Shown here: positions 1 through 64,000 of the stretch, one piece after another
Numbering within the stretch: the first letter of the stretch is position 1
Layout of the letters: every line of letters begins with the position of its first letter
NCBI RefSeq assembly: GCF_026109735.1
Contig: NZ_CP069620.1
Location: 2,728,001 to 2,792,000, forward strand
From: Salinimicrobium tongyeongense
GTDB taxonomy: Bacteria > Bacteroidota > Bacteroidia > Flavobacteriales > Flavobacteriaceae
Direction: 5' to 3'
DNA length: 64,000 nt
Program-made: the position numbers and the translations under genes
The notes under the pieces: generated by a model
The model's input: only the letters and a program-made list of their open reading frames with translations
Database searches by the model: none
Told to the model about the DNA's origin: nothing

Positions 1-2141
1 TTTGCGCTGTAGTCAACGCCATTATAATCGCCATCGGTGTCAAACTGGAAGAAGTTTACGCTACCGTTCAACCGCAGCCATCTGGTAGGATTGTACAGTA
101 ATCCGGCTTCGGCACCAATTCGTGTGGTGGTAGCCAAATTGATGGGGATGGTTCTTATCACCTGGGTGCTATCTGCAGCTGTAGAGATTTGCTCTACCCT
201 TTCAAAAGAATCGGTTTCGTATTGATAGTATACAGATGAGGTAAGGGTGAGTTTGTCCCATCTTTTTAAATACCCAAGGTCAAAGGCATCTGAATATGCA
301 GGTTCAAGATTTGGGTTACCCTGAAAAATATTTGTTCTACTGGCCCTGGAAGGGAAAGGGTTGATAAACCAGCCGCGTGGCCTGTTGATCCTTCTGTTGT
401 ACCCCAAAGTGATGTTTTCGCGATCTCCCAGTTCGTAGATGAGGTTCAGGGTAGGGAACAAGCCCAGGTAATTGTTGTCAAAATCTGTGTCTATAGGTAT
501 TGAAAACTCTTCTCTTAATTCTTCCTCGGTAAGTTCAGAATTAATTTTCCCTTTTAGTTGTGTGTTTTCTAATCGCAAGCCTAAAAGGAAAGAAAAATCA
601 CCAAACTTATTCCCGTATTGTGAATAAAGGGAGTTTACATTTTCGGTATAAGTGAACACGTTGGTAAGCGGACTCACCTCCAGGATTCCGCTGTTCCTGT
701 TTTCAAGCAAAAGCTGATAATCGGTCTCTTCTTCTTCAAAACTTCCGCGGTAACCTGCTTCAAACTGGGCATTCTCACCAATTGGCCTTACATAATCTGC
801 CTGTATCAAAAATTCATTCTGGGTTTCTTCAGTAAAGGTTTGTTCCAGCGGGTAGAAGGGATCTAGTTCAGAGGTATTTGAAATGATACTTTCATTGATG
901 TTTCCGGTTTGGGTTTCCATATCCCTCTCATATTGAATATCGGCCGTTAGTTCATGCCCGCTGTCGTCAAATTTATTGATGTAATTCAAGGCGAACTGGT
1001 AACTGTTGTCGTCTTCAACCTGGTTTTCTCTACGTACGGTGTTGAGTATTCCTTCCTCGAAATATTCGGTACTGCGGTTGGTGGTAATATCCTCATCTTC
1101 TCCATACCTGTAGAATCCTGTGGCGGTGATAGATGACATATCGGTGATGTAATATTCCATCCCAAGGCTGGTGTAGAAATTTCGGTTGAGGCGATCCATT
1201 CTTCGGTCTTCCACAAGCCTTTCGCTAGCAGGGTTTACAAGGTTCCCGTCTTCATCGGTGTACTCCAAATAACGAGTGTCTGAAAAGGCATTTCCTGGAG
1301 CGTCAAAATACCTGAACCCGGTGGTGTTAAAGATGTTGAATTTATCTTTTCTAAGGTTAAGGTTTGCTGAAAGCCCAAGCTGGTCGGGGTCTCCGGCTCT
1401 TGCAGAAACCGATCCGTTAAAGCCAAGGGTCTTTTCTTTTTTAAGGATAATGTTGAGGATCCCTGCTGTACCCTCGGCGTCATATCTTGCTGAAGGAGAG
1501 GTGATCACCTCCACGCGCTCAATGGCATCTGCCGGAAGCTGCGAAAGCACATCGGTATTCCCAAATCCTGCCATGGCCGAAGGTTTTCCGTTAATAAGGA
1601 TGCGCACATTTTCGTTCCCTCTAAGGCTTATTCCCCCTTCAATATCTACCGATACCGATGGCACGTTGTTAAGGGCATCGGCCACCGTTCCACCTGCAGT
1701 GGTAAGGTCTTTCCCAATATTGTAGATCTTCTTATCGAGCCTCACTTCTACCTGCGTGGTTTCGGCGGTTACCACCACTTCTTCAAGTTCGCCGGCTGCC
1801 ATTCCCAGCTTTACGGTTCCCATGCTCAGGTCTTTGTTCACCTGGCGGTTTTTGAAGGTTTTAGGTTCAAAAGAGATGAATTCTACAGTAATGTTATATG
1901 TTCCCTGGCGCACGTCTATGTTGAAGTTCCCCTGGGCATCTGTAATCCCTCCCGTAACATTTGAAGGCTCACTGGTGCTTTGAAAGGAAATAGTCGCGTA
2001 TTCCAGCGGAGTACCCTGCTCATCGGTTACTTTTCCCGAAACTTCATACTGGGGCAGCTGTGCAAATGCTGAAATGGAAAGAAGAAAAAAGAAAGAAAAA
2101 ATTAAGGCACTGGTTCGGTGCCGGGAGGTGCTCGTTATCAT
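1..2141 (-). CDS. TonB-dependent outer-membrane receptor (3' end outside window)
   Basis: About 713 residues are visible and the frame stays open to the window edge, so the C-terminal barrel strands are missing. The chosen start gives a signal peptide (about residues 1-27, ending SAFAQ), then a carboxypeptidase-regulatory-like beta-sandwich (about 28-115, containing GKVTDEQGTPLEYATI), a plug domain (about 120-225, with LRGNENVRILINGKPSAM), and a beta-barrel of the flavobacterial OMP_b-brl_3 type. Family knowledge: such proteins sit in the outer membrane and import a ligand using TonB energy. Substrate is unknown; no SusD partner is visible on this side. Adjacent genes do not form an operon with it inside the window. 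Confidence 0.88.
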   Translation of the reverse strand, partial: MITSTSRHRTSALIFSFFFLLSISAFAQLPQYEVSGKVTDEQGTPLEYATISFQSTSEPSNVTGGITDAQGNFNIDVRQGTYNITVEFISFEPKTFKNRQVNKDLSMGTVKLGMAAGELEEVVVTAETTQVEVRLDKKIYNIGKDLTTAGGTVADALNNVPSVSVDIEGGISLRGNENVRILINGKPSAMAGFGNTDVLSQLPADAIERVEVITSPSARYDAEGTAGILNIILKKEKTLGFNGSVSARAGDPDQLGLSANLNLRKDKFNIFNTTGFRYFDAPGNAFSDTRYLEYTDEDGNLVNPASERLVEDRRMDRLNRNFYTSLGMEYYITDMSSITATGFYRYGEDEDITTNRSTEYFEEGILNTVRRENQVEDDNSYQFALNYINKFDDSGHELTADIQYERDMETQTGNINESIISNTSELDPFYPLEQTFTEETQNEFLIQADYVRPIGENAQFEAGYRGSFEEEETDYQLLLENRNSGILEVSPLTNVFTYTENVNSLYSQYGNKFGDFSFLLGLRLENTQLKGKINSELTEEELREEFSIPIDTDFDNNYLGLFPTLNLIYELGDRENITLGYNRRINRPRGWFINPFPSRASRTNIFQGNPNLEPAYSDAFDLGYLKRWDKLTLTSSVYYQYETDSFERVEQISTAADSTQVIRTIPINLATTTRIGAEAGLLYNPTRWLRLNGSVNFFQFDTDGDYNGVDYSA

Positions 2142-2344
2142 ACTTGGTTTTTTTTCTTGGACAGATAAAAACCGGAATGGTTTAATTTTTTCCTGAAAAA
2201 AGCTGATTTTAGTTTTAAATCATTGATTATTAACGATAAATTGACTATAAGAAAATTGGAATTCAGCATATTTCAGGCCGCCCGAAGCCTGCGTCTTTCA
2301 GAAATTACTGTAAAATTTACGCATTGCTATTTGGGCAGGACCAA

Positions 2345-2372
2345 AAATAAAAACCGGGAAGCGCGTCCCGGT
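2345..2372 (-). terminator. Rho-independent terminator of arsC-like gene
   Basis: Seen on the minus strand: a 7-bp stem ACCGGGA/TCCCGGT with a 6-nt loop followed by a T-rich tract (TTTTATTTTT). It lies about 30 bp after the arsC-like stop codon. Confidence 0.8.
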
Positions 2373-2377
2373 ATGTG

Positions 2378-2396
2378 TCAAAAATGCCATTTTTGA
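2378..2396. repeat. Dispersed palindrome copy, 17/17 match
   Basis: Contains CAAAAATGCCATTTTTG exactly, flanked by T and A so the palindrome extends to 19 bp. It lies between the arsC-like stop codon (2403) and the terminator hairpin. One of 13 strong copies in the window. Confidence 0.8.
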
Positions 2397-2402
2397 TGCT
2401 CC

Positions 2403-2747
2403 TTATTTTATGATCTCCTCGATATTGGAAACCGGTCTGCCTACAACGGCATGGTGTTCTGTCTCCACAATGGGGCGCTGAATGAGCTTCGGGTTTTCGG
2501 CCATTACCCTAACCAGTTCGTCATCGCTTAGGTCGCGGTCGCGGTAATTCTCTTTCCAGATCTTTTCTTCGGTGCGCACCAGTTCAATAGGCGCCATATT
2601 CAGTTTCTTCAGAAGATCGGCAATTTCTTTTTCGCTCAGTGTATCCTTTAAATATTCCCGCACTTCAAAATCTTTGCCCGATTCTTCCAGAACCTGTAAG
2701 CCTTCGCGAGATTTTTTGCAGCGGGTATTGTGGTAGATCTTTATCAT
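2403..2747 (-). CDS. ArsC/Spx-family thioredoxin-fold protein (arsenate reductase-like)
   Basis: 114 aa, the usual length for glutaredoxin-dependent ArsC/YffB proteins. The N-terminal motif IYHNTRCKKSR places a single redox cysteine at residue 10, and LIQRPIVE near residue 90 supplies the conserved arginine of the family. Family knowledge: true ArsC reduces arsenate with glutaredoxin, but many chromosomal homologues have no shown arsenate role. No arsenic-resistance neighbours (arsB, acr3, arsR) are present, so the arsenate name is weak here. It is probably transcribed alone, downstream of prfB. Confidence 0.8.
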   Translation of the reverse strand: MIKIYHNTRCKKSREGLQVLEESGKDFEVREYLKDTLSEKEIADLLKKLNMAPIELVRTEEKIWKENYRDRDLSDDELVRVMAENPKLIQRPIVETEHHAVVGRPVSNIEEIIK

Positions 2748-2835
2748 GTTTTTTCAATTAACAATAAACAATTAGGAATATCAAATTCCCTAATTACTAA
2801 TGATTAATATAAAATATTCAATAGGCAATAAAAAA

Positions 2836-3934
2836 TTACTCTTCCGTTTTCTGTCCCATCATCATGAGAAAAGCCTTTAGGAACTGGTCAATGTCGCCGT
2901 CCATCACCGAATCTACATTTCCGGTTTCTTCGCCGGTGCGAACGTCTTTTACAAGTTTGTAAGGGTGCATCACGTAATTCCTGATTTGCGATCCCCATTC
3001 AATTTTCATTTTGGAATCTTCAATCTCCCTGCGCTGCGCCTGTTGCTTCTGAAGTTCAATTTCATAGAGCTGACTCTTCAGTAACTGCATGGCTTTGGTT
3101 TTATTGTCAAGCTGGGATCGGGTCTCGGAATTCTCTATTACAATGCCCGAAGGTGCGTGCCTAAGCCTCACGGCAGTTTCCACCTTGTTCACGTTTTGAC
3201 CTCCCGCACCCGATGATCTCATGGTTTCCCACGAAATATCAGCCGGGTTGATCTCAATCTCAATGGTTTCATCGGCAAGAGGATAAACATAAACGCTGGC
3301 AAATGAAGTGTGCCTTTTGGCGTTACTGTCAAAAGGGGAGATCCTCACCAGGCGGTGAACCCCATTTTCGCCTTTGAGCCAGCCAAAAGCAAACTCACCT
3401 TCAATTTCAATGGTCACCGTTTTCACTCCTGCAACCTCGCCGGCCTGGTAGTTGAGTTCCCGTACAGAGTAGCCCCTGTCTTCGGCCCAGCGCAAATACA
3501 TGCGCATCAGCATTTCGGCCCAGTCGCAACTTTCGGTACCGCCGGCGCCGGCAGTGACCTGCAGTACTGCACTAAGGTTATCGCCTTCTTCAGAAAGCAT
3601 ATTCTTGAACTCCAGGTCTTCTATAAGATTTCGGGACTTCTCATGTCTTTCCTCGACATCTTCGGCCGTGGCTTCCCCTTCTTTGTAGAATTCGTAGATC
3701 ACTTCGAGATCGTCAACAAGAGTGACAGCCTCTTCGTAATCGTCTACCCATTTCTTTTCAGAATTGAGTTCTTTCAGAAGAAGTTCAGCCTTCTTTGGGT
3801 CATTCCAGAAATCGGGAGCCAGGGTTTTTTCCTGGAGGTTTGAAATTTCTATTTTCTTGGCATCAACGTCAAAGATACCTCCTTAACGCAACCAGGCGAT
3901 CTTTAAGATCTTTAATTGTATCTGTTGTAAGCAT
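2836..3934 (-). CDS. prfB: Peptide chain release factor 2, with programmed +1 frameshift
   Basis: Two frames together give a 365-aa RF2. The first 21 codons (from ATG at 3934) end in an in-frame TGA at 3871-3869; reading continues in the +1 frame to 2836. The second frame carries the stop-codon recognition tripeptide SPF (about residues 199-201) and the peptidyl-hydrolysis motif GGQ (about 244-246). Family knowledge: RF2 releases peptides at UGA and UAA, and its level is autoregulated because frameshifting is efficient only when RF2 is scarce. The slippery site is annotated separately. Length matches the family when the frameshift is applied. Confidence 0.97.
3869..3883 (-). promoter_or_regulatory. 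RF2 programmed frameshift site
   Basis: On the minus strand the order is AGGAGG (3883-3878), then TAT, CTT (3874-3872), TGA (3871-3869) and C. This is the classic RF2 layout: an internal Shine-Dalgarno-like sequence a few bases upstream of CTT-TGA-C. It is notable in a phylum that otherwise makes little use of Shine-Dalgarno pairing. Confidence 0.95.
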
Positions 3935-4010
3935 ACTTGAATTTTGAACAAAAATAGAATTAATGAGGGTTCCGGGAAACTATTTTACCAATATTTTATA
4001 GTTTTATGCA

Positions 4011-4035
4011 CCTTCAAAAATGTCATTTTTTAAGG
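4011..4035. repeat. Dispersed palindrome copy in divergent promoter region, 16/17
   Basis: CAAAAATGTCATTTTTT at 4015-4031, inside a longer inverted repeat with CCTT and AAGG arms (4011-4035). It sits between the start of prfB (3934, minus) and the start of the threonine aldolase gene (4068, plus), so here it cannot be a terminator for either. Confidence 0.7.
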
Positions 4036-4067
4036 ATCATTTCTGAAGGTCTAATGTTTAATATTTT

Positions 4068-5099
4068 ATGATGAAAGAAATAGATCTTAGAAGTGATACG
4101 GTTACCAGGCCTACTGAAGGAATGATGCAGGCTATTATGAATGCCGAAGTGGGAGATGATGTTTATAAGGAAGACCCTTCAGTAAATAAGCTGGAGAGGA
4201 AACTGGCCGATATGTTTGGTATGGATGAAGCCCTGTTCTTTCCTACCGGAAGTATGGCCAACCAGGCTGCCATAAAACTGCACACCCAACCGGCCGAGCA
4301 ATTGATTTGTGACAAGTGGGCTCACGTGTATAATTATGAAGGCGGCGGGGTTTCTTTTAACAGTGGTGTTTCCTGTAAATTGATTGACGGCGAGCGTGGG
4401 ATGATCACTGCAGCCCAGGTAGCCGAAAATATCAATCTGCCCGACTTTTATCACAGTCCGCTTACCACACTTGTTTGCCTGGAGAATACCACGAATAAAG
4501 GTGGCGGGGCCTGTTATGACTTTGAAGAGATCAAAAAAATAAGGAAGGTGTGCGATGAACACAATCTTGGCCTGCACCTTGACGGCGCCCGGCTCTTCAA
4601 CGCCCTGGTAGCTAAAAATGAAGACCCTAAGGAGTACGGGAAGATTTTTGATACCATTTCGGTTTGTCTTTCTAAAGGTTTGGGGACGCCAATGGGCACT
4701 GTGCTTATAGGAAAGAAAGAGCTTATGAAAAATGCCATGCGCGTGAGAAAGGTACTGGGTGGCGGCATGCGGCAGGTAGGTTTTATGGCCGCCGCAGGGA
4801 TTTACGCCCTCGATAATCAGGTGGAGCGTCTTGCCGAAGACCATAAAAGGGCTTCAGAAATTGGGAAAACCCTGAAAGCCCAGACTTATATTGGTGAAGT
4901 AGAGCCCGTAGAAACCAATATTGTGATCTTTTATCTCAAAAATGCTTCAGATGAAGCAGCTTTTATGAAATCCCTTCAGCAGGAGCATATCAGGATAAGC
5001 AATATGGGGCAGGGCAAGCTAAGGATAGTAACTCACCACGATTATTCCGAAGAAAAGCACCAGAGATTTTTGAAAGTGCTGGATAAGATAAAGCTGTAA
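4068..5099 (+). CDS. ltaE: Low-specificity L-threonine aldolase
   Basis: 343 aa, fold-type I PLP enzyme of the beta-eliminating lyase/threonine aldolase family. The N-terminus DLRSDTVTRPTEGM is diagnostic, HLDGARL (Asp172) contacts the pyridine nitrogen, and Lys203 in SVCLSKGLG is the Schiff-base lysine. Family knowledge: it cleaves threonine and allo-threonine to glycine and acetaldehyde in the cytoplasm. ATG at 4068 and ATG at 4071 are both possible starts. It stands alone and is followed directly by a strong terminator. Confidence 0.93.
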   Translation: MMKEIDLRSDTVTRPTEGMMQAIMNAEVGDDVYKEDPSVNKLERKLADMFGMDEALFFPTGSMANQAAIKLHTQPAEQLICDKWAHVYNYEGGGVSFNSGVSCKLIDGERGMITAAQVAENINLPDFYHSPLTTLVCLENTTNKGGGACYDFEEIKKIRKVCDEHNLGLHLDGARLFNALVAKNEDPKEYGKIFDTISVCLSKGLGTPMGTVLIGKKELMKNAMRVRKVLGGGMRQVGFMAAAGIYALDNQVERLAEDHKRASEIGKTLKAQTYIGEVEPVETNIVIFYLKNASDEAAFMKSLQQEHIRISNMGQGKLRIVTHHDYSEEKHQRFLKVLDKIKL

Positions 5100-5100
5100 A

Positions 5101-5140
5101 AAAATACCCGTCAAAAATGACATTTTTGACGGGTATTTTT
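5101..5140. terminator. Bidirectional terminator built on the dispersed palindrome
   Basis: A perfect 19-bp stem (5101-5119 with 5121-5139), one-base loop, ending in a run of eight T on the plus strand and starting with A on the other side. The core 5112-5128 is CAAAAATGACATTTTTG, a 17/17 copy of the dispersed palindrome. It lies just after the ltaE stop and upstream of the convergent ybaB gene end. Confidence 0.85.
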
Positions 5141-5233
5141 TTTAGTCGTTAGACTGTAGCGGAGACGGTAGAATTAAAGTTTATCTTAAATCTAAAATCT
5201 CCCGTCTACTATCTCAAATCTAAAAATTCATAT

Positions 5234-5563
5234 CTATTTGCCCAGCATATCGTTCATTCCGGGGATATCGGGCATTCCTTCTTTGGCAACAGCGGCAAGT
5301 TCGGCTTCATTGACTTCGGTTGCACGGGCAACAGCTTTGTTAATGGTAAGCACCAGGTAATCTTCAAGCTGCTCTTTGTCTTCGAGAAGTTCGTCGGCAA
5401 TTTCAATGTTTTTGATCTCGCGGCTCGCTGTAATGGTGACTTTTAAAAGTCCGTCGGCCGATTGTTCATCCAGCAACACGCTCTTAAGCCTTTCTTTGGT
5501 TTCTTCAACTTTTTTCTGGGTCTCTTTGATTTTGTTCATCATGCCCATCATATCTCCAAACAT
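5234..5563 (-). CDS. YbaB/EbfC family nucleoid-associated protein
   Basis: 109 aa, typical length. The N-terminal amphipathic helix ([18 protein letters not shown]), a central beta region ([13 protein letters not shown]) and a second long helix ([19 protein letters not shown]) match the tweezer-like YbaB dimer. Family knowledge: it binds DNA with little sequence specificity and affects nucleoid structure. Usually linked to dnaX-recR in other phyla; here it stands alone, convergent with ltaE and divergent from the S9 peptidase. Confidence 0.9.
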
Positions 5564-5654
5564 AATTTCTTTTTTTCTGTTAATACAAAATTACCTAAAA
5601 AGTCTAATAAGAGAACTAATAGACACAGTTTTAAGTTTTCTTTATTAGAAAGCT

Positions 5655-5662
5655 TAACTTTG
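5655..5662 (+). promoter_or_regulatory. Bacteroidota -7 element for S9 peptidase
   Basis: TAACTTTG matches TAnnTTTG and lies 26 bp upstream of the ATG at 5688. No clear TTG at -33. Confidence 0.5.
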
Positions 5663-5687
5663 CAGCCGGTAAAATTAAAATGGAAAG

Positions 5688-7757
5688 ATGAAAGTGGCTG
5701 CTCAAGAAATTAAGGCTCCGCGGGCGAAGAAGCTGCCCGTAAAACTTGAAAAACACGGAGATGTTCGTATAGATGATTACTTCTGGCTGCGAGAGCGCGA
5801 AAACCCTGAAGTGCTTGATTACCTCACGCGTGAAAATGATTATAATGAACGGATGACGGCTCATACCAAACAGCTGCAGGAAGATCTTTTTCAGGAGGTG
5901 AAAAAAAGAATTAAGGAAGATGATTCTTCTGTGCCTTATAAGCTGAATGGTTACTGGTATATTACCCGCTTTGAAAAAGGTAAGGATTATCCTATTTACT
6001 CCCGGAAAAAGGAAACCCTCGATGCGCCCGAAGAAATCCTTTTTGACGTAAATGAGATGGCCAAAGGGCACGATTATTACAGGCTGAGCGGATTGAGCGT
6101 GAGCCCCAACAACAAGCTCATCTCTTATGCTGTAGATACCGTAAGCCGAAGAAAATACACTCTTTACGTCAAAAACCTGGAGACGGGAGAGGTATACCCC
6201 GAAAAGATCAAGAACACCACCGGCGGCGCTACCTGGGCAAACGATAACCGAACGCTCTTTTACGCCCGTAAAGACGAGGAGACGCTGCGCAGCAATAAGA
6301 TATTCAAGCACAGGCTGGGAACAAAAGCCAAAGATGACGAGCTGGTTTTCTTTGAAGAAGATGAAACATTTCACACTTACGTTTATAAGTCTAAATCTCA
6401 GCGGTACATTATTATAGGGTCTGACAGTACCCTTACTTCAGAATACAGATTTATTGCCGCCGATGATCCCGATGGTGAAATTCATATTGTGCAGCCCAGG
6501 ATTAGGGGCGTGGAATATGGAATAGCCCATTACCGCGATTGCTTTTATATACTTACCAATAAAGACGGGGCCATTAATTTTAAGCTCATGAAAGCCCCCG
6601 TGCACAAGCCTGGAATGGAAAATTGGGAAGAAGTAATCCCGCACCGTGAGCATGTATTGCTTGAAGATATAGACCTGTTCAGAGACTATTTAGTGGTGAG
6701 CGAAAGGAGCGAAGGGCTCAACAAGATCCACATTCGCCGATGGGATGGAACAGATTCCTACTTCCTTCCTTTTGACAATGAGACCTACACCGCTTTTACA
6801 GGTACCAACCCCGATTTTGACACTGAAATTTTGAGGTACACATACAATTCCCTCACCACACCTACCCAGGTAGTAGATTTTAATATGCGCACCCGGGAAA
6901 AGGACGTAAAGAAGGAACTTGAAGTGCTGGGAGGGAAATTTCAGAAAGAGAATTATGTTTCCGACAGGATTTGGGCCACCGCCCAGGACGGTACTAAGAT
7001 CCCGATGACGCTGGTACACCGGAAGGAGTTAAAGAGAGACGGGAAAAATCCGGTGCTGCAGTATGCTTATGGTTCCTACGGTTCTACTATTGACCCTTAC
7101 TTTTCAAATGTGCGCCTTAGCCTGTTAGACAGGGGTTTCATCTTTGTGATATCGCATGTTAGGGGAGGCGAGTATCTGGGGAGGCAGTGGTATGAAGATG
7201 GAAAGCTGCTCAAAAAGAAAAATACTTTTACCGATTTTATTGACTGTACCAGGCACCTTATTGAGGAGAACTACACTTCGGCAGAACATATGTACGCCAG
7301 CGGAGGTTCGGCAGGAGGTTTGCTGATGGGAGCAATAGCCAACATGGCTCCGCAGCTTTATAAAGGAATAATAGCCTCGGTACCTTTTGTAGATGTTGTG
7401 ACCACAATGCTCGATGAGACCATTCCTCTTACTACCGGAGAATATGACGAATGGGGCAACCCTAATGAGGCCGACTACTATTTTTATATGAAATCTTATT
7501 CGCCTTACGACAATGTTAGGCCGCAAGATTACCCGAATATGCTGGTCACCACCGGCCTGCACGATTCACAAGTGCAGTATTGGGAACCGGCAAAGTGGGT
7601 GGCGAAATTGAGGGAATTAAAAACCGACTCCAATAAGCTGCTTTTTCACACCAACATGGAAGCCGGGCATGGAGGAGCATCAGGCCGATTTGAAGCCCTG
7701 TGGGAAGTCGCTGAAGAATACGCTTTTCTTCTGGATTTAGAGGGAATCGACCAATAA
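5688..7757 (+). CDS. S9A serine oligopeptidase (oligopeptidase B-like)
   Basis: 689 aa: N-terminal beta-propeller (about 60-410) followed by an alpha/beta-hydrolase domain. The catalytic triad is visible: Ser541 in GGSAGG, Asp626 in GLHDSQV, His661 in EAGHGG. Family knowledge: S9A enzymes cleave short peptides that fit the propeller tunnel; oligopeptidase B prefers Arg/Lys. The sequence lacks an obvious signal peptide, so a cytoplasmic site is likely. ATG at 5680 is out of frame, so 5688 is used. It has its own promoter and stands between ybaB and the cysteine-synthase-like gene. Confidence 0.9.
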   Translation: MKVAAQEIKAPRAKKLPVKLEKHGDVRIDDYFWLRERENPEVLDYLTRENDYNERMTAHTKQLQEDLFQEVKKRIKEDDSSVPYKLNGYWYITRFEKGKDYPIYSRKKETLDAPEEILFDVNEMAKGHDYYRLSGLSVSPNNKLISYAVDTVSRRKYTLYVKNLETGEVYPEKIKNTTGGATWANDNRTLFYARKDEETLRSNKIFKHRLGTKAKDDELVFFEEDETFHTYVYKSKSQRYIIIGSDSTLTSEYRFIAADDPDGEIHIVQPRIRGVEYGIAHYRDCFYILTNKDGAINFKLMKAPVHKPGMENWEEVIPHREHVLLEDIDLFRDYLVVSERSEGLNKIHIRRWDGTDSYFLPFDNETYTAFTGTNPDFDTEILRYTYNSLTTPTQVVDFNMRTREKDVKKELEVLGGKFQKENYVSDRIWATAQDGTKIPMTLVHRKELKRDGKNPVLQYAYGSYGSTIDPYFSNVRLSLLDRGFIFVISHVRGGEYLGRQWYEDGKLLKKKNTFTDFIDCTRHLIEENYTSAEHMYASGGSAGGLLMGAIANMAPQLYKGIIASVPFVDVVTTMLDETIPLTTGEYDEWGNPNEADYYFYMKSYSPYDNVRPQDYPNMLVTTGLHDSQVQYWEPAKWVAKLRELKTDSNKLLFHTNMEAGHGGASGRFEALWEVAEEYAFLLDLEGIDQ

Positions 7758-7772
7758 TTAAAATATTTGACT

Positions 7773-7780
7773 TAAATTTG
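7773..7780 (+). promoter_or_regulatory. Bacteroidota -7 element for cysteine-synthase-like gene
   Basis: TAAATTTG matches TAnnTTTG, but it is 65 bp from the ATG, implying a leader of about 55-60 nt. No TTG at the expected -33 spacing. Confidence 0.45.
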
Positions 7781-7844
7781 CGACGTTTGTGATCGTTTTT
7801 GGGATGCAATTTCTAAACACGATTATTGTAAATAACTTCAATTT

Positions 7845-8885
7845 ATGAGAGAAGATTTACAGGTTTTCGATAATGTATTACAATTAGTAGGTAATACCCC
7901 TCTTATTCACTTAAATCGCGTTACCCAGGAACTTAAAGGTGACTTTTTTGCAAAAGTAGAAGCCTTTAATCCGGGCCACTCCACCAAGGACAGGATAGCA
8001 CTCCACATTATAGAAGAAGCCGAAAAAAAAGGAATCCTAAAACCGGGAGATACTATTATTGAGACTACTTCAGGAAATACCGGCTTTAGTATTGCCATGG
8101 TTAGTGTGATTAAAGGCTATGAATGCATCCTGGCGGTGAGTTCCAAATCTTCCAAAGATAAGATAGATATGCTGCGCTCAATGGGGGCCAAGGTATATGT
8201 TTGCCCCGCGAACGTAACTGCCGATGACCCCAGGTCTTATTACCAAGTAGCTAAGAGAATGCACGATGAGATAAAAGGTTCGGTCTATATCAACCAGTAT
8301 TTCAACGAACTCAACATTGAAGCTCACTACCTTACCACCGGCCCTGAGATCTGGAAACAAACCGAAGGCAAGATCACCCATCTTGTGGCCTGCAGTGGCA
8401 CCGGCGGAACAATTTCCGGGACTGCCAGGTTCCTTAAAGAAAAGAACCCGAACATCAGGATTTTGGGGATCGATGCTTATGGCTCGGTGCTTAAGAAATA
8501 TCACGAGACCAAAGAATTTGACACCGCAGAAATCTATCCGTACCGCATTGAAGGATTGGGTAAGAACCTTATCCCTACAGCTACAGATTTTGAAAGTATA
8601 GATAAATTCGTAAAAGTGAGCGATGAAGACAGTGCCCACACGGCCCGCGAACTCGCCCGCACCGAAGGTCTTTTTGTGGGGTACACCAGTGGGGCAGCCT
8701 TACAGGGAACCCGCCAGCTTGCCGAAGAAGGAGAATTTAACGAAGACAGTAAAGTGGTGATCATTTTCCCCGATCACGGTTCGCGTTATATGAGCAAGGT
8801 CTACAGCGATGACTGGATGAACGAACAGGGCTTCTTTGACAGCAAAAATGAAAAAGCTGAAAATCAAATCGAATTCATAAAATAA
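7845..8885 (+). CDS. PLP-dependent cysteine synthase-family enzyme (possible cysteate synthase)
   Basis: 346 aa, fold-type II PLP enzyme. The Schiff-base lysine is Lys48 in [10 protein letters not shown], the substrate loop is TTSGNTG (74-80), and the phosphate-binding loop is SGTGGT (184-189). The lysine motif differs from the usual cysteine synthase NPxxSxKDR by GHST. Family knowledge: members make cysteine, cystathionine or, in some lineages, cysteate. The next gene downstream, on the same strand, is an alpha-oxoamine synthase that could use serine or cysteate, so a role in lipid head-group supply is possible but inferred. No C-terminal CBS domains, so it is not a full cystathionine beta-synthase. 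Confidence 0.8.
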
Positions 8886-9039
8886 GTACAGTTCAAAGCA
8901 GTTCTGTATTATAAACAAATTCTCTCTTATTTTTAAATAATGGCAGAAGCAGCAGGTGCTGCCGAAGAATTAGCGTTGTAACGTGCATGTTTTTCAGTGC
9001 ATTTGACCAACTCAAATTCTGAAGTTGCTATTTATTTGT

Positions 9040-9047
9040 TACTTTTG
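9040..9047 (+). promoter_or_regulatory. Bacteroidota -7 element for alpha-oxoamine synthase
   Basis: TACTTTTG matches TAnnTTTG, 21 bp upstream of the ATG at 9069. This suggests that the synthase has its own promoter as well as possible read-through from the gene before it (183-bp gap). Confidence 0.55.
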
Positions 9048-9068
9048 CAGAAGTGAAAAATACACAAA

Positions 9069-10328
9069 ATGGCAGATTTATTTAATAAAATATATAAGGA
9101 TAAAGGGCCTTTAGGAAAGTGGAGTGAAGTAGCCGAAGGTTACTTTGTATTTCCAAAACTGGAAGGGCCTATTTCCAACAGGATGAAATTCCAGGGTAAA
9201 GATGTGATAACCTGGAGTGTGAACGATTACCTGGGGCTGGCAAACCATCCCGAAGTGAGAAAGGTAGACGCCGAGGCGGCTGCCGAATGGGGTTCTGCGT
9301 ATCCCATGGGGGCAAGAATGATGAGTGGTCACACCTCTCTACACGAAAAGCTGCAGGATGAACTTGCTGCTTTTGTGAACAAAGAAGCTGCCTACCTGCT
9401 TAACTTTGGATACCAGGGAATGGTTTCTACCATTGATGCCCTTGTGTCTAAAAAAGACGTTATTGTTTATGATGTTGATGCTCACGCCTGTATTATAGAT
9501 GGGGTTCGCCTGCACCTTGGCCAGCGCTTTACCTATAAGCACAACGACATGGAGAGCATTGAGAAGAACCTGCAGCGTGCCGAGAAGATCACCGAGCAAA
9601 CCGGAGGCGGGATACTGGTTATTTCTGAAGGGGTCTTCGGAATGAGGGGAGAACAGGGGAAACTTAAGGAAATAGTGGCGTTAAAAGAAAAATACAACTT
9701 CAGGCTGCTTGTTGATGATGCACACGGCTTTGGTACTCTTGGTAAAACAGGAGCAGGAGCAGGTGAGGAGCAGGGAGTGCAGGATGGAATTGATGTATAT
9801 TTTGCCACTTTTGCCAAGTCCCTTGCCAGTACTGGTGCTTTCATAGCAGCCGATCGTGAGATCATAGATTACCTGAAGTATAACCTTCGTTCCCAAATGT
9901 TCGCCAAGTCCCTGCAAATGCAGCTGGTTATTGGTGCCCTTAAGCGTCTCGAGATGCTCAAGACCAAACCCGAGCTTAAAGAAAAACTTTGGGAGAACGT
10001 AAACGCGCTTCAAAACGGATTAAAATCCCGAGGCTTCGATATAGGAACCACTCAAAGTTGTGTAACTCCTGTGTATCTTCAGGGAAGTATTCCCGAAGCA
10101 ATGGCTTTGGTGAACGACCTTAGGGAGAATTACGGGATCTTCTGTTCAATTGTAGTGTACCCGGTAATTCCGAAGGGTCTTATCCTGCTAAGGTTAATTC
10201 CTACAGCGGCCCATACGCTCGAAGATGTGGAAGAGACCTTGAACGCCTTCTCTGCGATTAGGGAACGCCTTGAAAACGGAACTTACAAAAGATTATCAGC
10301 CGGGGTTGCAGCCACGATGGAAAAATAA
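9069..10328 (+). CDS. Alpha-oxoamine synthase: serine palmitoyltransferase- or cysteate acyltransferase-like
   Basis: 419 aa, fold-type I PLP enzyme. Key residues seen: His139 (DAHACIIDG, stacks on PLP in this family), Asp217 and His219 in VDDAHGFG, and Lys250 in FAKSLAS as the Schiff base. Family knowledge: these enzymes condense an amino acid with an acyl thioester and release CO2; Bacteroidota use them for sphingolipids (serine) or sulfonolipids such as capnine (cysteate). Glycine-using KBL and ALAS are alternatives, but the lipid role fits the phylum best. The preceding cysteine-synthase-like gene favours cysteate slightly. Ends at a strong terminator. Confidence 0.85.
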   Translation: MADLFNKIYKDKGPLGKWSEVAEGYFVFPKLEGPISNRMKFQGKDVITWSVNDYLGLANHPEVRKVDAEAAAEWGSAYPMGARMMSGHTSLHEKLQDELAAFVNKEAAYLLNFGYQGMVSTIDALVSKKDVIVYDVDAHACIIDGVRLHLGQRFTYKHNDMESIEKNLQRAEKITEQTGGGILVISEGVFGMRGEQGKLKEIVALKEKYNFRLLVDDAHGFGTLGKTGAGAGEEQGVQDGIDVYFATFAKSLASTGAFIAADREIIDYLKYNLRSQMFAKSLQMQLVIGALKRLEMLKTKPELKEKLWENVNALQNGLKSRGFDIGTTQSCVTPVYLQGSIPEAMALVNDLRENYGIFCSIVVYPVIPKGLILLRLIPTAAHTLEDVEETLNAFSAIRERLENGTYKRLSAGVAATMEK

Positions 10329-10348
10329 TTTCTGAAATACATATCTTT

Positions 10349-10377
10349 AAAAATCCCCTTCAAAAAGGGGATTTTTT
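10349..10377 (+). terminator. Rho-independent terminator
   Basis: 12-bp stem AAAAATCCCCTT/AAGGGGATTTTT with a CAAA loop and a trailing T run, 20 bp after the alpha-oxoamine synthase stop. Confidence 0.9.
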
Positions 10378-10481
10378 TATACCTCCTTTTTTCATTTTTA
10401 TAATTTGTTTAGTATAAAAACCACAATTTTAAACTTATCTTCTTCCGAAGTGATTTAATAATTATAAAATTTTTGAATACT

Positions 10482-11090
10482 ATGGAAGATATTAAAGTAG
10501 CCGTGATCTATTACAGTTCTACCGGAACAAATTACCAGCTGGCAAAATGGGCAGCAGAAACCGCAAAAGACCAGGGTGCCGAAGTTAGGCTTCGAAAAGT
10601 TAAGGAGCTGGCTCCCAAAGAAGCTATTGAGGCCAATGAAGACTGGAAAAAACATGTGGAAGCCACAAAAGAGGTACAGGAAGCTTCGATGGATGACCTT
10701 GAGTGGGCCGATTGTTATATTTTTAGTGCCCCCACCCGTTATGGCAACCTTCCATCCCAGTTTAAGCAGTTCCTGGACACCACCGGCGGATTGTGGTTTA
10801 ACGGAAAACTGGCCAATAAAGTGGTGAGCGGAATGACCAGTGCAAGCAACGTGCATGGCGGGCAGGAATCAACCTTACTTTCTCTGTACAAAACCATGTT
10901 CCACTGGGGTGCTATTGTTGCCGCACCGGGCTATACCGATGAAGCAATTTTCAATGCCGGCGGAAATCCTTACGGGGTGAGTATAACGGCAGGGAAAGAA
11001 GCGATGGGAGATAAAGTGAAGAAAGCTGTTGCCCACCAGGTAAAGCGCACCATGACTCTGGGAAAATGGGTGAAAAAAGGCAGCGAATAA
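10482..11090 (+). CDS. wrbA: NAD(P)H:quinone oxidoreductase, WrbA family
   Basis: 202 aa flavodoxin-fold protein. The FMN phosphate loop YYSSTGTNYQLA is at the N-terminus, followed by FSAPTRYGNLPSQFKQFLD and TSASNVHGGQEST, all typical of WrbA. Family knowledge: a tetrameric FMN enzyme that reduces quinones by two electrons and limits oxidative stress. ATG at 10482 is preferred; a TTG three codons upstream is also in frame but less likely. The gene ends inside a copy of the dispersed palindrome. Confidence 0.92.
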   Translation: MEDIKVAVIYYSSTGTNYQLAKWAAETAKDQGAEVRLRKVKELAPKEAIEANEDWKKHVEATKEVQEASMDDLEWADCYIFSAPTRYGNLPSQFKQFLDTTGGLWFNGKLANKVVSGMTSASNVHGGQESTLLSLYKTMFHWGAIVAAPGYTDEAIFNAGGNPYGVSITAGKEAMGDKVKKAVAHQVKRTMTLGKWVKKGSE

Positions 11091-11101
11091 TGCCATTTTT
11101 G
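11085..11101. repeat. Dispersed palindrome copy overlapping wrbA stop, 15/17
   Basis: GAATAATGCCATTTTTG overlaps the wrbA stop codon. A shorter inverted repeat TGCCATTTTTGGCA with downstream T-rich sequence could act as a terminator between the convergent wrbA and DUF3037 genes. Confidence 0.6.
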
Positions 11102-11122
11102 GCACCTTATTTTTTATAAAAG

Positions 11123-11506
11123 TTAGAGCACAAGTTCAGAGAAGAGGCGCTGCAGCGTAAGGTCTAAATCGGTACACAGGCCCGGGTGTGGCCTTGAAGT
11201 CTGTATTACCGAACTGCGCACCGCGGTGAGCCATCTAAACCTGGAAGGAATATCCATTTGTGCAATGGGGCCGCCATTTTTCGCGCCTTCACATATGAGT
11301 TTGAACGATTGCAGGTTCTTTTCCAGCTGTTCCAGGTCGAGATCCTGGCACAGGCTGAGCAACTTTGCGCTGTCCAGCTTATACCTCACCTGCAGGTACT
11401 TCTCTTCTTTGCAAAAAACCACCACGCCCACATTGAGAAATTCTTCGCGTTCTACCCGTGGTACTACTCGCAAAGTGGCATATTCATATAAGTGCTTGTC
11501 TGGCAT
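11123..11506 (-). CDS. DUF3037 protein, partner of HipA-like kinase
   Basis: 127 aa. The N-terminal YEYATLRVVPRVEREEFLNVGVVVF pattern (read in two parts: YEYATLRVVPRVE, then EEFLNVGVVVF) is the DUF3037 signature. Function is unknown. The gene overlaps the 3' end of the HipA-like kinase by 23 bp, a tight translational coupling. Family knowledge: DUF3037 genes are recurrently next to HipA-like kinases, so a two-protein complex or toxin-antitoxin-like pair is plausible but unproved. Confidence 0.8.
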   Translation of the reverse strand: MPDKHLYEYATLRVVPRVEREEFLNVGVVVFCKEEKYLQVRYKLDSAKLLSLCQDLDLEQLEKNLQSFKLICEGAKNGGPIAQMDIPSRFRWLTAVRSSVIQTSRPHPGLCTDLDLTLQRLFSELVL

Positions 11507-12278
11507 TTTCTGCTTCTTTTATAAATGTTTCTGAATTTTGAAGGCGAATCTCCAGAAATTTAATGTAGGCATCCCGCAGTTCTTCCGCAGTAAGCTCAGT
11601 GTCTCTCCATTCTAACCAGTCTTGTGGTAAACCTTCCACAATTTCCCTGATTTTTTCCCTGTTCAGCAGCAGTTTTATACTCCTGTCGGCTTCCCAAAGC
11701 CGGGTGGCCTGCGGAAGCAGGACGTGATCTTTAATTAAGCTGAAAGGGCTTAGCGCATGCTTCTCGAGATTGCTCCAGGAATGGTGAAAATAAAAAGAGG
11801 CGCCGTGATCAATAAGCCAGAGTTCCCGGTGCCAGATAAGCATATTGGTGTTCCTGAAGCTGCGGTCTACGTTGGTGATAAAGGCATCCAGCCATACGAT
11901 TTTAGAAGCGGTGGCTTCATCTACGGTAGTAACGGCAGGGTCAAAATTTATGGCACCCGAAAGGAAGTGCAGCGCAAGGTTCAGGCCCTGGCTCCCCTGA
12001 AGCAGGTCCTGGATTTCTTCATCGCCTTCGGTACGGCCAAAGGCTTCATCGAGATTGGCGAAAACCAGCTCGGGAACCTTTAACCCAATGGCCCTGGCTA
12101 TTTCCCCTCCCAAAAATTCGGAAATAAGGGCTTTCACTCCGTGGCCTGCGCCCCGAAACTTCAGGACGTATTTAAAATCGTCATCTGCCTCGGCCAGTGC
12201 AGGGAGGGAGCCGCCTTCCCGTAGCGGTGCGATGTAACGGCAAACAGTAACGGTACGTATATCTTTTATGTTTCCCAT
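11484..12278 (-). CDS. HipA-like kinase
   Basis: 264 aa from ATG at 12278; an upstream in-frame ATG at 12311 is less likely. YVLKFRG holds a candidate ATP-binding lysine, LDAFITNVDRSFRNTNML resembles the catalytic loop (Asp in NVDR with Asn four and six residues on), and LIDHGASF carries the metal-binding Asp. It is shorter than HipA toxins (about 440 aa) and lacks a HipB-type HTH neighbour. Known HipA proteins phosphorylate aminoacyl-tRNA synthetases and slow growth; whether this one does is unknown. Paired with the DUF3037 gene downstream. Confidence 0.8.
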   Translation of the reverse strand: MGNIKDIRTVTVCRYIAPLREGGSLPALAEADDDFKYVLKFRGAGHGVKALISEFLGGEIARAIGLKVPELVFANLDEAFGRTEGDEEIQDLLQGSQGLNLALHFLSGAINFDPAVTTVDEATASKIVWLDAFITNVDRSFRNTNMLIWHRELWLIDHGASFYFHHSWSNLEKHALSPFSLIKDHVLLPQATRLWEADRSIKLLLNREKIREIVEGLPQDWLEWRDTELTAEELRDAYIKFLEIRLQNSETFIKEAENARQALI

Positions 12279-12647
12279 AGAAGCCTCAAAAATAGCTTTT
12301 CTGAAGCACATTTACAGCTCCTGGTCAAAGCTTCTGGCTAATTCCAAAAATATCTCCCAAATCTGGCCTTTTTGACACCTCAGCCTGAACTTGGGCATAA
12401 AATTGTTTTCTTCGGAAGGAAAATCCTTCAGCATATATCTTTTGCTGAAAATATTACTTCAGGATAAGACGATAAAAATAACTTTTAGGGAATCAAACTG
12501 GCTTATGTATTTTCAGCAGGGCCTTTTTCAACTTCCGAAGGGATCCTGAAGCAGCTGTGTCAACTTACCCTGCCTGTATTTAAAGGAAAGTCTACACCCG
12601 GTTTGTGGTGCAGACGTGTTTGCATTAAAAATTGTTTTTGAAAAAAG
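12279..12647. other. Intergenic region, nothing recognised
   Basis: About 370 bp upstream of the HipA-like gene and downstream of a minus-strand unknown gene. I see no convincing ORF, terminator with T tract, or TAnnTTTG promoter, only AT-rich, non-repetitive sequence. Confidence 0.5.
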
Positions 12648-13091
12648 TTAGGCGAGAAGCCTTTTTTGTTTTTGCTGTTTTAGGGCCCTGCCCACGGTTT
12701 GAAAAATATCCCTTTTTAACCGCTTGTACTGGCGGGAATAATGGGTAACGTCGTTGAGAATTTCTTTGTGTTCTTGCCGGTATACGTGGCCCTCTCTTTG
12801 TTCGTTGGTGTTTTCAAGCAATTCCCGAAGTTTCTTGATGTGATCGGCAACGCGTTTTTCCAGAAGTTTCAGGTCTTTTCTGGAAAGGTCTAACTGCTCA
12901 ATAAGCTCTTTTATGCGGGAAAAAAGCTGGGATTCGATAATGGGCAGGGTGTATTCTTTTAGCATATCTTCAAAAAACCGGTGTTCGTCTTTAATGAAGT
13001 TAAGTTCAGATTTCCACTGCAAGGAGGAGAAATGCATTTCATCGGGTGTTTTCCACTCAATGTACCTGTAGTTATGTGCCTTATTTTCCAT
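12648..13091 (-). CDS. Coiled-coil protein of unknown function (paralogue 1)
   Basis: 147 aa, no signal peptide, no membrane segment, very rich in Lys, Glu, Leu and Gln, predicted to be almost wholly helical (residues about 25-140). It resembles the next protein upstream in length and layout: WKSELNFIKDE near residue 26 corresponds to WKERLAFFKEE there, and both end with a basic tail after a YSRQYKRLK/FARKFRKFK-like segment. No known family recognised. The pair lies beside a stress-gene cluster, which hints at a stress role but is only context. Confidence 0.7.
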   Translation of the reverse strand: MENKAHNYRYIEWKTPDEMHFSSLQWKSELNFIKDEHRFFEDMLKEYTLPIIESQLFSRIKELIEQLDLSRKDLKLLEKRVADHIKKLRELLENTNEQREGHVYRQEHKEILNDVTHYSRQYKRLKRDIFQTVGRALKQQKQKRLLA

Positions 13092-13110
13092 GGCAAAAAG
13101 ATTTAGACTG

Positions 13111-13542
13111 TTAATGCTCTTTACTGGTACGCCTTAGCAACCGGCCGGTGTAAGAATAAACTTCCAACTTAAATTTCCTGAATTTCCTGGCGAAATTCAG
13201 AACGCTTTCTTTGAGTTTTAAATGTTCTTCGTGGTAGAAGACTTCGCAACTTATATCTTCACACTCGAGTATTCCTTCAATATCATAACGATGGTTATGC
13301 ACCCGGGTGGTGAGATCGAGGCATTCAAGTTTAAAATTTTGCAACTCATCATAGAACAACTGCAGCCGTTCGTAGAGGTTGAGTATATTTTTCTGAAAGA
13401 TGTCTGCACTTAGATACAGGTTCAGGAAATTAATTTCCTCTTTAAAGAATGCGAGCCTTTCTTTCCACCTGCTGTTTTCCTTTAACAGGCGTGCTATCTC
13501 TTTTTCGTTGGCAGAAAAATTTCTGGAGGTGTTCCGGTTCAT
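13111..13542 (-). CDS. Coiled-coil protein of unknown function (paralogue 2)
   Basis: 143 aa, helical and charged, without signal peptide or membrane segment. Shares the pattern of the following gene (WKERLAFFKEEINFL near residue 26; HxEEHLKLKESVLNFARKFRKFKLE near 108, compare YRQEHKEILNDVTHYSRQYKRLKRD, read as aligned segments). The two genes are 19 bp apart and probably form an operon. Duplication followed by divergence is the simplest explanation. I do not recognise the family. Confidence 0.7.
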   Translation of the reverse strand: MNRNTSRNFSANEKEIARLLKENSRWKERLAFFKEEINFLNLYLSADIFQKNILNLYERLQLFYDELQNFKLECLDLTTRVHNHRYDIEGILECEDISCEVFYHEEHLKLKESVLNFARKFRKFKLEVYSYTGRLLRRTSKEH

Positions 13543-13698
13543 AATCTGCTGTATTTAAGTTATTAAGGTAAGCATAAAATCCCTTTGTCAAGATGACATA
13601 TATCAGATTAAAAAAATATGCTGAAGAAATTACTGGCTCCCGGATTCAAGGAAAAAACACCTAAAATTTTAACTAAAATATTTTTTCATCGGGATGTT

Positions 13699-13726
13699 TT
13701 GAGTGTCAAAAAATAGTATACATTTG
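13699..13726 (+). promoter_or_regulatory. Bacteroidota promoter, TTG-N17-TAnnTTTG
   Basis: TTG at 13699-13701, 17 bp spacer, TACATTTG at 13719-13726. It lies 31 bp upstream of the small lipoprotein ATG. Both elements match the flavobacterial housekeeping consensus. Confidence 0.7.
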
Positions 13727-13756
13727 GCGCCTCAAACAATTAATAATTCATTTAAA

Positions 13757-13981
13757 ATGAAAAAATCCTTTTTGACTTTTGCTGCTATCGCATTAGTATT
13801 CTCTTTTACTTCTTGTAAAGAAACAGCTACTGAAACCACTGAAGAAGGTGCAGTAGAAGTGATCGAAACTCCTGAGACCCAAGTTGAGGTTGAGGCTGTT
13901 GAGAGCGAAGAAATTGTTGATACTACCAGCACTGGCGGTGACGTAGTAGAAGACATTACAGATACTACTTCTGTAGAATAA
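13757..13981 (+). CDS. Small acidic lipoprotein of unknown function
   Basis: 74 aa from ATG at 13757; an upstream in-frame ATG at 13703 falls inside the promoter and is rejected. Lipoprotein signal with lipobox FTSC (Cys20), then a tail made almost only of Glu, Thr, Val, Asp and Ser, probably disordered. No enzymatic domain. Such small acidic lipoproteins are common in flavobacteria without known role. It has a strong promoter and is followed by the convergent MBL nuclease gene. Confidence 0.75.
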   Translation: MKKSFLTFAAIALVFSFTSCKETATETTEEGAVEVIETPETQVEVEAVESEEIVDTTSTGGDVVEDITDTTSVE

Positions 13982-14053
13982 TTTGATTCTATAGAACCCG
14001 GCATTGAAGAATGTCTAATGAGAATCCGTGGCGAGAGCTGCGGATTTTTTCAT

Positions 14054-15427
14054 TTAAACAGCCAGGCTTATGGTTTCCCCAAGATGCGGGATCTCTGCAT
14101 GCCAGGCGTCCTGGTCTTTTATTTTTACGCGTAGTACATCTGCGGCTTTTTTCTCCCCGTGAACCAGGAATATCCTTATGGGGTCAGCTTGCAATTCACT
14201 CAGCCATTCCAGTAACCCGGCCTGGTCAGCATGGGCAGAGAGGCTGTTAATGGTCTTTATTTCTGCTTTCACCTGGTAGTATTTTCCGAAGATCTTTACA
14301 TCGGGCACACCTTCCTGCAGTTGCCTGCCTTTGGTGCCTTCTGCCTGAAAGCCGACCAAAAGCACGGTGGTTTCAGGTTTTTCCAGGTAAAATCTTAAAT
14401 AGGTGAGTACCCTTCCGCCTGTCACCATCCCGCTTCCGGCAATCACAACTTTGGGCTGAGGGTCTTCAATGGTCTTCCAGGTATCTTTATAACTGGTAAT
14501 GATCCTGAAGAATTTCTTCATCTTCTTGAAATCTTCAGTATTTAATTTGTGCCACGACATATACCTGCTAAAGACCTTAAATACCTCATTGCCCATGGGA
14601 CTGTCAATATATACAGGTATTCTCGGAATCTTATTTTTCTGGTAACCGCTGTAGATTTTATACATCAGGGTTTGCAGGCGCTCCACGGCAAAACCCGGAA
14701 TAATAAGTGTTCCCCTCCTGCTGATGGTATTGTTGATGGCTGAGGCCAAGATACTGTCTGCGTCTTCCTGAGGGTGCAACCTGTCGCCATAGGTGCTTTC
14801 AAGGAATAGATAATCTGCATACTGGGGCTGTAATGGCGCTTCCAGAAGTAGATCGTCTTTTCTTCCTATATCTCCTGAAAAGACAAAGATCTTTCCGTTG
14901 AGGTTTAATTCAATGAAGGTAGCTCCCAGGATATGAGCATTTCGTCTAAACCTTAGCTTCACCTTTTCTGAAATATCTATCCATTCTTCTGTTCTTACAG
15001 ATTTGAACAACCTGATGGTTTGTTCAACATCCTTCTCATCATAAAGAGGTAGGGCAGGTTGATGTACAGAGTAATGTTCTTCATTGGCACGCCGGGCGTC
15101 TTCCTCCTGTATCCTGGCACTGTCGGTTAGAATTATTTCAGCGATAGCGAGGGTAGGAGAGGTGCCTAAAATGTCATTTTTGAAACCTTCTTTCACGAGC
15201 TTTGGCAGGTAACCGGTATGATCTAAATGCCCGTGGGTGAGCAGGATAAGATCGATTTTTTCGGGAGGAAAGGGAAAAGCTTTCCAGTTGAATTCCCTCA
15301 ACTCCTTAAGCCCCTGAAATAACCCGCAGTCAACCAGGATGTTCATCCAGGGAGTCTCCAGGAGGAATTTTGATCCTGTTACCGTGCCTGCAGCACCTAA
15401 AAAGTGGATATTGACTAAGTTTTTCAT
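14054..15427 (-). CDS. Metallo-beta-lactamase/beta-CASP ribonuclease
   Basis: 457 aa. Zinc motif THGHLDHTG (His65, His67, Asp69, His70), later NAHILGA and FSGDIGR, the beta-CASP insert around 240-350, IAGSGMVTGGR, and the RMMBL segment with SLSAHADQ and FLVHGE near the C-terminus. Family knowledge: bacterial and archaeal members related to CPSF73/YSH1 act as RNA endo- or exonucleases. The gene overlaps the ATP-cone/Mrr nuclease gene by 4 bp (ATGA), so they are translated together. A dispersed-palindrome copy lies inside the gene. Confidence 0.9.
   Translation of the reverse strand: MKNLVNIHFLGAAGTVTGSKFLLETPWMNILVDCGLFQGLKELREFNWKAFPFPPEKIDLILLTHGHLDHTGYLPKLVKEGFKNDILGTSPTLAIAEIILTDSARIQEEDARRANEEHYSVHQPALPLYDEKDVEQTIRLFKSVRTEEWIDISEKVKLRFRRNAHILGATFIELNLNGKIFVFSGDIGRKDDLLLEAPLQPQYADYLFLESTYGDRLHPQEDADSILASAINNTISRRGTLIIPGFAVERLQTLMYKIYSGYQKNKIPRIPVYIDSPMGNEVFKVFSRYMSWHKLNTEDFKKMKKFFRIITSYKDTWKTIEDPQPKVVIAGSGMVTGGRVLTYLRFYLEKPETTVLLVGFQAEGTKGRQLQEGVPDVKIFGKYYQVKAEIKTINSLSAHADQAGLLEWLSELQADPIRIFLVHGEKKAADVLRVKIKDQDAWHAEIPHLGETISLAV
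15166..15182. repeat. Dispersed palindrome copy in coding sequence, 16/17
   Basis: CTAAAATGTCATTTTTG, encoding part of FKNDILG in the beta-CASP nuclease. One mismatch to the consensus. Confidence 0.6.
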
Positions 15428-16263
15428 CGTTTATTGGCAGGAGCAATTAAATCCCGCATTTCCTTCAGGATCTTGTGTTTCCTGTTCTTACTTATTTCCA
15501 GCTGGTCTAAAAGAAAATCATCTTTTAATAATTGTCGGCACAACACGTTGTCCCTGCTAAGCAAAAACTGTTTTTCCCTGGCAGTTAACAAGGTGGACAC
15601 GCTTATGGGGTACAAGCCCAATCTATCTATTCTTTCCTTTAAGCCTTGTCCTTTTGGGAAATCCCAGCCTAAGAGCTTTAACCCTACACACTGGCCGTAT
15701 GTAACTGCATCTTTTGTGAATCTCGTGTTGGTTATGACCCATCCCTCATGGCGGACATCGTCTTTATTTTTACTCTTCAGCTGAAAGCTTTCAAGGTCAG
15801 TAAACCTGGAGTGGATATAAAGAGGGATCTTTACATCACATTTTTTGCCCTGTTCACTGTGAAATTTACATTCCATGAACATCTTCACACCTGCAGTTTC
15901 AGCAATAACATCAACTTCGTGGCTTACACAGGTTCCCTGGAGCGTCTGCCCCACTTTTACCTTAAAACCGCTATTTTCAAACAGTGCTCCAATAAATTTT
16001 TCAAAAGGAAAACCTGTGGGGCCAAGCTCGTAGATGGCCTTTTTTAGCTTATACCTTGAAGCGGTAAGCCCGTCCTGCTGGCGTAAAAGGTTGAAAGCGG
16101 TCTTGTAGATTTCTTTAGTCGAAATGTTGGGGTGGAGGTGTGCCTTCAGGTGGTGAAGAATATCTGAGATCACATGCTCCTGCGCGCCGGCCCGTCTAAG
16201 CGAGGAGGCTACTTTTGATTCCGAGAACTCGGAGCTCTCTCCTGAAGCTGTGACGATCTTCAT
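15424..16263 (-). CDS. ATP-cone plus Mrr-like restriction endonuclease protein
   Basis: 279 aa. N-terminal ATP-cone (about 1-85: KIVTASGESSEFSESKVASSL pattern in the first 21 residues, best read as VTASGE then FSESKVASSLRRAG), then a PD-(D/E)xK endonuclease core with Asp118 in HEVDVIAE and Glu131-x-Lys133 in MFMECKFH, and a basic C-terminal helix region. Family knowledge: ATP-cones bind (d)ATP as an allosteric sensor in ribonucleotide reductases; Mrr domains cut DNA. The fusion suggests a nucleotide-gated nuclease. It is co-transcribed with the beta-CASP nuclease and sits 10 bp downstream of the USP genes. Biological role unknown. Confidence 0.82.
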   Translation of the reverse strand: MKIVTASGESSEFSESKVASSLRRAGAQEHVISDILHHLKAHLHPNISTKEIYKTAFNLLRQQDGLTASRYKLKKAIYELGPTGFPFEKFIGALFENSGFKVKVGQTLQGTCVSHEVDVIAETAGVKMFMECKFHSEQGKKCDVKIPLYIHSRFTDLESFQLKSKNKDDVRHEGWVITNTRFTKDAVTYGQCVGLKLLGWDFPKGQGLKERIDRLGLYPISVSTLLTAREKQFLLSRDNVLCRQLLKDDFLLDQLEISKNRKHKILKEMRDLIAPANKR

Positions 16264-16273
16264 ATTTTGTTTT

Positions 16274-17122
16274 TTAAACCTTTCCCGGCTGATGTAGTAC
16301 CAATACCGGAACCTTTGAAAAATGGGCCAGGTTCTTGTAGACCGGGTTTAGGAGCAGGTTTTCCAAAAAACTGTGTTTCTTGTTCACAAAAGCGATCATG
16401 CCACTACCGCGGCTTTCTGTAAAAGAATAGATCCCTAAGGGCACACTCAAATATTCCAGAAAGTGGAATGAGTGCTTTACATCTTCAAGATAATCTCCCA
16501 GCTGCTGCCGGTTTTGGTGCTGGGTTTTGTTGAGGCCGCCTTCTTCTGCGATATGTAATATTCGCAAGGCCGCTTTAAACTGCTTTACCAAAGAAATGAG
16601 GAAATCCAGATCATCGGGAGTAAGGCCTGTTTTAAAGCTGTTGGCCAGCACGATCTCATTGGGCACTTTAAAATCTACATTTGCAGGTACGCTTAGTACA
16701 GGGCAATTTTCAACTTCTTCAATAATGTTCAGGGAGTTGCTGCCATACATCACCTCTTTGTCTTGCGTATGCCCCTGGCTGCCTATCACAACCACATCGG
16801 TGTTTCTCTTCCGAAGTTCTTTTTTGATCGCATCGGGGATGAGAAGGTTGTGGAGGCATATTTGAAAGCTATGTGCGCTGCCTTTAATGCTTTCAAGGCC
16901 TGCCCTGGCTTTTTCCAGTTTTTTCTGAACCTCCTCCCGGGTACGAACTATCACCGCATTGCCGGGTTTGGCAGTTAAATGACTGTCTTCGTAATAATCA
17001 AACACCTTAAAGGCGTGCAGCAAAATAAAATGTGCTTTTTGATCCCTGTACATATCAACCGCATACCTACAGGCATTTTGTGCGTTAGCCGAAAAATCTG
17101 TGGGCAAGAGTACGGTTTTCAT
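16274..17122 (-). CDS. Universal stress protein, tandem UspA domains (1)
   Basis: 282 aa with two UspA folds. Domain 1 has the start VLLPTDFSANAQNACRYA and an ATP-loop-like VVIGSQGH...YGSNS; domain 2 (about 150-280) lost the glycine loop. Family knowledge: USPs bind ATP or act as dimeric stress adaptors in the cytoplasm. Only one base separates it from the next USP, and 10 bp from the Mrr-like gene downstream. Confidence 0.9.
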   Translation of the reverse strand: MKTVLLPTDFSANAQNACRYAVDMYRDQKAHFILLHAFKVFDYYEDSHLTAKPGNAVIVRTREEVQKKLEKARAGLESIKGSAHSFQICLHNLLIPDAIKKELRKRNTDVVVIGSQGHTQDKEVMYGSNSLNIIEEVENCPVLSVPANVDFKVPNEIVLANSFKTGLTPDDLDFLISLVKQFKAALRILHIAEEGGLNKTQHQNRQQLGDYLEDVKHSFHFLEYLSVPLGIYSFTESRGSGMIAFVNKKHSFLENLLLNPVYKNLAHFSKVPVLVLHQPGKV

Positions 17123-17123
17123 T

Positions 17124-17969
17124 TTACTTTCTTTTTTTTGAAGGAATTACCAAAAATGGCACTTTCACGTTAAAACCTATTTCGTTGACCACAGGTGTAA
17201 ACAGCAAATTCTCGAAGAAAGAATGTTTGTTGTTCACCATGCACAGCATGTCTATTTCATTCTCTTCCTGAAAATCGTAAATGGCGCGGGTAACACTTTT
17301 GCCGGTAATGCTGTAAAAGTGATGGGCAATGTCTTTAAAGGCTGTTGATAAGGCTTTTTTCCTGCTGGCCTGGCTGGAGGAAAGATCTACACCAAAATAA
17401 ACATGGAGAATATGGATGGTGGAGGAATGAACAGAAGCCAGGTCTTTCATGATTCCCAGCAGCCCGGGGATCTCCCCCTCATAATCTGTTGGAAAAAGTA
17501 CCCCTTTTGGGGCCTTGTATTCATAATGTGAGGGAATGGCCAGTAAAGGGCAGCGGGCTTTTTTTATGGCGTGAACCGTATGCGTGCCAAAGAGAATTTC
17601 TTCGGCACCTGTAGCTCCTTTTGTACCCATTACAATAAGGTCTATTTCTTTTTCGGCAACTACTTCTTTCATCTCATCATTCAGCAGATTAAATGAAGAG
17701 ATCTTTTCAAAATGATGATTTTCATTTTTAAAGTTCCGTTTAATTCGCCTTAGCACCCTGTCAAGCCCTTTTTTTGATTTGTCCTGGTAAATCTCCGTAA
17801 GTGTAGGGTGATTGGAGTTGTACACAAGGTATTCATTGTCATAAAGCACCGGGGTGTAGGTGTTGAGCAGGTAAAAAGTACATTCTTCACTGCTAAACAG
17901 CTGTACTGCATATTTGGCGGCATTATATGCATTTTCGGAAAAGTCGGTGGGCAGCAGGATTCTTTTCAT
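17124..17969 (-). CDS. Universal stress protein, tandem UspA domains (2)
   Basis: 281 aa, same two-domain layout: ILLPTDFSENAYNAAKYA at the start, IVMGTKGATGAEEILFGTHT as the nucleotide-loop region of domain 1, and a degenerate second domain ending KVPFLVIPSKK. The three USP genes are clearly paralogous. It sits 19 bp downstream of the third copy, in one transcription unit. Confidence 0.9.
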   Translation of the reverse strand: MKRILLPTDFSENAYNAAKYAVQLFSSEECTFYLLNTYTPVLYDNEYLVYNSNHPTLTEIYQDKSKKGLDRVLRRIKRNFKNENHHFEKISSFNLLNDEMKEVVAEKEIDLIVMGTKGATGAEEILFGTHTVHAIKKARCPLLAIPSHYEYKAPKGVLFPTDYEGEIPGLLGIMKDLASVHSSTIHILHVYFGVDLSSSQASRKKALSTAFKDIAHHFYSITGKSVTRAIYDFQEENEIDMLCMVNNKHSFFENLLFTPVVNEIGFNVKVPFLVIPSKKRK

Positions 17970-17988
17970 GGGAACAGGTTTAAAATAT

Positions 17989-18837
17989 TTATGAACGGCT
18001 AAAATTCTGAAGTACCAAAAATGGTATTTTTGGATGCAGTCCTATTTTATCTATTGTGGAACTGTAAAGTATATTTTCAAGGTAGCTGTGACGGGAATTG
18101 ACCAGCACGAGTAGGTCAATGTGGAGTTCGTCTATCCATTTTTTGATGGCTTCGGTCTTTTCGAGTTCTTCTTCACGATGTTGTTGCACATTCACATCGT
18201 ACAAATGTTCCAGTATTCCCTCTTTTACATCCTCCTGTCTCAGGGTAATTTCTGAAATTCTCGAAGCATACAACATGTGGATCTCTGAACAAAAAGAGCG
18301 GGCAATTCCACCCACCAGTTTCAATTCTCTGCGCTGGTAAGGCAGCAGGTAATTGGTAGGGAACAAAATTCTTTTTGGGTCTGAAAATTTGTAATTTTCG
18401 GGAATGCTCAATACCGGGCATTGCACATATTTTATGATCTGAAGGGTGTTGCTTCCAAAAGTGAGCTGCCTGTCATTGGTAAGCCCGCGGGTAGAAGTGA
18501 TGATGAGGTCGGCGTTTTCTCTTTCCGCCAGGTCATTTACTTCATCTATTAACAACCCAAATGCCGAAACTGCATGAAATGTGTGTTTTGGGTTCGCGTA
18601 TATTCCCCTTATGCGCTCCAGAATCCCTGTAAGTTTCCTGTCGCTTTTATCTTTAACGCTCTGTTTGTATTCCTCGAGAAGAGTGGGGGTAATCACTCCG
18701 TCAAAACTGTAAACTTCATCGGCATAGGCATGAAGCACATAAAATTCACTTCGCTCATACTTAAAGAGTTCTGCGGAATATTTCAGTGCGTTAAAGGCAT
18801 TTTCTGAAAAATCTGTGGGAACAATAATCTTTCTCAT
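17989..18837 (-). CDS. Universal stress protein, tandem UspA domains (3)
   Basis: 282 aa. First gene of the USP run. IIVPTDFSENAFNALKYSAE opens domain 1; LIITSTRGLTNDRQLTFGSN is the loop region, where the usual MG is replaced by TS, so ATP binding may differ. Near the C-terminus HPKIPFLVL is encoded by a copy of the dispersed palindrome. The upstream gap holds a candidate operator (18884-18897). Confidence 0.9.
   Translation of the reverse strand: MRKIIVPTDFSENAFNALKYSAELFKYERSEFYVLHAYADEVYSFDGVITPTLLEEYKQSVKDKSDRKLTGILERIRGIYANPKHTFHAVSAFGLLIDEVNDLAERENADLIITSTRGLTNDRQLTFGSNTLQIIKYVQCPVLSIPENYKFSDPKRILFPTNYLLPYQRRELKLVGGIARSFCSEIHMLYASRISEITLRQEDVKEGILEHLYDVNVQQHREEELEKTEAIKKWIDELHIDLLVLVNSRHSYLENILYSSTIDKIGLHPKIPFLVLQNFSRS
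18016..18032. repeat. Dispersed palindrome copy in coding sequence, 16/17
   Basis: CAAAAATGGTATTTTTG, near the 3' end of the third USP gene. Confidence 0.55.
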
Positions 18838-18883
18838 GGTTTGGCATTTTTATTAAAGTTAGAGAAAGTTTCAGTATAAAAGT

Positions 18884-18897
18884 ATGACAGCGATCAT
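18884..18897. promoter_or_regulatory. Candidate operator ATGA-N6-TCAT upstream of USP operon
   Basis: ATGACAGCGATCAT, an inverted repeat 47-60 bp upstream of the first USP start codon. A second site of the same form lies upstream of hsp20. The nearby receiver-Crp regulator is a natural candidate to bind it, by inference. Confidence 0.4.
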
Positions 18898-18902
18898 GCA
18901 GG

Positions 18903-19011
18903 AGAAGAGACTGCCCGTAATGCAGCGGGTGAATTTCAAATGTTCATTCTCATTTTACTTCCCGCCTGCTACTTTAAGAAAATCGTTTTGAATCGCAGGG
19001 CAGTCTCTTCT
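18903..19011. repeat. Long inverted-repeat 3' element, copy 1
   Basis: 14-bp perfect arms AGAAGAGACTGCCC (18903-18916) and its complement (18998-19011), with an inner imperfect stem (CAGCGGG against CCCGCCTG). It starts seven bases after the hsp20 stop codon. Related by arm sequence to the elements at 21810, 27571 and 39393. Confidence 0.7.
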
Positions 19012-19017
19012 TTAAGG

Positions 19018-19485
19018 TCAGGAAACTTTAATGGTTTTTGGTTTCTTAGCTTCCATGCCTTCTTTCTTATGTAATTTTAGTTTTAGGACCCCGTCTTCAT
19101 ATTGGGCTGAAACATCTTTGTCTTCATCAATAGATTCTGGGATACTTACAGATCGTGAGAAGGAGTTATAACTGAATTCCCTGGTCACAAAACCTTCTTT
19201 TTCCTCTTCTTTTTTATCTTCTCTTTCGGCAGAAATAGTGAGAAGTCCGTTGTCAAGAGTGATGTTGAAATCCTCTTTTTTGAGGCCGGGTGCGGCCAGC
19301 TCAACTTCAAATACTTTCTCTTTTTCCTTAATGTTCATAGCAGGGCTAACTTCGCTGTCTCCGTTTGAATTCAGGAAATTTTTCATAAATCCGCGGCGGT
19401 CAAAGAAGTCTGAAAAGAAAGGATCGCTCATAAAGGCATTACTCAACACCGGAGTCCTGCGCTTTTTGGTTGTTACTAATGACAT
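19018..19485 (-). CDS. Hsp20/alpha-crystallin small heat-shock protein
   Basis: 155 aa. The alpha-crystallin domain spans about residues 48-145: VFEVELAAPGLKKEDFNITL at its start, GLLTISAERED, and YEDGVLKLKLHKKE near the end; a C-terminal KPKTIKVS replaces the I-x-I anchor (IKV). Family knowledge: an ATP-independent holdase that forms oligomers in the cytoplasm. It lies between the receiver-Crp regulator and the USP operon, with a palindromic operator candidate upstream. Confidence 0.93.
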   Translation of the reverse strand: MSLVTTKKRRTPVLSNAFMSDPFFSDFFDRRGFMKNFLNSNGDSEVSPAMNIKEKEKVFEVELAAPGLKKEDFNITLDNGLLTISAEREDKKEEEKEGFVTREFSYNSFSRSVSIPESIDEDKDVSAQYEDGVLKLKLHKKEGMEAKKPKTIKVS

Positions 19486-19548
19486 AACCTTAGAATTTAA
19501 TGTTAGTAATTTTTATTTCTAATTTACCTCACATTATAGCCTAAGAGA

Positions 19549-19562
19549 ATGACAAATGTCAT
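19549..19562. promoter_or_regulatory. Candidate operator ATGA-N6-TCAT upstream of hsp20
   Basis: ATGACAAATGTCAT: six-base perfect arms with a two-base centre, 64-77 bp upstream of the hsp20 ATG. Shares ATGACA...TCAT with the site before the USP operon. Confidence 0.45.
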
Positions 19563-19591
19563 GTTGCAAAAAGAAAGTCGTGCGAAAAATC

Positions 19592-20626
19592 CTAATGTAT
19601 TTCTCTTAATTTTTCCAATTCCAGGATCTTTATATCGCGGCCAATAATATCAATTACCCCGTCTTTCTTCAGGCAGGAAAGGCTTCTAATGAAACTTTCC
19701 GTAGAAATTCCGGCAACGCTTGCCATATCACTTCGGGAAACCTTCAAGACAGGTGTATTGTTCCCGGAAATTTTTTCAGCAAATTCCAGGAGCGTACTGG
19801 CTGTTTTTTTAAGGACCGAGCCATAGGCCATTTCGAGCAGGTGAGTTCTAAGTACATCGAGGCTGTGGGTAATTTCTTCAGCAAACTCCAGCATTAAATC
19901 CCGGTTTTGCTCCAGCATTTGTACAAACTCGTCATGAGAAAGCCGGTACAAAATGCTTTTTTCCAAAGCCAGGGCACTTTCGGGGTAGTGGGTGGAGTTT
20001 TTATAGCTATAGAAGCCCAAAAAATCCCCTTTTTGAGGGATGGCTGTAATGAGTTCTTTCCCGTACTCATCAAGCCTAAAGGTTTTAACAAGCCCGTGTT
20101 CAAGAAGGTAGACACTGCAGGCCATACGGTTTTCCATAAAGATCTCTTCATTCTTGTCGGCTTCAAGCTGTTCGCCATAGGTGCGCACATATTCCTTAAA
20201 TTCTTCGAGGTGCAGCTGGTTCTTGCGGCCTGGGCTCTTTTCTCCCTGCAGCTGTGCACGTTTGGCCAAACGCTTTTCAATGGTCAAAATGAGGTCTTCT
20301 TCGCTAAAGGGTTTGGTGATATAATCATCGGCTCCCAGGTTCATTCCCCGGCGCACATCGGCCGGATTTGACTTTGCTGAAAGAAAGATGAACGGGATAT
20401 TTCTGGTGTGGCGATTTTGTTGAAGTGCAGTGTAGACCTCGTACCCGTCGAGTTCGGGCATCATGATATCTGAAATAATAATGTCAGGTAATTCCTTGTA
20501 TGCCTTTTTTAGTCCGGTTTTGCCTTCATGGGCAAGGAAAGTCCGGTAACCGGAAAGTTCGAGTAATTCCCGGGTGTTTTCTGCGAGAACAAGATCATCT
20601 TCAATAAGGAGGACTGAGTTCTCCAT
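19592..20626 (-). CDS. Response regulator fused to Crp/Fnr-type regulator
   Basis: 344 aa. Receiver domain (1-120) with the acidic pair in IEDD, phospho-acceptor Asp in IISDIMMPELDGYE (about residue 53) and conserved Lys in YITKPFSEED; then a cyclic-nucleotide-binding-like beta roll (about 145-255, QKGDFLGFYSY) and a C-terminal HTH (about 290-335, SRSDMASVAGISTESFIRSL). Family knowledge: such fusions occur in Bacteroidota and likely combine phosphorelay input with a Crp-type DNA reader. No histidine kinase is adjacent. Its placement suggests control of the hsp20/USP cluster. Confidence 0.88.
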   Translation of the reverse strand: MENSVLLIEDDLVLAENTRELLELSGYRTFLAHEGKTGLKKAYKELPDIIISDIMMPELDGYEVYTALQQNRHTRNIPFIFLSAKSNPADVRRGMNLGADDYITKPFSEEDLILTIEKRLAKRAQLQGEKSPGRKNQLHLEEFKEYVRTYGEQLEADKNEEIFMENRMACSVYLLEHGLVKTFRLDEYGKELITAIPQKGDFLGFYSYKNSTHYPESALALEKSILYRLSHDEFVQMLEQNRDLMLEFAEEITHSLDVLRTHLLEMAYGSVLKKTASTLLEFAEKISGNNTPVLKVSRSDMASVAGISTESFIRSLSCLKKDGVIDIIGRDIKILELEKLREIH

Positions 20627-20837
20627 GAGCTTGATATTTAAACTGATATATTCAGAAGTTATAAAAAAACAACTCTCATTATCAGCGAATTAAAATTGTG
20701 AAATAAAGATACGGCAGAAAACCATATTTAGGAAATATTTAAGACCTGAAAGCCTTTTTTTTTGTGCTGGCTTTTTATCTTTAGATCAGTCCTTTCTGCA
20801 ACGCGGGTTAGGGTGCTGAAAATTAACAAGGTGTGTT

Positions 20838-21104
20838 ATGGAGTCATATATCTGTCAAAGCTGCGGGCTCCCCTTTTCCAGGAAAATGAGGGGCACCAAT
20901 AAAGACCTTAGCAGGAACAGTGACTACTGTTCCACCTGTTTTCAGGATGGAAAATTTACAGACCATCATCTCACCATACAGGACATGGAAAAAAAACTGC
21001 TGGACATGGCACGGCATCACGACGGCCTCACTATTGAAGAAGCCCAGCAAACCATCAAAATGCTGCCCGATTTAAAGCGCTGGAAGATGACGCATATCCT
21101 TTAA
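20838..21104 (+). CDS. Small putative zinc-ribbon protein
   Basis: 88 aa. Four cysteines in two pairs, CQSCG (6-9) and YCSTCF (about 31-34), match the putative zinc-ribbon family PF12674; the rest is a helical tail with KWKMTH-like end. Function unknown. It stands alone, divergent from the receiver-Crp regulator. A TATCTTTA sequence about 50 bp upstream is close to, but not, the -7 consensus. Confidence 0.75.
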   Translation: MESYICQSCGLPFSRKMRGTNKDLSRNSDYCSTCFQDGKFTDHHLTIQDMEKKLLDMARHHDGLTIEEAQQTIKMLPDLKRWKMTHIL

Positions 21105-21166
21105 AAACGTAAAGAGCTTTATACTTTCCTTAACTTCAGATTTTAAGAAAACCTGCTATAATTCTT

Positions 21167-21174
21167 TACCTTTG
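21167..21174 (+). promoter_or_regulatory. Bacteroidota -7 element for cupredoxin gene
   Basis: TACCTTTG matches TAnnTTTG, 46 bp upstream of the ATG at 21220. Confidence 0.5.
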
Positions 21175-21219
21175 AGTGAAGTTCAAAAAACTAAAGAACT
21201 ATAATTTAAAACCAAAAAC

Positions 21220-21777
21220 ATGAAAAACTTAAGCAGATTTTTTGCAGTTTTTTTAGCTGCAGTTCTAATGAGCTGTGGAAATGAAAAGAAAGAACAGGAG
21301 ACTGTCACCATTGGGGAAGAAGGTAGCCTTAAGACAGTTGAAACCACAGAAGATACAGCCACCAATACTGGCCAGAATGGGGAAGCCATACAGCGGCAGG
21401 ACGGGGTAGTTCAGGTGAACCTTACCGGGAACGACTTAATGCAGTACAACCTTAACGAGATTAGGGTAAAGGCTGGGGAAAAGGTGCGTCTTACCCTTAC
21501 CCACGTTGGCGAATTGCCCGAAAATGCCATGGGCCACAATTTTGTGCTGCTTAAACAGGGCACAGATGTGGTAGATTTTGCCCAAAAGGCAGCAACCGCC
21601 ACAGCTAACGAATACATTCCTGAAGGTACAGATGCGGTGATCGCCAAAACTGAAATGATAGGCGGCGGCGAGGAAACCACCATTGAATTTACGGTTTCTG
21701 AGGCAGGAACTTATGATTTTATCTGTAGCTTTCCCGGGCATTACGTTCAAATGCGCGGAAAATTTATCGTAGAATAG
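21220..21777 (+). CDS. Azurin-like cupredoxin lipoprotein
   Basis: 185 aa. Lipoprotein signal with lipobox LMSC (Cys19), a Glu/Thr-rich linker to about residue 60, then a cupredoxin domain. Type-1 copper ligands are visible: His in AMGHNFV, and Cys, His, Met in FICSFPGHYVQM. Family knowledge: azurins carry electrons, in flavobacteria often to cytochrome oxidase or nitrite reductase; here it would be anchored in the periplasm or outer membrane. No oxidase or reductase genes are close. Confidence 0.9.
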   Translation: MKNLSRFFAVFLAAVLMSCGNEKKEQETVTIGEEGSLKTVETTEDTATNTGQNGEAIQRQDGVVQVNLTGNDLMQYNLNEIRVKAGEKVRLTLTHVGELPENAMGHNFVLLKQGTDVVDFAQKAATATANEYIPEGTDAVIAKTEMIGGGEETTIEFTVSEAGTYDFICSFPGHYVQMRGKFIVE

Positions 21778-21809
21778 GAAGTAAGTCAGATTCTAATCAG
21801 TCAAAAGGT

Positions 21810-21907
21810 AAAGGCTGTCCTGAAAGCTTCGTTATCCTGAATATTTCGGCCAAACCTGAATTATCCAGGTTAAAAATGACGAAAAATGAGCTTTTAAGAC
21901 AGCCTTT
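21810..21907. repeat. Long inverted-repeat 3' element, copy 2
   Basis: 19-bp arms AAAGGCTGTCCTGAAAGCT (21810-21828) and 21889-21907, matching at 17 of 19 positions, with an inner hairpin AACCTG...CAGGTT. Lies between the convergent cupredoxin and mlaD genes and ends in T5, so it probably terminates both. Confidence 0.75.
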
Positions 21908-21909
21908 TT

Positions 21910-22908
21910 CTATTCCTCTTTGCTTGTTCCTTCTTCGGCCTTCAACCTCGCCTGTCTTTTAAAGTAGCCTCTAAAGAGAATATTGTGCTGCAAGGCTTTC
22001 ATGTTCTCGTCAAACTTTTTGGTAGCTTCTTCTATGTTTTGCAGCGTGGCATCCAGTTTTTCTACGGCACCGGGATCGTTTAATAAATAATCCAGGCTGC
22101 CTTCACCATTTTTGAGATCGTAAGAAACCTGTTGCAGGTTTGATGTCATCACACCAATTTCAAGGGCAGATACTTCAAGATTGGAAATTATACCTTCAAT
22201 TTGCCTTGCTGCCGTGGTATCGCTAAGCAAAACCCCGGCAACACTTTTTTCAAAGTTGATCTGGGCAGTCATTTTATTGAGGTTGTTAACCATGCCTGTA
22301 ATTTCGCCGGTGGCCTGTCGCAGGTCTTTAATGCTCTCCTTGAAATTTACCGCCATGTCTTCATCTTTGATCAAAGCCCCCAGGGTGCCTTCTCCTTTAT
22401 TGATGCTGTTAGTGATCTTCAGTAAATCTGCAGTGAGCAGGGCCGCGTTCTCATTGGTGGTATTAAGGGTGGTGAGCATATCGGCGGTGGCAATCTTACT
22501 AATAGATTTAATGGTATCTCCAGAGGTCACTGGGGCGGGTGCCAAACCAGCTTTTTCTCCCGGCAGTAGGTTGACGATCATGCTGCCTACCAGCCCGTCA
22601 GAACTTATTGTGGCCAGGGAATTCTTCTGAATTAAATCCATAGTTCGCTGGTCAATCCTCATGGTTACTGCAATACTGGTGTCGTTCACTATACTAATGC
22701 TTTGCACCGTCCCCACATTAACCCCTGCAAACCGCACATTATTGCCGCGTTGCAGCCCGTTAACGTCTTTAAATACTGAAACTATCAGGCTGTTGTCTCC
22801 AAACAGGTTTTGCCGGTTTCCTATAAAATAGACCGCAGTAACGAAAATTACAATTCCCACGATCACGAAGATTCCTAATTTCAGATTTTGTGAATTTGAA
22901 TTTTTCAT
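21910..22908 (-). CDS. MCE-domain lipid-binding protein, MlaD family
   Basis: 332 aa. One N-terminal membrane helix (about 10-30, GIFVIVGIVIFVTAVYFIG), an MCE domain (about 38-115, VSVFKDVNGLQRGNNVRFAG) and a long helical C-terminal region (about 140-330). Family knowledge: MlaD homologues form hexameric rings that shuttle lipids between membranes with MlaE and MlaF. The order permease-ATPase-MCE in this operon supports that. The long helical tail is more like YebT/PqiB-type tunnels or Mce than E. coli MlaD (183 aa). Confidence 0.88.
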   Translation of the reverse strand: MKNSNSQNLKLGIFVIVGIVIFVTAVYFIGNRQNLFGDNSLIVSVFKDVNGLQRGNNVRFAGVNVGTVQSISIVNDTSIAVTMRIDQRTMDLIQKNSLATISSDGLVGSMIVNLLPGEKAGLAPAPVTSGDTIKSISKIATADMLTTLNTTNENAALLTADLLKITNSINKGEGTLGALIKDEDMAVNFKESIKDLRQATGEITGMVNNLNKMTAQINFEKSVAGVLLSDTTAARQIEGIISNLEVSALEIGVMTSNLQQVSYDLKNGEGSLDYLLNDPGAVEKLDATLQNIEEATKKFDENMKALQHNILFRGYFKRQARLKAEEGTSKEE

Positions 22909-22913
22909 CGCTT

Positions 22914-23687
22914 TTATTTAAAAAAGGCCCTAATTCGCGGGTCTTCAGAAGTTGATAATTCCTCAAAAGTTCCCTGGGCGTAGTTGGTGCCGTCCAGTAA
23001 CAGGATCATTCGGTGGGAGATCACCCTTGCACAGTCCACATCATGGGTGATGATCATGGAAGAGGTTTTGTACCTTTTTTGGACGCTGGTCATTAACTCT
23101 ATGATCTCCTTTGCCGTAATAGGATCAAGGCCGGTGGTGGGTTCATCGTAAATAATAATTTTGGGTTTAAGAATGAGCGCACGGGCCAGTGCAATGCGGC
23201 GTTGCATTCCACCCGAGAGTTCATCGGGCATCAGGTCTATGGTCCTGGCCAGTCCCACATTCTCCAGCGCCTCCAGCACCAGCTTATCGGTATCTGTGAT
23301 GTTCATCCTTTTGGTGTGCCGCCTAAGCGGAAACTCCAGGTTTTCTCTCACGGTCATGGAATCATAAAGGGCACTGCCCTGGAAAAGGAAACCTATTTCT
23401 GCCCTTAGTTCATCCATCTGGGTGCGGTCAAGCCTGCTAATGTCCCTGCCCAAAACCTCAATCTTGCCACTGTCGGGCTCCATGAGGCCCACCAGGCATT
23501 TGATCATTACAGATTTTCCTGAACCCGATTTTCCCATGAGCACCAGGTTCTCGTTCTCATACATTTCCAGATTGAAATTATTCAGTACAACCTGGTCGCC
23601 GAATTTTTTGTGCAGGTTCTTTATCTGTATCACCGGATTTCCCCTGGAGGTAGCAGTATATCTAGGTTCAGGTTTCATATTATCCAT
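22914..23687 (-). CDS. ABC transporter ATPase, MlaF family
   Basis: 257 aa. Walker A GKSGSGKSVM, signature LSGGMQRRIALARAL, Walker B KIIIYDEPTTGLDP, and H-loop ITHDVD. Family knowledge: MlaF powers phospholipid transport at the inner membrane. The gene overlaps mlaE by 8 bp and ends 5 bp before mlaD, so the three are co-expressed. Confidence 0.92.
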   Translation of the reverse strand: MDNMKPEPRYTATSRGNPVIQIKNLHKKFGDQVVLNNFNLEMYENENLVLMGKSGSGKSVMIKCLVGLMEPDSGKIEVLGRDISRLDRTQMDELRAEIGFLFQGSALYDSMTVRENLEFPLRRHTKRMNITDTDKLVLEALENVGLARTIDLMPDELSGGMQRRIALARALILKPKIIIYDEPTTGLDPITAKEIIELMTSVQKRYKTSSMIITHDVDCARVISHRMILLLDGTNYAQGTFEELSTSEDPRIRAFFK

Positions 23688-24459
23688 AGATGAGTTGGGT
23701 TAAAAAAACTGCAATAAAGTCGATGATGAACAACAGCATACTGGTGTATACCACAGCTGAATTTGACGCCCGGCCCACTCCGGCAGTACCTTTTCCGCTG
23801 TTGTAGCCTTTAAAACACCCCACCAGGCCAATGGCAAAGCCGAAGAAAAAGGATTTTCCGGTAGCCGGAAGTAGATCCCGAAACCCCAAAGCCCCAAATA
23901 CCTGATTGAAGTAAAGCAAAAATGAGACCTGCCCCTTAATATTCTCTACCAGTGCCGAACCAATAAGGGCTACCAAATCTCCAAAGAGTATGAGCAGGGG
24001 GAGCATCAGGCTGGCAGCAAGAATTCGGGTGACCACCAGATACTTAAAAGGATTGGTGCCCGAAACTTCCATGGCGTCTATCTGTTCCGTAACTTTCATG
24101 GAGCCCAGTTCGGCACCTATGCTTGATCCAATGCGGCCGGCACAAATAAGCGCGATGATCACCGGCCCAATTTCCCGAACAATAGAAATACTAATCATAT
24201 TCGGGATCCAGGAGGAGGCCCCAAACTCCTCTAAGGTGGGGCGTGACTGAAGTGTAAATACCAGGCCAAGAATAAATCCGGTTTCCCCCACGAGTAGCAG
24301 GGATTTATTCCCCATCTGGTAACACTGCCTCAAAAATTCTTTGAATTCAAACGGCCGGCTAAATAGCTCTCTGAAAAACCTCCCGGCAAAATTTGACAGG
24401 GCTCCTATTTCAGTAAAAAAGGAACGCAGGTTTTTGGTCATTGTAAAACTTTGAGCCAT
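23680..24459 (-). CDS. ABC transporter permease, MlaE family
   Basis: 259 aa, about five to six membrane segments, with the MlaE signature around GRIGSSIGAELGSMKVTEQI and DAMEVSGTNP in the cytoplasmic loop. First gene of the mlaE-mlaF-mlaD operon. Family knowledge: forms the membrane dimer through which lipids are passed to or from the MCE protein. MlaB and MlaC homologues are not in the window, as is usual in Bacteroidota. Confidence 0.92.
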   Translation of the reverse strand: MAQSFTMTKNLRSFFTEIGALSNFAGRFFRELFSRPFEFKEFLRQCYQMGNKSLLLVGETGFILGLVFTLQSRPTLEEFGASSWIPNMISISIVREIGPVIIALICAGRIGSSIGAELGSMKVTEQIDAMEVSGTNPFKYLVVTRILAASLMLPLLILFGDLVALIGSALVENIKGQVSFLLYFNQVFGALGFRDLLPATGKSFFFGFAIGLVGCFKGYNSGKGTAGVGRASNSAVVYTSMLLFIIDFIAVFLTQLIYG

Positions 24460-24638
24460 TTCCTGAAGTTTCGAACTTAAAACTACTTCAATATGATCAA
24501 TTTAATTATGATATCTCTCAGGTTTAAGCAAGGCTGCTTAAAATATGCTGCCAATAATTAAGAATTTACGCCAAGAGTTTCAGGCTTTTAAAACTTCTCT
24601 GTAAATTAGAGTGTAACCAAAATGAAAAGATTTAGCCC

Positions 24639-25592
24639 ATGATCACAACCCTTACCGTTAATCCTGCCCTTGATATTTATTCAAAGACCAAAAAGCTGGA
24701 GCCAAATGAAAAACTCAGGTGTGAAAAGCCGCTTATAGATGCGGGCGGAGGAGGAGTAAATGTCTCGCGGGTCATCAAAAGACTGGGCGGTGAATCTACT
24801 GCCGTCTATGCCAAAGGAGGCCATACTGGTAAACTTTTTTCAGACCTTTTAAAAAAGGAAGGCGTTAAAGAAGAGCCTGTAGAGATCTCTAATGATTTGC
24901 GACAGAACTTTGCCGTTACCGAGACCTCTACAGGAAATCTCTATCGGTTTGGGTTTCCCGGCGCTTCGCTGCACGAATCTGAATATGAAGCTTTACTCGA
25001 AAAAGTGAGCCGGTGTGAAAAAGGCGGTTTTTTGGTAGCAAGCGGGAGTCTTCCGCCGGGTGCGCCACCCAATTTTTATGCCCGGGCAGCTGCTATCTCC
25101 AAAACCTGCGGATTAAAATTTGTACTTGATACTTCAGGAAAATCTTACCAGGGAGTGCTGGAGCAGGGGGCTTATCTTTTAAAACCGAATAAAAATGAAC
25201 TCCGCGATATTACAGGCCAGCCGGCAGAAAATATGGAGGAGCAAAAAAGGGCTTTGCTCGACATCCTTAAAAAGTATTCCGTAGAGATCATTGTGCTCTC
25301 ATTGGGGGGTGAAGGTGCGCTTTTGGCTACAAAAGGGGAAGTGAAACATTATCCTGCCCCGCAGGTCGAACATGTGAGTTCGATAGGGGCAGGAGACAGT
25401 ATGGTTGCCGGCCTGGTTTACGCCCTTTCTACAGGCCAGCCTCTCAAAAATGCCATTTTGTACGGACTTTCCTGTGGCAGTGCGACCATAAAATCTCCGG
25501 GGACCGAACTGCTTAAAAAAGAAGATGTGGAGGTTCTTTATGAACAACTGCTTCAACTAACTTCGGGGGAAGGCAGAACAATTTTGTCTTAA
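24639..25592 (+). CDS. PfkB-family hexose-phosphate kinase (6-phosphofructokinase II-like)
   Basis: 317 aa, ribokinase fold. N-terminal TLTVNPALDIYS is typical of FruK/PfkB/LacC; the substrate loop GGGGVNVSRVIKRLGG and the catalytic GAGDSMVAG (Asp near residue 250) are present. Family knowledge: phosphorylates fructose-6-P, fructose-1-P or tagatose-6-P; the sequence does not decide between them, and no PTS or tagatose genes are adjacent. Its 3' end runs into a tandem-repeat array. Confidence 0.85.
   Translation: MITTLTVNPALDIYSKTKKLEPNEKLRCEKPLIDAGGGGVNVSRVIKRLGGESTAVYAKGGHTGKLFSDLLKKEGVKEEPVEISNDLRQNFAVTETSTGNLYRFGFPGASLHESEYEALLEKVSRCEKGGFLVASGSLPPGAPPNFYARAAAISKTCGLKFVLDTSGKSYQGVLEQGAYLLKPNKNELRDITGQPAENMEEQKRALLDILKKYSVEIIVLSLGGEGALLATKGEVKHYPAPQVEHVSSIGAGDSMVAGLVYALSTGQPLKNAILYGLSCGSATIKSPGTELLKKEDVEVLYEQLLQLTSGEGRTILS
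25445..25461. repeat. Dispersed palindrome copy in coding sequence, 15/17
   Basis: CAAAAATGCCATTTTGT, encoding part of LKNAIL in the PfkB-family kinase. Confidence 0.5.
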
Positions 25593-26190
25593 TGGTTTCT
25601 TAGGGATGTCTTTTTTTCTGAAGAAATTTGAATTGCGGTGCTTACTGAAAAGGCCGAAGTTTACATTCGTTTGAGGATCTTCCACTTTAAGATCAAACTT
25701 TCTTTTTTCCGTCCCCTCCGCCGGAGGGCTGCCTACAGGGCGAGGTAGGAGAGATTTTCTTGTGCAGGGTTAGAGAATTCAGGCCACGAATCCACCAATG
25801 ATTTTTCTATGGTTTCTTAGAAATATCTTTTTTTCTGAAGAAATCTGAATTGCGGTGGTTACTGAAAATACCCAAATTTACATTCGTTTGAGGATTTTCC
25901 ATTTTGAGAACAAACATTCTTCTTTTCGTCCCCTCCGCCGGAGGGCTGCCTTCAGGGCGAGGTAGGAGAGATTTTCTTGTGCAGGGTTAGAGAATTCCAG
26001 GCCACGAATCCACCAATGATTTTTCTATGGTTTCTTAGGAATATCTTTTTTTCTGAAGAAATCTGAATTGCGGCGCTTACTGAAAAGACCGAAGTTTACA
26101 TTCGTTTGAGGATCTTCCACTTTGAGAACAAACATTCTTTTTTTCGTCCCCTCCGCCGGAGGGGTGCCTGCAGGGCGGGGTGGTTTTTTT
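25592..26190 (+). repeat. Tandem array: three ~217-bp units each with a double-hairpin palindrome
   Basis: Units start at 25592, 25809 and 26027 (periods 217 and 218); the third is truncated. Each carries a G+C-rich palindromic element: 25712-25749, 25929-25966 and 26147-26183, with core CCCTCCGCCGGAGGG followed by a small stem (GCC...GGC) and CGGGGTGG or a decayed form of it. The first unit begins at the stop codon of the PfkB-family gene. The last ends in TGG followed by seven T, which could terminate transcription. No ORF is present in the unit. Confidence 0.85.
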
Positions 26191-26214
26191 CGGAACTGCG
26201 AACTAAATTAAATT

Positions 26215-27015
26215 TTAACGCCGCTGCCTCTTCGCTTCAAAAATAAGGATGCCCGCAGCTACCGAAACATTCATGGAATCTATAACCCCCTCCATGGGGA
26301 TAATGATGTTTTGGCTGGTGTTTTCAAGCCATTGCTGACTCAAGCCGGTGGCTTCTGTGCCCACTACAATAGCGCTGCGACCGGTGAAGTTGGCGGTATG
26401 GTAAGGAACCGAAGCCTGCAATGCAGCTCCAAAAATGGCAATTTTTTGTTCCTTTAAAAAGGCAATTATTTTTGAGGTGCTGCCGGTGGCGATCTGGTTA
26501 GTAAAAAGGCAGCCCACACTGCTGCGAATAATGTTTGGATTGAACAGGTCTGTACGCGGATTGGCAATAAGCACTGCGTCTACGGCTGCAGCATCGGCTG
26601 TGCGGAGCAGGGCACCTATATTTCCGGGTTTTTCGGGGGCTTCTGCTACCAGGATAAGCGGATTTTTTGTTTTGAAGGTTAGTTTTTGAAGGGAAAGTTC
26701 GCGGGAACCCACAACGGCCAGCACTCCTTCGGTACTTCCGCGGTAAGCGATCTTTTGGTACACTTCCGAAGAAATTTCGGTGATAGCTACAGGACTGGAA
26801 ACAGAAGACAGCAAATTTTTGACATTTTCAGCAGGAAAGAGATCGGCGGTATAATAGAGTTCCCTAAGCTCGTAACCACCTTTTATGGCGAGGCTTATCT
26901 CCCTCTGGCCTTCTACCACAAAGGCTTGTTCTTTTTTGCGGGCGCGCGATTTTTCCTGTAACTGCAATACCCTCTTTATCGCCTGATTCTGAAAACTACT
27001 TATAAATTTTTGCAT
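26215..27015 (-). CDS. SpoU/TrmH-family RNA 2'-O-methyltransferase
   Basis: 266 aa: an N-terminal substrate-binding domain (about 1-105) and a SPOUT domain with motif 1 NIGALLRTADAA, motif 2 IVVGTEATGLS and motif 3 IIPMEGVIDSMNVSVAAGI. Family knowledge: methylates ribose in rRNA or tRNA using S-adenosylmethionine; target not predictable here. Faces the lipoprotein gene across a divergent promoter region. Confidence 0.9.
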   Translation of the reverse strand: MQKFISSFQNQAIKRVLQLQEKSRARKKEQAFVVEGQREISLAIKGGYELRELYYTADLFPAENVKNLLSSVSSPVAITEISSEVYQKIAYRGSTEGVLAVVGSRELSLQKLTFKTKNPLILVAEAPEKPGNIGALLRTADAAAVDAVLIANPRTDLFNPNIIRSSVGCLFTNQIATGSTSKIIAFLKEQKIAIFGAALQASVPYHTANFTGRSAIVVGTEATGLSQQWLENTSQNIIIPMEGVIDSMNVSVAAGILIFEAKRQRR

Positions 27016-27019
27016 GCAG

Positions 27020-27027
27020 CAAAGATA
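27020..27027 (-). promoter_or_regulatory. Bacteroidota -7 element for SpoU-type gene
   Basis: TATCTTTG on the minus strand, very close (4 bp) to the ATG at 27015, so the transcript would be leaderless or nearly so if used. Confidence 0.35.
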
Positions 27028-27131
27028 AAAAACTTCGGGTTTGGTGCAGTAATAGGGGGCTAAGGCATGGTGGAAATTTTCAAGATTGGAAAAAAAGCGG
27101 TAATTTAACGGGAAAACACAAAAACACTTTT

Positions 27132-27566
27132 ATGGAGAAGAAAAAGAAGCCACTTCCAATGACTGATGCTTTTAAGGTGCTCAGTTTTATTTTTGCAGCT
27201 ATTTTGATTAGTGCCTGTAGTAAAAAGATTACGTTTCCCGTTTCTGATGTAGTGCCTGCCGCCGAAGCCGTGGTTAAGGTAGATGAAGACAATAACAGCA
27301 ACTATGAGGTGGAGCTTGAGGTGAGCAACCTAGCAAGCCCCGACAGGCTGAGGCCTTCGCGAAACCACTACGTGGTGTGGATGGTCACCAAAAACCATGG
27401 CACCATTAACCTGGGCCGGTTGGATATTAACCGGAAGAACAACGGAAAACTTAGCACCAACACGCCCTACGAACCCATCAGGATATTTATTACTGCGGAA
27501 GATGACAGCAAGCCTGTGATCCCTTCCACGCAGGTGGTGCTCAATTCGGAAGAGTTCAAAATATAA
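27132..27566 (+). CDS. Lipoprotein of unknown function
   Basis: 144 aa. Lipoprotein signal with lipobox ISAC (Cys29) after a basic, unusually long n-region, then a beta-rich domain containing NYEVELEVSNLASPDRL and YVVWMVTKNHGTINLG, which resembles an Ig-like or anti-sigma-lipoprotein fold. No known function. Followed by a long inverted-repeat terminator element. Confidence 0.7.
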   Translation: MEKKKKPLPMTDAFKVLSFIFAAILISACSKKITFPVSDVVPAAEAVVKVDEDNNSNYEVELEVSNLASPDRLRPSRNHYVVWMVTKNHGTINLGRLDINRKNNGKLSTNTPYEPIRIFITAEDDSKPVIPSTQVVLNSEEFKI

Positions 27567-27570
27567 AAAA

Positions 27571-27680
27571 GAGGCTGTTTAAAAACTGTCTTTGTGCTCA
27601 CCTGAAGCAGCTTCAGGTAGTATAGCTTTCTGAAGTTACTTCAGAAATAAAGATCCAGGAGTTTTTAAACAGCCTTTCCT
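27571..27680. repeat. Long inverted-repeat 3' element, copy 3
   Basis: 15-bp perfect outer arms GGCTGTTTAAAAACT (27573-27587; complement 27660-27674) enclosing two perfect hairpins: CCTGAAG-CAG-CTTCAGG (27601-27617) and TTCTGAAG-TTA-CTTCAGAA (27628-27646). It would fold as a three-armed structure. Located between convergent genes, 5 bp after the lipoprotein stop codon. Confidence 0.8.
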
Positions 27681-27706
27681 TTCAAAAAGGGCATTTTAGC
27701 AGAAGA

Positions 27707-29020
27707 TTATTTTTTCTCCTGCTGGCCGTATTTTTCAGTATACCTCTTTGCCAACGCTGTCTGGTGGCTTTCAAGGCTAATTTCCCGCCCCTGGATAAAG
27801 GCCTGTGAAACTTTGTTGGTGCGCATATCCAGAGCATCTCCTTCACTAATAAAAAGGGTGGCATCTTTACCGGCTTCCAGCGTTCCAAGGCTGTCGTCAA
27901 TACCCAGGATCTTTGCGGTGTTTGAAGTGATCATTTTAAGGGCGTCGGCTTTACTGAGACCGTAACCGGTAACTGTACCTGCGTAAAATGGCAAATTACG
28001 GCTGTTCATCCTTTCCATGTCACCGCTGGTTTCCAGCCCTACGAGAATTCCTTCCTGGTTGAGCAGGTAAGCGAGTTTGTAAGGCAAATCATAATCCTGG
28101 TCTTCCATTTGCGGGGTCTTGTGTACCCGGCCTACCAGTACCGGAACATTGGCAGCCTTGATTTGATTGGCCACTTTAAAGGAGTCGTAAGCCCCTACCA
28201 ATACCACATTGTCAAGCTTGTGTTCCTTTTTAAAAGCGAGCACATCAATGATCTCTTTTTCTGAATCGGCATGGATATAGACTTTCTTGTTCCCGCTGAA
28301 AACATCTTTCATGGCCTGGAAAGGCAGATTGGCCTTGTTTTGTGGCCCTGCCAGATAAGCTTTGGCGTTGTTGAAGAACGCGCTTAGCTCCTGAAGGTCT
28401 TTTGCATAACTGTCATTGGGTTTTATCCCGGGATCTTCGCCCATCCACCAGCGGCCTCTGCGCACGCTGTTTGGCCAGTTGATGTGCAAGCCGTCATCTT
28501 TCTTTAAAGCGGCATCTTCCCAGTTCCAGGCATCAAACTGCACGATAGACGAAGTGCCCGAGATCCTGCCGCCACGCGGGGTGATTTGCCCTACAAGCAC
28601 CCCGTTTGGGCGCATGCTCTCTACTACCTGGCTTTCGGCATTGTAGGCGATGAGGCTGCGAACATGGGGCAGGAGTTCTCCCAGTTCATCTTCGTCATCA
28701 CTCTGTACCACGGCATCTATTTCTACCAACCCAAGGGTGGAATTGGGGGCTATAAAGCCAGGGTACACATGCTTTCCTTTTGCATCAATCACTTTGCCGG
28801 GATACTGGCGGTTAGTGGAGGCGGCATCACTAACCGTGGTAAGTTTACCGTTCTCAAAGATGATCACGCTGTTCTCAATCACTTCGCCATTCCCAATGTG
28901 GGCGGTGGCACCAATTATGCTTATCGCGCGGTCTTGCGGGGGCGCCGGAGTTTGTTGTGCTATAACCGAACCTGCGAAAAAGAGCAGTACCGGCAGGATG
29001 TATTTCTTTAGTTTCTTCAT
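27707..29020 (-). CDS. Secreted amidohydrolase-fold protein, metal site degenerate
   Basis: 437 aa from ATG at 29020, with signal peptide (LLFFAGSVIAQ). The amidohydrolase frame is recognisable (IDAKGKHVYPGFI; LGTLEAGKDATLFI), but the first metal motif HxH is replaced by APNST, so metal binding and catalysis are doubtful. It is 10 bp downstream of the larger amidohydrolase gene, and the pair is probably a functional unit such as a periplasmic enzyme with a non-catalytic partner. Confidence 0.8.
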   Translation of the reverse strand: MKKLKKYILPVLLFFAGSVIAQQTPAPPQDRAISIIGATAHIGNGEVIENSVIIFENGKLTTVSDAASTNRQYPGKVIDAKGKHVYPGFIAPNSTLGLVEIDAVVQSDDEDELGELLPHVRSLIAYNAESQVVESMRPNGVLVGQITPRGGRISGTSSIVQFDAWNWEDAALKKDDGLHINWPNSVRRGRWWMGEDPGIKPNDSYAKDLQELSAFFNNAKAYLAGPQNKANLPFQAMKDVFSGNKKVYIHADSEKEIIDVLAFKKEHKLDNVVLVGAYDSFKVANQIKAANVPVLVGRVHKTPQMEDQDYDLPYKLAYLLNQEGILVGLETSGDMERMNSRNLPFYAGTVTGYGLSKADALKMITSNTAKILGIDDSLGTLEAGKDATLFISEGDALDMRTNKVSQAFIQGREISLESHQTALAKRYTEKYGQQEKK

Positions 29021-29030
29021 GTTTCTGATT

Positions 29031-31988
29031 TTAGAGGGTGTCACAGTGCATTTCTTCTTTGCCGGAATTTTTCACCGGCTGGGTTTTCAGTCCGTTGTTT
29101 TTGGCTTTCAGCATTTGAGTAGTGAGCAGGTTCTTCTGCTTTTCCAGTTCTTCGCGCAGCTGCCGGTCTCTTTCAAGGTCAAAATACACCAAGCCTTCAA
29201 TCATGGTTTTTTCAGGTTTGGCGTAAACGGAAAGCGGGTGAGCATCCCACAGCACCAAATCGGCATCTTTACCTTCTTTGATACTTCCCACGCGATCATC
29301 AATATGGAGCAGTTTTGCAGGGTTAAGAGTGACAAATTTCCAGGCTTCTTCTTCGGATATGTCTCCGTATTTTACACTTTTTGCCGCCTCCTGGTTAAGC
29401 CTGCGGCTCATTTCGGCGTCATCACTGTTAATGGCAACTGTTACACCGGCATTGTGCATAATGGCGGCATTCTGCGGGATGGCATCTTTAACTTCATATT
29501 TATAGGCCCACCAGTCAGAGAAGGTAGAACCTCCAACCCCGTGCTCGGCCATTTTATCGGCTAATTTATAACCTTCCAAAATATGGGTGAACGTGTTGAT
29601 GTTGAAGCCAAATTGTTCTGCCACCTTCATCAACATATTGATCTCGCTTTGAACATAAGAGTGAGCCGTCACAAAGCGTTCGCCGTTAATGATTTCAAGG
29701 ATGGTTTCCATTTCAATATCCCTGCGATAGGGTTTGCCGCTCTTTTTTAGCTGCTCATACTCGCGGGCACGGGTAAAATAATCTACAAATACCTGTTCTA
29801 CGCCCATACGGGTTTGTGGAAAACGGGAATTACTGTCCCAGTTGGCCTGTTTTACATTCTCTCCCAAAGCAAACTTGATGAACTTCGGAGAATTGTCAAG
29901 CACCATTTCCTGCGGACTCGCGCCCCATTTCATCTTGAGAATAGCCGATTGCCCTCCAATTGGGTTGGCCGAGCCGTGGAGCAGCTGCATGGTAGTAACA
30001 CCCCCGGCAAGGTTGCGGTAAATACCAATATCGTTGGGGTCTACCACGTCTTCCATCTGCACCTCGGCAGAAGAGTTGTGCCCTGCTTCATTTACGGCCG
30101 ATGCCGCCAGGTGGGAGTGCTCATCAATAATTCCGGTAGTAAGGTGTTTTCCCGTAGCATCTATTAGCGTCGCCCCACGGGCACTAAGGTTCTTGCCAAC
30201 TGCGGCTATCTTTCCGTTCTTTACCAGCACGTCGCTGTTTTCGATGATGCCTTCAGCTTCATTGGTCCAAACCGTGGCATTCTTGAAGAGTACGTCCTGT
30301 TGCTTCGGAAGGCTTTCAAATCCAAAGGCCATGTTCGGGTAAGTTACGGGAAGTACTTCAGGATATTCTTCGGAATTTTTGTCTTTATTTTCTGAAGCTT
30401 CTGCAGTGCGGGTAGCTGTAAAAGTGGTTGGTGTACCGTCTCCCAAAATGGCTTTTCCGCTGAAGTTTTTGGCGTTGCCTGAAATTCTCGCGCTAAGCCG
30501 GGTGTATTCAGCTTTAGTAGTATCGGGGGAAGAGAGCAGCAGGTTCACCCAGTTATTGCTGTAGTTGATCTTTGAACCTATCTTGCTGTTGTTGGTGCTC
30601 ACTTCGGCCTTGGGTTTTGAAGGCTCACCGCTGATCTTTACGGTGTATGAATTTCCGCCTACTTTCACATCGTAGGTTCCGTTGAGGTTCACCAGGTCTA
30701 TGTCTTCAAACACAGCTCGTTTCCCCTGAACCCAGTTTTCGTAAATCGTAGTCTCTTTATCAAAATAATCGCCCGAAGTAACAATGAAGTTTGCCCAGGC
30801 ACCTTCTTTTAAGACCCCCAGGCTGTTCTCCTGTCCAATAAGTTTTGCCGGAACGGTGGTAAGTGCTGCCAGGGCATCTTTTTTGTCTAGCCCGTAAGCT
30901 ACTGCCTTTACCAGGTTCTCCCTGAAGTTTTTTTCGGCATTGTGGGCAGTAATGGTGTAAGGAACTTTCTTTTCGCTAAGCATTTTGAGGTTGGCCGGTG
31001 CCTGGTTCCATTCTTTCATGTCTCCCAGGATGGCATAACTGGCCATGTACGGGTCTTCCATATCAAATGCATCCGGGAATTTTACGGGTACAATGAAAGT
31101 TGCATTTGTGGCTTTTATGGCATCAAGTCTTTCAAATTCCTTTCCGCTGCCCACAATCACGTACTGCACGCCCATTTCATCACCAACTTTATCGGCACGC
31201 AATTCGTCAAGTACATCATCGGTCTTAAAAATTTGCAGCAGGTTTTTATTCTCGTTAAAAGCTTCCAGCGCAAGGTCTTTATTATCGGCGTTGCCCTTTG
31301 CATACCAGTCGGCATCAAGGTAGGTTTGTCTCAGCAGTGCCATGGCACCCATTTTAGAAGAAGGATAGACCTGCTTTGATTTTGCACTTTTTTCGAAAGA
31401 TAAATATTGTGCAGATTCTTCATCGAGTATTCTGTCGCCTTCAGTGCCTTCGGAATTAAGGGCGATAAGCATTCCGGTTCCGCGAACAATTCCGTCGGGT
31501 ATGTGGGTGTTAACCACCCCAAAACCCAGCTTTCTGAGATTTTCAGCTTCATCTTTATTATAGGAGAAATTCTCTAAAGCCGAAGTTTCCGGCCTAATAT
31601 GATCATTCCAGTAGTAACCTTCACGGCCTGCATCATACTGCGGATTACCGCTGTAGGGGCTGCCGCCTTCGCTTTTTGGTTTTTCAATTCCGAAGCTGGA
31701 ATAAAGATCAATAAAGGAAGGGTAAACTGTTTTTCCTTTAAGGTCAATGACTACCGCATTTTCGGGAACCTTGATGTTTTTTCCAACGGCGGTGATCCTG
31801 CCGTTGCGCATCGCCAGCATACCATTTTGAATAAGGCTGGAAGGGTCTACATAAATTTTGGCATTTTTGAGTACCGTGAAGTTGGTATTTTCCTGCGCCT
31901 TTACGGCGTCGTTCTTAGGAAAATACTCCTGTGCCTGCAGGCCCGTGACGGCACCAAGCAGCAGGCATAATAGTAATTTAATTCTCAT
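29031..31988 (-). CDS. Secreted two-domain amidohydrolase
   Basis: 985 aa with signal peptide (LLLGAVTGLQAQ). Two amidohydrolase modules in tandem. The N-terminal one (about 30-430) lacks HxH (YPSFIDLYSSFG) and looks inactive; the C-terminal one (about 560-950) has IDEHSHLA, HILEGYK and the Asp in INSDDAE, so should bind metal. Family knowledge: imidazolonepropionase/adenosine deaminase-like enzymes hydrolyse cyclic amides or peptides; substrate unknown. Followed by the single-domain homologue. Confidence 0.82.
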   Translation of the reverse strand: MRIKLLLCLLLGAVTGLQAQEYFPKNDAVKAQENTNFTVLKNAKIYVDPSSLIQNGMLAMRNGRITAVGKNIKVPENAVVIDLKGKTVYPSFIDLYSSFGIEKPKSEGGSPYSGNPQYDAGREGYYWNDHIRPETSALENFSYNKDEAENLRKLGFGVVNTHIPDGIVRGTGMLIALNSEGTEGDRILDEESAQYLSFEKSAKSKQVYPSSKMGAMALLRQTYLDADWYAKGNADNKDLALEAFNENKNLLQIFKTDDVLDELRADKVGDEMGVQYVIVGSGKEFERLDAIKATNATFIVPVKFPDAFDMEDPYMASYAILGDMKEWNQAPANLKMLSEKKVPYTITAHNAEKNFRENLVKAVAYGLDKKDALAALTTVPAKLIGQENSLGVLKEGAWANFIVTSGDYFDKETTIYENWVQGKRAVFEDIDLVNLNGTYDVKVGGNSYTVKISGEPSKPKAEVSTNNSKIGSKINYSNNWVNLLLSSPDTTKAEYTRLSARISGNAKNFSGKAILGDGTPTTFTATRTAEASENKDKNSEEYPEVLPVTYPNMAFGFESLPKQQDVLFKNATVWTNEAEGIIENSDVLVKNGKIAAVGKNLSARGATLIDATGKHLTTGIIDEHSHLAASAVNEAGHNSSAEVQMEDVVDPNDIGIYRNLAGGVTTMQLLHGSANPIGGQSAILKMKWGASPQEMVLDNSPKFIKFALGENVKQANWDSNSRFPQTRMGVEQVFVDYFTRAREYEQLKKSGKPYRRDIEMETILEIINGERFVTAHSYVQSEINMLMKVAEQFGFNINTFTHILEGYKLADKMAEHGVGGSTFSDWWAYKYEVKDAIPQNAAIMHNAGVTVAINSDDAEMSRRLNQEAAKSVKYGDISEEEAWKFVTLNPAKLLHIDDRVGSIKEGKDADLVLWDAHPLSVYAKPEKTMIEGLVYFDLERDRQLREELEKQKNLLTTQMLKAKNNGLKTQPVKNSGKEEMHCDTL

Positions 31989-32050
31989 AAGATAGTTTAG
32001 GATTGGAAATTAGAGCGGGTAAGTTAGCAAAAAAAAGAGAATGCCAAAGG

Positions 32051-33121
32051 CTATAATTTTCCCCTGCTCTTGTGGTAATTTACCAGCAGGGCCACTACAT
32101 AACTATAACTCTTCATGCCGCCAGGCTGGTTGTTTGCTACCAGAAACGAATCGTATGCATACATGAAAATGGGCTCAAAAGGATTTTTGTGGCTTTCCCA
32201 AAACTCCTGTACTTCCCGGTAGTTTTCTTTGATCCCGTAGTTAAGCTGGTCAGCAAACTTTTCAGCTAATTCCGGATCGCGGCGGTAGAGTTCGCTAAGG
32301 CAGTAGCTAAGCGCAAAGGTGTAACCGGAGTAGTTGAAGTATTCATCTGGGTGGTTCATGGTGGTAAGACAGGCCAGGAAATTGGCTTCGTTCTCTTTGG
32401 CAAAACCCAGCTGGTGGCCTATTTCATGACTGGCCGTTGTGGGTATCTTGTAGGCGACAATCCGGGTATTTACCTGGCCTTCGTTAGTAAGCGGGTTGAG
32501 GTAGCCGTTAAAGCCCATATAAGTAAGCGGCAGGCTGTAAATTGATTTTTTCAAACTCGGAATATGGTAATCAAGTTCGGGAAAATCGTCTTCAATATTC
32601 TGATATCCTTCTTTGGATAATTCCAGGATTTCAGCTTTAGAATACGGGATCATGACCATCACCGAATCATTTCCGGTAATAGAGAGATGAAGTTCGTTTG
32701 AAGTTTTAATGAGATCTTGTGTGAGTTCTATGAGTTCTTCCGTAGTATAATCGTTTTCAATCTCAAGGGCTGCATGCAGTGGTAACCGGTAATAGTTGAA
32801 CCCCCAAAAAAGATTAAAACTGAAGTAAATAACCGAAAGCACGGCAAGGGCGTTTATAATCCATCGTTGTGGCGCTCTGAATTTTTCTTTTATCCTAATC
32901 ACCAACCACCTTACAAGCATGATCACCAGGAAGGCATAGAGCAGGTCCCCCAGTGAAAAGGGCAATATTCCGAGGGTTCTTCTAAGCAGGACCGAGGTCA
33001 CGGGGAAAATTCCGTTACTGTACCATTTTTCTACAAAAAGAGGATAGTTGCCCAGCAGCTTGATTAGGATGATCTGGACAGGTAGAAACAGGGCGAGAAT
33101 TAAAGCAACTTTTTTCTTCAC
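32051..33121 (-). CDS. DUF3810 membrane zinc metalloprotease-like protein
   Basis: 356 aa. Three N-terminal membrane helices (about 5-25, 58-77, 88-108), then a soluble domain with the zincin motif HEIGHQ (232-237) and a candidate third ligand Glu245 in KENEANF. Function is unknown; the motif indicates a membrane-anchored metallopeptidase, probably facing the periplasm. The gene stands alone; its promoter side faces the repeat island. Confidence 0.85.
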   Translation of the reverse strand: MKKKVALILALFLPVQIILIKLLGNYPLFVEKWYSNGIFPVTSVLLRRTLGILPFSLGDLLYAFLVIMLVRWLVIRIKEKFRAPQRWIINALAVLSVIYFSFNLFWGFNYYRLPLHAALEIENDYTTEELIELTQDLIKTSNELHLSITGNDSVMVMIPYSKAEILELSKEGYQNIEDDFPELDYHIPSLKKSIYSLPLTYMGFNGYLNPLTNEGQVNTRIVAYKIPTTASHEIGHQLGFAKENEANFLACLTTMNHPDEYFNYSGYTFALSYCLSELYRRDPELAEKFADQLNYGIKENYREVQEFWESHKNPFEPIFMYAYDSFLVANNQPGGMKSYSYVVALLVNYHKSRGKL

Positions 33122-33219
33122 CTTTCAAAAATAGGGTTTTTCGGGATGAACCTGCAAGAGCCGGAAGCCAAGACTTTTATAAATATGAGACAATTTTATG
33201 GAAAGCTTTAAAACTTCTC

Positions 33220-33545
33220 GCTTCCTGAGCCGATGTCTTGTTTATTACCCAAAATATTTCTTACAAAGCATCCCCTCCTCCGGAGGGGTGACCGAAGGTC
33301 GGGGTGGGTAATGGGAACCCTACTCTTAATTTTGTCCCTAAATCACAGATGATTTGTGTTTTCTCTACAGATTATTTTTCTGGTGAGGTTAGATATTAAG
33401 CTGGGGATGAATACCACCTAAAAATACAATATTTCGGAAACGATATCTTATAGTTTAAAACCAAATTTTCTTGCAAAGCATCCCCTCCTCCGAAGGGGTG
33501 CCTGTAAGGCGGGGTGGGAGGAGTCTGGCCGAAGGTCGGGGTGGG
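33220..33545 (+). repeat. Left flanking repeat of DUF559 island (two ~210-bp units)
   Basis: Two units starting at about 33220 and 33430 (period about 210), each with a double-hairpin palindrome in the same orientation: 33271-33308 and 33481-33518, plus a half element 33519-33545 (GGCCGAAGGTCGGGGTGGG). The block is almost identical to 34149-34476 on the other side of the DUF559 gene, with roughly a dozen differences by eye over about 285 bp. The stretch 33122-33219 shows nothing recognisable. Confidence 0.85.
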
Positions 33546-33556
33546 CAATCCCCTTA

Positions 33557-34048
33557 TTATGAATAATTTTCAATTATGAACTTCTTTAAATTCTCCATAA
33601 CCCGTTCAACATCCATCATTACCTCAGTAGCACTCACTTTCCAGACCAGTAACCCCAGATTTTGAAGATAAGTTTCCCGCCTATTATCATATTCTTTCTT
33701 TTCATTATGACTGGCTCCATCAATTTCAACAATCAGGCTTAAACCTTTTACATAAAAATCTACAATATAATGTCCAATCACCCGCTGCCGATCAAAATCT
33801 ATGTTATAAAATTTTCTCTTGTGCACCTGCTGCCAAAAAACGATTTCCGGTAAATTTCCCATTTTTCGCAGTGCCCTTGCTCTGTTTCTCAGATTTTTTT
33901 CTGCAGGCAAATATGTAGCAGATTTTCGGTATATAGGAACCGAGTCAATAGTAGCAAGAACAGGAGGTTTCTTTTCCACCCCGTCCTGCGGACACCCCTC
34001 CGAGGGAGGGGACACAGCATGAGATATTTTATTATTATCATTGATCAT
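33557..34048 (-). CDS. DUF559-family (Vsr-like) endonuclease with repeat inserted in its N-terminus
   Basis: 163 aa. Residues about 55-160 are a DUF559 domain: RQRVIGHYIVDFYVKGLSLI and VEIDGASH supply the Asp and Glu-x-Asp of the PD-(D/E)xK fold related to very-short-patch repair endonucleases; QNLGLLVWKVSATEV is typical of its end. Residues about 13-25 (SPPSEGCPQDGVE) are the in-frame translation of a double-hairpin palindrome, so the element has invaded or been recruited by the coding sequence. The first internal Met is at residue 63, inside the domain, so translation must pass through the repeat. Function and target unknown. Confidence 0.82.
   Translation of the reverse strand: MINDNNKISHAVSPPSEGCPQDGVEKKPPVLATIDSVPIYRKSATYLPAEKNLRNRARALRKMGNLPEIVFWQQVHKRKFYNIDFDRQRVIGHYIVDFYVKGLSLIVEIDGASHNEKKEYDNRRETYLQNLGLLVWKVSATEVMMDVERVMENLKKFIIENYS
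33976..34012 (-). repeat. Double-hairpin palindrome inside the DUF559 coding sequence
   Basis: Read on the minus strand (same strand as the gene): stem CCCCTCC-CTC-GGAGGGG, then GTCC-GCA-GGAC, then GGGGTGG. The second stem differs from neighbouring copies in both arms but remains paired. Confidence 0.85.
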
Positions 34049-34148
34049 GGTTTAAGATAATGAATTTTCAGATGAGCCAGTAGAAGTAATTGTGCTTTTA
34101 TAAGGATCAGCTGCAAGTTGGAAAGTAACATCACCTTAACAACTGCAG

Positions 34149-34476
34149 TATTTCGGAAACGATGTCTTGTAGTTTAAAACCAAATTTTCTTACAAAGCAT
34201 CCCCTCCTCCGGAGGGGTGACCGAAGGTCGGGGTGGTTAATGGGAACCCTACTCATAATTTTGTCCCTAATTCACAGATTATTTTCGTTTTCTCTGCAGA
34301 TTATTTTTCTGGTAAGGTTAGATATTAAGCTGGGGATGAATACCACCTTTAAAAATACAATATTTCGGAAACGATGTCTTATAGTTTAAAACCAAATTTT
34401 CTTGCAAAGCATCCCCTCCTCCGGAGGGGTGCCTGTAAGGCGGGGTGGGAGGAGTCTGGCCGAAGGTCGGGGTGGG
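34149..34476 (+). repeat. Right flanking repeat of DUF559 island (two ~212-bp units)
   Basis: Units start at 34149 and 34361 (period 212), with palindromes 34200-34236 and 34412-34449 and a half element 34450-34476. Direct repeat of 33220-33545. Between the gene and this block (34049-34148) I see no promoter or ORF. After the block, 30 bp remain before the pepD promoter. Confidence 0.85.
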
Positions 34477-34505
34477 AGGTGTGGCCGTAATGCTCTACTA
34501 TTTCT

Positions 34506-34513
34506 TATATTTG
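34506..34513 (+). promoter_or_regulatory. Bacteroidota -7 element for pepD
   Basis: TATATTTG matches TAnnTTTG, 23 bp upstream of the ATG at 34537. It fixes the pepD start there and argues against an in-frame ATG at 34402, which would translate the repeat. Confidence 0.6.
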
Positions 34514-34536
34514 TGAGAATTCAAACTAACATTATC

Positions 34537-35999
34537 ATGAACGAAGAAATAAGGGCTTTGGAACCAAAGCCACTCTGGAATAAATTTGCCGATCTCAATG
34601 CCGTGCCCAGACCCTCAAAAAAGGAGGAACGGGTCATAGAATTCATGAAGAAATTCGGAAATGACCTGGGGCTGGAAACCGAAGTTGATGAGGTAGGAAA
34701 CGTGATTATCCGCAAACTGGCCACTCCGGGAATGGAGAACAAAAAACCTGTAGTGCTGCAGTCTCACCTCGATATGGTCCACCAGAAAAACAACGATTCC
34801 AATTTCGATTTTGAGAATCAGGGGATCGAAATGTATGTTGATGGTGACTGGGTGCGGGCTAAAGGCACTACCCTTGGAGCCGATAACGGTCTTGGAGTGG
34901 CCACCATGATGGCTATTCTGGAAAGCAACGACATTCAGCATCCTCCACTCGAAGCACTTTTTACCATTGACGAAGAGACCGGGATGACCGGGGCCATGGG
35001 GTTAAAACCCGGAATTCTAAAGGGAGATATCCTGCTTAACCTCGATACCGAAGAAGATAATGAAATAGGCATTGGCTGTGCCGGTGGGGTTGATATCACT
35101 GCCTCGCGCACTTATACCGAAGAAGCTGTGCCCCAAGATACCATAGCTTACAGGGTGCAGGTAAAAAGCCTGCAGGGAGGCCATTCCGGGATGGATATTA
35201 TCAAAGGTCTTGGCAACGCAAATAAGCTCATGAACCGCATCCTCTTCGGGGGTATGAGAACTTCGGAATGAGAATTTCTGAAATCAATGGCGGCGGACTC
35301 CGTAATGCCATTCCACGGGAAAGTGAAGCTGTAGTTGTGGTAGAGAACATTCAGAAGAAAGACTTTACAGCTGAAATAGGGAAAGCCATTCAGCAGATTA
35401 AGCAGGAATATAAAAGCCTGGAACCAAAGCTGCATATTGAGGTTTCAGAAACTGAAGCCCCTCAAAAAGTGATGGAACTTGGAGCGCAGGAGTTACTGCT
35501 GAAGTCTCTTTATGCTGCCCATAACGGCGTGTACCGGATGAGCCCCGACATTGAAGGCCTGGTAGAAACTTCAAACAACCTGGCGCGCGTGACGGTCAAA
35601 AATGGCAAAATTGAAGTGCTTTGTTTGACCCGCTCTTCAGTAGATTCTTCAAAAACCGATCTGGCCAACAGCCTTCGCGCCGGTTTTGAACTTGCAGGTT
35701 TTGAAGTGGAACTCTCGGGAGCATATCCCGGCTGGGCTCCCAATATGGATTCTCCCATTTTAAAGGTGCTCGACGAGCTTTACAGGAAAATGAATACCGA
35801 TGAACCCGATATTGCTGCCTGCCATGCCGGCCTGGAATGTGGAATTTTAGGAAAAAACTATCCTGAAATGGACATGATCTCCTTTGGCCCCACCATTCGC
35901 GGAGCCCATTCGCCCGATGAAAGAGCAAGCATCTCCTCTGCCCAGAAATACTGGGAATTTGTGCTTGAAGTATTGAAGAACATTCCCGGGAAGAAGTAA
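34537..35999 (+). pseudogene. pepD: pepD, aminoacyl-histidine dipeptidase, interrupted by a 1-base frameshift
   Basis: Frame 1 gives 244 residues to a TGA at 35269-35271; the rest (to 35999) is in another frame. Adding one G in the run of five G at 35248-35252 joins them as FGGYENFGMRISEINGGG and gives 487 aa, the normal length for PepD. Metal ligands are intact: His77 and Asp79 in SHLDMVH, Asp116 in GADNG, Glu146-Glu147 in DEETG. Family knowledge: M20 peptidase that hydrolyses Xaa-His dipeptides. Both halves look otherwise unmutated, so a recent mutation or a homopolymer sequencing error is likely. Confidence 0.88.
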
Positions 36000-36020
36000 T
36001 TCTTCAGGATCATTTAAATA

Positions 36021-36058
36021 AAAAAGCTTCCAAAAATGCCATTTTTGGAAGCTTTTTT
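36021..36058. terminator. Bidirectional terminator built on the dispersed palindrome
   Basis: 18-bp perfect stem (36021-36038 with 36040-36057) and a one-base loop, with T run on each exit strand. The core 36031-36047 is CAAAAATGCCATTTTTG, 17/17. It separates convergent pepD and the immunophilin gene. Confidence 0.88.
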
Positions 36059-36074
36059 TGTGGGGATCCTTCTT

Positions 36075-37193
36075 CTACTGAATATCTACCAGCTCTACTT
36101 CAAAAATGAGATCGGCAGATGGCGGGATAACTGGTGGTGCACCGTTTTCTCCATATCCAAGGTGGGAAGGAATGTACAATACGGCTTTATCGCCTACCTG
36201 CATTTGCTGTACACCTTCTTTAAATCCTGGGATCATTGGGGCGTCTTTGCTGTAAAGCATTGGCATAGGAGCATAACCGCCCATTTGCTTTCTTCTTTCG
36301 TTGAGCATTCCGGCTTCTTCGGCCACTGTTTCAATATTGGTGTCAAAAAGGTCGCCAGAGCTTAAATAGCCTTTGTAATTTACCCTCACGGTGTCTCCCT
36401 GCTGTGGTTTAGGGCCTTCACCTTCTTTCAGAAATGCAATCTGGAGTCCGCTTTCAAGTGCTTTTGCATCGGTTTTTAATTCCTCGTAACGCTGTGCGTT
36501 GGCAGAGCGCTGCTCGTTCATCTGGCGTTCCTTTTCTTCAGCTTCAGCTTTAAAATCGGCTAACTGCTGAGTGAGAACTTCAGCAGCTTTAAAATTTTTG
36601 GCTGCCTGGCCTTTGCGGATAATCTTTACTTCCTGCATCACCACATCTTCAAGAGGGCGGTCATTTGCGCCTGTTTCCACATTTCCAATGGCGTTTACCA
36701 CGTCCATGCCTTTTACCACTTCACCAAATACGGTATGCATGCCGTTTAACCACGGAGTTTCTTTTAAGGTGATAAAGAACTGGCTTCCGTTGGTGTTAGG
36801 GCCCGAGTTGGCCATAGAAAGGATTCCGGCTGAATCATGGGTAAGTGTATCTACAATCTCATTCGGGAATTTATAGCCCGGGCCGCCGCTACCGGTACCC
36901 TGCGGGTCGCCCCCCTGAATCATGAAATCTCCAATTACACGGTGAAAAACGAGTCCGTCGTAAAATGGCTTATTCTGGTACTGCTCTTCGGCCATGCTGC
37001 TTGTGCCTTCGGCAAGGGAAACAAAACTGGCAACGGTCATTGGGGTTGCTTCAAAGTAAAGTTCGGCGATAAAATCTCCCTGGTTGGTTTTGAATTCGGC
37101 ATACATTCCGTCTTCAAGATCCGGATAATCGTCATTACAGGCAGTAAAAGCAAACAGCAGGCTGCATAAAAGTAAAAAAGTGATTTTCTTCAT
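36075..37193 (-). CDS. Cyclophilin-FKBP fusion lipoprotein (dual-family immunophilin)
   Basis: 372 aa. Lipobox FTAC (Cys19); cyclophilin domain about 30-200 (FHRVIGDFMIQGGDPQGTG, SQFFITL, HTVFGEV); charged helical linker about 205-250; FKBP domain about 255-372 (VRVNYKGYLSSGDLFD, GYGENGAPPVIPP). Family knowledge: both domains are peptidyl-prolyl isomerases; here anchored in the periplasm, so probably assists folding of exported proteins. It follows gldI by 15 bp in the same operon. The fusion is uncommon. Confidence 0.92.
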   Translation of the reverse strand: MKKITFLLLCSLLFAFTACNDDYPDLEDGMYAEFKTNQGDFIAELYFEATPMTVASFVSLAEGTSSMAEEQYQNKPFYDGLVFHRVIGDFMIQGGDPQGTGSGGPGYKFPNEIVDTLTHDSAGILSMANSGPNTNGSQFFITLKETPWLNGMHTVFGEVVKGMDVVNAIGNVETGANDRPLEDVVMQEVKIIRKGQAAKNFKAAEVLTQQLADFKAEAEEKERQMNEQRSANAQRYEELKTDAKALESGLQIAFLKEGEGPKPQQGDTVRVNYKGYLSSGDLFDTNIETVAEEAGMLNERRKQMGGYAPMPMLYSKDAPMIPGFKEGVQQMQVGDKAVLYIPSHLGYGENGAPPVIPPSADLIFEVELVDIQ

Positions 37194-37208
37194 GTTTAAA
37201 TTAATTGT

Positions 37209-37772
37209 TTAGTTGTTATTTTCCTGATTAGCTTCAGGTGCTTCTGAAATATCTATAAGCGTAACCGTAGAAATCAACGGTACGTCAGATCCTATTCTTT
37301 TTTTATCTCCGTAATATCCGAAGGCTTTATGGGAAGGGAACAAGAAGGTTACTGTTTCTCCTTCCTTCATAAGTTTTAGCCCCTGCCTCAAGCCACTAAA
37401 AAGTTCTTCCTGGTCTATGGCATAGGTGCGGGGTACAATCTCTTCATCGGTGTAAATGTCACGGCCTTCGAGGGTTTTGAGGTTGTAATCGAATTCCACC
37501 ACATCACCAAATTCGGGAGTTCTTGCCCTGGTGGTGTCTTTTTTATTGTAATAGTACCAAAACCCGTTGGCAGAGGAAAGGTATTCGCGGGTAGTATCGG
37601 ATTTGATGATCTGTTGAATCCTGGCTTCCTCTTCGGCAACAATCTTTCTGTTTCGCTCCACGGCCTCATTGATATAAGAGCCGGTTTCCTGTGAGACCGG
37701 CCTTCTGGCTTCGGGTGATTTGCATGAAAAAAGGAGCAGGCCCGTCATCAGTAATACATATTTCATTTTCAT
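37209..37772 (-). CDS. gldI: Gliding-motility lipoprotein GldI (FKBP-type isomerase)
   Basis: 187 aa. Lipobox LFSC (Cys17), a helical N-terminal part and an FKBP domain (about 80-175: GDVVEFDYNLKTLEGRDIY, FLFPSHKAFGYYGD). Family knowledge: GldI is needed for gliding and type IX secretion in Flavobacterium johnsoniae. It overlaps the DHH-phosphoesterase gene by 4 bp. Other gld genes are elsewhere, so gliding competence cannot be judged. Confidence 0.9.
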   Translation of the reverse strand: MKMKYVLLMTGLLLFSCKSPEARRPVSQETGSYINEAVERNRKIVAEEEARIQQIIKSDTTREYLSSANGFWYYYNKKDTTRARTPEFGDVVEFDYNLKTLEGRDIYTDEEIVPRTYAIDQEELFSGLRQGLKLMKEGETVTFLFPSHKAFGYYGDKKRIGSDVPLISTVTLIDISEAPEANQENNN

Positions 37773-38785
37773 AGTGCCAGTTTTGTCTTATAGGCAGGCA
37801 AGATACTAATAAATCTTTCAACTGTCTCTTGCAGAGAGAGATCGCTTTTGCCCCCGGCAGCGTTGGTGTGGCCGCCGCCTTCAAAATGCTGGCGGGCAAA
37901 TTCGTTAACTGAAAAAGTACCTTTTGAACGAAGGGAGATCTTCACGATCTTTTCGGCTTCATTTTCGATAAAAATGGCGGCAAAAACTATACCTTCCAGA
38001 GAGAGCCCGTAATTCACAAAACCTTCGGTGTCCCCTTTTTTAAAATTATGCCTGTCCAGTTCTTCCTGCGAAAGCGTGATGTAGGCGGTGCGGTAGCCTT
38101 CTACCACGCACAGATTTTGCAGCGCACAGCCCAGCAGCTGTAACTGGCTGTAAGAGCTGGTGTCAAAAACATTTTCGTGAATAGAAGTATTGTCGGCACC
38201 TTTTTCGATAAGATCGGCGATTACGCGATGGGTGAGGCTGGTGGTAGAGCGGTACCTGAAAGACCCGGTATCGGTCATGATCCCGGTATAAAGGCAGGTG
38301 GCGATTTGCGGACTTATCTTTTGTGCTAGCCCAATATTCTCTATAAAATGGTAGACCATCTGGCAGGTAGAGCACATGGTGACATCGCTGTAAGTCACAT
38401 GGGCGTAATCATCGGGCTGCTGGTGGTGGTCTATCATCACAAAAGCAGCTTTGGCTTCCTGCAGCGGGCGGTACATATCGCCAGCGCGTGAAAGATGGTT
38501 AAAATCCAGCGTAAAAATGACTTCAGCTTCAGCAATTAAATTATTGCATTTTTCGGTCTCCCGGTCGTATATGAGCGTTTCCTCTTCATAAGGCATCCAC
38601 TTCAAAAAATCGGGATAATCGTTTGGGGCAATAAGGTTCACGTAATGGCCCAGGCCTTCAAGCAGGATCTTAAGGGCAAGCGTAGAGCCCATTGCATCGC
38701 CATCGGGCCCTTTATGCGGAACAATTACGATCTTTTTTTTGCCTTCGAGCAGGTCTTTTACCTTCGAAATGTCTTCGTTTGTCAT
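37769..38785 (-). CDS. DHH/DHHA1 phosphoesterase, NrnA-like
   Basis: 338 aa. Motifs: HKGPDGDAMGS, TLDFNHLSRAG, the DHH itself in MIDHHQQPDDY, and the DHHA1 motif GGGHTNAAGG near the C-terminus. Family knowledge: NrnA degrades nanoRNA and/or dephosphorylates pAp; other DHH members cleave cyclic dinucleotides. It leads an operon with gldI and the fusion immunophilin. Divergent from ndk. Confidence 0.9.
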   Translation of the reverse strand: MTNEDISKVKDLLEGKKKIVIVPHKGPDGDAMGSTLALKILLEGLGHYVNLIAPNDYPDFLKWMPYEEETLIYDRETEKCNNLIAEAEVIFTLDFNHLSRAGDMYRPLQEAKAAFVMIDHHQQPDDYAHVTYSDVTMCSTCQMVYHFIENIGLAQKISPQIATCLYTGIMTDTGSFRYRSTTSLTHRVIADLIEKGADNTSIHENVFDTSSYSQLQLLGCALQNLCVVEGYRTAYITLSQEELDRHNFKKGDTEGFVNYGLSLEGIVFAAIFIENEAEKIVKISLRSKGTFSVNEFARQHFEGGGHTNAAGGKSDLSLQETVERFISILPAYKTKLAL

Positions 38786-38837
38786 AGATGGCGAAGATAT
38801 TGAATATTTGAAGATTCAAAAAGCGCTTAAAGAAGTT

Positions 38838-38856
38838 CCAAAAATGCCATTTTTAA
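38838..38856. repeat. Dispersed palindrome copy in divergent promoter region, 16/17
   Basis: CAAAAATGCCATTTTTA (38839-38855), between the starts of the DHH gene (minus) and ndk (plus). No terminator role is possible for those two genes, as at 4011-4035. Confidence 0.65.
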
Positions 38857-38897
38857 CAGGCTTTCCCGGCATAAAGTCGAATAAAAGCCTATGTACC

Positions 38898-38927
38898 TTG
38901 GATATGGGGTTGATTTGATTATTTTTG
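38898..38927 (+). promoter_or_regulatory. Bacteroidota promoter of ndk, TTG-N19-TAnnTTTG
   Basis: TTG 38898-38900, 19-bp spacer, TATTTTTG 38920-38927, 24 bp upstream of the ATG. The best match to the consensus in the window. Confidence 0.8.
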
Positions 38928-38950
38928 CAGCCAAATTAAAAATCTAAGTA

Positions 38951-39370
38951 ATGGCAGGAAATAGAACTTTCACCATGATTAAGCCCGATGCAGTTGAAAA
39001 AGGACACATTGGAGCTATTTTAGAGCAGATCACTGCTTCAGGATTCAGGATTGTAGCGATGAAACTTACTCAAATGACCCGTCGCGATGCCGAAAAATTC
39101 TACGAAGTGCACAGTGAGCGTCCATTTTACGGGGAGCTGGTTGAATTTATGAGCCGCGGGCCTATTGTTGCCGCTATTCTTGAAAAAGAAAATGCTGTTG
39201 AAGATTTTAGGACCCTTATTGGGGCCACAAACCCCGAAGATGCTGCCGAAGGTACCATTAGAAAGAAATATGCCGCTTCTGTAGGTGAAAATGCCGTTCA
39301 CGGAAGTGACAGCGATGAGAATGCACAAATTGAAGGTGCTTTCCATTTTGCCGGAAGGGAAATGTTCTAA
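38951..39370 (+). CDS. ndk: Nucleoside-diphosphate kinase
   Basis: 139 aa. [16 protein letters not shown] at the start, catalytic His117 in ENAVHGSDS. Family knowledge: transfers the gamma-phosphate of ATP to NDPs through a phospho-histidine; hexameric or tetrameric cytoplasmic enzyme. Monocistronic with its own promoter, followed by an inverted-repeat element. Confidence 0.96.
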
Positions 39371-39392
39371 GACCTCTTCTGAATTTATACTG

Positions 39393-39524
39393 AAAGAAGC
39401 TGCCTCAAAAGCTGTAGGAGTGTATTCTGAAATTATTTCTGAAAGTTGAAACCTCATTTTTGAAGATCAACTCAACCTGAAATATTCTGGATGCCCGAAA
39501 TATCATTTTTGAGTCAGCTTCTTT
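39393..39524. repeat. Long inverted-repeat 3' element, copy 4
   Basis: 18-bp arms AAAGAAGCTGCCTCAAAA (39393-39410) and 39507-39524 with one mismatch, and about 96 bp between them with small imperfect stems. The right arm also contains a half of the dispersed palindrome (TCATTTTTGA). Lies between convergent ndk and pcm. Confidence 0.75.
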
Positions 39525-39544
39525 TTTATGGGTTCTGTTGAAAG

Positions 39545-39571
39545 AACCTTCAGGTGCTACTGAAGGTTTTT
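39545..39571 (+). terminator. Terminator between ndk and pcm
   Basis: 9-bp stem AACCTTCAG/CTGAAGGTT, 6-base loop, then T5. Lies six bases before the pcm stop codon. Confidence 0.7.
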
Positions 39572-39576
39572 CAGGT

Positions 39577-40221
39577 TTACCTTCCGTAGCTGCCACCTTT
39601 ATCGGCCCTGCCCGTCATGGGTACAAAGCGCACGGGCAGCAGTTGCTTTTCCTCAAATTCATTCTCCCCGGTTTTGTAAAGCATCACCAGTTTTTGATCT
39701 AACCTCCCAACAGGAGCCATGATGCGGCCACCTGTTTTGAGCTGATCTTTCAAAGGTTTTGGGATAGAAGGGGGCGCGGCGGTGAGAATAATGGCATCAA
39801 AGGGGGAAAATTCTTTCCAGCCGGCATAAGCGTCGCCATGTTTTGTAGTGATATTGACATAGCCGGTTTTTGCCAGGTTCTCGCGCGCAAGCTGTGCCAG
39901 CCATTCAATAATTTCAACACTGTAAACATGATGTGCAAGCTGTGAAAGCACAGCAGCATTATAGCCGCAACCGGTACCTACTTCCAGAATGTTTTCATCT
40001 TTTTTTAAGCCCAGCTGCTGCGCCATGTAAGCCACGATGTATGGCTGACTAATAGTCTGGTTTTTTCCAATGGGCAAAGGCCGGTCTTCATAAGCTTTAT
40101 CCAGCTTGTCTTCGGGGACAAAAAGTTGGCGGTCTACTGTTTCCATAGCTTTAAGCACCCCGGCATCTGAAATCCCACGGGCTTTAAGCTGCTGTTCCAT
40201 CATATCCTGTTTAGAGCTCAT
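39577..40221 (-). CDS. pcm: Protein-L-isoaspartate O-methyltransferase
   Basis: 214 aa. Rossmann methyltransferase with SAM motif ILEVGTGCGYNAAVLS and the family motif PYIVAYMAQQLGL upstream of it; MAPVGRLDQKL follows. Family knowledge: methylates isoaspartyl residues so that damaged proteins can be repaired. Single gene, convergent with ndk. Confidence 0.93.
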   Translation of the reverse strand: MSSKQDMMEQQLKARGISDAGVLKAMETVDRQLFVPEDKLDKAYEDRPLPIGKNQTISQPYIVAYMAQQLGLKKDENILEVGTGCGYNAAVLSQLAHHVYSVEIIEWLAQLARENLAKTGYVNITTKHGDAYAGWKEFSPFDAIILTAAPPSIPKPLKDQLKTGGRIMAPVGRLDQKLVMLYKTGENEFEEKQLLPVRFVPMTGRADKGGSYGR

Positions 40222-40259
40222 AGCTTGTGTTTAAATGATTGAGGTGTAATAAGTTAAGT

Positions 40260-40386
40260 AAAAAATGCCCTTTTTGAAAAGTTTTTCTGAAGTCTTTCCG
40301 AAAATATCATCCCGGGAAGGAACCGGAACCGATGGCAATTTTGTGCCCACTGCTTTTAGAAAAGTTGCTGGAAAATGACATTTTTG
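40260..40386. repeat. Two dispersed palindrome copies (15/17 each) upstream of pcm
   Basis: AAAAAATGCCCTTTTTG (40260-40276) and GGAAAATGACATTTTTG (40370-40386), in the gap between pcm (start 40221) and the heptamer tract. The rest of 40222-40503 shows no ORF, promoter or RNA gene that I can support. Confidence 0.5.
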
Positions 40387-40503
40387 GAAAGTAAGTGGCA
40401 GAATTAAGAGCGGGAAGAGGAAAGTCCAGACTGTATCAGGGGAAAGAGAAATTTTCTCCTAAAGCGGAACGTCAATCTTGATTCAGATTTTTACTTTGTA
40501 AAT

Positions 40504-40602
40504 TACCTTAAACCTTAAACCTTAAACCTTAAACCTTAAACCTTAAACTTTAATCTTAGACCTTAGACCTTAGACCTTAAACCTTGAGCCTTGAACCTTA
40601 CC
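40504..40602. repeat. Heptamer tandem repeat (TTAAACC)n
   Basis: About 13 copies of a 7-base unit, mostly CCTTAAA, drifting to CCTTAGA and CCTTGAA towards the right end, reaching the last bases of the DUF721 gene (stop at 40598). A similar decayed tract occurs at 61844-61880. Confidence 0.85.
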
Positions 40603-40894
40603 GCAGAATAAGCTTTTTTATAAGTTCACGCCCCAGTTCCTCGTTCAGCATTTTTACGATCTTCTCTTTGCCGTAGCTCAGTTCTTCGCGCAGTACAGAT
40701 GAGCTAAGTTGTACGTAAAGCGTATCCCTGTCAAGTTTTATAGAAGTAGTGTATTTTTCTATGGCGGGGCCCATCTGGCTGTTCCAGACTTCCCGAACGT
40801 GCACCTTGTCGAGTCCTTTTTGAAGTTTGTTGTCGCTTACAAATTCCTTGAGGGCGTCGCTTATGCTAATATGTTCGTTAATTCTCCTGGCCAT
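40598..40894 (-). CDS. DUF721 protein (DciA-like)
   Basis: 98 aa: SDALKEFVSDNKLQKGLDKV, then REVWNSQMGP and LYVQLSSSVLREEL, typical of DUF721. Family knowledge: DUF721 members include DciA, which loads the replicative helicase in bacteria lacking DnaC. Its place at the end of the recF operon fits a replication link. It overlaps the lipoprotein gene by 17 bp. Confidence 0.85.
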   Translation of the reverse strand: MARRINEHISISDALKEFVSDNKLQKGLDKVHVREVWNSQMGPAIEKYTTSIKLDRDTLYVQLSSSVLREELSYGKEKIVKMLNEELGRELIKKLILR

Positions 40895-41312
40895 AGTTTC
40901 CTGAATATGGTGTAAATCGTTTATAGGTATAGATGATCCCTTTTGGATTGATGACTACCAGTTCATCTTCTTCCGAAGAAATTACTGTTTCTTTCCAGTT
41001 TGCATAGGGGGTAGAATAGTACAAATTTATGCTGTCATTTTCAAGTTTAACCTCAAAGGTTTCTTCATTATTTGAAGTGACAAAACTGCCGTCTATTTGT
41101 GGCCGCACTTTTTTCCTGAAGCCCTTAAGGCTGTCTACTTCAATAAAATCTACTATTTCTGAATATTTGAACTCTTTTGTGATCCCTTCGGGAAGTTCGG
41201 CCTTTGTTATTTCCCAGTAACCGTTGAGGTTATCCACTTTTTCACGGGAAGAATTGGTATTGCATGAAAGCAAGAACATTCCCAAAAGGAATCCAAAAAT
41301 GGCATTTTTCAC
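40878..41312 (-). CDS. Lipocalin-like lipoprotein
   Basis: 144 aa. Lipobox LLSC (Cys17); the body begins [15 protein letters not shown], which resembles lipocalin-like domains, and continues as beta strands ([31 protein letters not shown]). Function unknown. It sits between recF and DUF721 with overlaps of 4 and 17 bp, an odd place for an exported protein but a tight operon. Its first codons are a dispersed-palindrome copy. Confidence 0.78.
41294..41310. repeat. Dispersed palindrome copy at start of lipoprotein gene, 16/17
   Basis: CAAAAATGGCATTTTTC, covering codons 1-7 of the lipocalin-like gene (KNAIFG) and the last base of recF. Confidence 0.55.
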
Positions 41313-42388
41313 AGGTAAAACATTTTATAGGTTTGTGCGGTACTTTTCACCACTTTCTCTGTACGCTCTCCGTGGGTGTCGCTTATAAAAAGCTGTCCCA
41401 GCTCATCTGTAGCTACCAGGTCTACAATATGAGCCACCCGGTTTTCATCGAGCTTGTCAAAAATATCGTCCATAAGCAGGATGGGAGAGACCCCGGCCAG
41501 ATCTTTTATAAAATCGAATTGTGCGAGTTTAAGGGCAATTAAAAAAGATTTTTGTTGTCCCTGAGATCCGAATTTCTTTATTGGATGGCCTTCTATTTCA
41601 AAAACCAGGTCGTCTTTGTGAACGCCTACGCCGGTATATTGCAGGGCCATGTCTTTTTGCAGGTTTTTCTCCAGCTGCTCTTTAAAATCGCCATCTTCCA
41701 ACTGACTCTTATAGGTGATGGAAACTTTCTCCCGCCCGTTACTTATGGTTGCATAACGTTTCTGAAATATGGGGATAAAGGTTTCGAGGAAAGCTTTGCG
41801 CTTCTTAAAAAGTATGTTCCCGAGATCCTTCAGCTGCATGTCATAAACTGAAAGTGTGTCTCTGTCAAAACTGTTATTGGCTGCAAAATACTTCAGCAGG
41901 GAATTGCGTTGCGCCAAAATTTTTCCGTAGTCAATAAGACTGTTGAGGTAGTGGTTGTCGCTTTGAGAAATTACACCGTCAATGAACTTACGACGGGTCT
42001 CGCTGCCTTCAATGATCAAATCCCTGTCGGCCGGTGAGATGATCACGGTGGGGATGAAACCTATGTGTTCGCTGAACTTTTCATAAGGTTTGTTGTTGCG
42101 TTTAATGACTTTTTTTTGTCCGCGTTTGGCGCTAACAATAATTTGCTCCTGGCGTTCGTGCTTCTCAAAAATGCCATCTACCACAAAAAATTCGGCCTCG
42201 TGGTTGATATTCTGACTGGTAATAGGGTTAAAATAGCTTTTTCCGAAGGAGAGGTGATAGATGCTGTCGAGTACATTGGTCTTGCCTATCCCGTTATTTC
42301 CCACGATACAATTAATTTTACGGTCAAAATCAAATTCGGCCGAGCTAAAATTTTTGTAATTTAATAAGGAGAGGGTTTTGAGAAACAT
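41309..42388 (-). CDS. recF: DNA repair protein RecF
   Basis: 359 aa. Walker [16 protein letters not shown], signature [19 protein letters not shown], Walker [14 protein letters not shown]. Family knowledge: an SMC-like ATPase that directs RecA to single-strand gaps with RecO and RecR. First gene of the recF-lipoprotein-DUF721 operon and divergent from the TPR gene. Confidence 0.95.
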
Positions 42389-42497
42389 AAGAAGCTGTTA
42401 TTCAATGCTGTATTGGTTGCGCTGAAGCTAAGCATAAGGCAGTGCAAATTAGCACAAATAAACAATTTAATTCCCTTTTAATTTTAAAGAAAAATTC

Positions 42498-42505
42498 TAT
42501 TTTTG
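42498..42505 (+). promoter_or_regulatory. Bacteroidota -7 element for TPR-ribH
   Basis: TATTTTTG, 21 bp upstream of the ATG at 42527. Confidence 0.55.
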
Positions 42506-42526
42506 CGCTTCAATTAACGTTTATTT

Positions 42527-43300
42527 ATGGCTACTTACAAGAAAAGAGGATATAAGCCCAATAACAAAGAGGAGCAGCAGGCTGCTGTTGAAGATCATTC
42601 TACAACTGCGGAAGTGTTTAATTCTCTCGATGAAGGTGCGAGCAAAACAGAGGCCTGGGTTGCCCGAAACCAAAAGTACATTTTTATCATTATTGGAGTT
42701 GCTGCCGCAGCCATACTTGGGTATCTTGCTTACGAAGAGTTTATACAGGAGCCAAAAGAGGCCGAGGCTGCCAACGAAATGTTTATGGCACAGCAGTATT
42801 TTGACACTGCGTTGCAGGCATCGGGGGCACAAAGCGATTCCCTTTTCAACCTGGCTTTGACCGGTGGGGAAGGTAAGTACGGTTTCCAGGATATTATTGA
42901 GAACTACGGGGCTACAAATGCCGGTAACCTGGCGCTTTACTATGCCGGGATGGCATATCTCAATACCAACCAGTACCAGCAGGCTATAGAATCTCTTGAT
43001 GATTTTGAGAGTGACGATCAAATACTTGCCCCTCTTGCAAAAGGTGCTATTGGTGATGCATTTTTACAACTTGACCAGCCCGAAGAAGCTCTGAGCTACT
43101 ATGAAGAGGCTGCCAAGATGCGCGACAATAATTTTACTACTCCAAAATTCCTTATGAAGGCTGCAGTGACGGCAATCAAGTTAGGAGATGGGGCTACAGC
43201 CGAAAAGTACCTGAACAAAATTCAAAATGAATACCCAGATTCTGTTGAAGCCAACAGAGTAAAGGTGTATCTTGGGCAGGCGCAGACAATGCAACAGTAA
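42527..43300 (+). CDS. Membrane-anchored tetratricopeptide protein (YfgM-like)
   Basis: 257 aa. Hydrophilic N-terminus, one membrane helix (about 51-69, YIFIIIGVAAAAILGYLA), then TPR repeats (about 75-250, including ALYYAGMAYLNTNQYQQAIE and GDAFLQLDQPEEALSYYEEA). Topology and layout resemble YfgM, an ancillary factor of the SecYEG translocon in E. coli. The role here is inferred. It is followed 7 bp later by ribH. Confidence 0.82.
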   Translation: MATYKKRGYKPNNKEEQQAAVEDHSTTAEVFNSLDEGASKTEAWVARNQKYIFIIIGVAAAAILGYLAYEEFIQEPKEAEAANEMFMAQQYFDTALQASGAQSDSLFNLALTGGEGKYGFQDIIENYGATNAGNLALYYAGMAYLNTNQYQQAIESLDDFESDDQILAPLAKGAIGDAFLQLDQPEEALSYYEEAAKMRDNNFTTPKFLMKAAVTAIKLGDGATAEKYLNKIQNEYPDSVEANRVKVYLGQAQTMQQ

Positions 43301-43307
43301 AACACAT

Positions 43308-43805
43308 ATGGCTACAGAAGGAAAAAACCTTTCAGAATACGATAAGAACAAAATCCCAAACGCGAAGGAATTCAGGTTTGGGATTGTTGTTTCTGAATGG
43401 AACGAAGAAATAACCGAAAGTCTTTGCCAGGGTGCCATTAAGGTGCTTCTTGAAAACGACGTGCTCGAGCGAAAGATAGTTCGCTGGAATGTTCCCGGCA
43501 GTTTTGAGTTGATCTACGGTTGTAAAAAAATGCAGGAATCGTATGACATGCTTGATGCCATTATTGCCATTGGTAGTGTGATTGAAGGCGAGACAAAACA
43601 TTTTGATTTTGTGTGTGAAGCGGTTTCGCAGGGCATTAAAGACCTCAATGTACAAAGCGATATCCCGGTGATCTTTTGTGTTTTGACCGATCAAAACAGG
43701 CAACAGGCCCTGGACAGGTCTGGAGGGAAACACGGGAATAAAGGTGCCGAGGCGGCTGTAGCGGCTATTAAAATGGCACAACTTCGGAAAGATTCCCGAA
43801 TCTAA
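43308..43805 (+). CDS. ribH: 6,7-dimethyl-8-ribityllumazine synthase
   Basis: 165 aa from ATG at 43308; an upstream in-frame start at 43272 lies inside the TPR gene. Motifs: FGIVVSEWNEEIT, VPGSFEL, AIIAIGSVIEGETKHF with the catalytic His, and FCVLTDQNRQQALDRSGG. Family knowledge: penultimate enzyme of riboflavin synthesis, forming a 60-mer. Other rib genes are elsewhere. Confidence 0.94.
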   Translation: MATEGKNLSEYDKNKIPNAKEFRFGIVVSEWNEEITESLCQGAIKVLLENDVLERKIVRWNVPGSFELIYGCKKMQESYDMLDAIIAIGSVIEGETKHFDFVCEAVSQGIKDLNVQSDIPVIFCVLTDQNRQQALDRSGGKHGNKGAEAAVAAIKMAQLRKDSRI

Positions 43806-43882
43806 CTCCTTTTTTGCTAAGGCATTATTTTTGTGTTACTGAGTTTGCTCATCTAACCTTCGGAAATTTTGAGCATTTTCAG

Positions 43883-43890
43883 TAAATTTG
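43883..43890 (+). promoter_or_regulatory. Bacteroidota -7 element upstream of the small protein-mutL operon
   Basis: TAAATTTG, 26 bp upstream of the ATG at 43917. A second match, TATTTTTG, is at 43826-43833. Confidence 0.5.
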
Positions 43891-43916
43891 ATATTTCCGG
43901 GAAATAAAAAGAAGTA

Positions 43917-44216
43917 ATGCTTAAACTCAACATTTTTTCAGCACCAAAGAAAAACAATCGGTATAATTATACTCCGCGTTACTATAAAGGCAAGGATACC
44001 GGGAATGTTTATAAATTTGATTCTAAATTCAACAAGTACAGGGAAGCCACTAATGCCATAGATTTTGGCAGCCAGTGGAAAGAAGCCCGCGAAAGTAGCC
44101 GGCACCGTGGGAACCGCGAGATCAATAAAACCGTGCTTGTCATCATTGCCATTCTTGTTCTTATTTTCCTGTGGATCATTGACTTTGATTTATCCATTTT
44201 TAGCAATCCATATTAA
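43917..44216 (+). CDS. Small single-pass membrane protein, flavobacterial conserved
   Basis: 99 aa. N-terminal basic and aromatic-rich region with YYKGKDTGNVYKFDSKFNKY, and a C-terminal membrane helix (about 74-94, VLVIIAILVLIFLWII). Homologues are often labelled riboflavin synthase subunit beta because of the adjacent ribH, but nothing in the sequence supports that. Its stop codon touches the mutL start. Confidence 0.7.
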   Translation: MLKLNIFSAPKKNNRYNYTPRYYKGKDTGNVYKFDSKFNKYREATNAIDFGSQWKEARESSRHRGNREINKTVLVIIAILVLIFLWIIDFDLSIFSNPY

Positions 44217-46073
44217 ATGACAGATGTTATACATCTCCTGCCAGACCATGTCGCCAATCAAATAGCAGCAGGTGAGGTGGTGCAGAGGCCGGCTTCGGTT
44301 GTTAAAGAATTGCTCGAAAACTCGATTGATGCCGGGGGCACCAGCATAAAAATACTCGTAAAAGAAGCCGGAAAGACGCTTATCCAGGTCACCGACAACG
44401 GGAAGGGTATGAGCGTTACCGATGCCCGATTGTGTTTTGAGCGGCACGCAACTTCCAAGATCAATTCGGCCGAAGATCTTTTCAGCCTTAAAACAAAAGG
44501 ATTTAGAGGGGAGGCACTGGCGTCTATCGCGGCCATTGCACATGTAGAATTAAAATCCCGGCGGAAGGATGATGAAGTGGGAACCTGCATTAAAATTGAA
44601 GGAAGTGAGGTGACTTCACAGGAAGCCTGCGTTACGCCGGTGGGAACCACCATTTGCGTCAAGAACCTTTTTTACAACATCCCTGCCCGCAGAAATTTTC
44701 TAAAAAGTGACAGCGTGGAATTGCGGCATGTGATAGATGAGTTTCAACGAGTTGCACTTGCGCACCCTTCCATACAATTTTCACTGTTTCACAATGGCAG
44801 TGAGTTATTTCAGTTGCCCGAGGCCAATTACCGGCAGCGCATTGTGAACATCTTTGGCGGAAAGACTAATGAAAAACTGGTGCCGGTCGAGGAAGATACT
44901 GCTATAGTAAAGATCCACGGCTTTGTGGGGAAACCCGAATTTGCCAAAAAGGGCAGGGGAGAACAGTTCTTTTTTGTCAATGACAGGTTTATTAAAAGCC
45001 CTTACCTCAATCATGCGGTAACGGCAGCTTTTGAAGGACTGCTGAAAGATAAAGCTTACCCGAGCTACTTTTTGTACCTGGACGTTGACCCTAAAAGCAT
45101 CGACATCAACATACATCCCACCAAGACCGAAATAAAATTTGACGATGAGCATGCGCTGTATACCATTTTGCGCAGCTCTATAAAACATAGCCTGGGGCAG
45201 TTCAATGTGGCACCGGTGCTCGATTTTGACAGGGATGCAAGTCTTGATACCCCTTATGAATTCTCTCAAAAAGAGATCACTCCCCCAAAAGTTGAAGTAG
45301 ACCCTAATTTTAATCCGTTTAAGACTGAAAAGTCGGGCGGCGGGTACACCACTCCAAATTACAGGTCAGATAAATCTGCCGGAAGCTGGCAGAGCTTGTA
45401 CAACGGGCTTAGGGGTGAAGGAACCGAAATACACCAGGGGAGAACGCAGGTGGAGTTTGAGAGCGATGAGGTTACCGGCAACCTGTTTGGGATGAAAGAT
45501 GAAGGCGAAGCGGGAGGCACTACTTTTCAGCTTAATAAAAAGTATATTGTCACTACCTTAAAAAGCGGAATACTGGTTATTGATCAACAACGCGCCCACA
45601 CCAGGATTCTTTATGAAGAATTACTGAAAAATATTACGGTGACTTCGGCTGTTAGCCAGCAGTTGTTATTTCCTCTAAAAATTCAGTTTTCCACCAATGA
45701 AATGGAGCTGCTCAAGGAAATCAGGGATTCGCTGGAGCAAACAGGATTTATTTTTTCAGAAGTAAAGAAAGACAGTGTGGAGATTAGCGGAATTCCGACG
45801 CTTATTTCAGAAAGTGAGGTGGAAATTTTGCTGGAGCAGTTACTGCTCGACCTGGAAAATGAAGTGCCGGGAGCGGCTTTTTCGCAGGTAGATACCCTTG
45901 CGAAGTCCCTCGCCAGGGGAATGGCGGTAAAATCGGGTACGGCACTAAATATCGCGGAACAACAAAATATTGTGAATAGTTTGTTTGCCTGTAAGGAATC
46001 GAGCTTATCGCCTTTTAATAAGCCTGTATTTATTACCTTGACAGTAGACGAACTGGATAAAAAGTTTATGTAA
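44217..46073 (+). CDS. mutL: DNA mismatch repair protein MutL
   Basis: 618 aa. GHKL ATPase motifs: ELLENSIDAGGTSI, DNGKGM, TKGFRGEALASIA. A variable linker (about 345-430) leads to the dimerisation domain. The endonuclease motif expected of MutL in organisms without MutH (DQHA...E) is altered to DQQRAHTRILYEE, so nicking activity is uncertain. Family knowledge: MutL couples MutS mismatch binding to strand removal. The start ATG directly abuts the preceding stop codon; the rhomboid gene follows with no gap. Confidence 0.94.
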   Translation: MTDVIHLLPDHVANQIAAGEVVQRPASVVKELLENSIDAGGTSIKILVKEAGKTLIQVTDNGKGMSVTDARLCFERHATSKINSAEDLFSLKTKGFRGEALASIAAIAHVELKSRRKDDEVGTCIKIEGSEVTSQEACVTPVGTTICVKNLFYNIPARRNFLKSDSVELRHVIDEFQRVALAHPSIQFSLFHNGSELFQLPEANYRQRIVNIFGGKTNEKLVPVEEDTAIVKIHGFVGKPEFAKKGRGEQFFFVNDRFIKSPYLNHAVTAAFEGLLKDKAYPSYFLYLDVDPKSIDINIHPTKTEIKFDDEHALYTILRSSIKHSLGQFNVAPVLDFDRDASLDTPYEFSQKEITPPKVEVDPNFNPFKTEKSGGGYTTPNYRSDKSAGSWQSLYNGLRGEGTEIHQGRTQVEFESDEVTGNLFGMKDEGEAGGTTFQLNKKYIVTTLKSGILVIDQQRAHTRILYEELLKNITVTSAVSQQLLFPLKIQFSTNEMELLKEIRDSLEQTGFIFSEVKKDSVEISGIPTLISESEVEILLEQLLLDLENEVPGAAFSQVDTLAKSLARGMAVKSGTALNIAEQQNIVNSLFACKESSLSPFNKPVFITLTVDELDKKFM

Positions 46074-46841
46074 ATGGGAAGAATGACCGAAACCGTAAAG
46101 GTTCTTTTGATAATTAATGTCATAGTTTATATAGGGAGCCAGGTTTTGGGAGATCAGGCCTATCAGCTATTTTCCCTGTGGTTTGTTGAAAACGATAATT
46201 TCCAGTTCTGGCAGGTAGTTACGCATATGTTTATGCACGACCCTAACAGCATCTTTCATATTATCTTTAACATGTATGCCCTCTGGGCGTTTGGAAGCCC
46301 CATTGAGCAGGTGCTGGGAAAAAATAAATTCCTTTTCTTCTACTTTTCGGCAGGGATAGGTGCGGCCATAATTCACACGCTGGTGAATTATTATCATTTT
46401 CAGGCAGGATACAGTGCCCTTCTCGATGCCGGGTTTGGCAGTATGGAGGTAGAGCAGTATTTGCGGGAATCTTATGCTTCTATTGCCAGTAGCGGCCAGT
46501 TCAGGATCCCTGAAGGGGTAGATCAGGATGTGTTGAGAACCATGTTTCAAACTTATATTACTCCTGCTGTGGGAGCATCGGGCGCAATATATGGGATCCT
46601 GGTAGCGTTTGGAATGATGTTCCCAAATGTGGAGTTATTCCTGCTTTTTGTTCCGGTGCCCATAAAGGCAAAATACTTTATTCCGGCATTAATTGCGCTC
46701 GACCTCTTTTCCGGGTTAACGGGATATTCTATATTTGGAGGAGGGATTGCCCACTTTGCACATATAGGAGGGGCCCTCTTTGGTTTTATTATGATGTGGT
46801 ACTGGAAAAAGAACCAGTTTAACCAAAACCGCTGGGATTAA
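46074..46841 (+). CDS. Rhomboid intramembrane serine protease (1)
   Basis: 255 aa, six or so membrane segments. Catalytic Ser169 in VGASGAIYG and His230 in HFAHIGG; HMFMHDPNSIFHIIFNMYAL holds the conserved N and HxxxN part. An insert of about 50 residues (108-160) lies before the serine helix. Family knowledge: cleaves membrane-spanning substrates. First of two adjacent rhomboids in the mutL operon. Confidence 0.9.
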   Translation: MGRMTETVKVLLIINVIVYIGSQVLGDQAYQLFSLWFVENDNFQFWQVVTHMFMHDPNSIFHIIFNMYALWAFGSPIEQVLGKNKFLFFYFSAGIGAAIIHTLVNYYHFQAGYSALLDAGFGSMEVEQYLRESYASIASSGQFRIPEGVDQDVLRTMFQTYITPAVGASGAIYGILVAFGMMFPNVELFLLFVPVPIKAKYFIPALIALDLFSGLTGYSIFGGGIAHFAHIGGALFGFIMMWYWKKNQFNQNRWD

Positions 46842-47755
46842 TGAGAAGTAACAGGAGTAACATAAGAGCAAAGATCGCAATGGCTACGGTGAGTGAAAAG
46901 CTCATTGCTGTCAATGTAATTGCCTTTGTGCTTTTTTTCTTTCTTAAGACTCTCGCTTTCCTCTTCAGCTTTGAGGTGGACTTTATCCTGGAATGGCTGG
47001 TCTTCCCAAAAGAGCCGGGAGAATTCCTGTTCAAACCCTGGTCAATAATTACCTATGCTTTTTTACACAGCGGCCTGTGGCATTTGCTGTCTAATATGTT
47101 GATCCTGTATTTTTCAGGAGTGTATTTTCTCACCTATTTCTCTCCAAAAAAGCTGCTGAATTTCTACTTTTTGGGAGGTATATTCGGCGCGCTGGTCTAC
47201 ATGGCGAGCTATAATTTGTTCCCTGCTTTCCAGGGAATGGGGAAATCTTATCTCATAGGGGCTTCGGCTGCGGTAATGTCTATTTTGGTAGGAATAGCCA
47301 CGCACATACCGCACATGAGGGTAAGGCTTATTTTACTTGGAAGTATCAAGTTGTGGTGGATTGCGGCATTTTTAGTGGTGCTGGATGTGATCCAGATCCC
47401 TATTTCCAACCCCGGTGGTCACCTGGCGCACCTGGGCGGGGCCGGTTTTGGGTATCTCTACGCCAGGCAACTGGGCAAAGGGAACAACATTGCAAGCGGA
47501 TTTGAAAAGCTGCTGGACTGGATCGCTTCGTTGTTTTCATCGAATTCCGGCTCGGGCAGAAAGAGTAATTTAAAGACCGTTCACAAAAGGAAATCTACGG
47601 GCAGCACTTCAGGGAGGAACAGCGCGGGCATACGCAACAAAAAAGAAGAACAGGCCAGGATAGATGCCATTTTAGACAAGATTGGAAAAAGTGGCTACGA
47701 CAGCCTGACAAAGCAGGAAAAGGACTATTTGTTCAACGCAGGAAAAGACAATTAA
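46841..47755 (+). CDS. Rhomboid intramembrane serine protease (2), with basic C-terminal tail
   Basis: 304 aa. Ser142 in IGASAAVMS and His197 in HLAHLGG; HSGLWHLLSNMLIL carries the conserved His/Asn. The C-terminal 90 residues are soluble and basic, ending KIGKSGYDSLTKQEKDYLF, the DUF6576-like tail seen in Bacteroidota rhomboids. One-base overlap with the rhomboid before and the phosphatase after. Confidence 0.9.
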   Translation: MRSNRSNIRAKIAMATVSEKLIAVNVIAFVLFFFLKTLAFLFSFEVDFILEWLVFPKEPGEFLFKPWSIITYAFLHSGLWHLLSNMLILYFSGVYFLTYFSPKKLLNFYFLGGIFGALVYMASYNLFPAFQGMGKSYLIGASAAVMSILVGIATHIPHMRVRLILLGSIKLWWIAAFLVVLDVIQIPISNPGGHLAHLGGAGFGYLYARQLGKGNNIASGFEKLLDWIASLFSSNSGSGRKSNLKTVHKRKSTGSTSGRNSAGIRNKKEEQARIDAILDKIGKSGYDSLTKQEKDYLFNAGKDN

Positions 47756-48792
47756 TGAAAGGTCTCAACTGGTTTGACAGGTTCCTGTTCTTGCTGAACA
47801 TCCTCTTTGCAGTAGCGCTGCTTTTTGCGTATTTACTGCCTTACATTCCCCCCGCAAAATTTGCATTACTTTCTGTTTTTAGCCTGGGGGTACCGCTGTT
47901 AATTATCGTCAATATCATTTTCCTGTTGTTCTGGCTGTTCAGGTTGAGGCGGCAGGTCATTCTTTCCCTGGTGGTACTTTTAATAGGCTTTAACCACGTT
48001 ACTTCTGTGTACGAGGTTTCTTCGGAAGAAGACGGCATGGTAGAAGATAATGTGCTCCAGATCATGACCTATAACGTAAGGCAGTTCAATCAATACGGCT
48101 GGGCCGAAGATGTAGATATTCCGCAGAAGATCACAGCTTTTATAAAAGCACAAGATCCCGATGTGGTGGCCATGCAGGAGTACTATAAAGGAGAACTGGA
48201 AATAGCAAAGAGCTTTCGGTATAAATATATCAAACTCAAAGAGGAGAATGCCGAATTCGGGCTTGCGCTGTTCTCGAAATATCCCATTATAAATTCGGGT
48301 TCTTTAGATTTTCCCACCCATAGCAACAACAATGCTGTTTTTGCCGATATTGTAAAGAACGGCGACACCATAAGGGTAGTGAATGTGCATTTACAGTCTT
48401 TCGGGATCAAACCCAGCCTGAACACCATTGAGAAAGAGCATTCAAAAAAGGTGCTTTTTGGCATGGGTCAGACGTTTGTAAAACAGGAACGTCAAATGAA
48501 ACTGGTCAAGGAAGCTGTACTGGCCAGCCCTTATCCATCAATTATCCTGGGTGATTTCAACAATACGGCCTATTCTTATGTGTATAGGGAATTGCGGGAT
48601 ATAGGTTTCAATGACGCTTACAAGGAAGCCGGAAATGGCTTCGGAAAAACTTTCGAGATTTTTGACATTTTACCGCTCCGCATAGATTTTATCCTTCCAC
48701 AGGAATCTATAGAAATTCTCACCTTTCAAAATTATGAGGTTCCGTATTCAGATCATTATCCTATTAGTGCACGCCTCAGGCTAGGGGAGTGA
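47755..48792 (+). CDS. Endonuclease/exonuclease/phosphatase-family protein, membrane-anchored
   Basis: 345 aa. Two to three N-terminal membrane helices (about 10-90), then an EEP domain: MTYNVRQFNQYG, AMQEYY, LGDFNNTAYS and SDHYPISARL. Family knowledge: EEP enzymes hydrolyse phosphodiesters in DNA, RNA, inositol phosphates or lipids; the membrane anchor suggests a periplasmic or surface substrate. Its 3' end overlaps the convergent WbqC gene by 12 bp. Confidence 0.88.
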   Translation: MKGLNWFDRFLFLLNILFAVALLFAYLLPYIPPAKFALLSVFSLGVPLLIIVNIIFLLFWLFRLRRQVILSLVVLLIGFNHVTSVYEVSSEEDGMVEDNVLQIMTYNVRQFNQYGWAEDVDIPQKITAFIKAQDPDVVAMQEYYKGELEIAKSFRYKYIKLKEENAEFGLALFSKYPIINSGSLDFPTHSNNNAVFADIVKNGDTIRVVNVHLQSFGIKPSLNTIEKEHSKKVLFGMGQTFVKQERQMKLVKEAVLASPYPSIILGDFNNTAYSYVYRELRDIGFNDAYKEAGNGFGKTFEIFDILPLRIDFILPQESIEILTFQNYEVPYSDHYPISARLRLGE

Positions 48793-49413
48793 GATTTCCT
48801 GGCGCTCCAGGTAGTTTAAGGCGTTAGGGCCTTCGTTAAAAATAAGGTCTACTACACTAAGGTCATTCATAAAACCGAATTTCTCCTGGAACACCTGAAA
48901 ATAGGGTTCTAGCGCCCGGGGAGACCTGTTTTTGGCTTCAATAAGGGAACGCCCGTTTATCATGTTTTCGGGCTCTCTAAAGTATTCTGTGGTCTTCCTG
49001 TATTCGAGATCCAGCTGCAGGCAATCTAGCGTTAACTGCAGGCTGTGGTAATTAAAATCCATTAAAAACTCGAACTTTTTGTGATACAAAGGATAGAATT
49101 CATCTTCATAGAATTCGAAGAAAGGCGAGGTGCGGTAAACTGTCTCTAAAGATTTCCAGTGCTGTTTTTGCCATGGGAAATCATTCTCAATTTTTATATC
49201 CCTGTATTTTTGATGCCCCGATTTGTTGCCGGTGTGCTTAATGGGAATGTTGAGCAGCAACTTTCCGTTGGCACCATAAATATACATGCGGTTGCGGTAG
49301 GTTTGCTTCTGGTAGTTGTCTTCATTTTCAAAAATAAGCTCTTCAGCATTAAGCATTGCCACAAACTGGGACACCGGCCCGAAATACGCAGGATGTAAAA
49401 GCAGTTTTTGCAT
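48781..49413 (-). CDS. WbqC-family protein
   Basis: 210 aa. HPAYFGPVSQFVAMLNAEEL at the start and NRMYIYGANGKLLLNIPI, GHQKYRDIKIEND identify the WbqC-like family. Function is uncertain; relatives sit in polysaccharide or amino-acid modification loci. It lies 9 bp downstream of lepB and is the last gene of the parA-wbqC run. Confidence 0.85.
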   Translation of the reverse strand: MQKLLLHPAYFGPVSQFVAMLNAEELIFENEDNYQKQTYRNRMYIYGANGKLLLNIPIKHTGNKSGHQKYRDIKIENDFPWQKQHWKSLETVYRTSPFFEFYEDEFYPLYHKKFEFLMDFNYHSLQLTLDCLQLDLEYRKTTEYFREPENMINGRSLIEAKNRSPRALEPYFQVFQEKFGFMNDLSVVDLIFNEGPNALNYLERQEISLP

Positions 49414-49422
49414 GATAAAATG

Positions 49423-50988
49423 TTATTTAGCTTTCTTTTTTCTGAAGAAGCTATACCCTACCAGGCCAACTACCACCACAAGAACGTAAGGAAGGTAAGA
49501 AACCGGTTCCCCCTGCCCTCCTACGGTGGTGAACATGCGCTCCCATCTTATTTTGCTAAGGCCCGAAGCGTTGGGGTCAAGGCTAAGCCAGATAAACACA
49601 GGTTTGCCCACAATATGATTTTCGGGAACGTAACCCCAGTAGCGGCTGTCTTCACTGTTGTGGCGGTTGTCTCCCATCATGAAATAGTAATCCTGCTCAA
49701 AGGTGTAGGTGTTCAAAGGCTGGCCATTTAAAAGTACCTGGTCACCTCTAAACGAGATCTCCCTTTCGCGACCCATTTCCAGGCCTTCATAGGTTTCGAT
49801 GATTTGGCGGTAGAACCCAACCGTCTCAGGTGTGATTTGTACGGTCACCCCTTCTTTTGGAATATAAAGAGGCCCCATATTATCGGCATTCCAGTCAAAC
49901 CTGTTGTTGTTCGGGAAGATAATAGATTCCCCTTGCCCCGCCGGAGTAACAACCCTTTCTATAGAGGCCACATTGGGGTGGTTCTTTAGCCTTTGGTAAT
50001 TCTCTTCAGTTAAAGACTGGATGAAGAACTGGTTAGTGTTGGGGTCGTGGTAAAATGCATCGGTAATATCATACATTTTATACATGGCATAGGGGTCAAA
50101 TCCCTGCCCTTTTGTGGTGCCGGTGTATGAGTACTGGGGTTTAGCCCTGTCTGGCAGCTCCAGGGGCTGGTTGTTGACATGGATTTTTCCGTCAATAATC
50201 TCAAGGGAATCCCCGGGTAGGCCAACGGCTCTTTTTACATAATTCGATTTTTTGTCTACAGGCTTGTCGTAACGTACACCCGATTTATCCCTGAACTGTC
50301 TCACCGTATCTACCGGCCAGTTGAATACCACTATATCGCTGCGATCAATGTCCTGGAATCCCGGGATCCTGAAATAAGGAATATGAGGTTTGTTCCAGTA
50401 TGATTTTATCCCCAACACCGGAATGGTATCGTGCACCATCGGGAAGGCGACAGAAGTAATTGGGGTGCGTGCCCCGTAATGAAATTTACTCACAAACAGG
50501 AAGTCCCCAACCAGCAGGGTCTTTTCAAGGGAAGAAGTGGGAATGGTGAAGGGCTGCATTACATAAGTGTGCACTATGGTGGCAGCAACTACGGCAAAGA
50601 GAACAGAACTTATCCATTCTCCCGCGGCGCTCCCGGGTTGCAGGCTGCGACCTTCCCTGTATTTGGCATCACCAAAGTAATTGACGTAATAAATGTAAAA
50701 GCCACAGGTAACAATAGCCAGTATGGTATCTGTAGTAGAAGTACGGCCAAAACTGCGCACGGTTTCCACCCATATTACCGGGAACATAATGAGGTTAACA
50801 ATGGGGATGAACAGCAAAATCACCCACCACCACGGCCTGTTGATGATCTTCATTAAGACAACTGCGTTATATACGGGTATGGCTGCTTCCCAGGCTTTAC
50901 GACCTGCTTTTTGATATAATTTCCAGGTTCCTGCGAAATGGATAAGCTGAACAAGAAGAACAAACAAGATCCAGTTTGTGAATGTCAT
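49423..50988 (-). CDS. lepB: Signal peptidase I
   Basis: 521 aa, longer than most SPases. N-terminal membrane helices (about 3-20, 52-72, 90-105), a further anchor (about 125-145), then MQPFTIPTSSLEKTL with catalytic Ser153, and YVKRAVGLPGD with catalytic Lys252. The GDNRHNSEDSRYWG motif is near residue 450. The Bacteroidota-type insert between them is present. Family knowledge: removes signal peptides from exported proteins. Follows dapB by 40 bp. Confidence 0.94.
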   Translation of the reverse strand: MTFTNWILFVLLVQLIHFAGTWKLYQKAGRKAWEAAIPVYNAVVLMKIINRPWWWVILLFIPIVNLIMFPVIWVETVRSFGRTSTTDTILAIVTCGFYIYYVNYFGDAKYREGRSLQPGSAAGEWISSVLFAVVAATIVHTYVMQPFTIPTSSLEKTLLVGDFLFVSKFHYGARTPITSVAFPMVHDTIPVLGIKSYWNKPHIPYFRIPGFQDIDRSDIVVFNWPVDTVRQFRDKSGVRYDKPVDKKSNYVKRAVGLPGDSLEIIDGKIHVNNQPLELPDRAKPQYSYTGTTKGQGFDPYAMYKMYDITDAFYHDPNTNQFFIQSLTEENYQRLKNHPNVASIERVVTPAGQGESIIFPNNNRFDWNADNMGPLYIPKEGVTVQITPETVGFYRQIIETYEGLEMGREREISFRGDQVLLNGQPLNTYTFEQDYYFMMGDNRHNSEDSRYWGYVPENHIVGKPVFIWLSLDPNASGLSKIRWERMFTTVGGQGEPVSYLPYVLVVVVGLVGYSFFRKKKAK

Positions 50989-51028
50989 GAGCGTAGTTTA
51001 TTTATTGGTCTGCCGTAGTACTATTCTG

Positions 51029-51730
51029 TTACAAGCCCAGCACGTCTTTCATGCTGTAAATTCCTTTTCTATGCTGAAGCCACTCGGCAGCTATAACAGC
51101 GCCAAGTGCAAAACCATCGCGGGAGTGGGCCACATGTTCTATTTTAATGCTGTCAACTTCAGAATTATATAAAATACTGTGAGTGCCGGGTACGTTTTCG
51201 ATCCTTTTTGCAGTTACTGGAATTTCGTTCTCTTTTGCCTCATCCAGCCGCCAGCCGGTCTTATCTGAATTTTCGACGATCTGTTCCGCTAAACTAATGG
51301 CAGTACCGCTTGGGGCATCCAGTTTTTGGGTGTGGTGAATTTCTTCTATGGCCACATTGTACTCTTTAAACCGGTTCATTAGCTTTGCCAGGTTCCTGTT
51401 CAATTCAAAGAACAGGTTTACGCCAAGGCTAAAGTTGGATGCATAAATAAAAGCGGCATCCTGCTTTTTGCATAGCTCAACGGCTTCTTCGTACTTCTTC
51501 AGCCAGCCGGTAGTCCCGGAAACCACCGGGATTTGTTTTTCAAAACAGGTGGTGATGTTCTTAAAGGCAGCATTTGGCACGCTAAAATCTATGGCGACAT
51601 CGGCCTTTTGAAGATCGGCGTTATCAATATCATTGTCCACTTTTAGTACTATTTCATGGCCACGTTCTACAGCTAGTCTTTCAATGGTCTTACCCATTTT
51701 TCCGTAACCCAGTAAAGCTATTTTCATCAA
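51029..51730 (-). CDS. dapB: 4-hydroxy-tetrahydrodipicolinate reductase
   Basis: 233 aa. GYGKMGKTIE is the NAD(P)-binding loop, SGTTGW, and EIHHTQKLDAPSGTA contains the catalytic His and Lys. Family knowledge: second dedicated step of lysine and meso-diaminopimelate synthesis. Overlaps the DUF5683 gene by 4 bp in the par operon. Confidence 0.95.
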   Translation of the reverse strand: MMKIALLGYGKMGKTIERLAVERGHEIVLKVDNDIDNADLQKADVAIDFSVPNAAFKNITTCFEKQIPVVSGTTGWLKKYEEAVELCKKQDAAFIYASNFSLGVNLFFELNRNLAKLMNRFKEYNVAIEEIHHTQKLDAPSGTAISLAEQIVENSDKTGWRLDEAKENEIPVTAKRIENVPGTHSILYNSEVDSIKIEHVAHSRDGFALGAVIAAEWLQHRKGIYSMKDVLGL

Positions 51731-52311
51731 AAATTGTAGTTTAAAGTAATGCCGTAACCTGTAGTTCCCGTAAACTGGTCGTAATCAAGGTTTGGCTTAA
51801 GTGACAGGTCTTCACTCACGTTGAATTGTTGCAGGTGGGCGTCAACGTTGGCATCTATAATATTGAGGGCATACAATCCCAAAGTGACCATAATGGAGAC
51901 TTCTTTGTTGCGCTGGTAAAACCGCTGCGCCTCTATGAGCCCGCTGGTTGATACCCGGGGTTGGCCGTTGTCATCGTAGAATTCGTCATTGGTATTGCCG
52001 GCCAGCCTGCTTTTGTAGGCACTGCGGTAACGGTCGTACTGACGGTCATTTTCAAAATAAAAATATATACCAACTCCCAAAGCAGTATACACGATAGGGA
52101 TCTTCCAGTATTTGCCGTTGTAGGCTTGTCCCAGTCCCGGGAGTACGGCAGAATAAAATGCGGCACGGGCAGGGGAGAGCGGGTCGTAAGGTTTGTAGGC
52201 AGGTTCTTCAATCACCAGCTGCGGGTCTACCAGCAGCGAATCTTCCTGTGCCGAGGCTTGCAGGAAAAAGAGACAGGTGATAAAGAACGCTATGAGGTTT
52301 TTAATCTTCAC
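51727..52311 (-). CDS. DUF5683 membrane protein
   Basis: 194 aa from GTG at 52311, which overlaps the parB 3' end by 11 bp. Signal peptide (LIAFFITCLFFLQASA), then a segment ARAAFYSAVLPGLGQAYNGK, typical of the DUF5683 family, and membrane helices. A longer start at 52401 would lie deep in parB and is rejected. Function unknown; conserved next to parB and dapB in flavobacteria. Confidence 0.82.
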   Translation of the reverse strand: MKIKNLIAFFITCLFFLQASAQEDSLLVDPQLVIEEPAYKPYDPLSPARAAFYSAVLPGLGQAYNGKYWKIPIVYTALGVGIYFYFENDRQYDRYRSAYKSRLAGNTNDEFYDDNGQPRVSTSGLIEAQRFYQRNKEVSIMVTLGLYALNIIDANVDAHLQQFNVSEDLSLKPNLDYDQFTGTTGYGITLNYNF

Positions 52312-53206
52312 CCTGTATGATCCTTTTGATACGATTAAGATCTTCTTCGGAAGTAAAAGGAATAATGAGCTTCCCATTTCCCTTTTTTGACACCTTAACA
52401 TCTACTTTGGCTCCCAGTTTTTCTGAAAACTCCCTGATGCTTTTCTTTACATCCCTTGAAATGCTTGAAGTGGAAGCAGAAGTTTTGGCTTCAGGTTTCC
52501 CTTCCTGAAGGTTTCTAACCAGTTTTTCGGTCTCTCTTACCGAAAGGGAACTGGCGAGTATCTTTTCGTATACTTCAAGCTGGGTCTGGCTGTCTTCAAT
52601 ATTAATAAGGGCCCGGCCGTGTCCCATACTCAAAAATCCGTCGCGCATCCCGGTTTGCACAATAGGGTCTAGCTTCAGCAATCGCAGGTAATTGGCAATT
52701 GTAGACCTGTTCTTGCCCACGCGCTCGCTTAACTGCTCCTGCGTAAGGTTGATCTCATCGATAAGCCTTTGGTAAGACAACGAAATCTCAATGGGATCGA
52801 GGTCCTGTCGCTGAATATTCTCTACCAGTGCCATTTCCAGCGACTCCTGGTCATTGGCGATGCGAATATAGGCGGGAATGGTTTGCAGCCCCACAAGTTT
52901 AGAGGCTCTAAAACGTCTTTCCCCCGAAACTAGCTGATACTGGTTGTAATCTAATTTTCTTACGGTAATGGGCTGAATTACTCCCAGTTCCCTTATCGAA
53001 GATGCAAGTTCTCGCAGCGATTCTTCATTGAAACTTGTTCTTGGCTGAAATGGGTTTACTTCAATCGCATCCAGGTCAAGCTCCACAATATGCCCAACCA
53101 GCTTATCTGCATTCTTATCTTCAGCCGATTTAATGTCATTTTGAGGGTCTTTCAGCAGTGCTGAAAGTCCTCGTCCCAAAGCTTGTTTCTTTGTCGCCTT
53201 CGCCAT
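52301..53206 (-). CDS. parB: Chromosome partition protein ParB
   Basis: 301 aa. N-terminal ParB/Srx CTPase domain (about 40-130: NPFQPRTSFNEESLRELASS, then GERRFRASKL), HTH (about 150-190: LTQEQLSERVGKNRSTIANY) and a C-terminal dimer domain. Family knowledge: binds parS and loads SMC. It follows parA by 6 bp. No canonical parS is seen in the window. Confidence 0.95.
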   Translation of the reverse strand: MAKATKKQALGRGLSALLKDPQNDIKSAEDKNADKLVGHIVELDLDAIEVNPFQPRTSFNEESLRELASSIRELGVIQPITVRKLDYNQYQLVSGERRFRASKLVGLQTIPAYIRIANDQESLEMALVENIQRQDLDPIEISLSYQRLIDEINLTQEQLSERVGKNRSTIANYLRLLKLDPIVQTGMRDGFLSMGHGRALINIEDSQTQLEVYEKILASSLSVRETEKLVRNLQEGKPEAKTSASTSSISRDVKKSIREFSEKLGAKVDVKVSKKGNGKLIIPFTSEEDLNRIKRIIQGED

Positions 53207-53212
53207 CTTCTC

Positions 53213-53977
53213 CTATGAGTTTTTCTTTATTATTTCATGTGCAAGACTAAGGTAATTGCTCGCACCTTTACTGCCGGCATCATAATTTATAATGCTCTCC
53301 CCGTAACTGGGGGCTTCACTTAAACGCACGTTTCGCTGAATGATTGTCTTAAACACCATTTCGTCAAAATGCTTTTGTACTTCTTCCACCACCTGGTTTG
53401 ATAACCTTAAGCGCGAATCGTACATGGTGAGCAGCAGCCCTTCAATATCCAGTTTCAGGTTGTGTATCTTTTGTACGCTTTTAATCGTGTTGAGCAGCTT
53501 TCCAAGACCTTCCAGGGCAAAATACTCACACTGAATAGGAATGATAACCGAATCGGCAGCTGTGAGGGCATTAAGGGTGAGCAGCCCAAGAGAAGGGGCA
53601 CAGTCAATGATCACGTAATCATACTGTTCCCTAAGGTGCCCAATAGCCTTCTTTAACATATATTCCCGCTCTTCCTGGTCTACCAGCTCAATTTCAATGG
53701 CCACCAGGTCAATGTGCGCCGGAATGATGTCGAGGTTCGGGGATTCGGTCTTTATAATCGCTTTTTCGGCCTCTATGGAGTGCTCCAGCAACTGGTAAGT
53801 TCCCAACTCAACCGATTCAACATCTATTCCCAGACCCGAAGTGGCATTCGCCTGCGGATCGGCATCGATGAGCAAAACTTTTTTTTCCAGCACCCCTAGA
53901 GATGCCGCCAGGTTTACTGAAGTTGTAGTTTTACCTACACCTCCCTTTTGATTTGCAACGGCAATGATCTTACCCAT
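53213..53977 (-). CDS. parA: Chromosome partition ATPase ParA
   Basis: 254 aa. Deviant Walker A NQKGGVGKTTTSVNLA, switch DCAPSLGLLTLNAL and DADPQANATSGLG. Family knowledge: ParA moves ParB-parS complexes over the nucleoid. First gene of the parA-parB-DUF5683-dapB-lepB-wbqC operon. Confidence 0.95.
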   Translation of the reverse strand: MGKIIAVANQKGGVGKTTTSVNLAASLGVLEKKVLLIDADPQANATSGLGIDVESVELGTYQLLEHSIEAEKAIIKTESPNLDIIPAHIDLVAIEIELVDQEEREYMLKKAIGHLREQYDYVIIDCAPSLGLLTLNALTAADSVIIPIQCEYFALEGLGKLLNTIKSVQKIHNLKLDIEGLLLTMYDSRLRLSNQVVEEVQKHFDEMVFKTIIQRNVRLSEAPSYGESIINYDAGSKGASNYLSLAHEIIKKNS

Positions 53978-54068
53978 TCAGTTATTTTGGATTTAAAGGG
54001 TAAAAATACAATTTATTATAGGTTTACGAAAGGTATTTTGTTAACAGGTTTTTAGCAGGGCCTCTAAT

Positions 54069-54102
54069 AAAAAACCCTTCAAAAATAGCATTTTAAAGGG
54101 TT
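54069..54102 (-). terminator. Terminator of the SDR gene, decayed dispersed palindrome
   Basis: Minus strand: AACCCTT...AAGGGTT stem with an AAAAAT/ATTTT inner part and T6 after it. The core is 14/17 to the dispersed palindrome. It lies 47 bp after the SDR stop. Confidence 0.7.
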
Positions 54103-54148
54103 CATCCTGTTAAATCATCTTAAGGCTTTCTTCTGAAGATGTAAAAGT

Positions 54149-55030
54149 TTAGCTGTTCTTCTTGGCCTTTATCATTTGTTCCAGCATATCCCACATTTCC
54201 TCCGGAATTGCTTCCAGAAGATTAAATTGTCCCGCACCTTTCAGCCATTCGCCGCCGTCAATGGTGATGACCTCGCCATTGACATAAGCTGAAAAATCGG
54301 AAACAAGATAGGCAGCCAGATTTGCCAGTTCCTGGTGTTCCCCAACCCGCTTTAGCGGCACTTTTTTAGCCAGGTCAAACTTGTCTTTAAGGTCTCCGGG
54401 AAGCAGCCTGTCCCATGCGCCTTTGGTGGGGAAGGGGCCGGGTGCGATCGCATTCATTCTTATGCCGTACTTTGCCCATTCCACGGCAAGGGAACGGGTC
54501 ATGGCCAGCACTCCGGCTTTGGCTGTGGCGCTGGGAACCACATAAGCAGAGCCTGTCCAGGCATAAGTGGTCACAATATTGAGTACCGCTTTGTTCTTTT
54601 CACCTGCATCTATCCAGTGTTTTCCAAAAGCAAGAGTGCAGTTCTTGCTGCCTTTTAAAACTATATCAATAATGGTGTCAAAAGCATTGGCGCTCAGGCG
54701 TTCTGTGGGGGAAATGAAATTCCCGGCAGCGTTGTTCAGTAAAATATCAACACGGCCAAATTTTTCAAGGGTTTGTTGCAGCATATTTTCAACCTGCTCG
54801 TAATGTCTTACATCACACTGTACTGGCAAACATGTTCCGCCCGTTTGCTCTTCAAGCTCTTTAGTGGTACCCTCAAGTTTTTCGAGGTTTCTCGAAGTGA
54901 TCGCCACTTTTGCACCCAGTTCCAGGAAGTACTTTGTCATTGCTTTTCCAAGGCCGCTGCCGCCTCCGGTCACAACAATTATTTTTCCTTTTAGAGCATC
55001 ATCCCGAAGCATTTTTTGTGTGTAATCCAT
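54149..55030 (-). CDS. 2,4-dienoyl-CoA reductase-like SDR oxidoreductase
   Basis: 293 aa, Rossmann fold. TGGGSGLGKAM is the cofactor loop, NNAAGNF is the NNAG motif, and TYAWTGSAYVVPSATAKAG replaces the usual YxxxK, a pattern shared with mitochondrial DECR. QPGP-like APGPFPTKGAW follows. Family knowledge: DECR reduces 2,4-dienoyl-CoA in the oxidation of unsaturated fatty acids. No beta-oxidation genes are adjacent. Confidence 0.85.
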   Translation of the reverse strand: MDYTQKMLRDDALKGKIIVVTGGGSGLGKAMTKYFLELGAKVAITSRNLEKLEGTTKELEEQTGGTCLPVQCDVRHYEQVENMLQQTLEKFGRVDILLNNAAGNFISPTERLSANAFDTIIDIVLKGSKNCTLAFGKHWIDAGEKNKAVLNIVTTYAWTGSAYVVPSATAKAGVLAMTRSLAVEWAKYGIRMNAIAPGPFPTKGAWDRLLPGDLKDKFDLAKKVPLKRVGEHQELANLAAYLVSDFSAYVNGEVITIDGGEWLKGAGQFNLLEAIPEEMWDMLEQMIKAKKNS

Positions 55031-55220
55031 GGTAGTGAGTAGTTGAATAGTTAATGGAGAATAGTTAGTTGTTAGTAGTTAATATAGGTGAACCGGAAAC
55101 TGATACCTGAGAACAGACACCCGGTAACCTTCCCTGTTAACGAAAGCGGAAAGTTGAAAAGATGTCACTTTTCGGCGTAAGGGTTCTTTTTTATGGAACT
55201 AAATGTAGGAAATTATCTTT

Positions 55221-55250
55221 CAACAATGCCATTTTGGATAGGCATTGTTG
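55221..55250. other. Perfect 10-bp hairpin in a 359-bp intergenic region
   Basis: CAACAATGCC (55221-55230), 10-base loop, GGCATTGTTG (55241-55250). No T run follows. Located between divergent SDR and glycosyltransferase genes, 140 bp before the latter. The rest of 55031-55286 contains drifting TTAGTAG-type short repeats near 55035-55084 and nothing else I recognise. Confidence 0.55.
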
Positions 55251-55286
55251 TAAACATTACTCCCAGGAGTTCAGGAAACTCAGATG

Positions 55287-55314
55287 TTGCACGATAAATT
55301 TCGGCCTATTTTTG
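55287..55314 (+). promoter_or_regulatory. Bacteroidota promoter of glycosyltransferase, TTG-N17-TAnnTTTG
   Basis: TTG 55287-55289, 17-bp spacer, TATTTTTG 55307-55314. Leaves a leader of about 70 nt before the ATG at 55390. Confidence 0.65.
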
Positions 55315-55389
55315 TAAGCTTAAATTTTTTTGGGCGGTGCAAAAAAGAACAGTAGGAAAACTTCCCTATTTTTACTTCAGCTTCTTATC

Positions 55390-56403
55390 ATGAAAAACCT
55401 GCTTTACATAGGTAACCAACTATCAATCCGGGGCGGCACTCCCACCTCAATTGATACACTTGCCCCTTTATTGAGAGAAGAAGGTTTTGATGTAAAAATA
55501 GCTTCTGCTAAAAAGAACAAACTCCTGCGGTTGATCGATATGCTTCATCTGGTCTACAAAATCAGAAGGACTACCCATTACGTGCTCATCGATACCTACA
55601 GTACTCAGAATTTCTGGTATGCCTATGCGGTAGCACGTCTCTGTCAAATCCTCAGGTTAAAATATATCCCAATCCTTCACGGGGGGGGACTTTTCATCAG
55701 GCTGGAGCGTTCCCCAAAAGCCTCAAAAAGCATATTTGGCAAAGCTTTTCTGAACGTGGCTCCTTCGCTTTACATGAAGACGGTATTTCAACAGGCAGGC
55801 TTTACCCGGGTCAGATACATTCCCAACAGCATATATCTGAAAGATTACTTTTATAGAGAACGAGCAGAGATTCGCCCAAAACTCCTTTGGGTACGTGCCT
55901 TTGCAGAGATTTATAATCCGCTGCAGGCTTTAAAAGTGCTTGAACTCCTGCTGCCCGATTTTCCCAATGCCGAACTTTGTATGTTAGGCCCTAAAAAAGA
56001 TGATTCCTGGAAAGAATGTATCCGTTATGCAAAATTGCATCACCTTCCTGTCCGCTTCCCCGGAAGGCTATCTAAAGAAGAATGGACGGCGCTTTCAGAA
56101 AACTATGACATTTTCCTCAACACTGCCACTATTGACAACACTCCAGTTAGTGTGATAGAAGCCATGGCCCTCGGCCTGCCGGTTGTTTCCACCAATGTGG
56201 GCGGACTCCCATATCTCATTTCTGCAGACGTAGACGGGGTTCTGGTTCCACCCAATGATCCACAACGGATGGCAGAAGCCATAAAAACTATACTTAAGCG
56301 GCCCGAGCATTCTCTGGAAAGAACCCGCGCAGCGAGGATTAAAGTAGAAGCTTTTGACTGGGAGAGGGTGAAGGAAATCTGGAAAGGAATACTGAAGCAG
56401 TAG
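55390..56403 (+). CDS. Glycosyltransferase family 4
   Basis: 337 aa from ATG at 55390 (MKNLLYIGNQLS); an in-frame ATG at 55330 sits near the promoter and is rejected. GT-B fold: acceptor-side loop RGGTPTSIDTLAPLL, and donor-side EAMALGLPVVSTNVGGLPYL with the EX7E motif region (VIEAMALG). Family knowledge: adds a sugar from a nucleotide donor in surface polysaccharide assembly. Followed by a polyprenyl-phosphate sugar transferase, so both may serve the same glycan. Confidence 0.88.
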   Translation: MKNLLYIGNQLSIRGGTPTSIDTLAPLLREEGFDVKIASAKKNKLLRLIDMLHLVYKIRRTTHYVLIDTYSTQNFWYAYAVARLCQILRLKYIPILHGGGLFIRLERSPKASKSIFGKAFLNVAPSLYMKTVFQQAGFTRVRYIPNSIYLKDYFYRERAEIRPKLLWVRAFAEIYNPLQALKVLELLLPDFPNAELCMLGPKKDDSWKECIRYAKLHHLPVRFPGRLSKEEWTALSENYDIFLNTATIDNTPVSVIEAMALGLPVVSTNVGGLPYLISADVDGVLVPPNDPQRMAEAIKTILKRPEHSLERTRAARIKVEAFDWERVKEIWKGILKQ

Positions 56404-56579
56404 GCAGTTTTGTCAATTAACAATGATCAGTAAATTTTCAACAGAGAAATAACTGCACATATATTCTCAATCGCATCAAATAGAAGTTCAGTTTTTCCTG
56501 AAAGAATCTCCGTAAAAAGTCAAAGTTCATAAGTCCTAAGCCAAACTCTTCCTTATATTTACAGCCTAATAATCCCTGC

Positions 56580-57968
56580 ATGCCCCATAAACAGAAAATG
56601 CATTTCGAGATCTCCGAACGCAAATTATTTCTGCGAATCTTCGATATCTTTTGGGTGCTTTTTGCGTTGTATGTGGTCGGCATTCTTTTTCATGTGGAAT
56701 ACTTTGATATAGAGCAGAGGTCCTGGCATTGGGCAGTAGTTCTCGCCATTTATTTGAACCTGTTCTGTGGGATTTTTGAGCTGTACGACCTGCAAAAGGC
56801 CAGCAGTTACTACAGGGTGCTCAAAAATGTGGTTTTAGCGACCTGTGTTGTGGTGCTGTTTTACCTAATGACCCCGGTTTTCACCCCTGTACTGCCCGAA
56901 AATCGCCTTCAAATCCTGTATTTTTTTCTTACGATCTTCCTAACGCTCTTACTGTGGCGGTTCGCGTATATCAGCCTTATTTCCACGCCCCGGTTTTATC
57001 GCCGGGTGCTCATCATAGGTGAACCCCTCGAGGTTGAGCTGGTAGCTTCACACTTACAAAGATCAGATCCCAATTATAATATTGTGGGGTATGTAAATCC
57101 GGGTGGTACAGACATGTTCAATTCTGAAAAAGTGGGTCTGAAAGATTTTTCAGGAAAAAAACTAGCCGAAACTGTGCAGGAAGAGAATATTGATGAAATC
57201 CTCATCTCCAATATCAGTGCCACGGCCGAAGGTTTTTACTCCCAGGTGCTTTACCTCCTCAAAAAAGGCTTTCCGGTGAAAGATTTTAACGAGGTTTATG
57301 AAGACAAAACTCACCGCATTCCGGTTCAGCATATCGAGCGAAATTTTTACCAGTTCTTTCCTTTAAGCCGAAGCAACAACAACAAATTTTACCAGTTTTT
57401 TCATCGTCTTTTCGATATCGTGGTTTCTATAGTGGGGATCATTATTGGGGGGCTTTTGCTGCCTTTTGTTTACTTCGGGAATATGATTGGAAACAAAGGC
57501 TCATTGTTTTATGAACAGGAAAGGATTGGCAGGAGTGGAAAATCTTTTAATATCCTGAAGTTTCGCACCATGCGCTATAATGCCGAACCCCATGGCGCTG
57601 TTTGGGCTACCAGGAACGATGTTCGTATTACCCGGTTCGGAAAATTTCTTCGCCGTTCCCGACTTGATGAATTCCCGCAATTTTATAATATTCTGAAAGG
57701 GGAAATGAGCCTCATTGGCCCCCGTCCCGAAAGGCCTGTTTTTGTAAAGGAATTATCTGAATTAATCCCCTTTTACGACACCCGCCACTTTATCAAACCC
57801 GGACTCACAGGCTGGGCCCAGGTGATGACCGATTATGCCGACAGCCATGCCGATAGTCTCGAAAAGCTCCAATACGACCTCTACTACATCAAACACCGCA
57901 ATATCTTCCTCGATATCACCATCCTCATCAAAACCCTGAGTACAATTATATTTTTTAGAGGACAGTAA
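56580..57968 (+). CDS. Polyprenyl-phosphate sugar-1-phosphate transferase (WcaJ-like)
   Basis: 462 aa; ATG at 56598 is an equally good start. Four or so N-terminal membrane helices (about 18-150), a Rossmann-like CoA-binding domain (about 150-260, RVLIIGEPLEVELVA), and the catalytic C-terminus (about 275-462) with FKTMR-like KFRTMRYNAEP, RSRLDEFPQFYNILKG and GPRPERP. Family knowledge: starts polysaccharide synthesis by moving a sugar-1-phosphate to undecaprenyl phosphate at the inner membrane. Confidence 0.92.
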   Translation: MPHKQKMHFEISERKLFLRIFDIFWVLFALYVVGILFHVEYFDIEQRSWHWAVVLAIYLNLFCGIFELYDLQKASSYYRVLKNVVLATCVVVLFYLMTPVFTPVLPENRLQILYFFLTIFLTLLLWRFAYISLISTPRFYRRVLIIGEPLEVELVASHLQRSDPNYNIVGYVNPGGTDMFNSEKVGLKDFSGKKLAETVQEENIDEILISNISATAEGFYSQVLYLLKKGFPVKDFNEVYEDKTHRIPVQHIERNFYQFFPLSRSNNNKFYQFFHRLFDIVVSIVGIIIGGLLLPFVYFGNMIGNKGSLFYEQERIGRSGKSFNILKFRTMRYNAEPHGAVWATRNDVRITRFGKFLRRSRLDEFPQFYNILKGEMSLIGPRPERPVFVKELSELIPFYDTRHFIKPGLTGWAQVMTDYADSHADSLEKLQYDLYYIKHRNIFLDITILIKTLSTIIFFRGQ

Positions 57969-58271
57969 TTCAGTTGGCAGGGCTCAGCAATGCAAGTAGG
58001 CAGTTTTAACGAAGAAGTACTATTCGCAGGAGTACGAAGGCTTTACAATTTGTTAAATTTGAGTGATCGTTCTTTTTCATAGAGGTTAGTTCCCTCACCT
58101 TAGGGCATCTTCTGAAAATCCCAAACCGCCGGAGCCGATTTGCAATTCGTGACGAGGGTTAAGAAGAGCAGGTGTGGTTCGTCCTCCTTTGAAGAGGGCG
58201 GGAGAGAGAATAAGGAATTACACAAATAATGTTTTTTTCTGCTCACCGCTACTGCGCACTGCAAACTATTT
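57969..58271. other. Intergenic region with decayed palindrome remnant
   Basis: 303 bp between the sugar transferase and the convergent lnt. At about 58180-58202 a GTCCTCC...GAAGAGGGCGGG segment looks like a decayed copy of the G+C-rich double-hairpin element. No gene or promoter seen. Confidence 0.4.
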
Positions 58272-59861
58272 TCACCTCCTGCTCCTTTTCCAGGGCACCA
58301 CGGCAAAAAGAAAGATGAACAGGGCCAGGAAAAGCGAAATACGGGCAATGTAATCTCCAAAACGGCTGTAAAAAGTGAGTCGGGCATTGAGGCTTATTTC
58401 TCCTCGCAGTGCTCCCTGTTCTTCATATCCTAAAGTTGAAGTGATTTCACCTTTTTCGTTGATAAAAGCTGAAATCCCGGTGTTGGCACTTCTGGCAATG
58501 GCCCGCCTGTTTTCAATAGCCCGCAGCCTGGCATAACTAAGGTGCTGTTTATGGCCCTGGGTATTGCCCCACCAGGCGTCATTGGTAATTATGGCTAAAA
58601 AATCGGCTCCTTCCCTCACATATCCGGTTACAAAATTTCCGTAAACCGATTCGTAACAAATAATAGGCCCCACTTCTTCCGAAGAAGTAATTTCAAAAGT
58701 GGCCCTTTTCTCCTGCGTTGTTTTCATAGCCACCGTACCGCCAAGGTCTATCATAACATTTCCGAGGAGAGGCCTTAAAACCTCCTGATAAGGAAAATTC
58801 TCTACTCCCACCACCAGTTTTGATTTATGGTAGAAATGAACTGAATCATTGGCAGAGATCATGAAAGCCGAATTATAGTCGTCGTACCAGTCGTTATGCC
58901 CCAGCTGATTGGTTTGCGCTCTTACCCTGCCCGGATCACTAAACCTGTCGTACATGGAAATACCACTCAAAAATGACATTTTTGGGTGCTTATTAACAAA
59001 CTGTCTCGTGAAGAAATTGGCTTCAGAATCTTTAAAGCGGCTCAAAACAGTTCCGTAGGCGAAAACTGTTTCGGGTGCGATGACGATTTTGGTTTCGGGG
59101 GTCACGGCTTCTTCAGCAAGACTGGTAAGTAATTCTCCAATGCGGGCATCAGAAGTAAAGTATTTTTCGGTGTAGGGATTAATATTGGGCTGTAAAACAA
59201 CAGCTTCAATCGTTTCTTCACTCTCTTCGTAATTCCATAAGATCACATAAGAAAGCAGGAGTGGAAGGAGGATAAGAAGGCCGCTTTTAAACAACCCGCG
59301 ATAGAGGATTTCTTTTGCTTTGTGCTGTTTGTAAAGCAGCAGCATTTTTAGCAGAGCAATGTTTGTGAGCCAAACCCAGAGTGTGCCCCCAAAAGTTCCT
59401 GTAAATTCATACCACTGGATCCAGTGAGGGAATTCGGAAAAACCATTCCCCAGGTTGAGCCAGGGCCATGAAAATTCCCAGTTGAGGTGCAGGTATTCAA
59501 AAGCGATCCAGATACTTATCAAAAATGAAGAAGAGGCTTTGAAATTTACCCTTTTTGCCACGATATGGAAGAGCAGGAACACCAGTGCCATGAGCAGGGA
59601 GTTTACGGTAATGGCAAAAATGCCACCAAAGGGCGTGGAAAAATAGAGCCAGTAGGTGGTTATGGTATTCCAAATGATAAAACTGAGGTAGGAAAGGCCA
59701 AAGATCTTCCATTTCCTGTTATGTGCCTCATTGATCCTGATGTTGTGTTCGGCGTAAAGTAAAGGCACAAAAGCGAAGAACAGCAACAGCGGAAACCCGT
59801 AAGTTGGCCAGGCCAGGGCCAGTAAAATTCCGGAGAGTAAGGCGTACAGGAAGTGTTTCAT
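58272..59861 (-). CDS. lnt: Apolipoprotein N-acyltransferase
   Basis: 529 aa from ATG at 59861; a longer start at 59921 adds a non-hydrophobic extension. About seven membrane helices, then a nitrilase-fold domain with catalytic Glu264 (IAPETVF), Lys348 (YHKSKLVVGVENFP) and Cys402 (IICYESVYG). Family knowledge: adds the third acyl chain to lipoproteins in the inner membrane, in keeping with the many lipoproteins here. Confidence 0.94.
   Translation of the reverse strand: MKHFLYALLSGILLALAWPTYGFPLLLFFAFVPLLYAEHNIRINEAHNRKWKIFGLSYLSFIIWNTITTYWLYFSTPFGGIFAITVNSLLMALVFLLFHIVAKRVNFKASSSFLISIWIAFEYLHLNWEFSWPWLNLGNGFSEFPHWIQWYEFTGTFGGTLWVWLTNIALLKMLLLYKQHKAKEILYRGLFKSGLLILLPLLLSYVILWNYEESEETIEAVVLQPNINPYTEKYFTSDARIGELLTSLAEEAVTPETKIVIAPETVFAYGTVLSRFKDSEANFFTRQFVNKHPKMSFLSGISMYDRFSDPGRVRAQTNQLGHNDWYDDYNSAFMISANDSVHFYHKSKLVVGVENFPYQEVLRPLLGNVMIDLGGTVAMKTTQEKRATFEITSSEEVGPIICYESVYGNFVTGYVREGADFLAIITNDAWWGNTQGHKQHLSYARLRAIENRRAIARSANTGISAFINEKGEITSTLGYEEQGALRGEISLNARLTFYSRFGDYIARISLFLALFIFLFAVVPWKRSRR
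58968..58984. repeat. Dispersed palindrome copy in coding sequence, 17/17
   Basis: CAAAAATGACATTTTTG, perfect, inside lnt where it encodes part of PKMSFLSG. Confidence 0.75.
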
Positions 59862-60107
59862 AGTGAAGTGTGAAAACAAATTTAAGCAATTAGGAATAAT
59901 CAATGAACTGCCTGTTGGCACGAATTTGCAATAATTGACGAGAACAAACTATTGTCATAAAAAGTGCAGCTTTGCGCAGTGAAGCACTTTATGTGCATTA
60001 TTGGAAATTCCTCATTCGTTGAAATGACACTCCTATTCAATTATGAATTTTGAACCTTGAATCGCCGTAGCAGTCTTTTTTTCCTATTTTTACAGAAAAC
60101 AAGCCAC

Positions 60108-60881
60108 ATGAGCCTAGCCAGACACATTCCAAATGCCATTACCTTGGTCAACCTTTTTAGCGGAAGCATTGCAGCCATATTTGCTGTGCAGGGCGACCTG
60201 GTGATGGCTGCGGTCTTTGTGGCCCTTGGGATCTTTTTTGATTTTTTTGACGGACTGGCTGCAAGGCTACTCGATGTAAAGTCTGAACTCGGGCTGCAAC
60301 TTGATTCCCTGGCCGACATGGTGACCAGCGGCCTGGTGCCGGGCATTGTGATGTTCCAGTTGTTCAGGCAGGCTTTGCCAGGAGAGGCGGCTCAGCCTAC
60401 CGACTGGACATCGGGACAGGACCTGTTGGAATGGAATATTCCGGTTTTGGCTTTGCTGGGGCTGTTGGTGAGCCTTGCATCGGGTTACCGCCTGGCAAAA
60501 TTCAATATTGACGAACGGCAGACAGATTCCTTTATTGGCCTTCCCACCCCGGCAAATGCCCTTCTTATTTTAAGTCTGCCGCTCATTCTCATTTTTCAGC
60601 CGCAGGCTTTTTTAGTGGAAATTATTCTGAACCCGTGGTTTCTTGGTGCACTAACGCTGTTTTCCTGTTTCATGTTAAATGCTGAAGTTCCCTTATTTGC
60701 ATTAAAGTTCAGCAGCTGGGGTTTTGCTGAAAATAAAGTCCGTTACCTCTTTTTGATCTTTTGTGTGGTTCTGCTTATCTTTTTGCAGTTTGCTGCGGTA
60801 CCCCTTATTATAGTGAGCTATGTGGTTGTGTCTATGCTCACGAATAAGGCTATTGAAGAGCCGGTAGTTGAGCGGCATTAA
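60108..60881 (+). CDS. pssA: CDP-diacylglycerol-serine O-phosphatidyltransferase
   Basis: 257 aa from ATG at 60108 (MSLARHIPNAITLVNLF). CDP-alcohol phosphotransferase motif DG-x2-AR-x8-G-x3-D-x3-D is complete (DGLAARLLDVKSELGLQLDS, then LAD). Six to eight membrane helices. Family knowledge: makes phosphatidylserine, precursor of phosphatidylethanolamine. Confidence 0.94.
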   Translation: MSLARHIPNAITLVNLFSGSIAAIFAVQGDLVMAAVFVALGIFFDFFDGLAARLLDVKSELGLQLDSLADMVTSGLVPGIVMFQLFRQALPGEAAQPTDWTSGQDLLEWNIPVLALLGLLVSLASGYRLAKFNIDERQTDSFIGLPTPANALLILSLPLILIFQPQAFLVEIILNPWFLGALTLFSCFMLNAEVPLFALKFSSWGFAENKVRYLFLIFCVVLLIFLQFAAVPLIIVSYVVVSMLTNKAIEEPVVERH

Positions 60882-60971
60882 TCGCAGATCTTTAGTAAAA
60901 TTCAGCTTTAGCGGAGCGAAGAACCACAAGGTTTCAGGAGGATTCCTCCTTCGTTGGAAGGACAGGGGGAT

Positions 60972-61712
60972 TTACTGGAAAATCTTCTTTTTCCGAAGTT
61001 CAAAGTTCTGACCTAAATACACCTTTCTCACCATCTCGTCTTCGGCGAGTTCTTCGGGCACACCGGCTTTTAAGATGCGGCCTTCAAACATGAGGTAAGT
61101 ACGGTCGGTGATGGCGAGGGTTTCCTGCACGTTATGGTCGGTGATAAGAATACCGATATTCTTGTTTTTTAGCTGGGCCACAATGCGCTGAATGTCTTCA
61201 ACGGCCACTGGATCAACCCCGGCGAAGGGCTCGTCTAACAGAATAAAATGCGGGTCTGTAGCCAGGGCACGGGCAATTTCGGTACGGCGCCGTTCACCAC
61301 CACTTAAGAGGTCGCCCCGGTTTTTTCGTATATGTCCCAAACCGAATTCCTCAATTAGTGATTCCATCTTCATTTGCCGCTCTTTCTTTGAAAGCCTGGT
61401 AAGTTCAAGCACGCTCATGATGTTGTCTTCAATACTGAGTTTCCGGAAAACAGAGGCTTCCTGGGCCAGGTACCCAATCCCGTACTGCGCGCGTTTGTAC
61501 ATGGGGAATTTTGTGATATTTTCTCTATCCAGAAAGATCCTTCCGCCATTGGGCTTTATCAAGCCTACGATCATGTAAAAAGAAGTGGTTTTTCCGGCGC
61601 CGTTTGGCCCCAGCAGCCCCACGATCTCCCCCTGGTTCACTTCGAGGGAAATCCCCTTTACTACTTCCCGTCCTTTATAGGATTTTACAAGATTTTCTGC
61701 GTATAACTTCAT
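60972..61712 (-). CDS. lptB: LPS export ABC transporter ATPase LptB
   Basis: 246 aa. Walker [14 protein letters not shown], signature [17 protein letters not shown], Walker [15 protein letters not shown]-loop [28 protein letters not shown] is typical of LptB. Family knowledge: powers LPS transport with LptFG. Single gene here; lptFG not in the window. Confidence 0.94.
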
Positions 61713-61879
61713 CTTTTCAGATATGAGATTTCAGATATTAGATATGAGTATTTAGGCTTGCAATTACTGTGCAAATTTCTATAAAGATAAAAAATTAGTG
61801 TACAGTGGGCGAAGAGTAGCTGCTCTCACTCCAATATTGTACTACTTTAAACTTTAAACCTTGAACTTTGAACCTGGAA

Positions 61880-62227
61880 CTAGCTTTGAGCTTCCAACTC
61901 CTCCCAAAATTCGTATGCCCTTCTTAGGTGCGGGATCACGATGGTTCCGCCTACCAGGGTTGCAATGCTGAGGGCTTCCATCACTTCATCTTTAGACAAG
62001 CCTTCTTTGTAGCTGGTTTCAAGATGGTATTTGATACAATCGTCGCAGCGCAATACTGCCGAGGCCACCAATCCCAGCAGCTCTTTGGTCTTTACATCAA
62101 GTGCGCCCGGGGCGTAAGCATTGGTGTCAAGGTTAAAAATGCGTTTTATAACTTTATTGTTGTCGCCAAGAATCTTGTCATTCATTTTTTGGCGATATTC
62201 ATTGAATTCTTCTACCTGATTTTTCAT
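61880..62227 (-). CDS. Carboxymuconolactone decarboxylase/AhpD-like protein
   Basis: 115 aa. CDDCIKYH holds the CxxC-type pair and His of AhpD-like proteins; GLVASAVLRCDDC and EVMEALSIATLVGGT frame it. Family knowledge: AhpD-like members reduce peroxiredoxins or act as peroxidases; some are lactone decarboxylases. It overlaps tatC by 4 bp. Confidence 0.88.
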   Translation of the reverse strand: MKNQVEEFNEYRQKMNDKILGDNNKVIKRIFNLDTNAYAPGALDVKTKELLGLVASAVLRCDDCIKYHLETSYKEGLSKDEVMEALSIATLVGGTIVIPHLRRAYEFWEELEAQS

Positions 62228-63057
62228 GGCTGTTGTTTTTTTAGTTTTCTGGCTTCATTTCTTGTGACAATCCTGGAAATTATGATGCTTACTTCGTAAA
62301 GTATCAACACCGGAATAGCTACTATTACCTGACTCAAAATGTCGGGTGGGGTTATTATTGCTGAAAGTATCAGTACAATTACCAGGGCAAACTTGCGATA
62401 CTTCCGAAGAAATTGTGGGGTTACCAGGCCTATTTTTGTAAGGAAGTAGATAATAATGGGTAGCTCAAAGATGAGGCCGCAGGCTACAACCGAAGATCGC
62501 ACCAGGCTTATGTAACTTCCAATGTCAAATTCGTTAAGCACTACCTCACTTACCTGGTATTTTCCGAGGAAATTAATAGAGAGTGGGGTTACAAGGTAAT
62601 ATCCAAAGAGCACCCCCATAAAGAACAACACCGAGGAGATGAAAATGAAGCCCCTTGCGGTATTTCTTTCATTGGCGTACATGGCCGGGGAGATAAATTT
62701 CCAGAACTCGTAGATGATATACGGGAATGCAATGATGAACCCGGCTGTGATCGAGGTCCATACGTGGGCAGAGAACTGCCCGCCCATGGTTCTTGACTGA
62801 ATGGTAAATGGCATGTCTTCAAAACAAAACCCGCCTTCGAGCCCCACAAAAGTAGAGAGGCGACAAAGGATATCATAGGTAAAGAAATTGGCACTGGTGG
62901 GGCCAAAGAGCAGGGTGTCAAAAATGAAGCCTTTGGCCAGGAAAGCTGCAGTGCCTGCAATCACTACTGCCAAAGTGGCCCTGATGAGGTGCCAGCGCAG
63001 CTCTTCCAGGTGATCCAAAAATGACATTTCATCGGCAGTTTTTTCTACTTTTGCCAT
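62224..63057 (-). CDS. tatC: Sec-independent translocase subunit TatC
   Basis: 277 aa with six membrane helices. FLDHLEELRWHLIRA near the N-terminus and FPYIIYEFWKFISPAMYANE are TatC signatures; a Bacteroidota-type insert with two Cys (about 65-80) lies in the first periplasmic loop. Family knowledge: binds twin-arginine signal peptides. Start codon directly follows the kdsD stop codon. Confidence 0.95.
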   Translation of the reverse strand: MAKVEKTADEMSFLDHLEELRWHLIRATLAVVIAGTAAFLAKGFIFDTLLFGPTSANFFTYDILCRLSTFVGLEGGFCFEDMPFTIQSRTMGGQFSAHVWTSITAGFIIAFPYIIYEFWKFISPAMYANERNTARGFIFISSVLFFMGVLFGYYLVTPLSINFLGKYQVSEVVLNEFDIGSYISLVRSSVVACGLIFELPIIIYFLTKIGLVTPQFLRKYRKFALVIVLILSAIITPPDILSQVIVAIPVLILYEVSIIISRIVTRNEARKLKKQQP

Positions 63058-64000
63058 CTAAATAATTCCTTCCCTTATTAAGTTGTGCAAATGCACCACC
63101 CCGTAATATTTTTCGTCTTTTACAGCCAAAAGCTGTGATATTTTGTTGTCTTCGAGCACATCAAGCGCATCTACAGCCATAGCATCGCTCTCTATGGTCT
63201 TGGGGTTAGGGCTCATTATATCTTTAGCCGTTAACCCGGCAATGTTTGTGCTTTTTTGAAGCATCCTCCTTATGTCACCGTCAGTCACTATACCGGTAAT
63301 TTTGTCATCCTCAAGAACAGCAGTGACACCGAGCATTTTTTCAGAAATTTCAATGATCACCTGCGGCACGGGAGTGTTTGGAGTAACCGCGGGTTTTTGA
63401 TTCTGGTCTGCAATATCGCTCACCCTTAAATAAAGCTTTTTTCCCAAAGCCCCTCCCGGATGGTATTTTGCGAAATCCTGACTTGAGAATTCCCTAAGGT
63501 TCAGCAAACAAACCGCCAGCGCATCGCCAATTACCAGTTGAGCAGTGGTGCTGGTGGTAGGTGCGAGGTTGTTGGGACAGGCTTCTTTTTCCACAAAAGA
63601 ATTCAGGATAAAATCGGCTTGTTTTCCCAAAAATGAATCCTTATTTCCTGTTATGGCCACAAGGGTATTTCCGAAGTTCTTAATGAGGGGAACCAGCACT
63701 TTTATTTCGGGGGTATTCCCGCTTTTTGAGATGCAAATCACCACATCGTCCTGAAGGATAGACCCTAAGTCGCCGTGTATTGCATCGGCGGCATGCATGA
63801 AAACGGCGGGTGTGCCTGTAGAATTCAGCGTGGCAACGATCTTTGTTGCTATGGCGGCGCTTTTTCCAATTCCGGTAATTATGACTCTGCCTTTTGAATT
63901 ATATACTGCCTGTACAGCTTTAGCAAAATTTTGGTCTAATAATTGCTCTAAATTTGCTATAGCTTTGGCTTCAGTTAAAATGGTTTCTCTGGCAACAGAG
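63058..64000 (-). CDS. kdsD: D-arabinose 5-phosphate isomerase (KdsD/KpsF), 5' end outside window
   Basis: About 314 residues visible; the first few are beyond 64000. N-terminal SIS domain (GIGKSAAIATKIVATLNSTG, SKSGNTPEIKVL) and two C-terminal CBS domains (about 195-310, GIVTDGDIRRML). Family knowledge: makes arabinose-5-phosphate for the Kdo of LPS. First gene of a kdsD-tatC-ahpD-like operon. Confidence 0.93.
   Translation of the reverse strand, partial: SVARETILTEAKAIANLEQLLDQNFAKAVQAVYNSKGRVIITGIGKSAAIATKIVATLNSTGTPAVFMHAADAIHGDLGSILQDDVVICISKSGNTPEIKVLVPLIKNFGNTLVAITGNKDSFLGKQADFILNSFVEKEACPNNLAPTTSTTAQLVIGDALAVCLLNLREFSSQDFAKYHPGGALGKKLYLRVSDIADQNQKPAVTPNTPVPQVIIEISEKMLGVTAVLEDDKITGIVTDGDIRRMLQKSTNIAGLTAKDIMSPNPKTIESDAMAVDALDVLEDNKISQLLAVKDEKYYGVVHLHNLIREGII

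Follow-up and report, generated by a model that had tools for sequence, protein, structure and literature searches.

A small gene of the DUF559 family, a family of unknown function, lies between G+C-rich palindromic repeats in a stretch of 64,000 nucleotides from Salinimicrobium tongyeongense (contig NZ_CP069620.1, positions 2,728,001 to 2,792,000 of the forward strand; hereafter the window), which raises the question of whether the predicted nuclease and the repeats around it belong together. Using pattern searches, profile searches and gene-neighborhood comparisons, we find that the repeated element has the architecture of a potential intrastrand-triplex motif, that such motifs adjoin DUF559 genes well beyond this lineage, and that three sites are found in states with the gene, with the motif alone and with neither. 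We further propose, as an inference, that gene and motifs constitute one mobile unit.

The DUF559 gene and its flanking blocks

The gene (33557-34048, minus strand) encodes a product of 163 amino acids that matches the Pfam DUF559 model with an E-value of 5e-27; a Pfam scan of this product recovered only DUF559 and MTES_1575, and the Y1/HUH transposase domain (PF01797) was absent. Two pairs of direct repeats enclose it, one pair at 33206-33424 versus 34135-34353 (86% over 219 nt) and a second at 33419-33545 versus 34350-34476 (98% over 127 nt), and each flank in turn consists of two tandem copies (period about 210 bp). A 37-base element is present at the gene in five copies, one of them inverted and within the reading frame, together with two half copies. 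Allowing up to 2 mismatches on the hairpin pattern, the element matches at 8 places in the window, as against an average of 0.01 in sequence shuffles. The features are as follows:

33206-33545, plus strand: left flanking block; a pair of tandem units (about 210 bp), both carrying a triplex motif, and a half copy
33271-33307, plus strand: triplex motif TCCCCTCC-TCC-GGAGGGG-TGACCGAAGGTC-GGGGTGG (pattern search)
33481-33517, plus strand: triplex motif with one arm mismatch (pattern search)
33526-33544, plus strand: half copy; second hairpin and third strand, no left hairpin (by eye)
33976-34012, minus strand: inverted triplex motif inside the DUF559 gene, translated as residues 13-25
34135-34476, plus strand: right flanking block; repeats the left block in direct orientation
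34200-34236, plus strand: triplex motif (pattern search)
34412-34448, plus strand: triplex motif (pattern search)
34457-34475, plus strand: half copy without the left hairpin (by eye)
25712-26183, plus strand: site B; three motifs (25712, 25929 and 26147) in tandem units of about 217 bp, no DUF559; a TrmH-like gene adjoins

The initial annotation, made from sequence alone, had placed the gene between near-identical direct repeats carrying palindromes and a half copy, with an oppositely oriented copy at about residues 13-25 of the product; both claims held, and are refined by the tandem structure of each flank and by the reading of the tail given below. Its numbering of the inner copy as a ninth type could not be reproduced; eight copies are counted in the window. 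A scan of the window with Rfam gave nothing at gathering scores, and no plasmid copies of the locus were found.

The neighboring pepD-like gene (34538-35999) is broken in the window into two overlapping frames, the first stop being at 35271, and is a single frame of 489-569 amino acids in the other eleven genus members. The split is possibly a recent frameshift or a sequencing error.

The element has the architecture of a triplex-forming repeat

On one strand the element consists of a pyrimidine arm CCCCTCC, a short loop, the complementary purine arm GGAGGGG, a second loop of 12 nt that contains its own small hairpin, and the sequence GGGGTGG. The tail CGGGGTGG is the purine arm mirrored, with T replacing A. 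Since GGGGTGG mirrors the purine arm in this way, it is a potential third strand of a class II intrastrand triplex. Four of the five copies at the DUF559 gene satisfy a definition requiring exact 7-nt arms and at most one third-strand mismatch (the triplex definition). The window element is thus a potential intrastrand-triplex motif and a variant of the BoxC/PIT/TM repeats; this is shown for the sequence architecture, and folding into a triplex is not shown. Triplex formation in solution has been demonstrated for an isolated E. coli oligonucleotide, and the triplex-motif repeat is known from more than 260 bacterial genomes (PMC4666352). Holder et al. (2015) reported no mobility functions around the E. 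coli motifs, and neither "DUF559" nor "endonuclease" occurs in the main text of that study (PMC4666352). We found no published link between DUF559 and the triplex motif in the open-access literature searched; subscription papers were mostly outside this search.

DUF559 genes and triplex motifs are linked across bacteria

In a phylum sample of 296 Bacteroidota genomes, 171 had a DUF559 match. From the upper part of the match list we hand-picked, with flanks unseen, 40 standalone loci (one per genome, open frame below 230 amino acids) and 20 embedded loci (open frame above 600 amino acids). Matches at contig ends were skipped, as were others without reason of substance (e.g. G316, G069, G308, G273, G076, G189 and G224 among the standalone, and G300, G251 and G087 C9 among the embedded). 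The triplex settings given above were fixed after hairpins had already been seen near some loci, and were then reused unchanged.

A triplex motif was present within 400 bp of DUF559 at 34 of the 40 standalone loci (28 on both sides), compared with 4 of 222 same-locus control windows, and at 18 of the 20 embedded loci (11 on both sides), compared with 4 of 120. The same search of 80 named loci from genome_contigs recovered it at 39 (29 on both sides) versus 7 of 355 control windows. Among these 80, the motif was found at all 14 loci outside Bacteroidetes; these were chosen via the record title, with two Ignavibacteria kept and two "uncultured bacterium" records and one Balneolia record left out. 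By the definition used, 6 of the 40 phylum standalone loci and 41 of the 80 genome_contigs loci have no triplex motif. Counted strand-wise, motif density within 400 bp versus beyond 1 kb was 3.63 versus 0.053, 2.69 versus 0.075 and 2.03 versus 0.039 per kb, i.e. 36 to 68 times lower away from DUF559. The third strand occurs near DUF559 at 2.5-2.9 times the frequency obtained with shuffled downstream bases, and at distant hairpins at 2.1-3.3 times; being equally enriched near and far, it describes the repeat family, and it is the hairpin itself that carries the proximity signal.

Direct repeats between the two flanks, detected by local alignment of the left and right 900-bp flanks (score of at least 30), were found at 23 of 39 scorable standalone loci versus 2 of 221 control positions, and at 3 of 20 embedded loci versus 1 of 120 controls. 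This test was weaker in genome_contigs, with 16 of 69 scorable loci versus 8 of 340 controls at score 30; 1 of the 40 standalone and 11 of the 80 genome_contigs loci could not be scored.

Two candidate ideas were set aside in the course of these searches. The reversed hairpin pattern was discarded as a proximity control because it gave the same peak, pyrimidine arms read backwards being nearly identical, and distance and matched control windows were used in its place. A fixed direction of the tail, all outward or all inward, was unsupported, since both directions occur on both sides.

At the level of whole genomes in the phylum sample, at least two copies of a related hairpin, CCTCTCC...GGAGAGG, are present in 62 of 126 genomes with a strong DUF559 match (about E 1e-15) versus 17 of 170 others (Fisher p 3e-14), and in 61 of 121 versus 15 of 110 upon leaving out the largest gut family (p 1e-9). 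The counts were transcribed by hand, phylogeny was uncorrected beyond the omission of that one family, and because copies beside DUF559 genes enter the hairpin counts, the comparison is partly circular. Among the 170 genomes lacking a strong DUF559 match, ten have at least four CCTCTCC hairpins, with a maximum of 34.

Two of the sampled genomes, G124 and G163, have 34 and 20 CCTCTCC hairpins respectively and no strong DUF559 match, and might carry orphan families of the repeat.

Element forms match DUF559 subtypes within the genus

Across the whole 3.51 Mb genome the 26-base core of the element (up to 3 mismatches) has 15 copies in 7 places, five of them at the window DUF559 gene, and the reversed core pattern has no match. 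The genome encodes two DUF559 genes, of which only the window gene is adjoined by this core element; the second (G000 C1:1431462, G000 being the window's genome) has motifs of a different subtype on both sides. Of the 12 genomes from the window's genus, 11 have the CCCCTCC...GGAGGGG hairpin. It is missing from all 13 genomes that represent the family's other genera, even though 7 of those 13 have a DUF559 match; the element forms are therefore lineage-bound. The reversed hairpin pattern was nearly absent from the genus and family genomes.

The DUF559 genes of the genus could be divided by eye, from their protein sequences, into subtypes that include A and B. Within 700 bp of the five subtype-A loci there are 19 A-type and no B-type hairpins, and within 700 bp of the nine subtype-B loci there are no A-type and 17 B-type hairpins. 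The match for subtype B partly reflects shared descent, because the B genes occupy one syntenic site in nine genomes. Subtype-A genes are found at two defined sites and on one further contig in the genus. Five of the 19 standalone genus DUF559 genes examined, belonging to other subtypes, had no motif by the triplex definition.

Intergenic sites with gene and motifs, motif only, or neither

The 12 genus genomes share a conserved series of genes that extends from TrmH to DUF3810 and pepD; PfkB, the gene beyond site B in the window, did not turn up in the stretches from the relatives. Site A is the spacer between DUF3810 and pepD. Here G000 and G003 have DUF559 together with motifs, G005, G007 and G011 have only a single motif, and the remaining seven genomes have neither. 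Site B adjoins TrmH; there G005 and G006 have DUF559 together with motifs, three genomes (G000, G003 and G010) have motifs without the gene, and the remaining seven lack both. Each site is without DUF559 in 10 of the 12 genus members; the subtype-A gene of G007 is on another contig. The joints at these intergenic sites are not clean. By eye, no target-site duplication could be recognised at any site. The window's genome also has, at G000 C1:1069409, a slightly degenerate solo motif for which the six relatives compared offer no equivalent; there too the surrounding intergenic region is variable and the joint not clean.

Two further observations concern intergenic DNA of these genomes. At site A of G006 (L162) about 1.2 kb of other DNA fills the DUF3810/pepD spacer. 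A repeat-like stretch, ATCTCGACAGNGCATTTTCTTTCGGAGAAAGGAGATGCGACGAGAGATCTCAT, occurs at about 1340-1400 of L040 and in the orthologous intergenic DNA of L278 and L279.

In-frame insertions in host proteins

DUF559 is found in frame within eight kinds of host protein, two of which (MetH and RecG) were named by eye. A Pfam scan of eight embedded cases, which had been selected for long open frames, recovered host domains on both sides of DUF559 in six, namely a type ISP enzyme, LeuS, HsdR, an Eco57I-type enzyme and two UvrD-type helicases. In the HsdM case Pfam matches the host part only before DUF559, and a GATase_5 protein carries DUF559 at its C terminus. Judged by eye, the stretch following DUF559 in L087 and L089 is apparently out of the host frame. 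Because motifs and gene can be translated through without stops in one frame, the unit could persist in protein linkers, apparently without splicing. One inserted copy, in the LeuS protein of L018 (G013), has by eye lost catalytic residues and looks decayed, like an inert insert.

The MetH linker supplies a site within a conserved gene at which all three states are found. Of 26 genomes searched, six had no MetH match and G025 was left uncounted (its main copy is also empty). In the 19 genomes scored, using a triplex search with 5-nt arms, the linker has no motif in 12, the motif only in three (the window's genome, G007 and G011), and motif-DUF559-motif in four (G003, G009, G010 and G030). The linker of G005 has no motif and is 13 amino acids longer. 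A criterion for homing endonucleases, empty and occupied alleles of one site, is thus met at MetH.

The DUF559 protein has a homing-endonuclease fold

A profile search against solved structures with the window protein recovered first 3HRL, an endonuclease-like protein (6.8e-30), and then 3R3P, which is I-Bth0305I (1.8e-6). An AlphaFold2 model of residues 2-163 (pLDDT 85) gave the same two structures as the first-ranked Foldseek matches, with a TM-score of 0.78 by target length, which meets the criterion of a homing-endonuclease (EDxHD/Vsr-like) catalytic fold. D97, E108, D110, H114 and D121 are among the residues that do not vary across nine homologues. The protein has little outside this catalytic domain.

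A triplex motif beside E. coli ycjD

In E. coli MG1655 the annotated DUF559 gene ycjD (1,351,407-1,351,760) lies 167 bp from motif no. 9 of the 23 listed in Table 1 of PMC4666352 (1,351,204-1,351,239). The chance of such proximity is about 0.004, or 0.02 with the motifs confined to an assumed intergenic fraction of 12%. At least 80% of the ycjD locus is held by 3362 of 5426 E. coli genomes. No clean empty ycjD site was found among the three E. coli records opened: a TetR gene and efflux genes occupy the site at two ycjD-free loci, and the third record has a lone motif at another place.

A proposed mobile unit and its rivals

What is shown is the linkage of DUF559 with the motif and how widely it holds, the triplex architecture of the element, and the existence of three-state sites. 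The three outcomes that the initial annotation had named as refuting its proposal were each tested and none was met: element copies are not distributed independently of DUF559 genes (34/40 versus 4/222), DUF559 genomes are richer in the related hairpin (62/126 versus 17/170), and insertion polymorphism was found as three states at MetH and the two intergenic sites, the intergenic joints not being clean. Its proposal of a nuclease-repeat system that is RAYT-like but unrelated to RAYT is supported; that the DUF559 protein recognises or mobilises the element is still an inference. It missed that the element is a BoxC/PIT/TM-type triplex motif, that the link spans other phyla, and that in-frame units occur in housekeeping genes.

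On balance we lean towards the view that DUF559 genes and the adjoining triplex-forming elements constitute one mobile unit, in which the nuclease acts on the motif and the unit is copied by break repair. Cleavage, binding and movement are inferred in this reading, and its details are less probable than its outline. The autonomous form would be motif-DUF559 nuclease-motif, and the dispersed motifs would be its non-autonomous or left-over forms. A single-domain nuclease with the Vsr/I-Bth0305I fold is predicted to recognise the hairpin or triplex DNA that the motif exposes and to cut or nick it, upon which repair would copy the unit into the break in a homing-like manner. Recombination between the direct repeats at the ends could delete the gene, leaving a solo motif.

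A bolder version, to which we would give a little less than even credence, is that a pan-bacterial selfish element, a triplex-bounded DUF559 nuclease, copies itself into intergenic sites and, unspliced and in frame, into proteins; BoxC/PIT/TM repeats would then represent solo remnants or non-autonomous copies of it, and its nuclease would read the structure of triplex or hairpin DNA.

The alternative that survives best, and which remains possible, is that the motif is a target only: it would spread by other means, and the DUF559 protein, as a homing endonuclease, would cut at or beside it, so that the gene accumulates there. In its favor, motifs outnumber DUF559 genes (15 copies in 7 places, one of which has a DUF559 gene), there are motif-only sites where relatives have the gene, the protein has a homing-endonuclease fold, and some hairpin-rich genomes have no strong DUF559 match. 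Against it, motif and nuclease subtypes match, motifs are on both sides of the gene at 28 of 40 standalone loci, and hairpins are more numerous in DUF559 genomes.

An unlikely alternative gives DUF559 a housekeeping or regulatory role, as a nuclease resolving hairpins or triplexes, with the motifs being its selected regulatory or repair targets. The subtype-B gene kept at a single syntenic site in nine genus genomes would fit this, as would the E. coli motif loci, which are reportedly unstable (PMC4666352). However, subtype A is at two defined sites and on another contig, each site being without DUF559 in 10 of 12 genomes, and in-frame insertion into unrelated proteins fits poorly.

We consider it very improbable that a Y1/HUH transposase of RAYT type moves the palindromes with DUF559 as a passenger. 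Y1_Tnp genes are present in 15 of 25 related genomes searched, one of them about 4 kb from the second DUF559 gene, but the triplex motif was found at none of the 12 Y1_Tnp loci examined, eight of which have flanking repeats of other sequence, mostly palindromic, and G004 and G005 have hairpins and DUF559 without a Y1_Tnp match. Chance or base composition, whereby G+C-rich palindromes and small nuclease genes would both gather in variable intergenic DNA, where many copies of each indeed lie, is all but ruled out by the control windows (4/222 versus 34/40), by the reversed patterns with no or nearly no matches, and by the persistence of the link for DUF559 in long reading frames (18/20).

As an observation in its own right, the RAYT-like Y1_Tnp gene near the second DUF559 gene (L112 6296-6637, G000 C1:1427295-1427636) has palindromes of its own, GGGCTAAAGCCC and CCTCCGCCTGAAGGCGGAGG, and a similar proximity of the two genes is seen in G006, G008 and G010.

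DUF559 is a candidate for the missing mobility partner of a widespread triplex repeat whose spread is unexplained. With a DUF559 gene of unknown function beside a triplex motif, both open questions become testable in E. coli K-12. In addition, the unit would give nuclease domains a way into LeuS, MetH and restriction enzymes in frame.

Comparison with known systems

Like the BoxC/PIT/TM repeats, the window element has a pyrimidine arm, a purine arm and a mirror-image third strand, all on one strand, and like them it is a short dispersed repeat, at times in inverted pairs, tied to variable loci (PMC4666352); it differs in its shorter arms and in a second loop of 12 nt, versus 3 nt in the E. coli consensus. 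I-Bth0305I is the nearest solved relative of named function by both profile and fold, and both systems show occupied and empty alleles of a site in a conserved gene. I-Bth0305I is an EDxHD enzyme with additional DNA-binding regions, whereas the DUF559 protein is without the long DNA-binding region (PMC3943268), and the DUF559 unit adds flanking triplex repeats. By eye, no intron or intein was recognised, in embedded cases that had been chosen for their long open frames.

The CGTC-tagged REPs and the Rickettsia palindromic elements are likewise short palindromes that also occur in frame in genes, and the CGTC REPs are said to be without a dedicated transposase (PMC3733652). However, their stems are of 8-9 bp and nearly always start with A-T (PMC3733652), unlike the window elements, and identity with CGTC-tagged REPs, which would require such a stem next to CGTC, was rejected on the stem sequence CCCCTCC/GGAGGGG.

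In the RAYT/REP (REPIN) systems palindromes flank a nuclease gene and also occur elsewhere as solo copies, a criterion that the DUF559 unit meets. By contrast, the GTAG tag at the hairpin foot, a further RAYT/REP criterion, was absent by inspection from the five copies of the element at the gene, DUF559 has no Y1_Tnp match, and the Y1_Tnp genes of these genomes have other repeats or none. DUF559 and the triplex motif form a nuclease-repeat pairing that parallels RAYT/REP, built on an unrelated fold.
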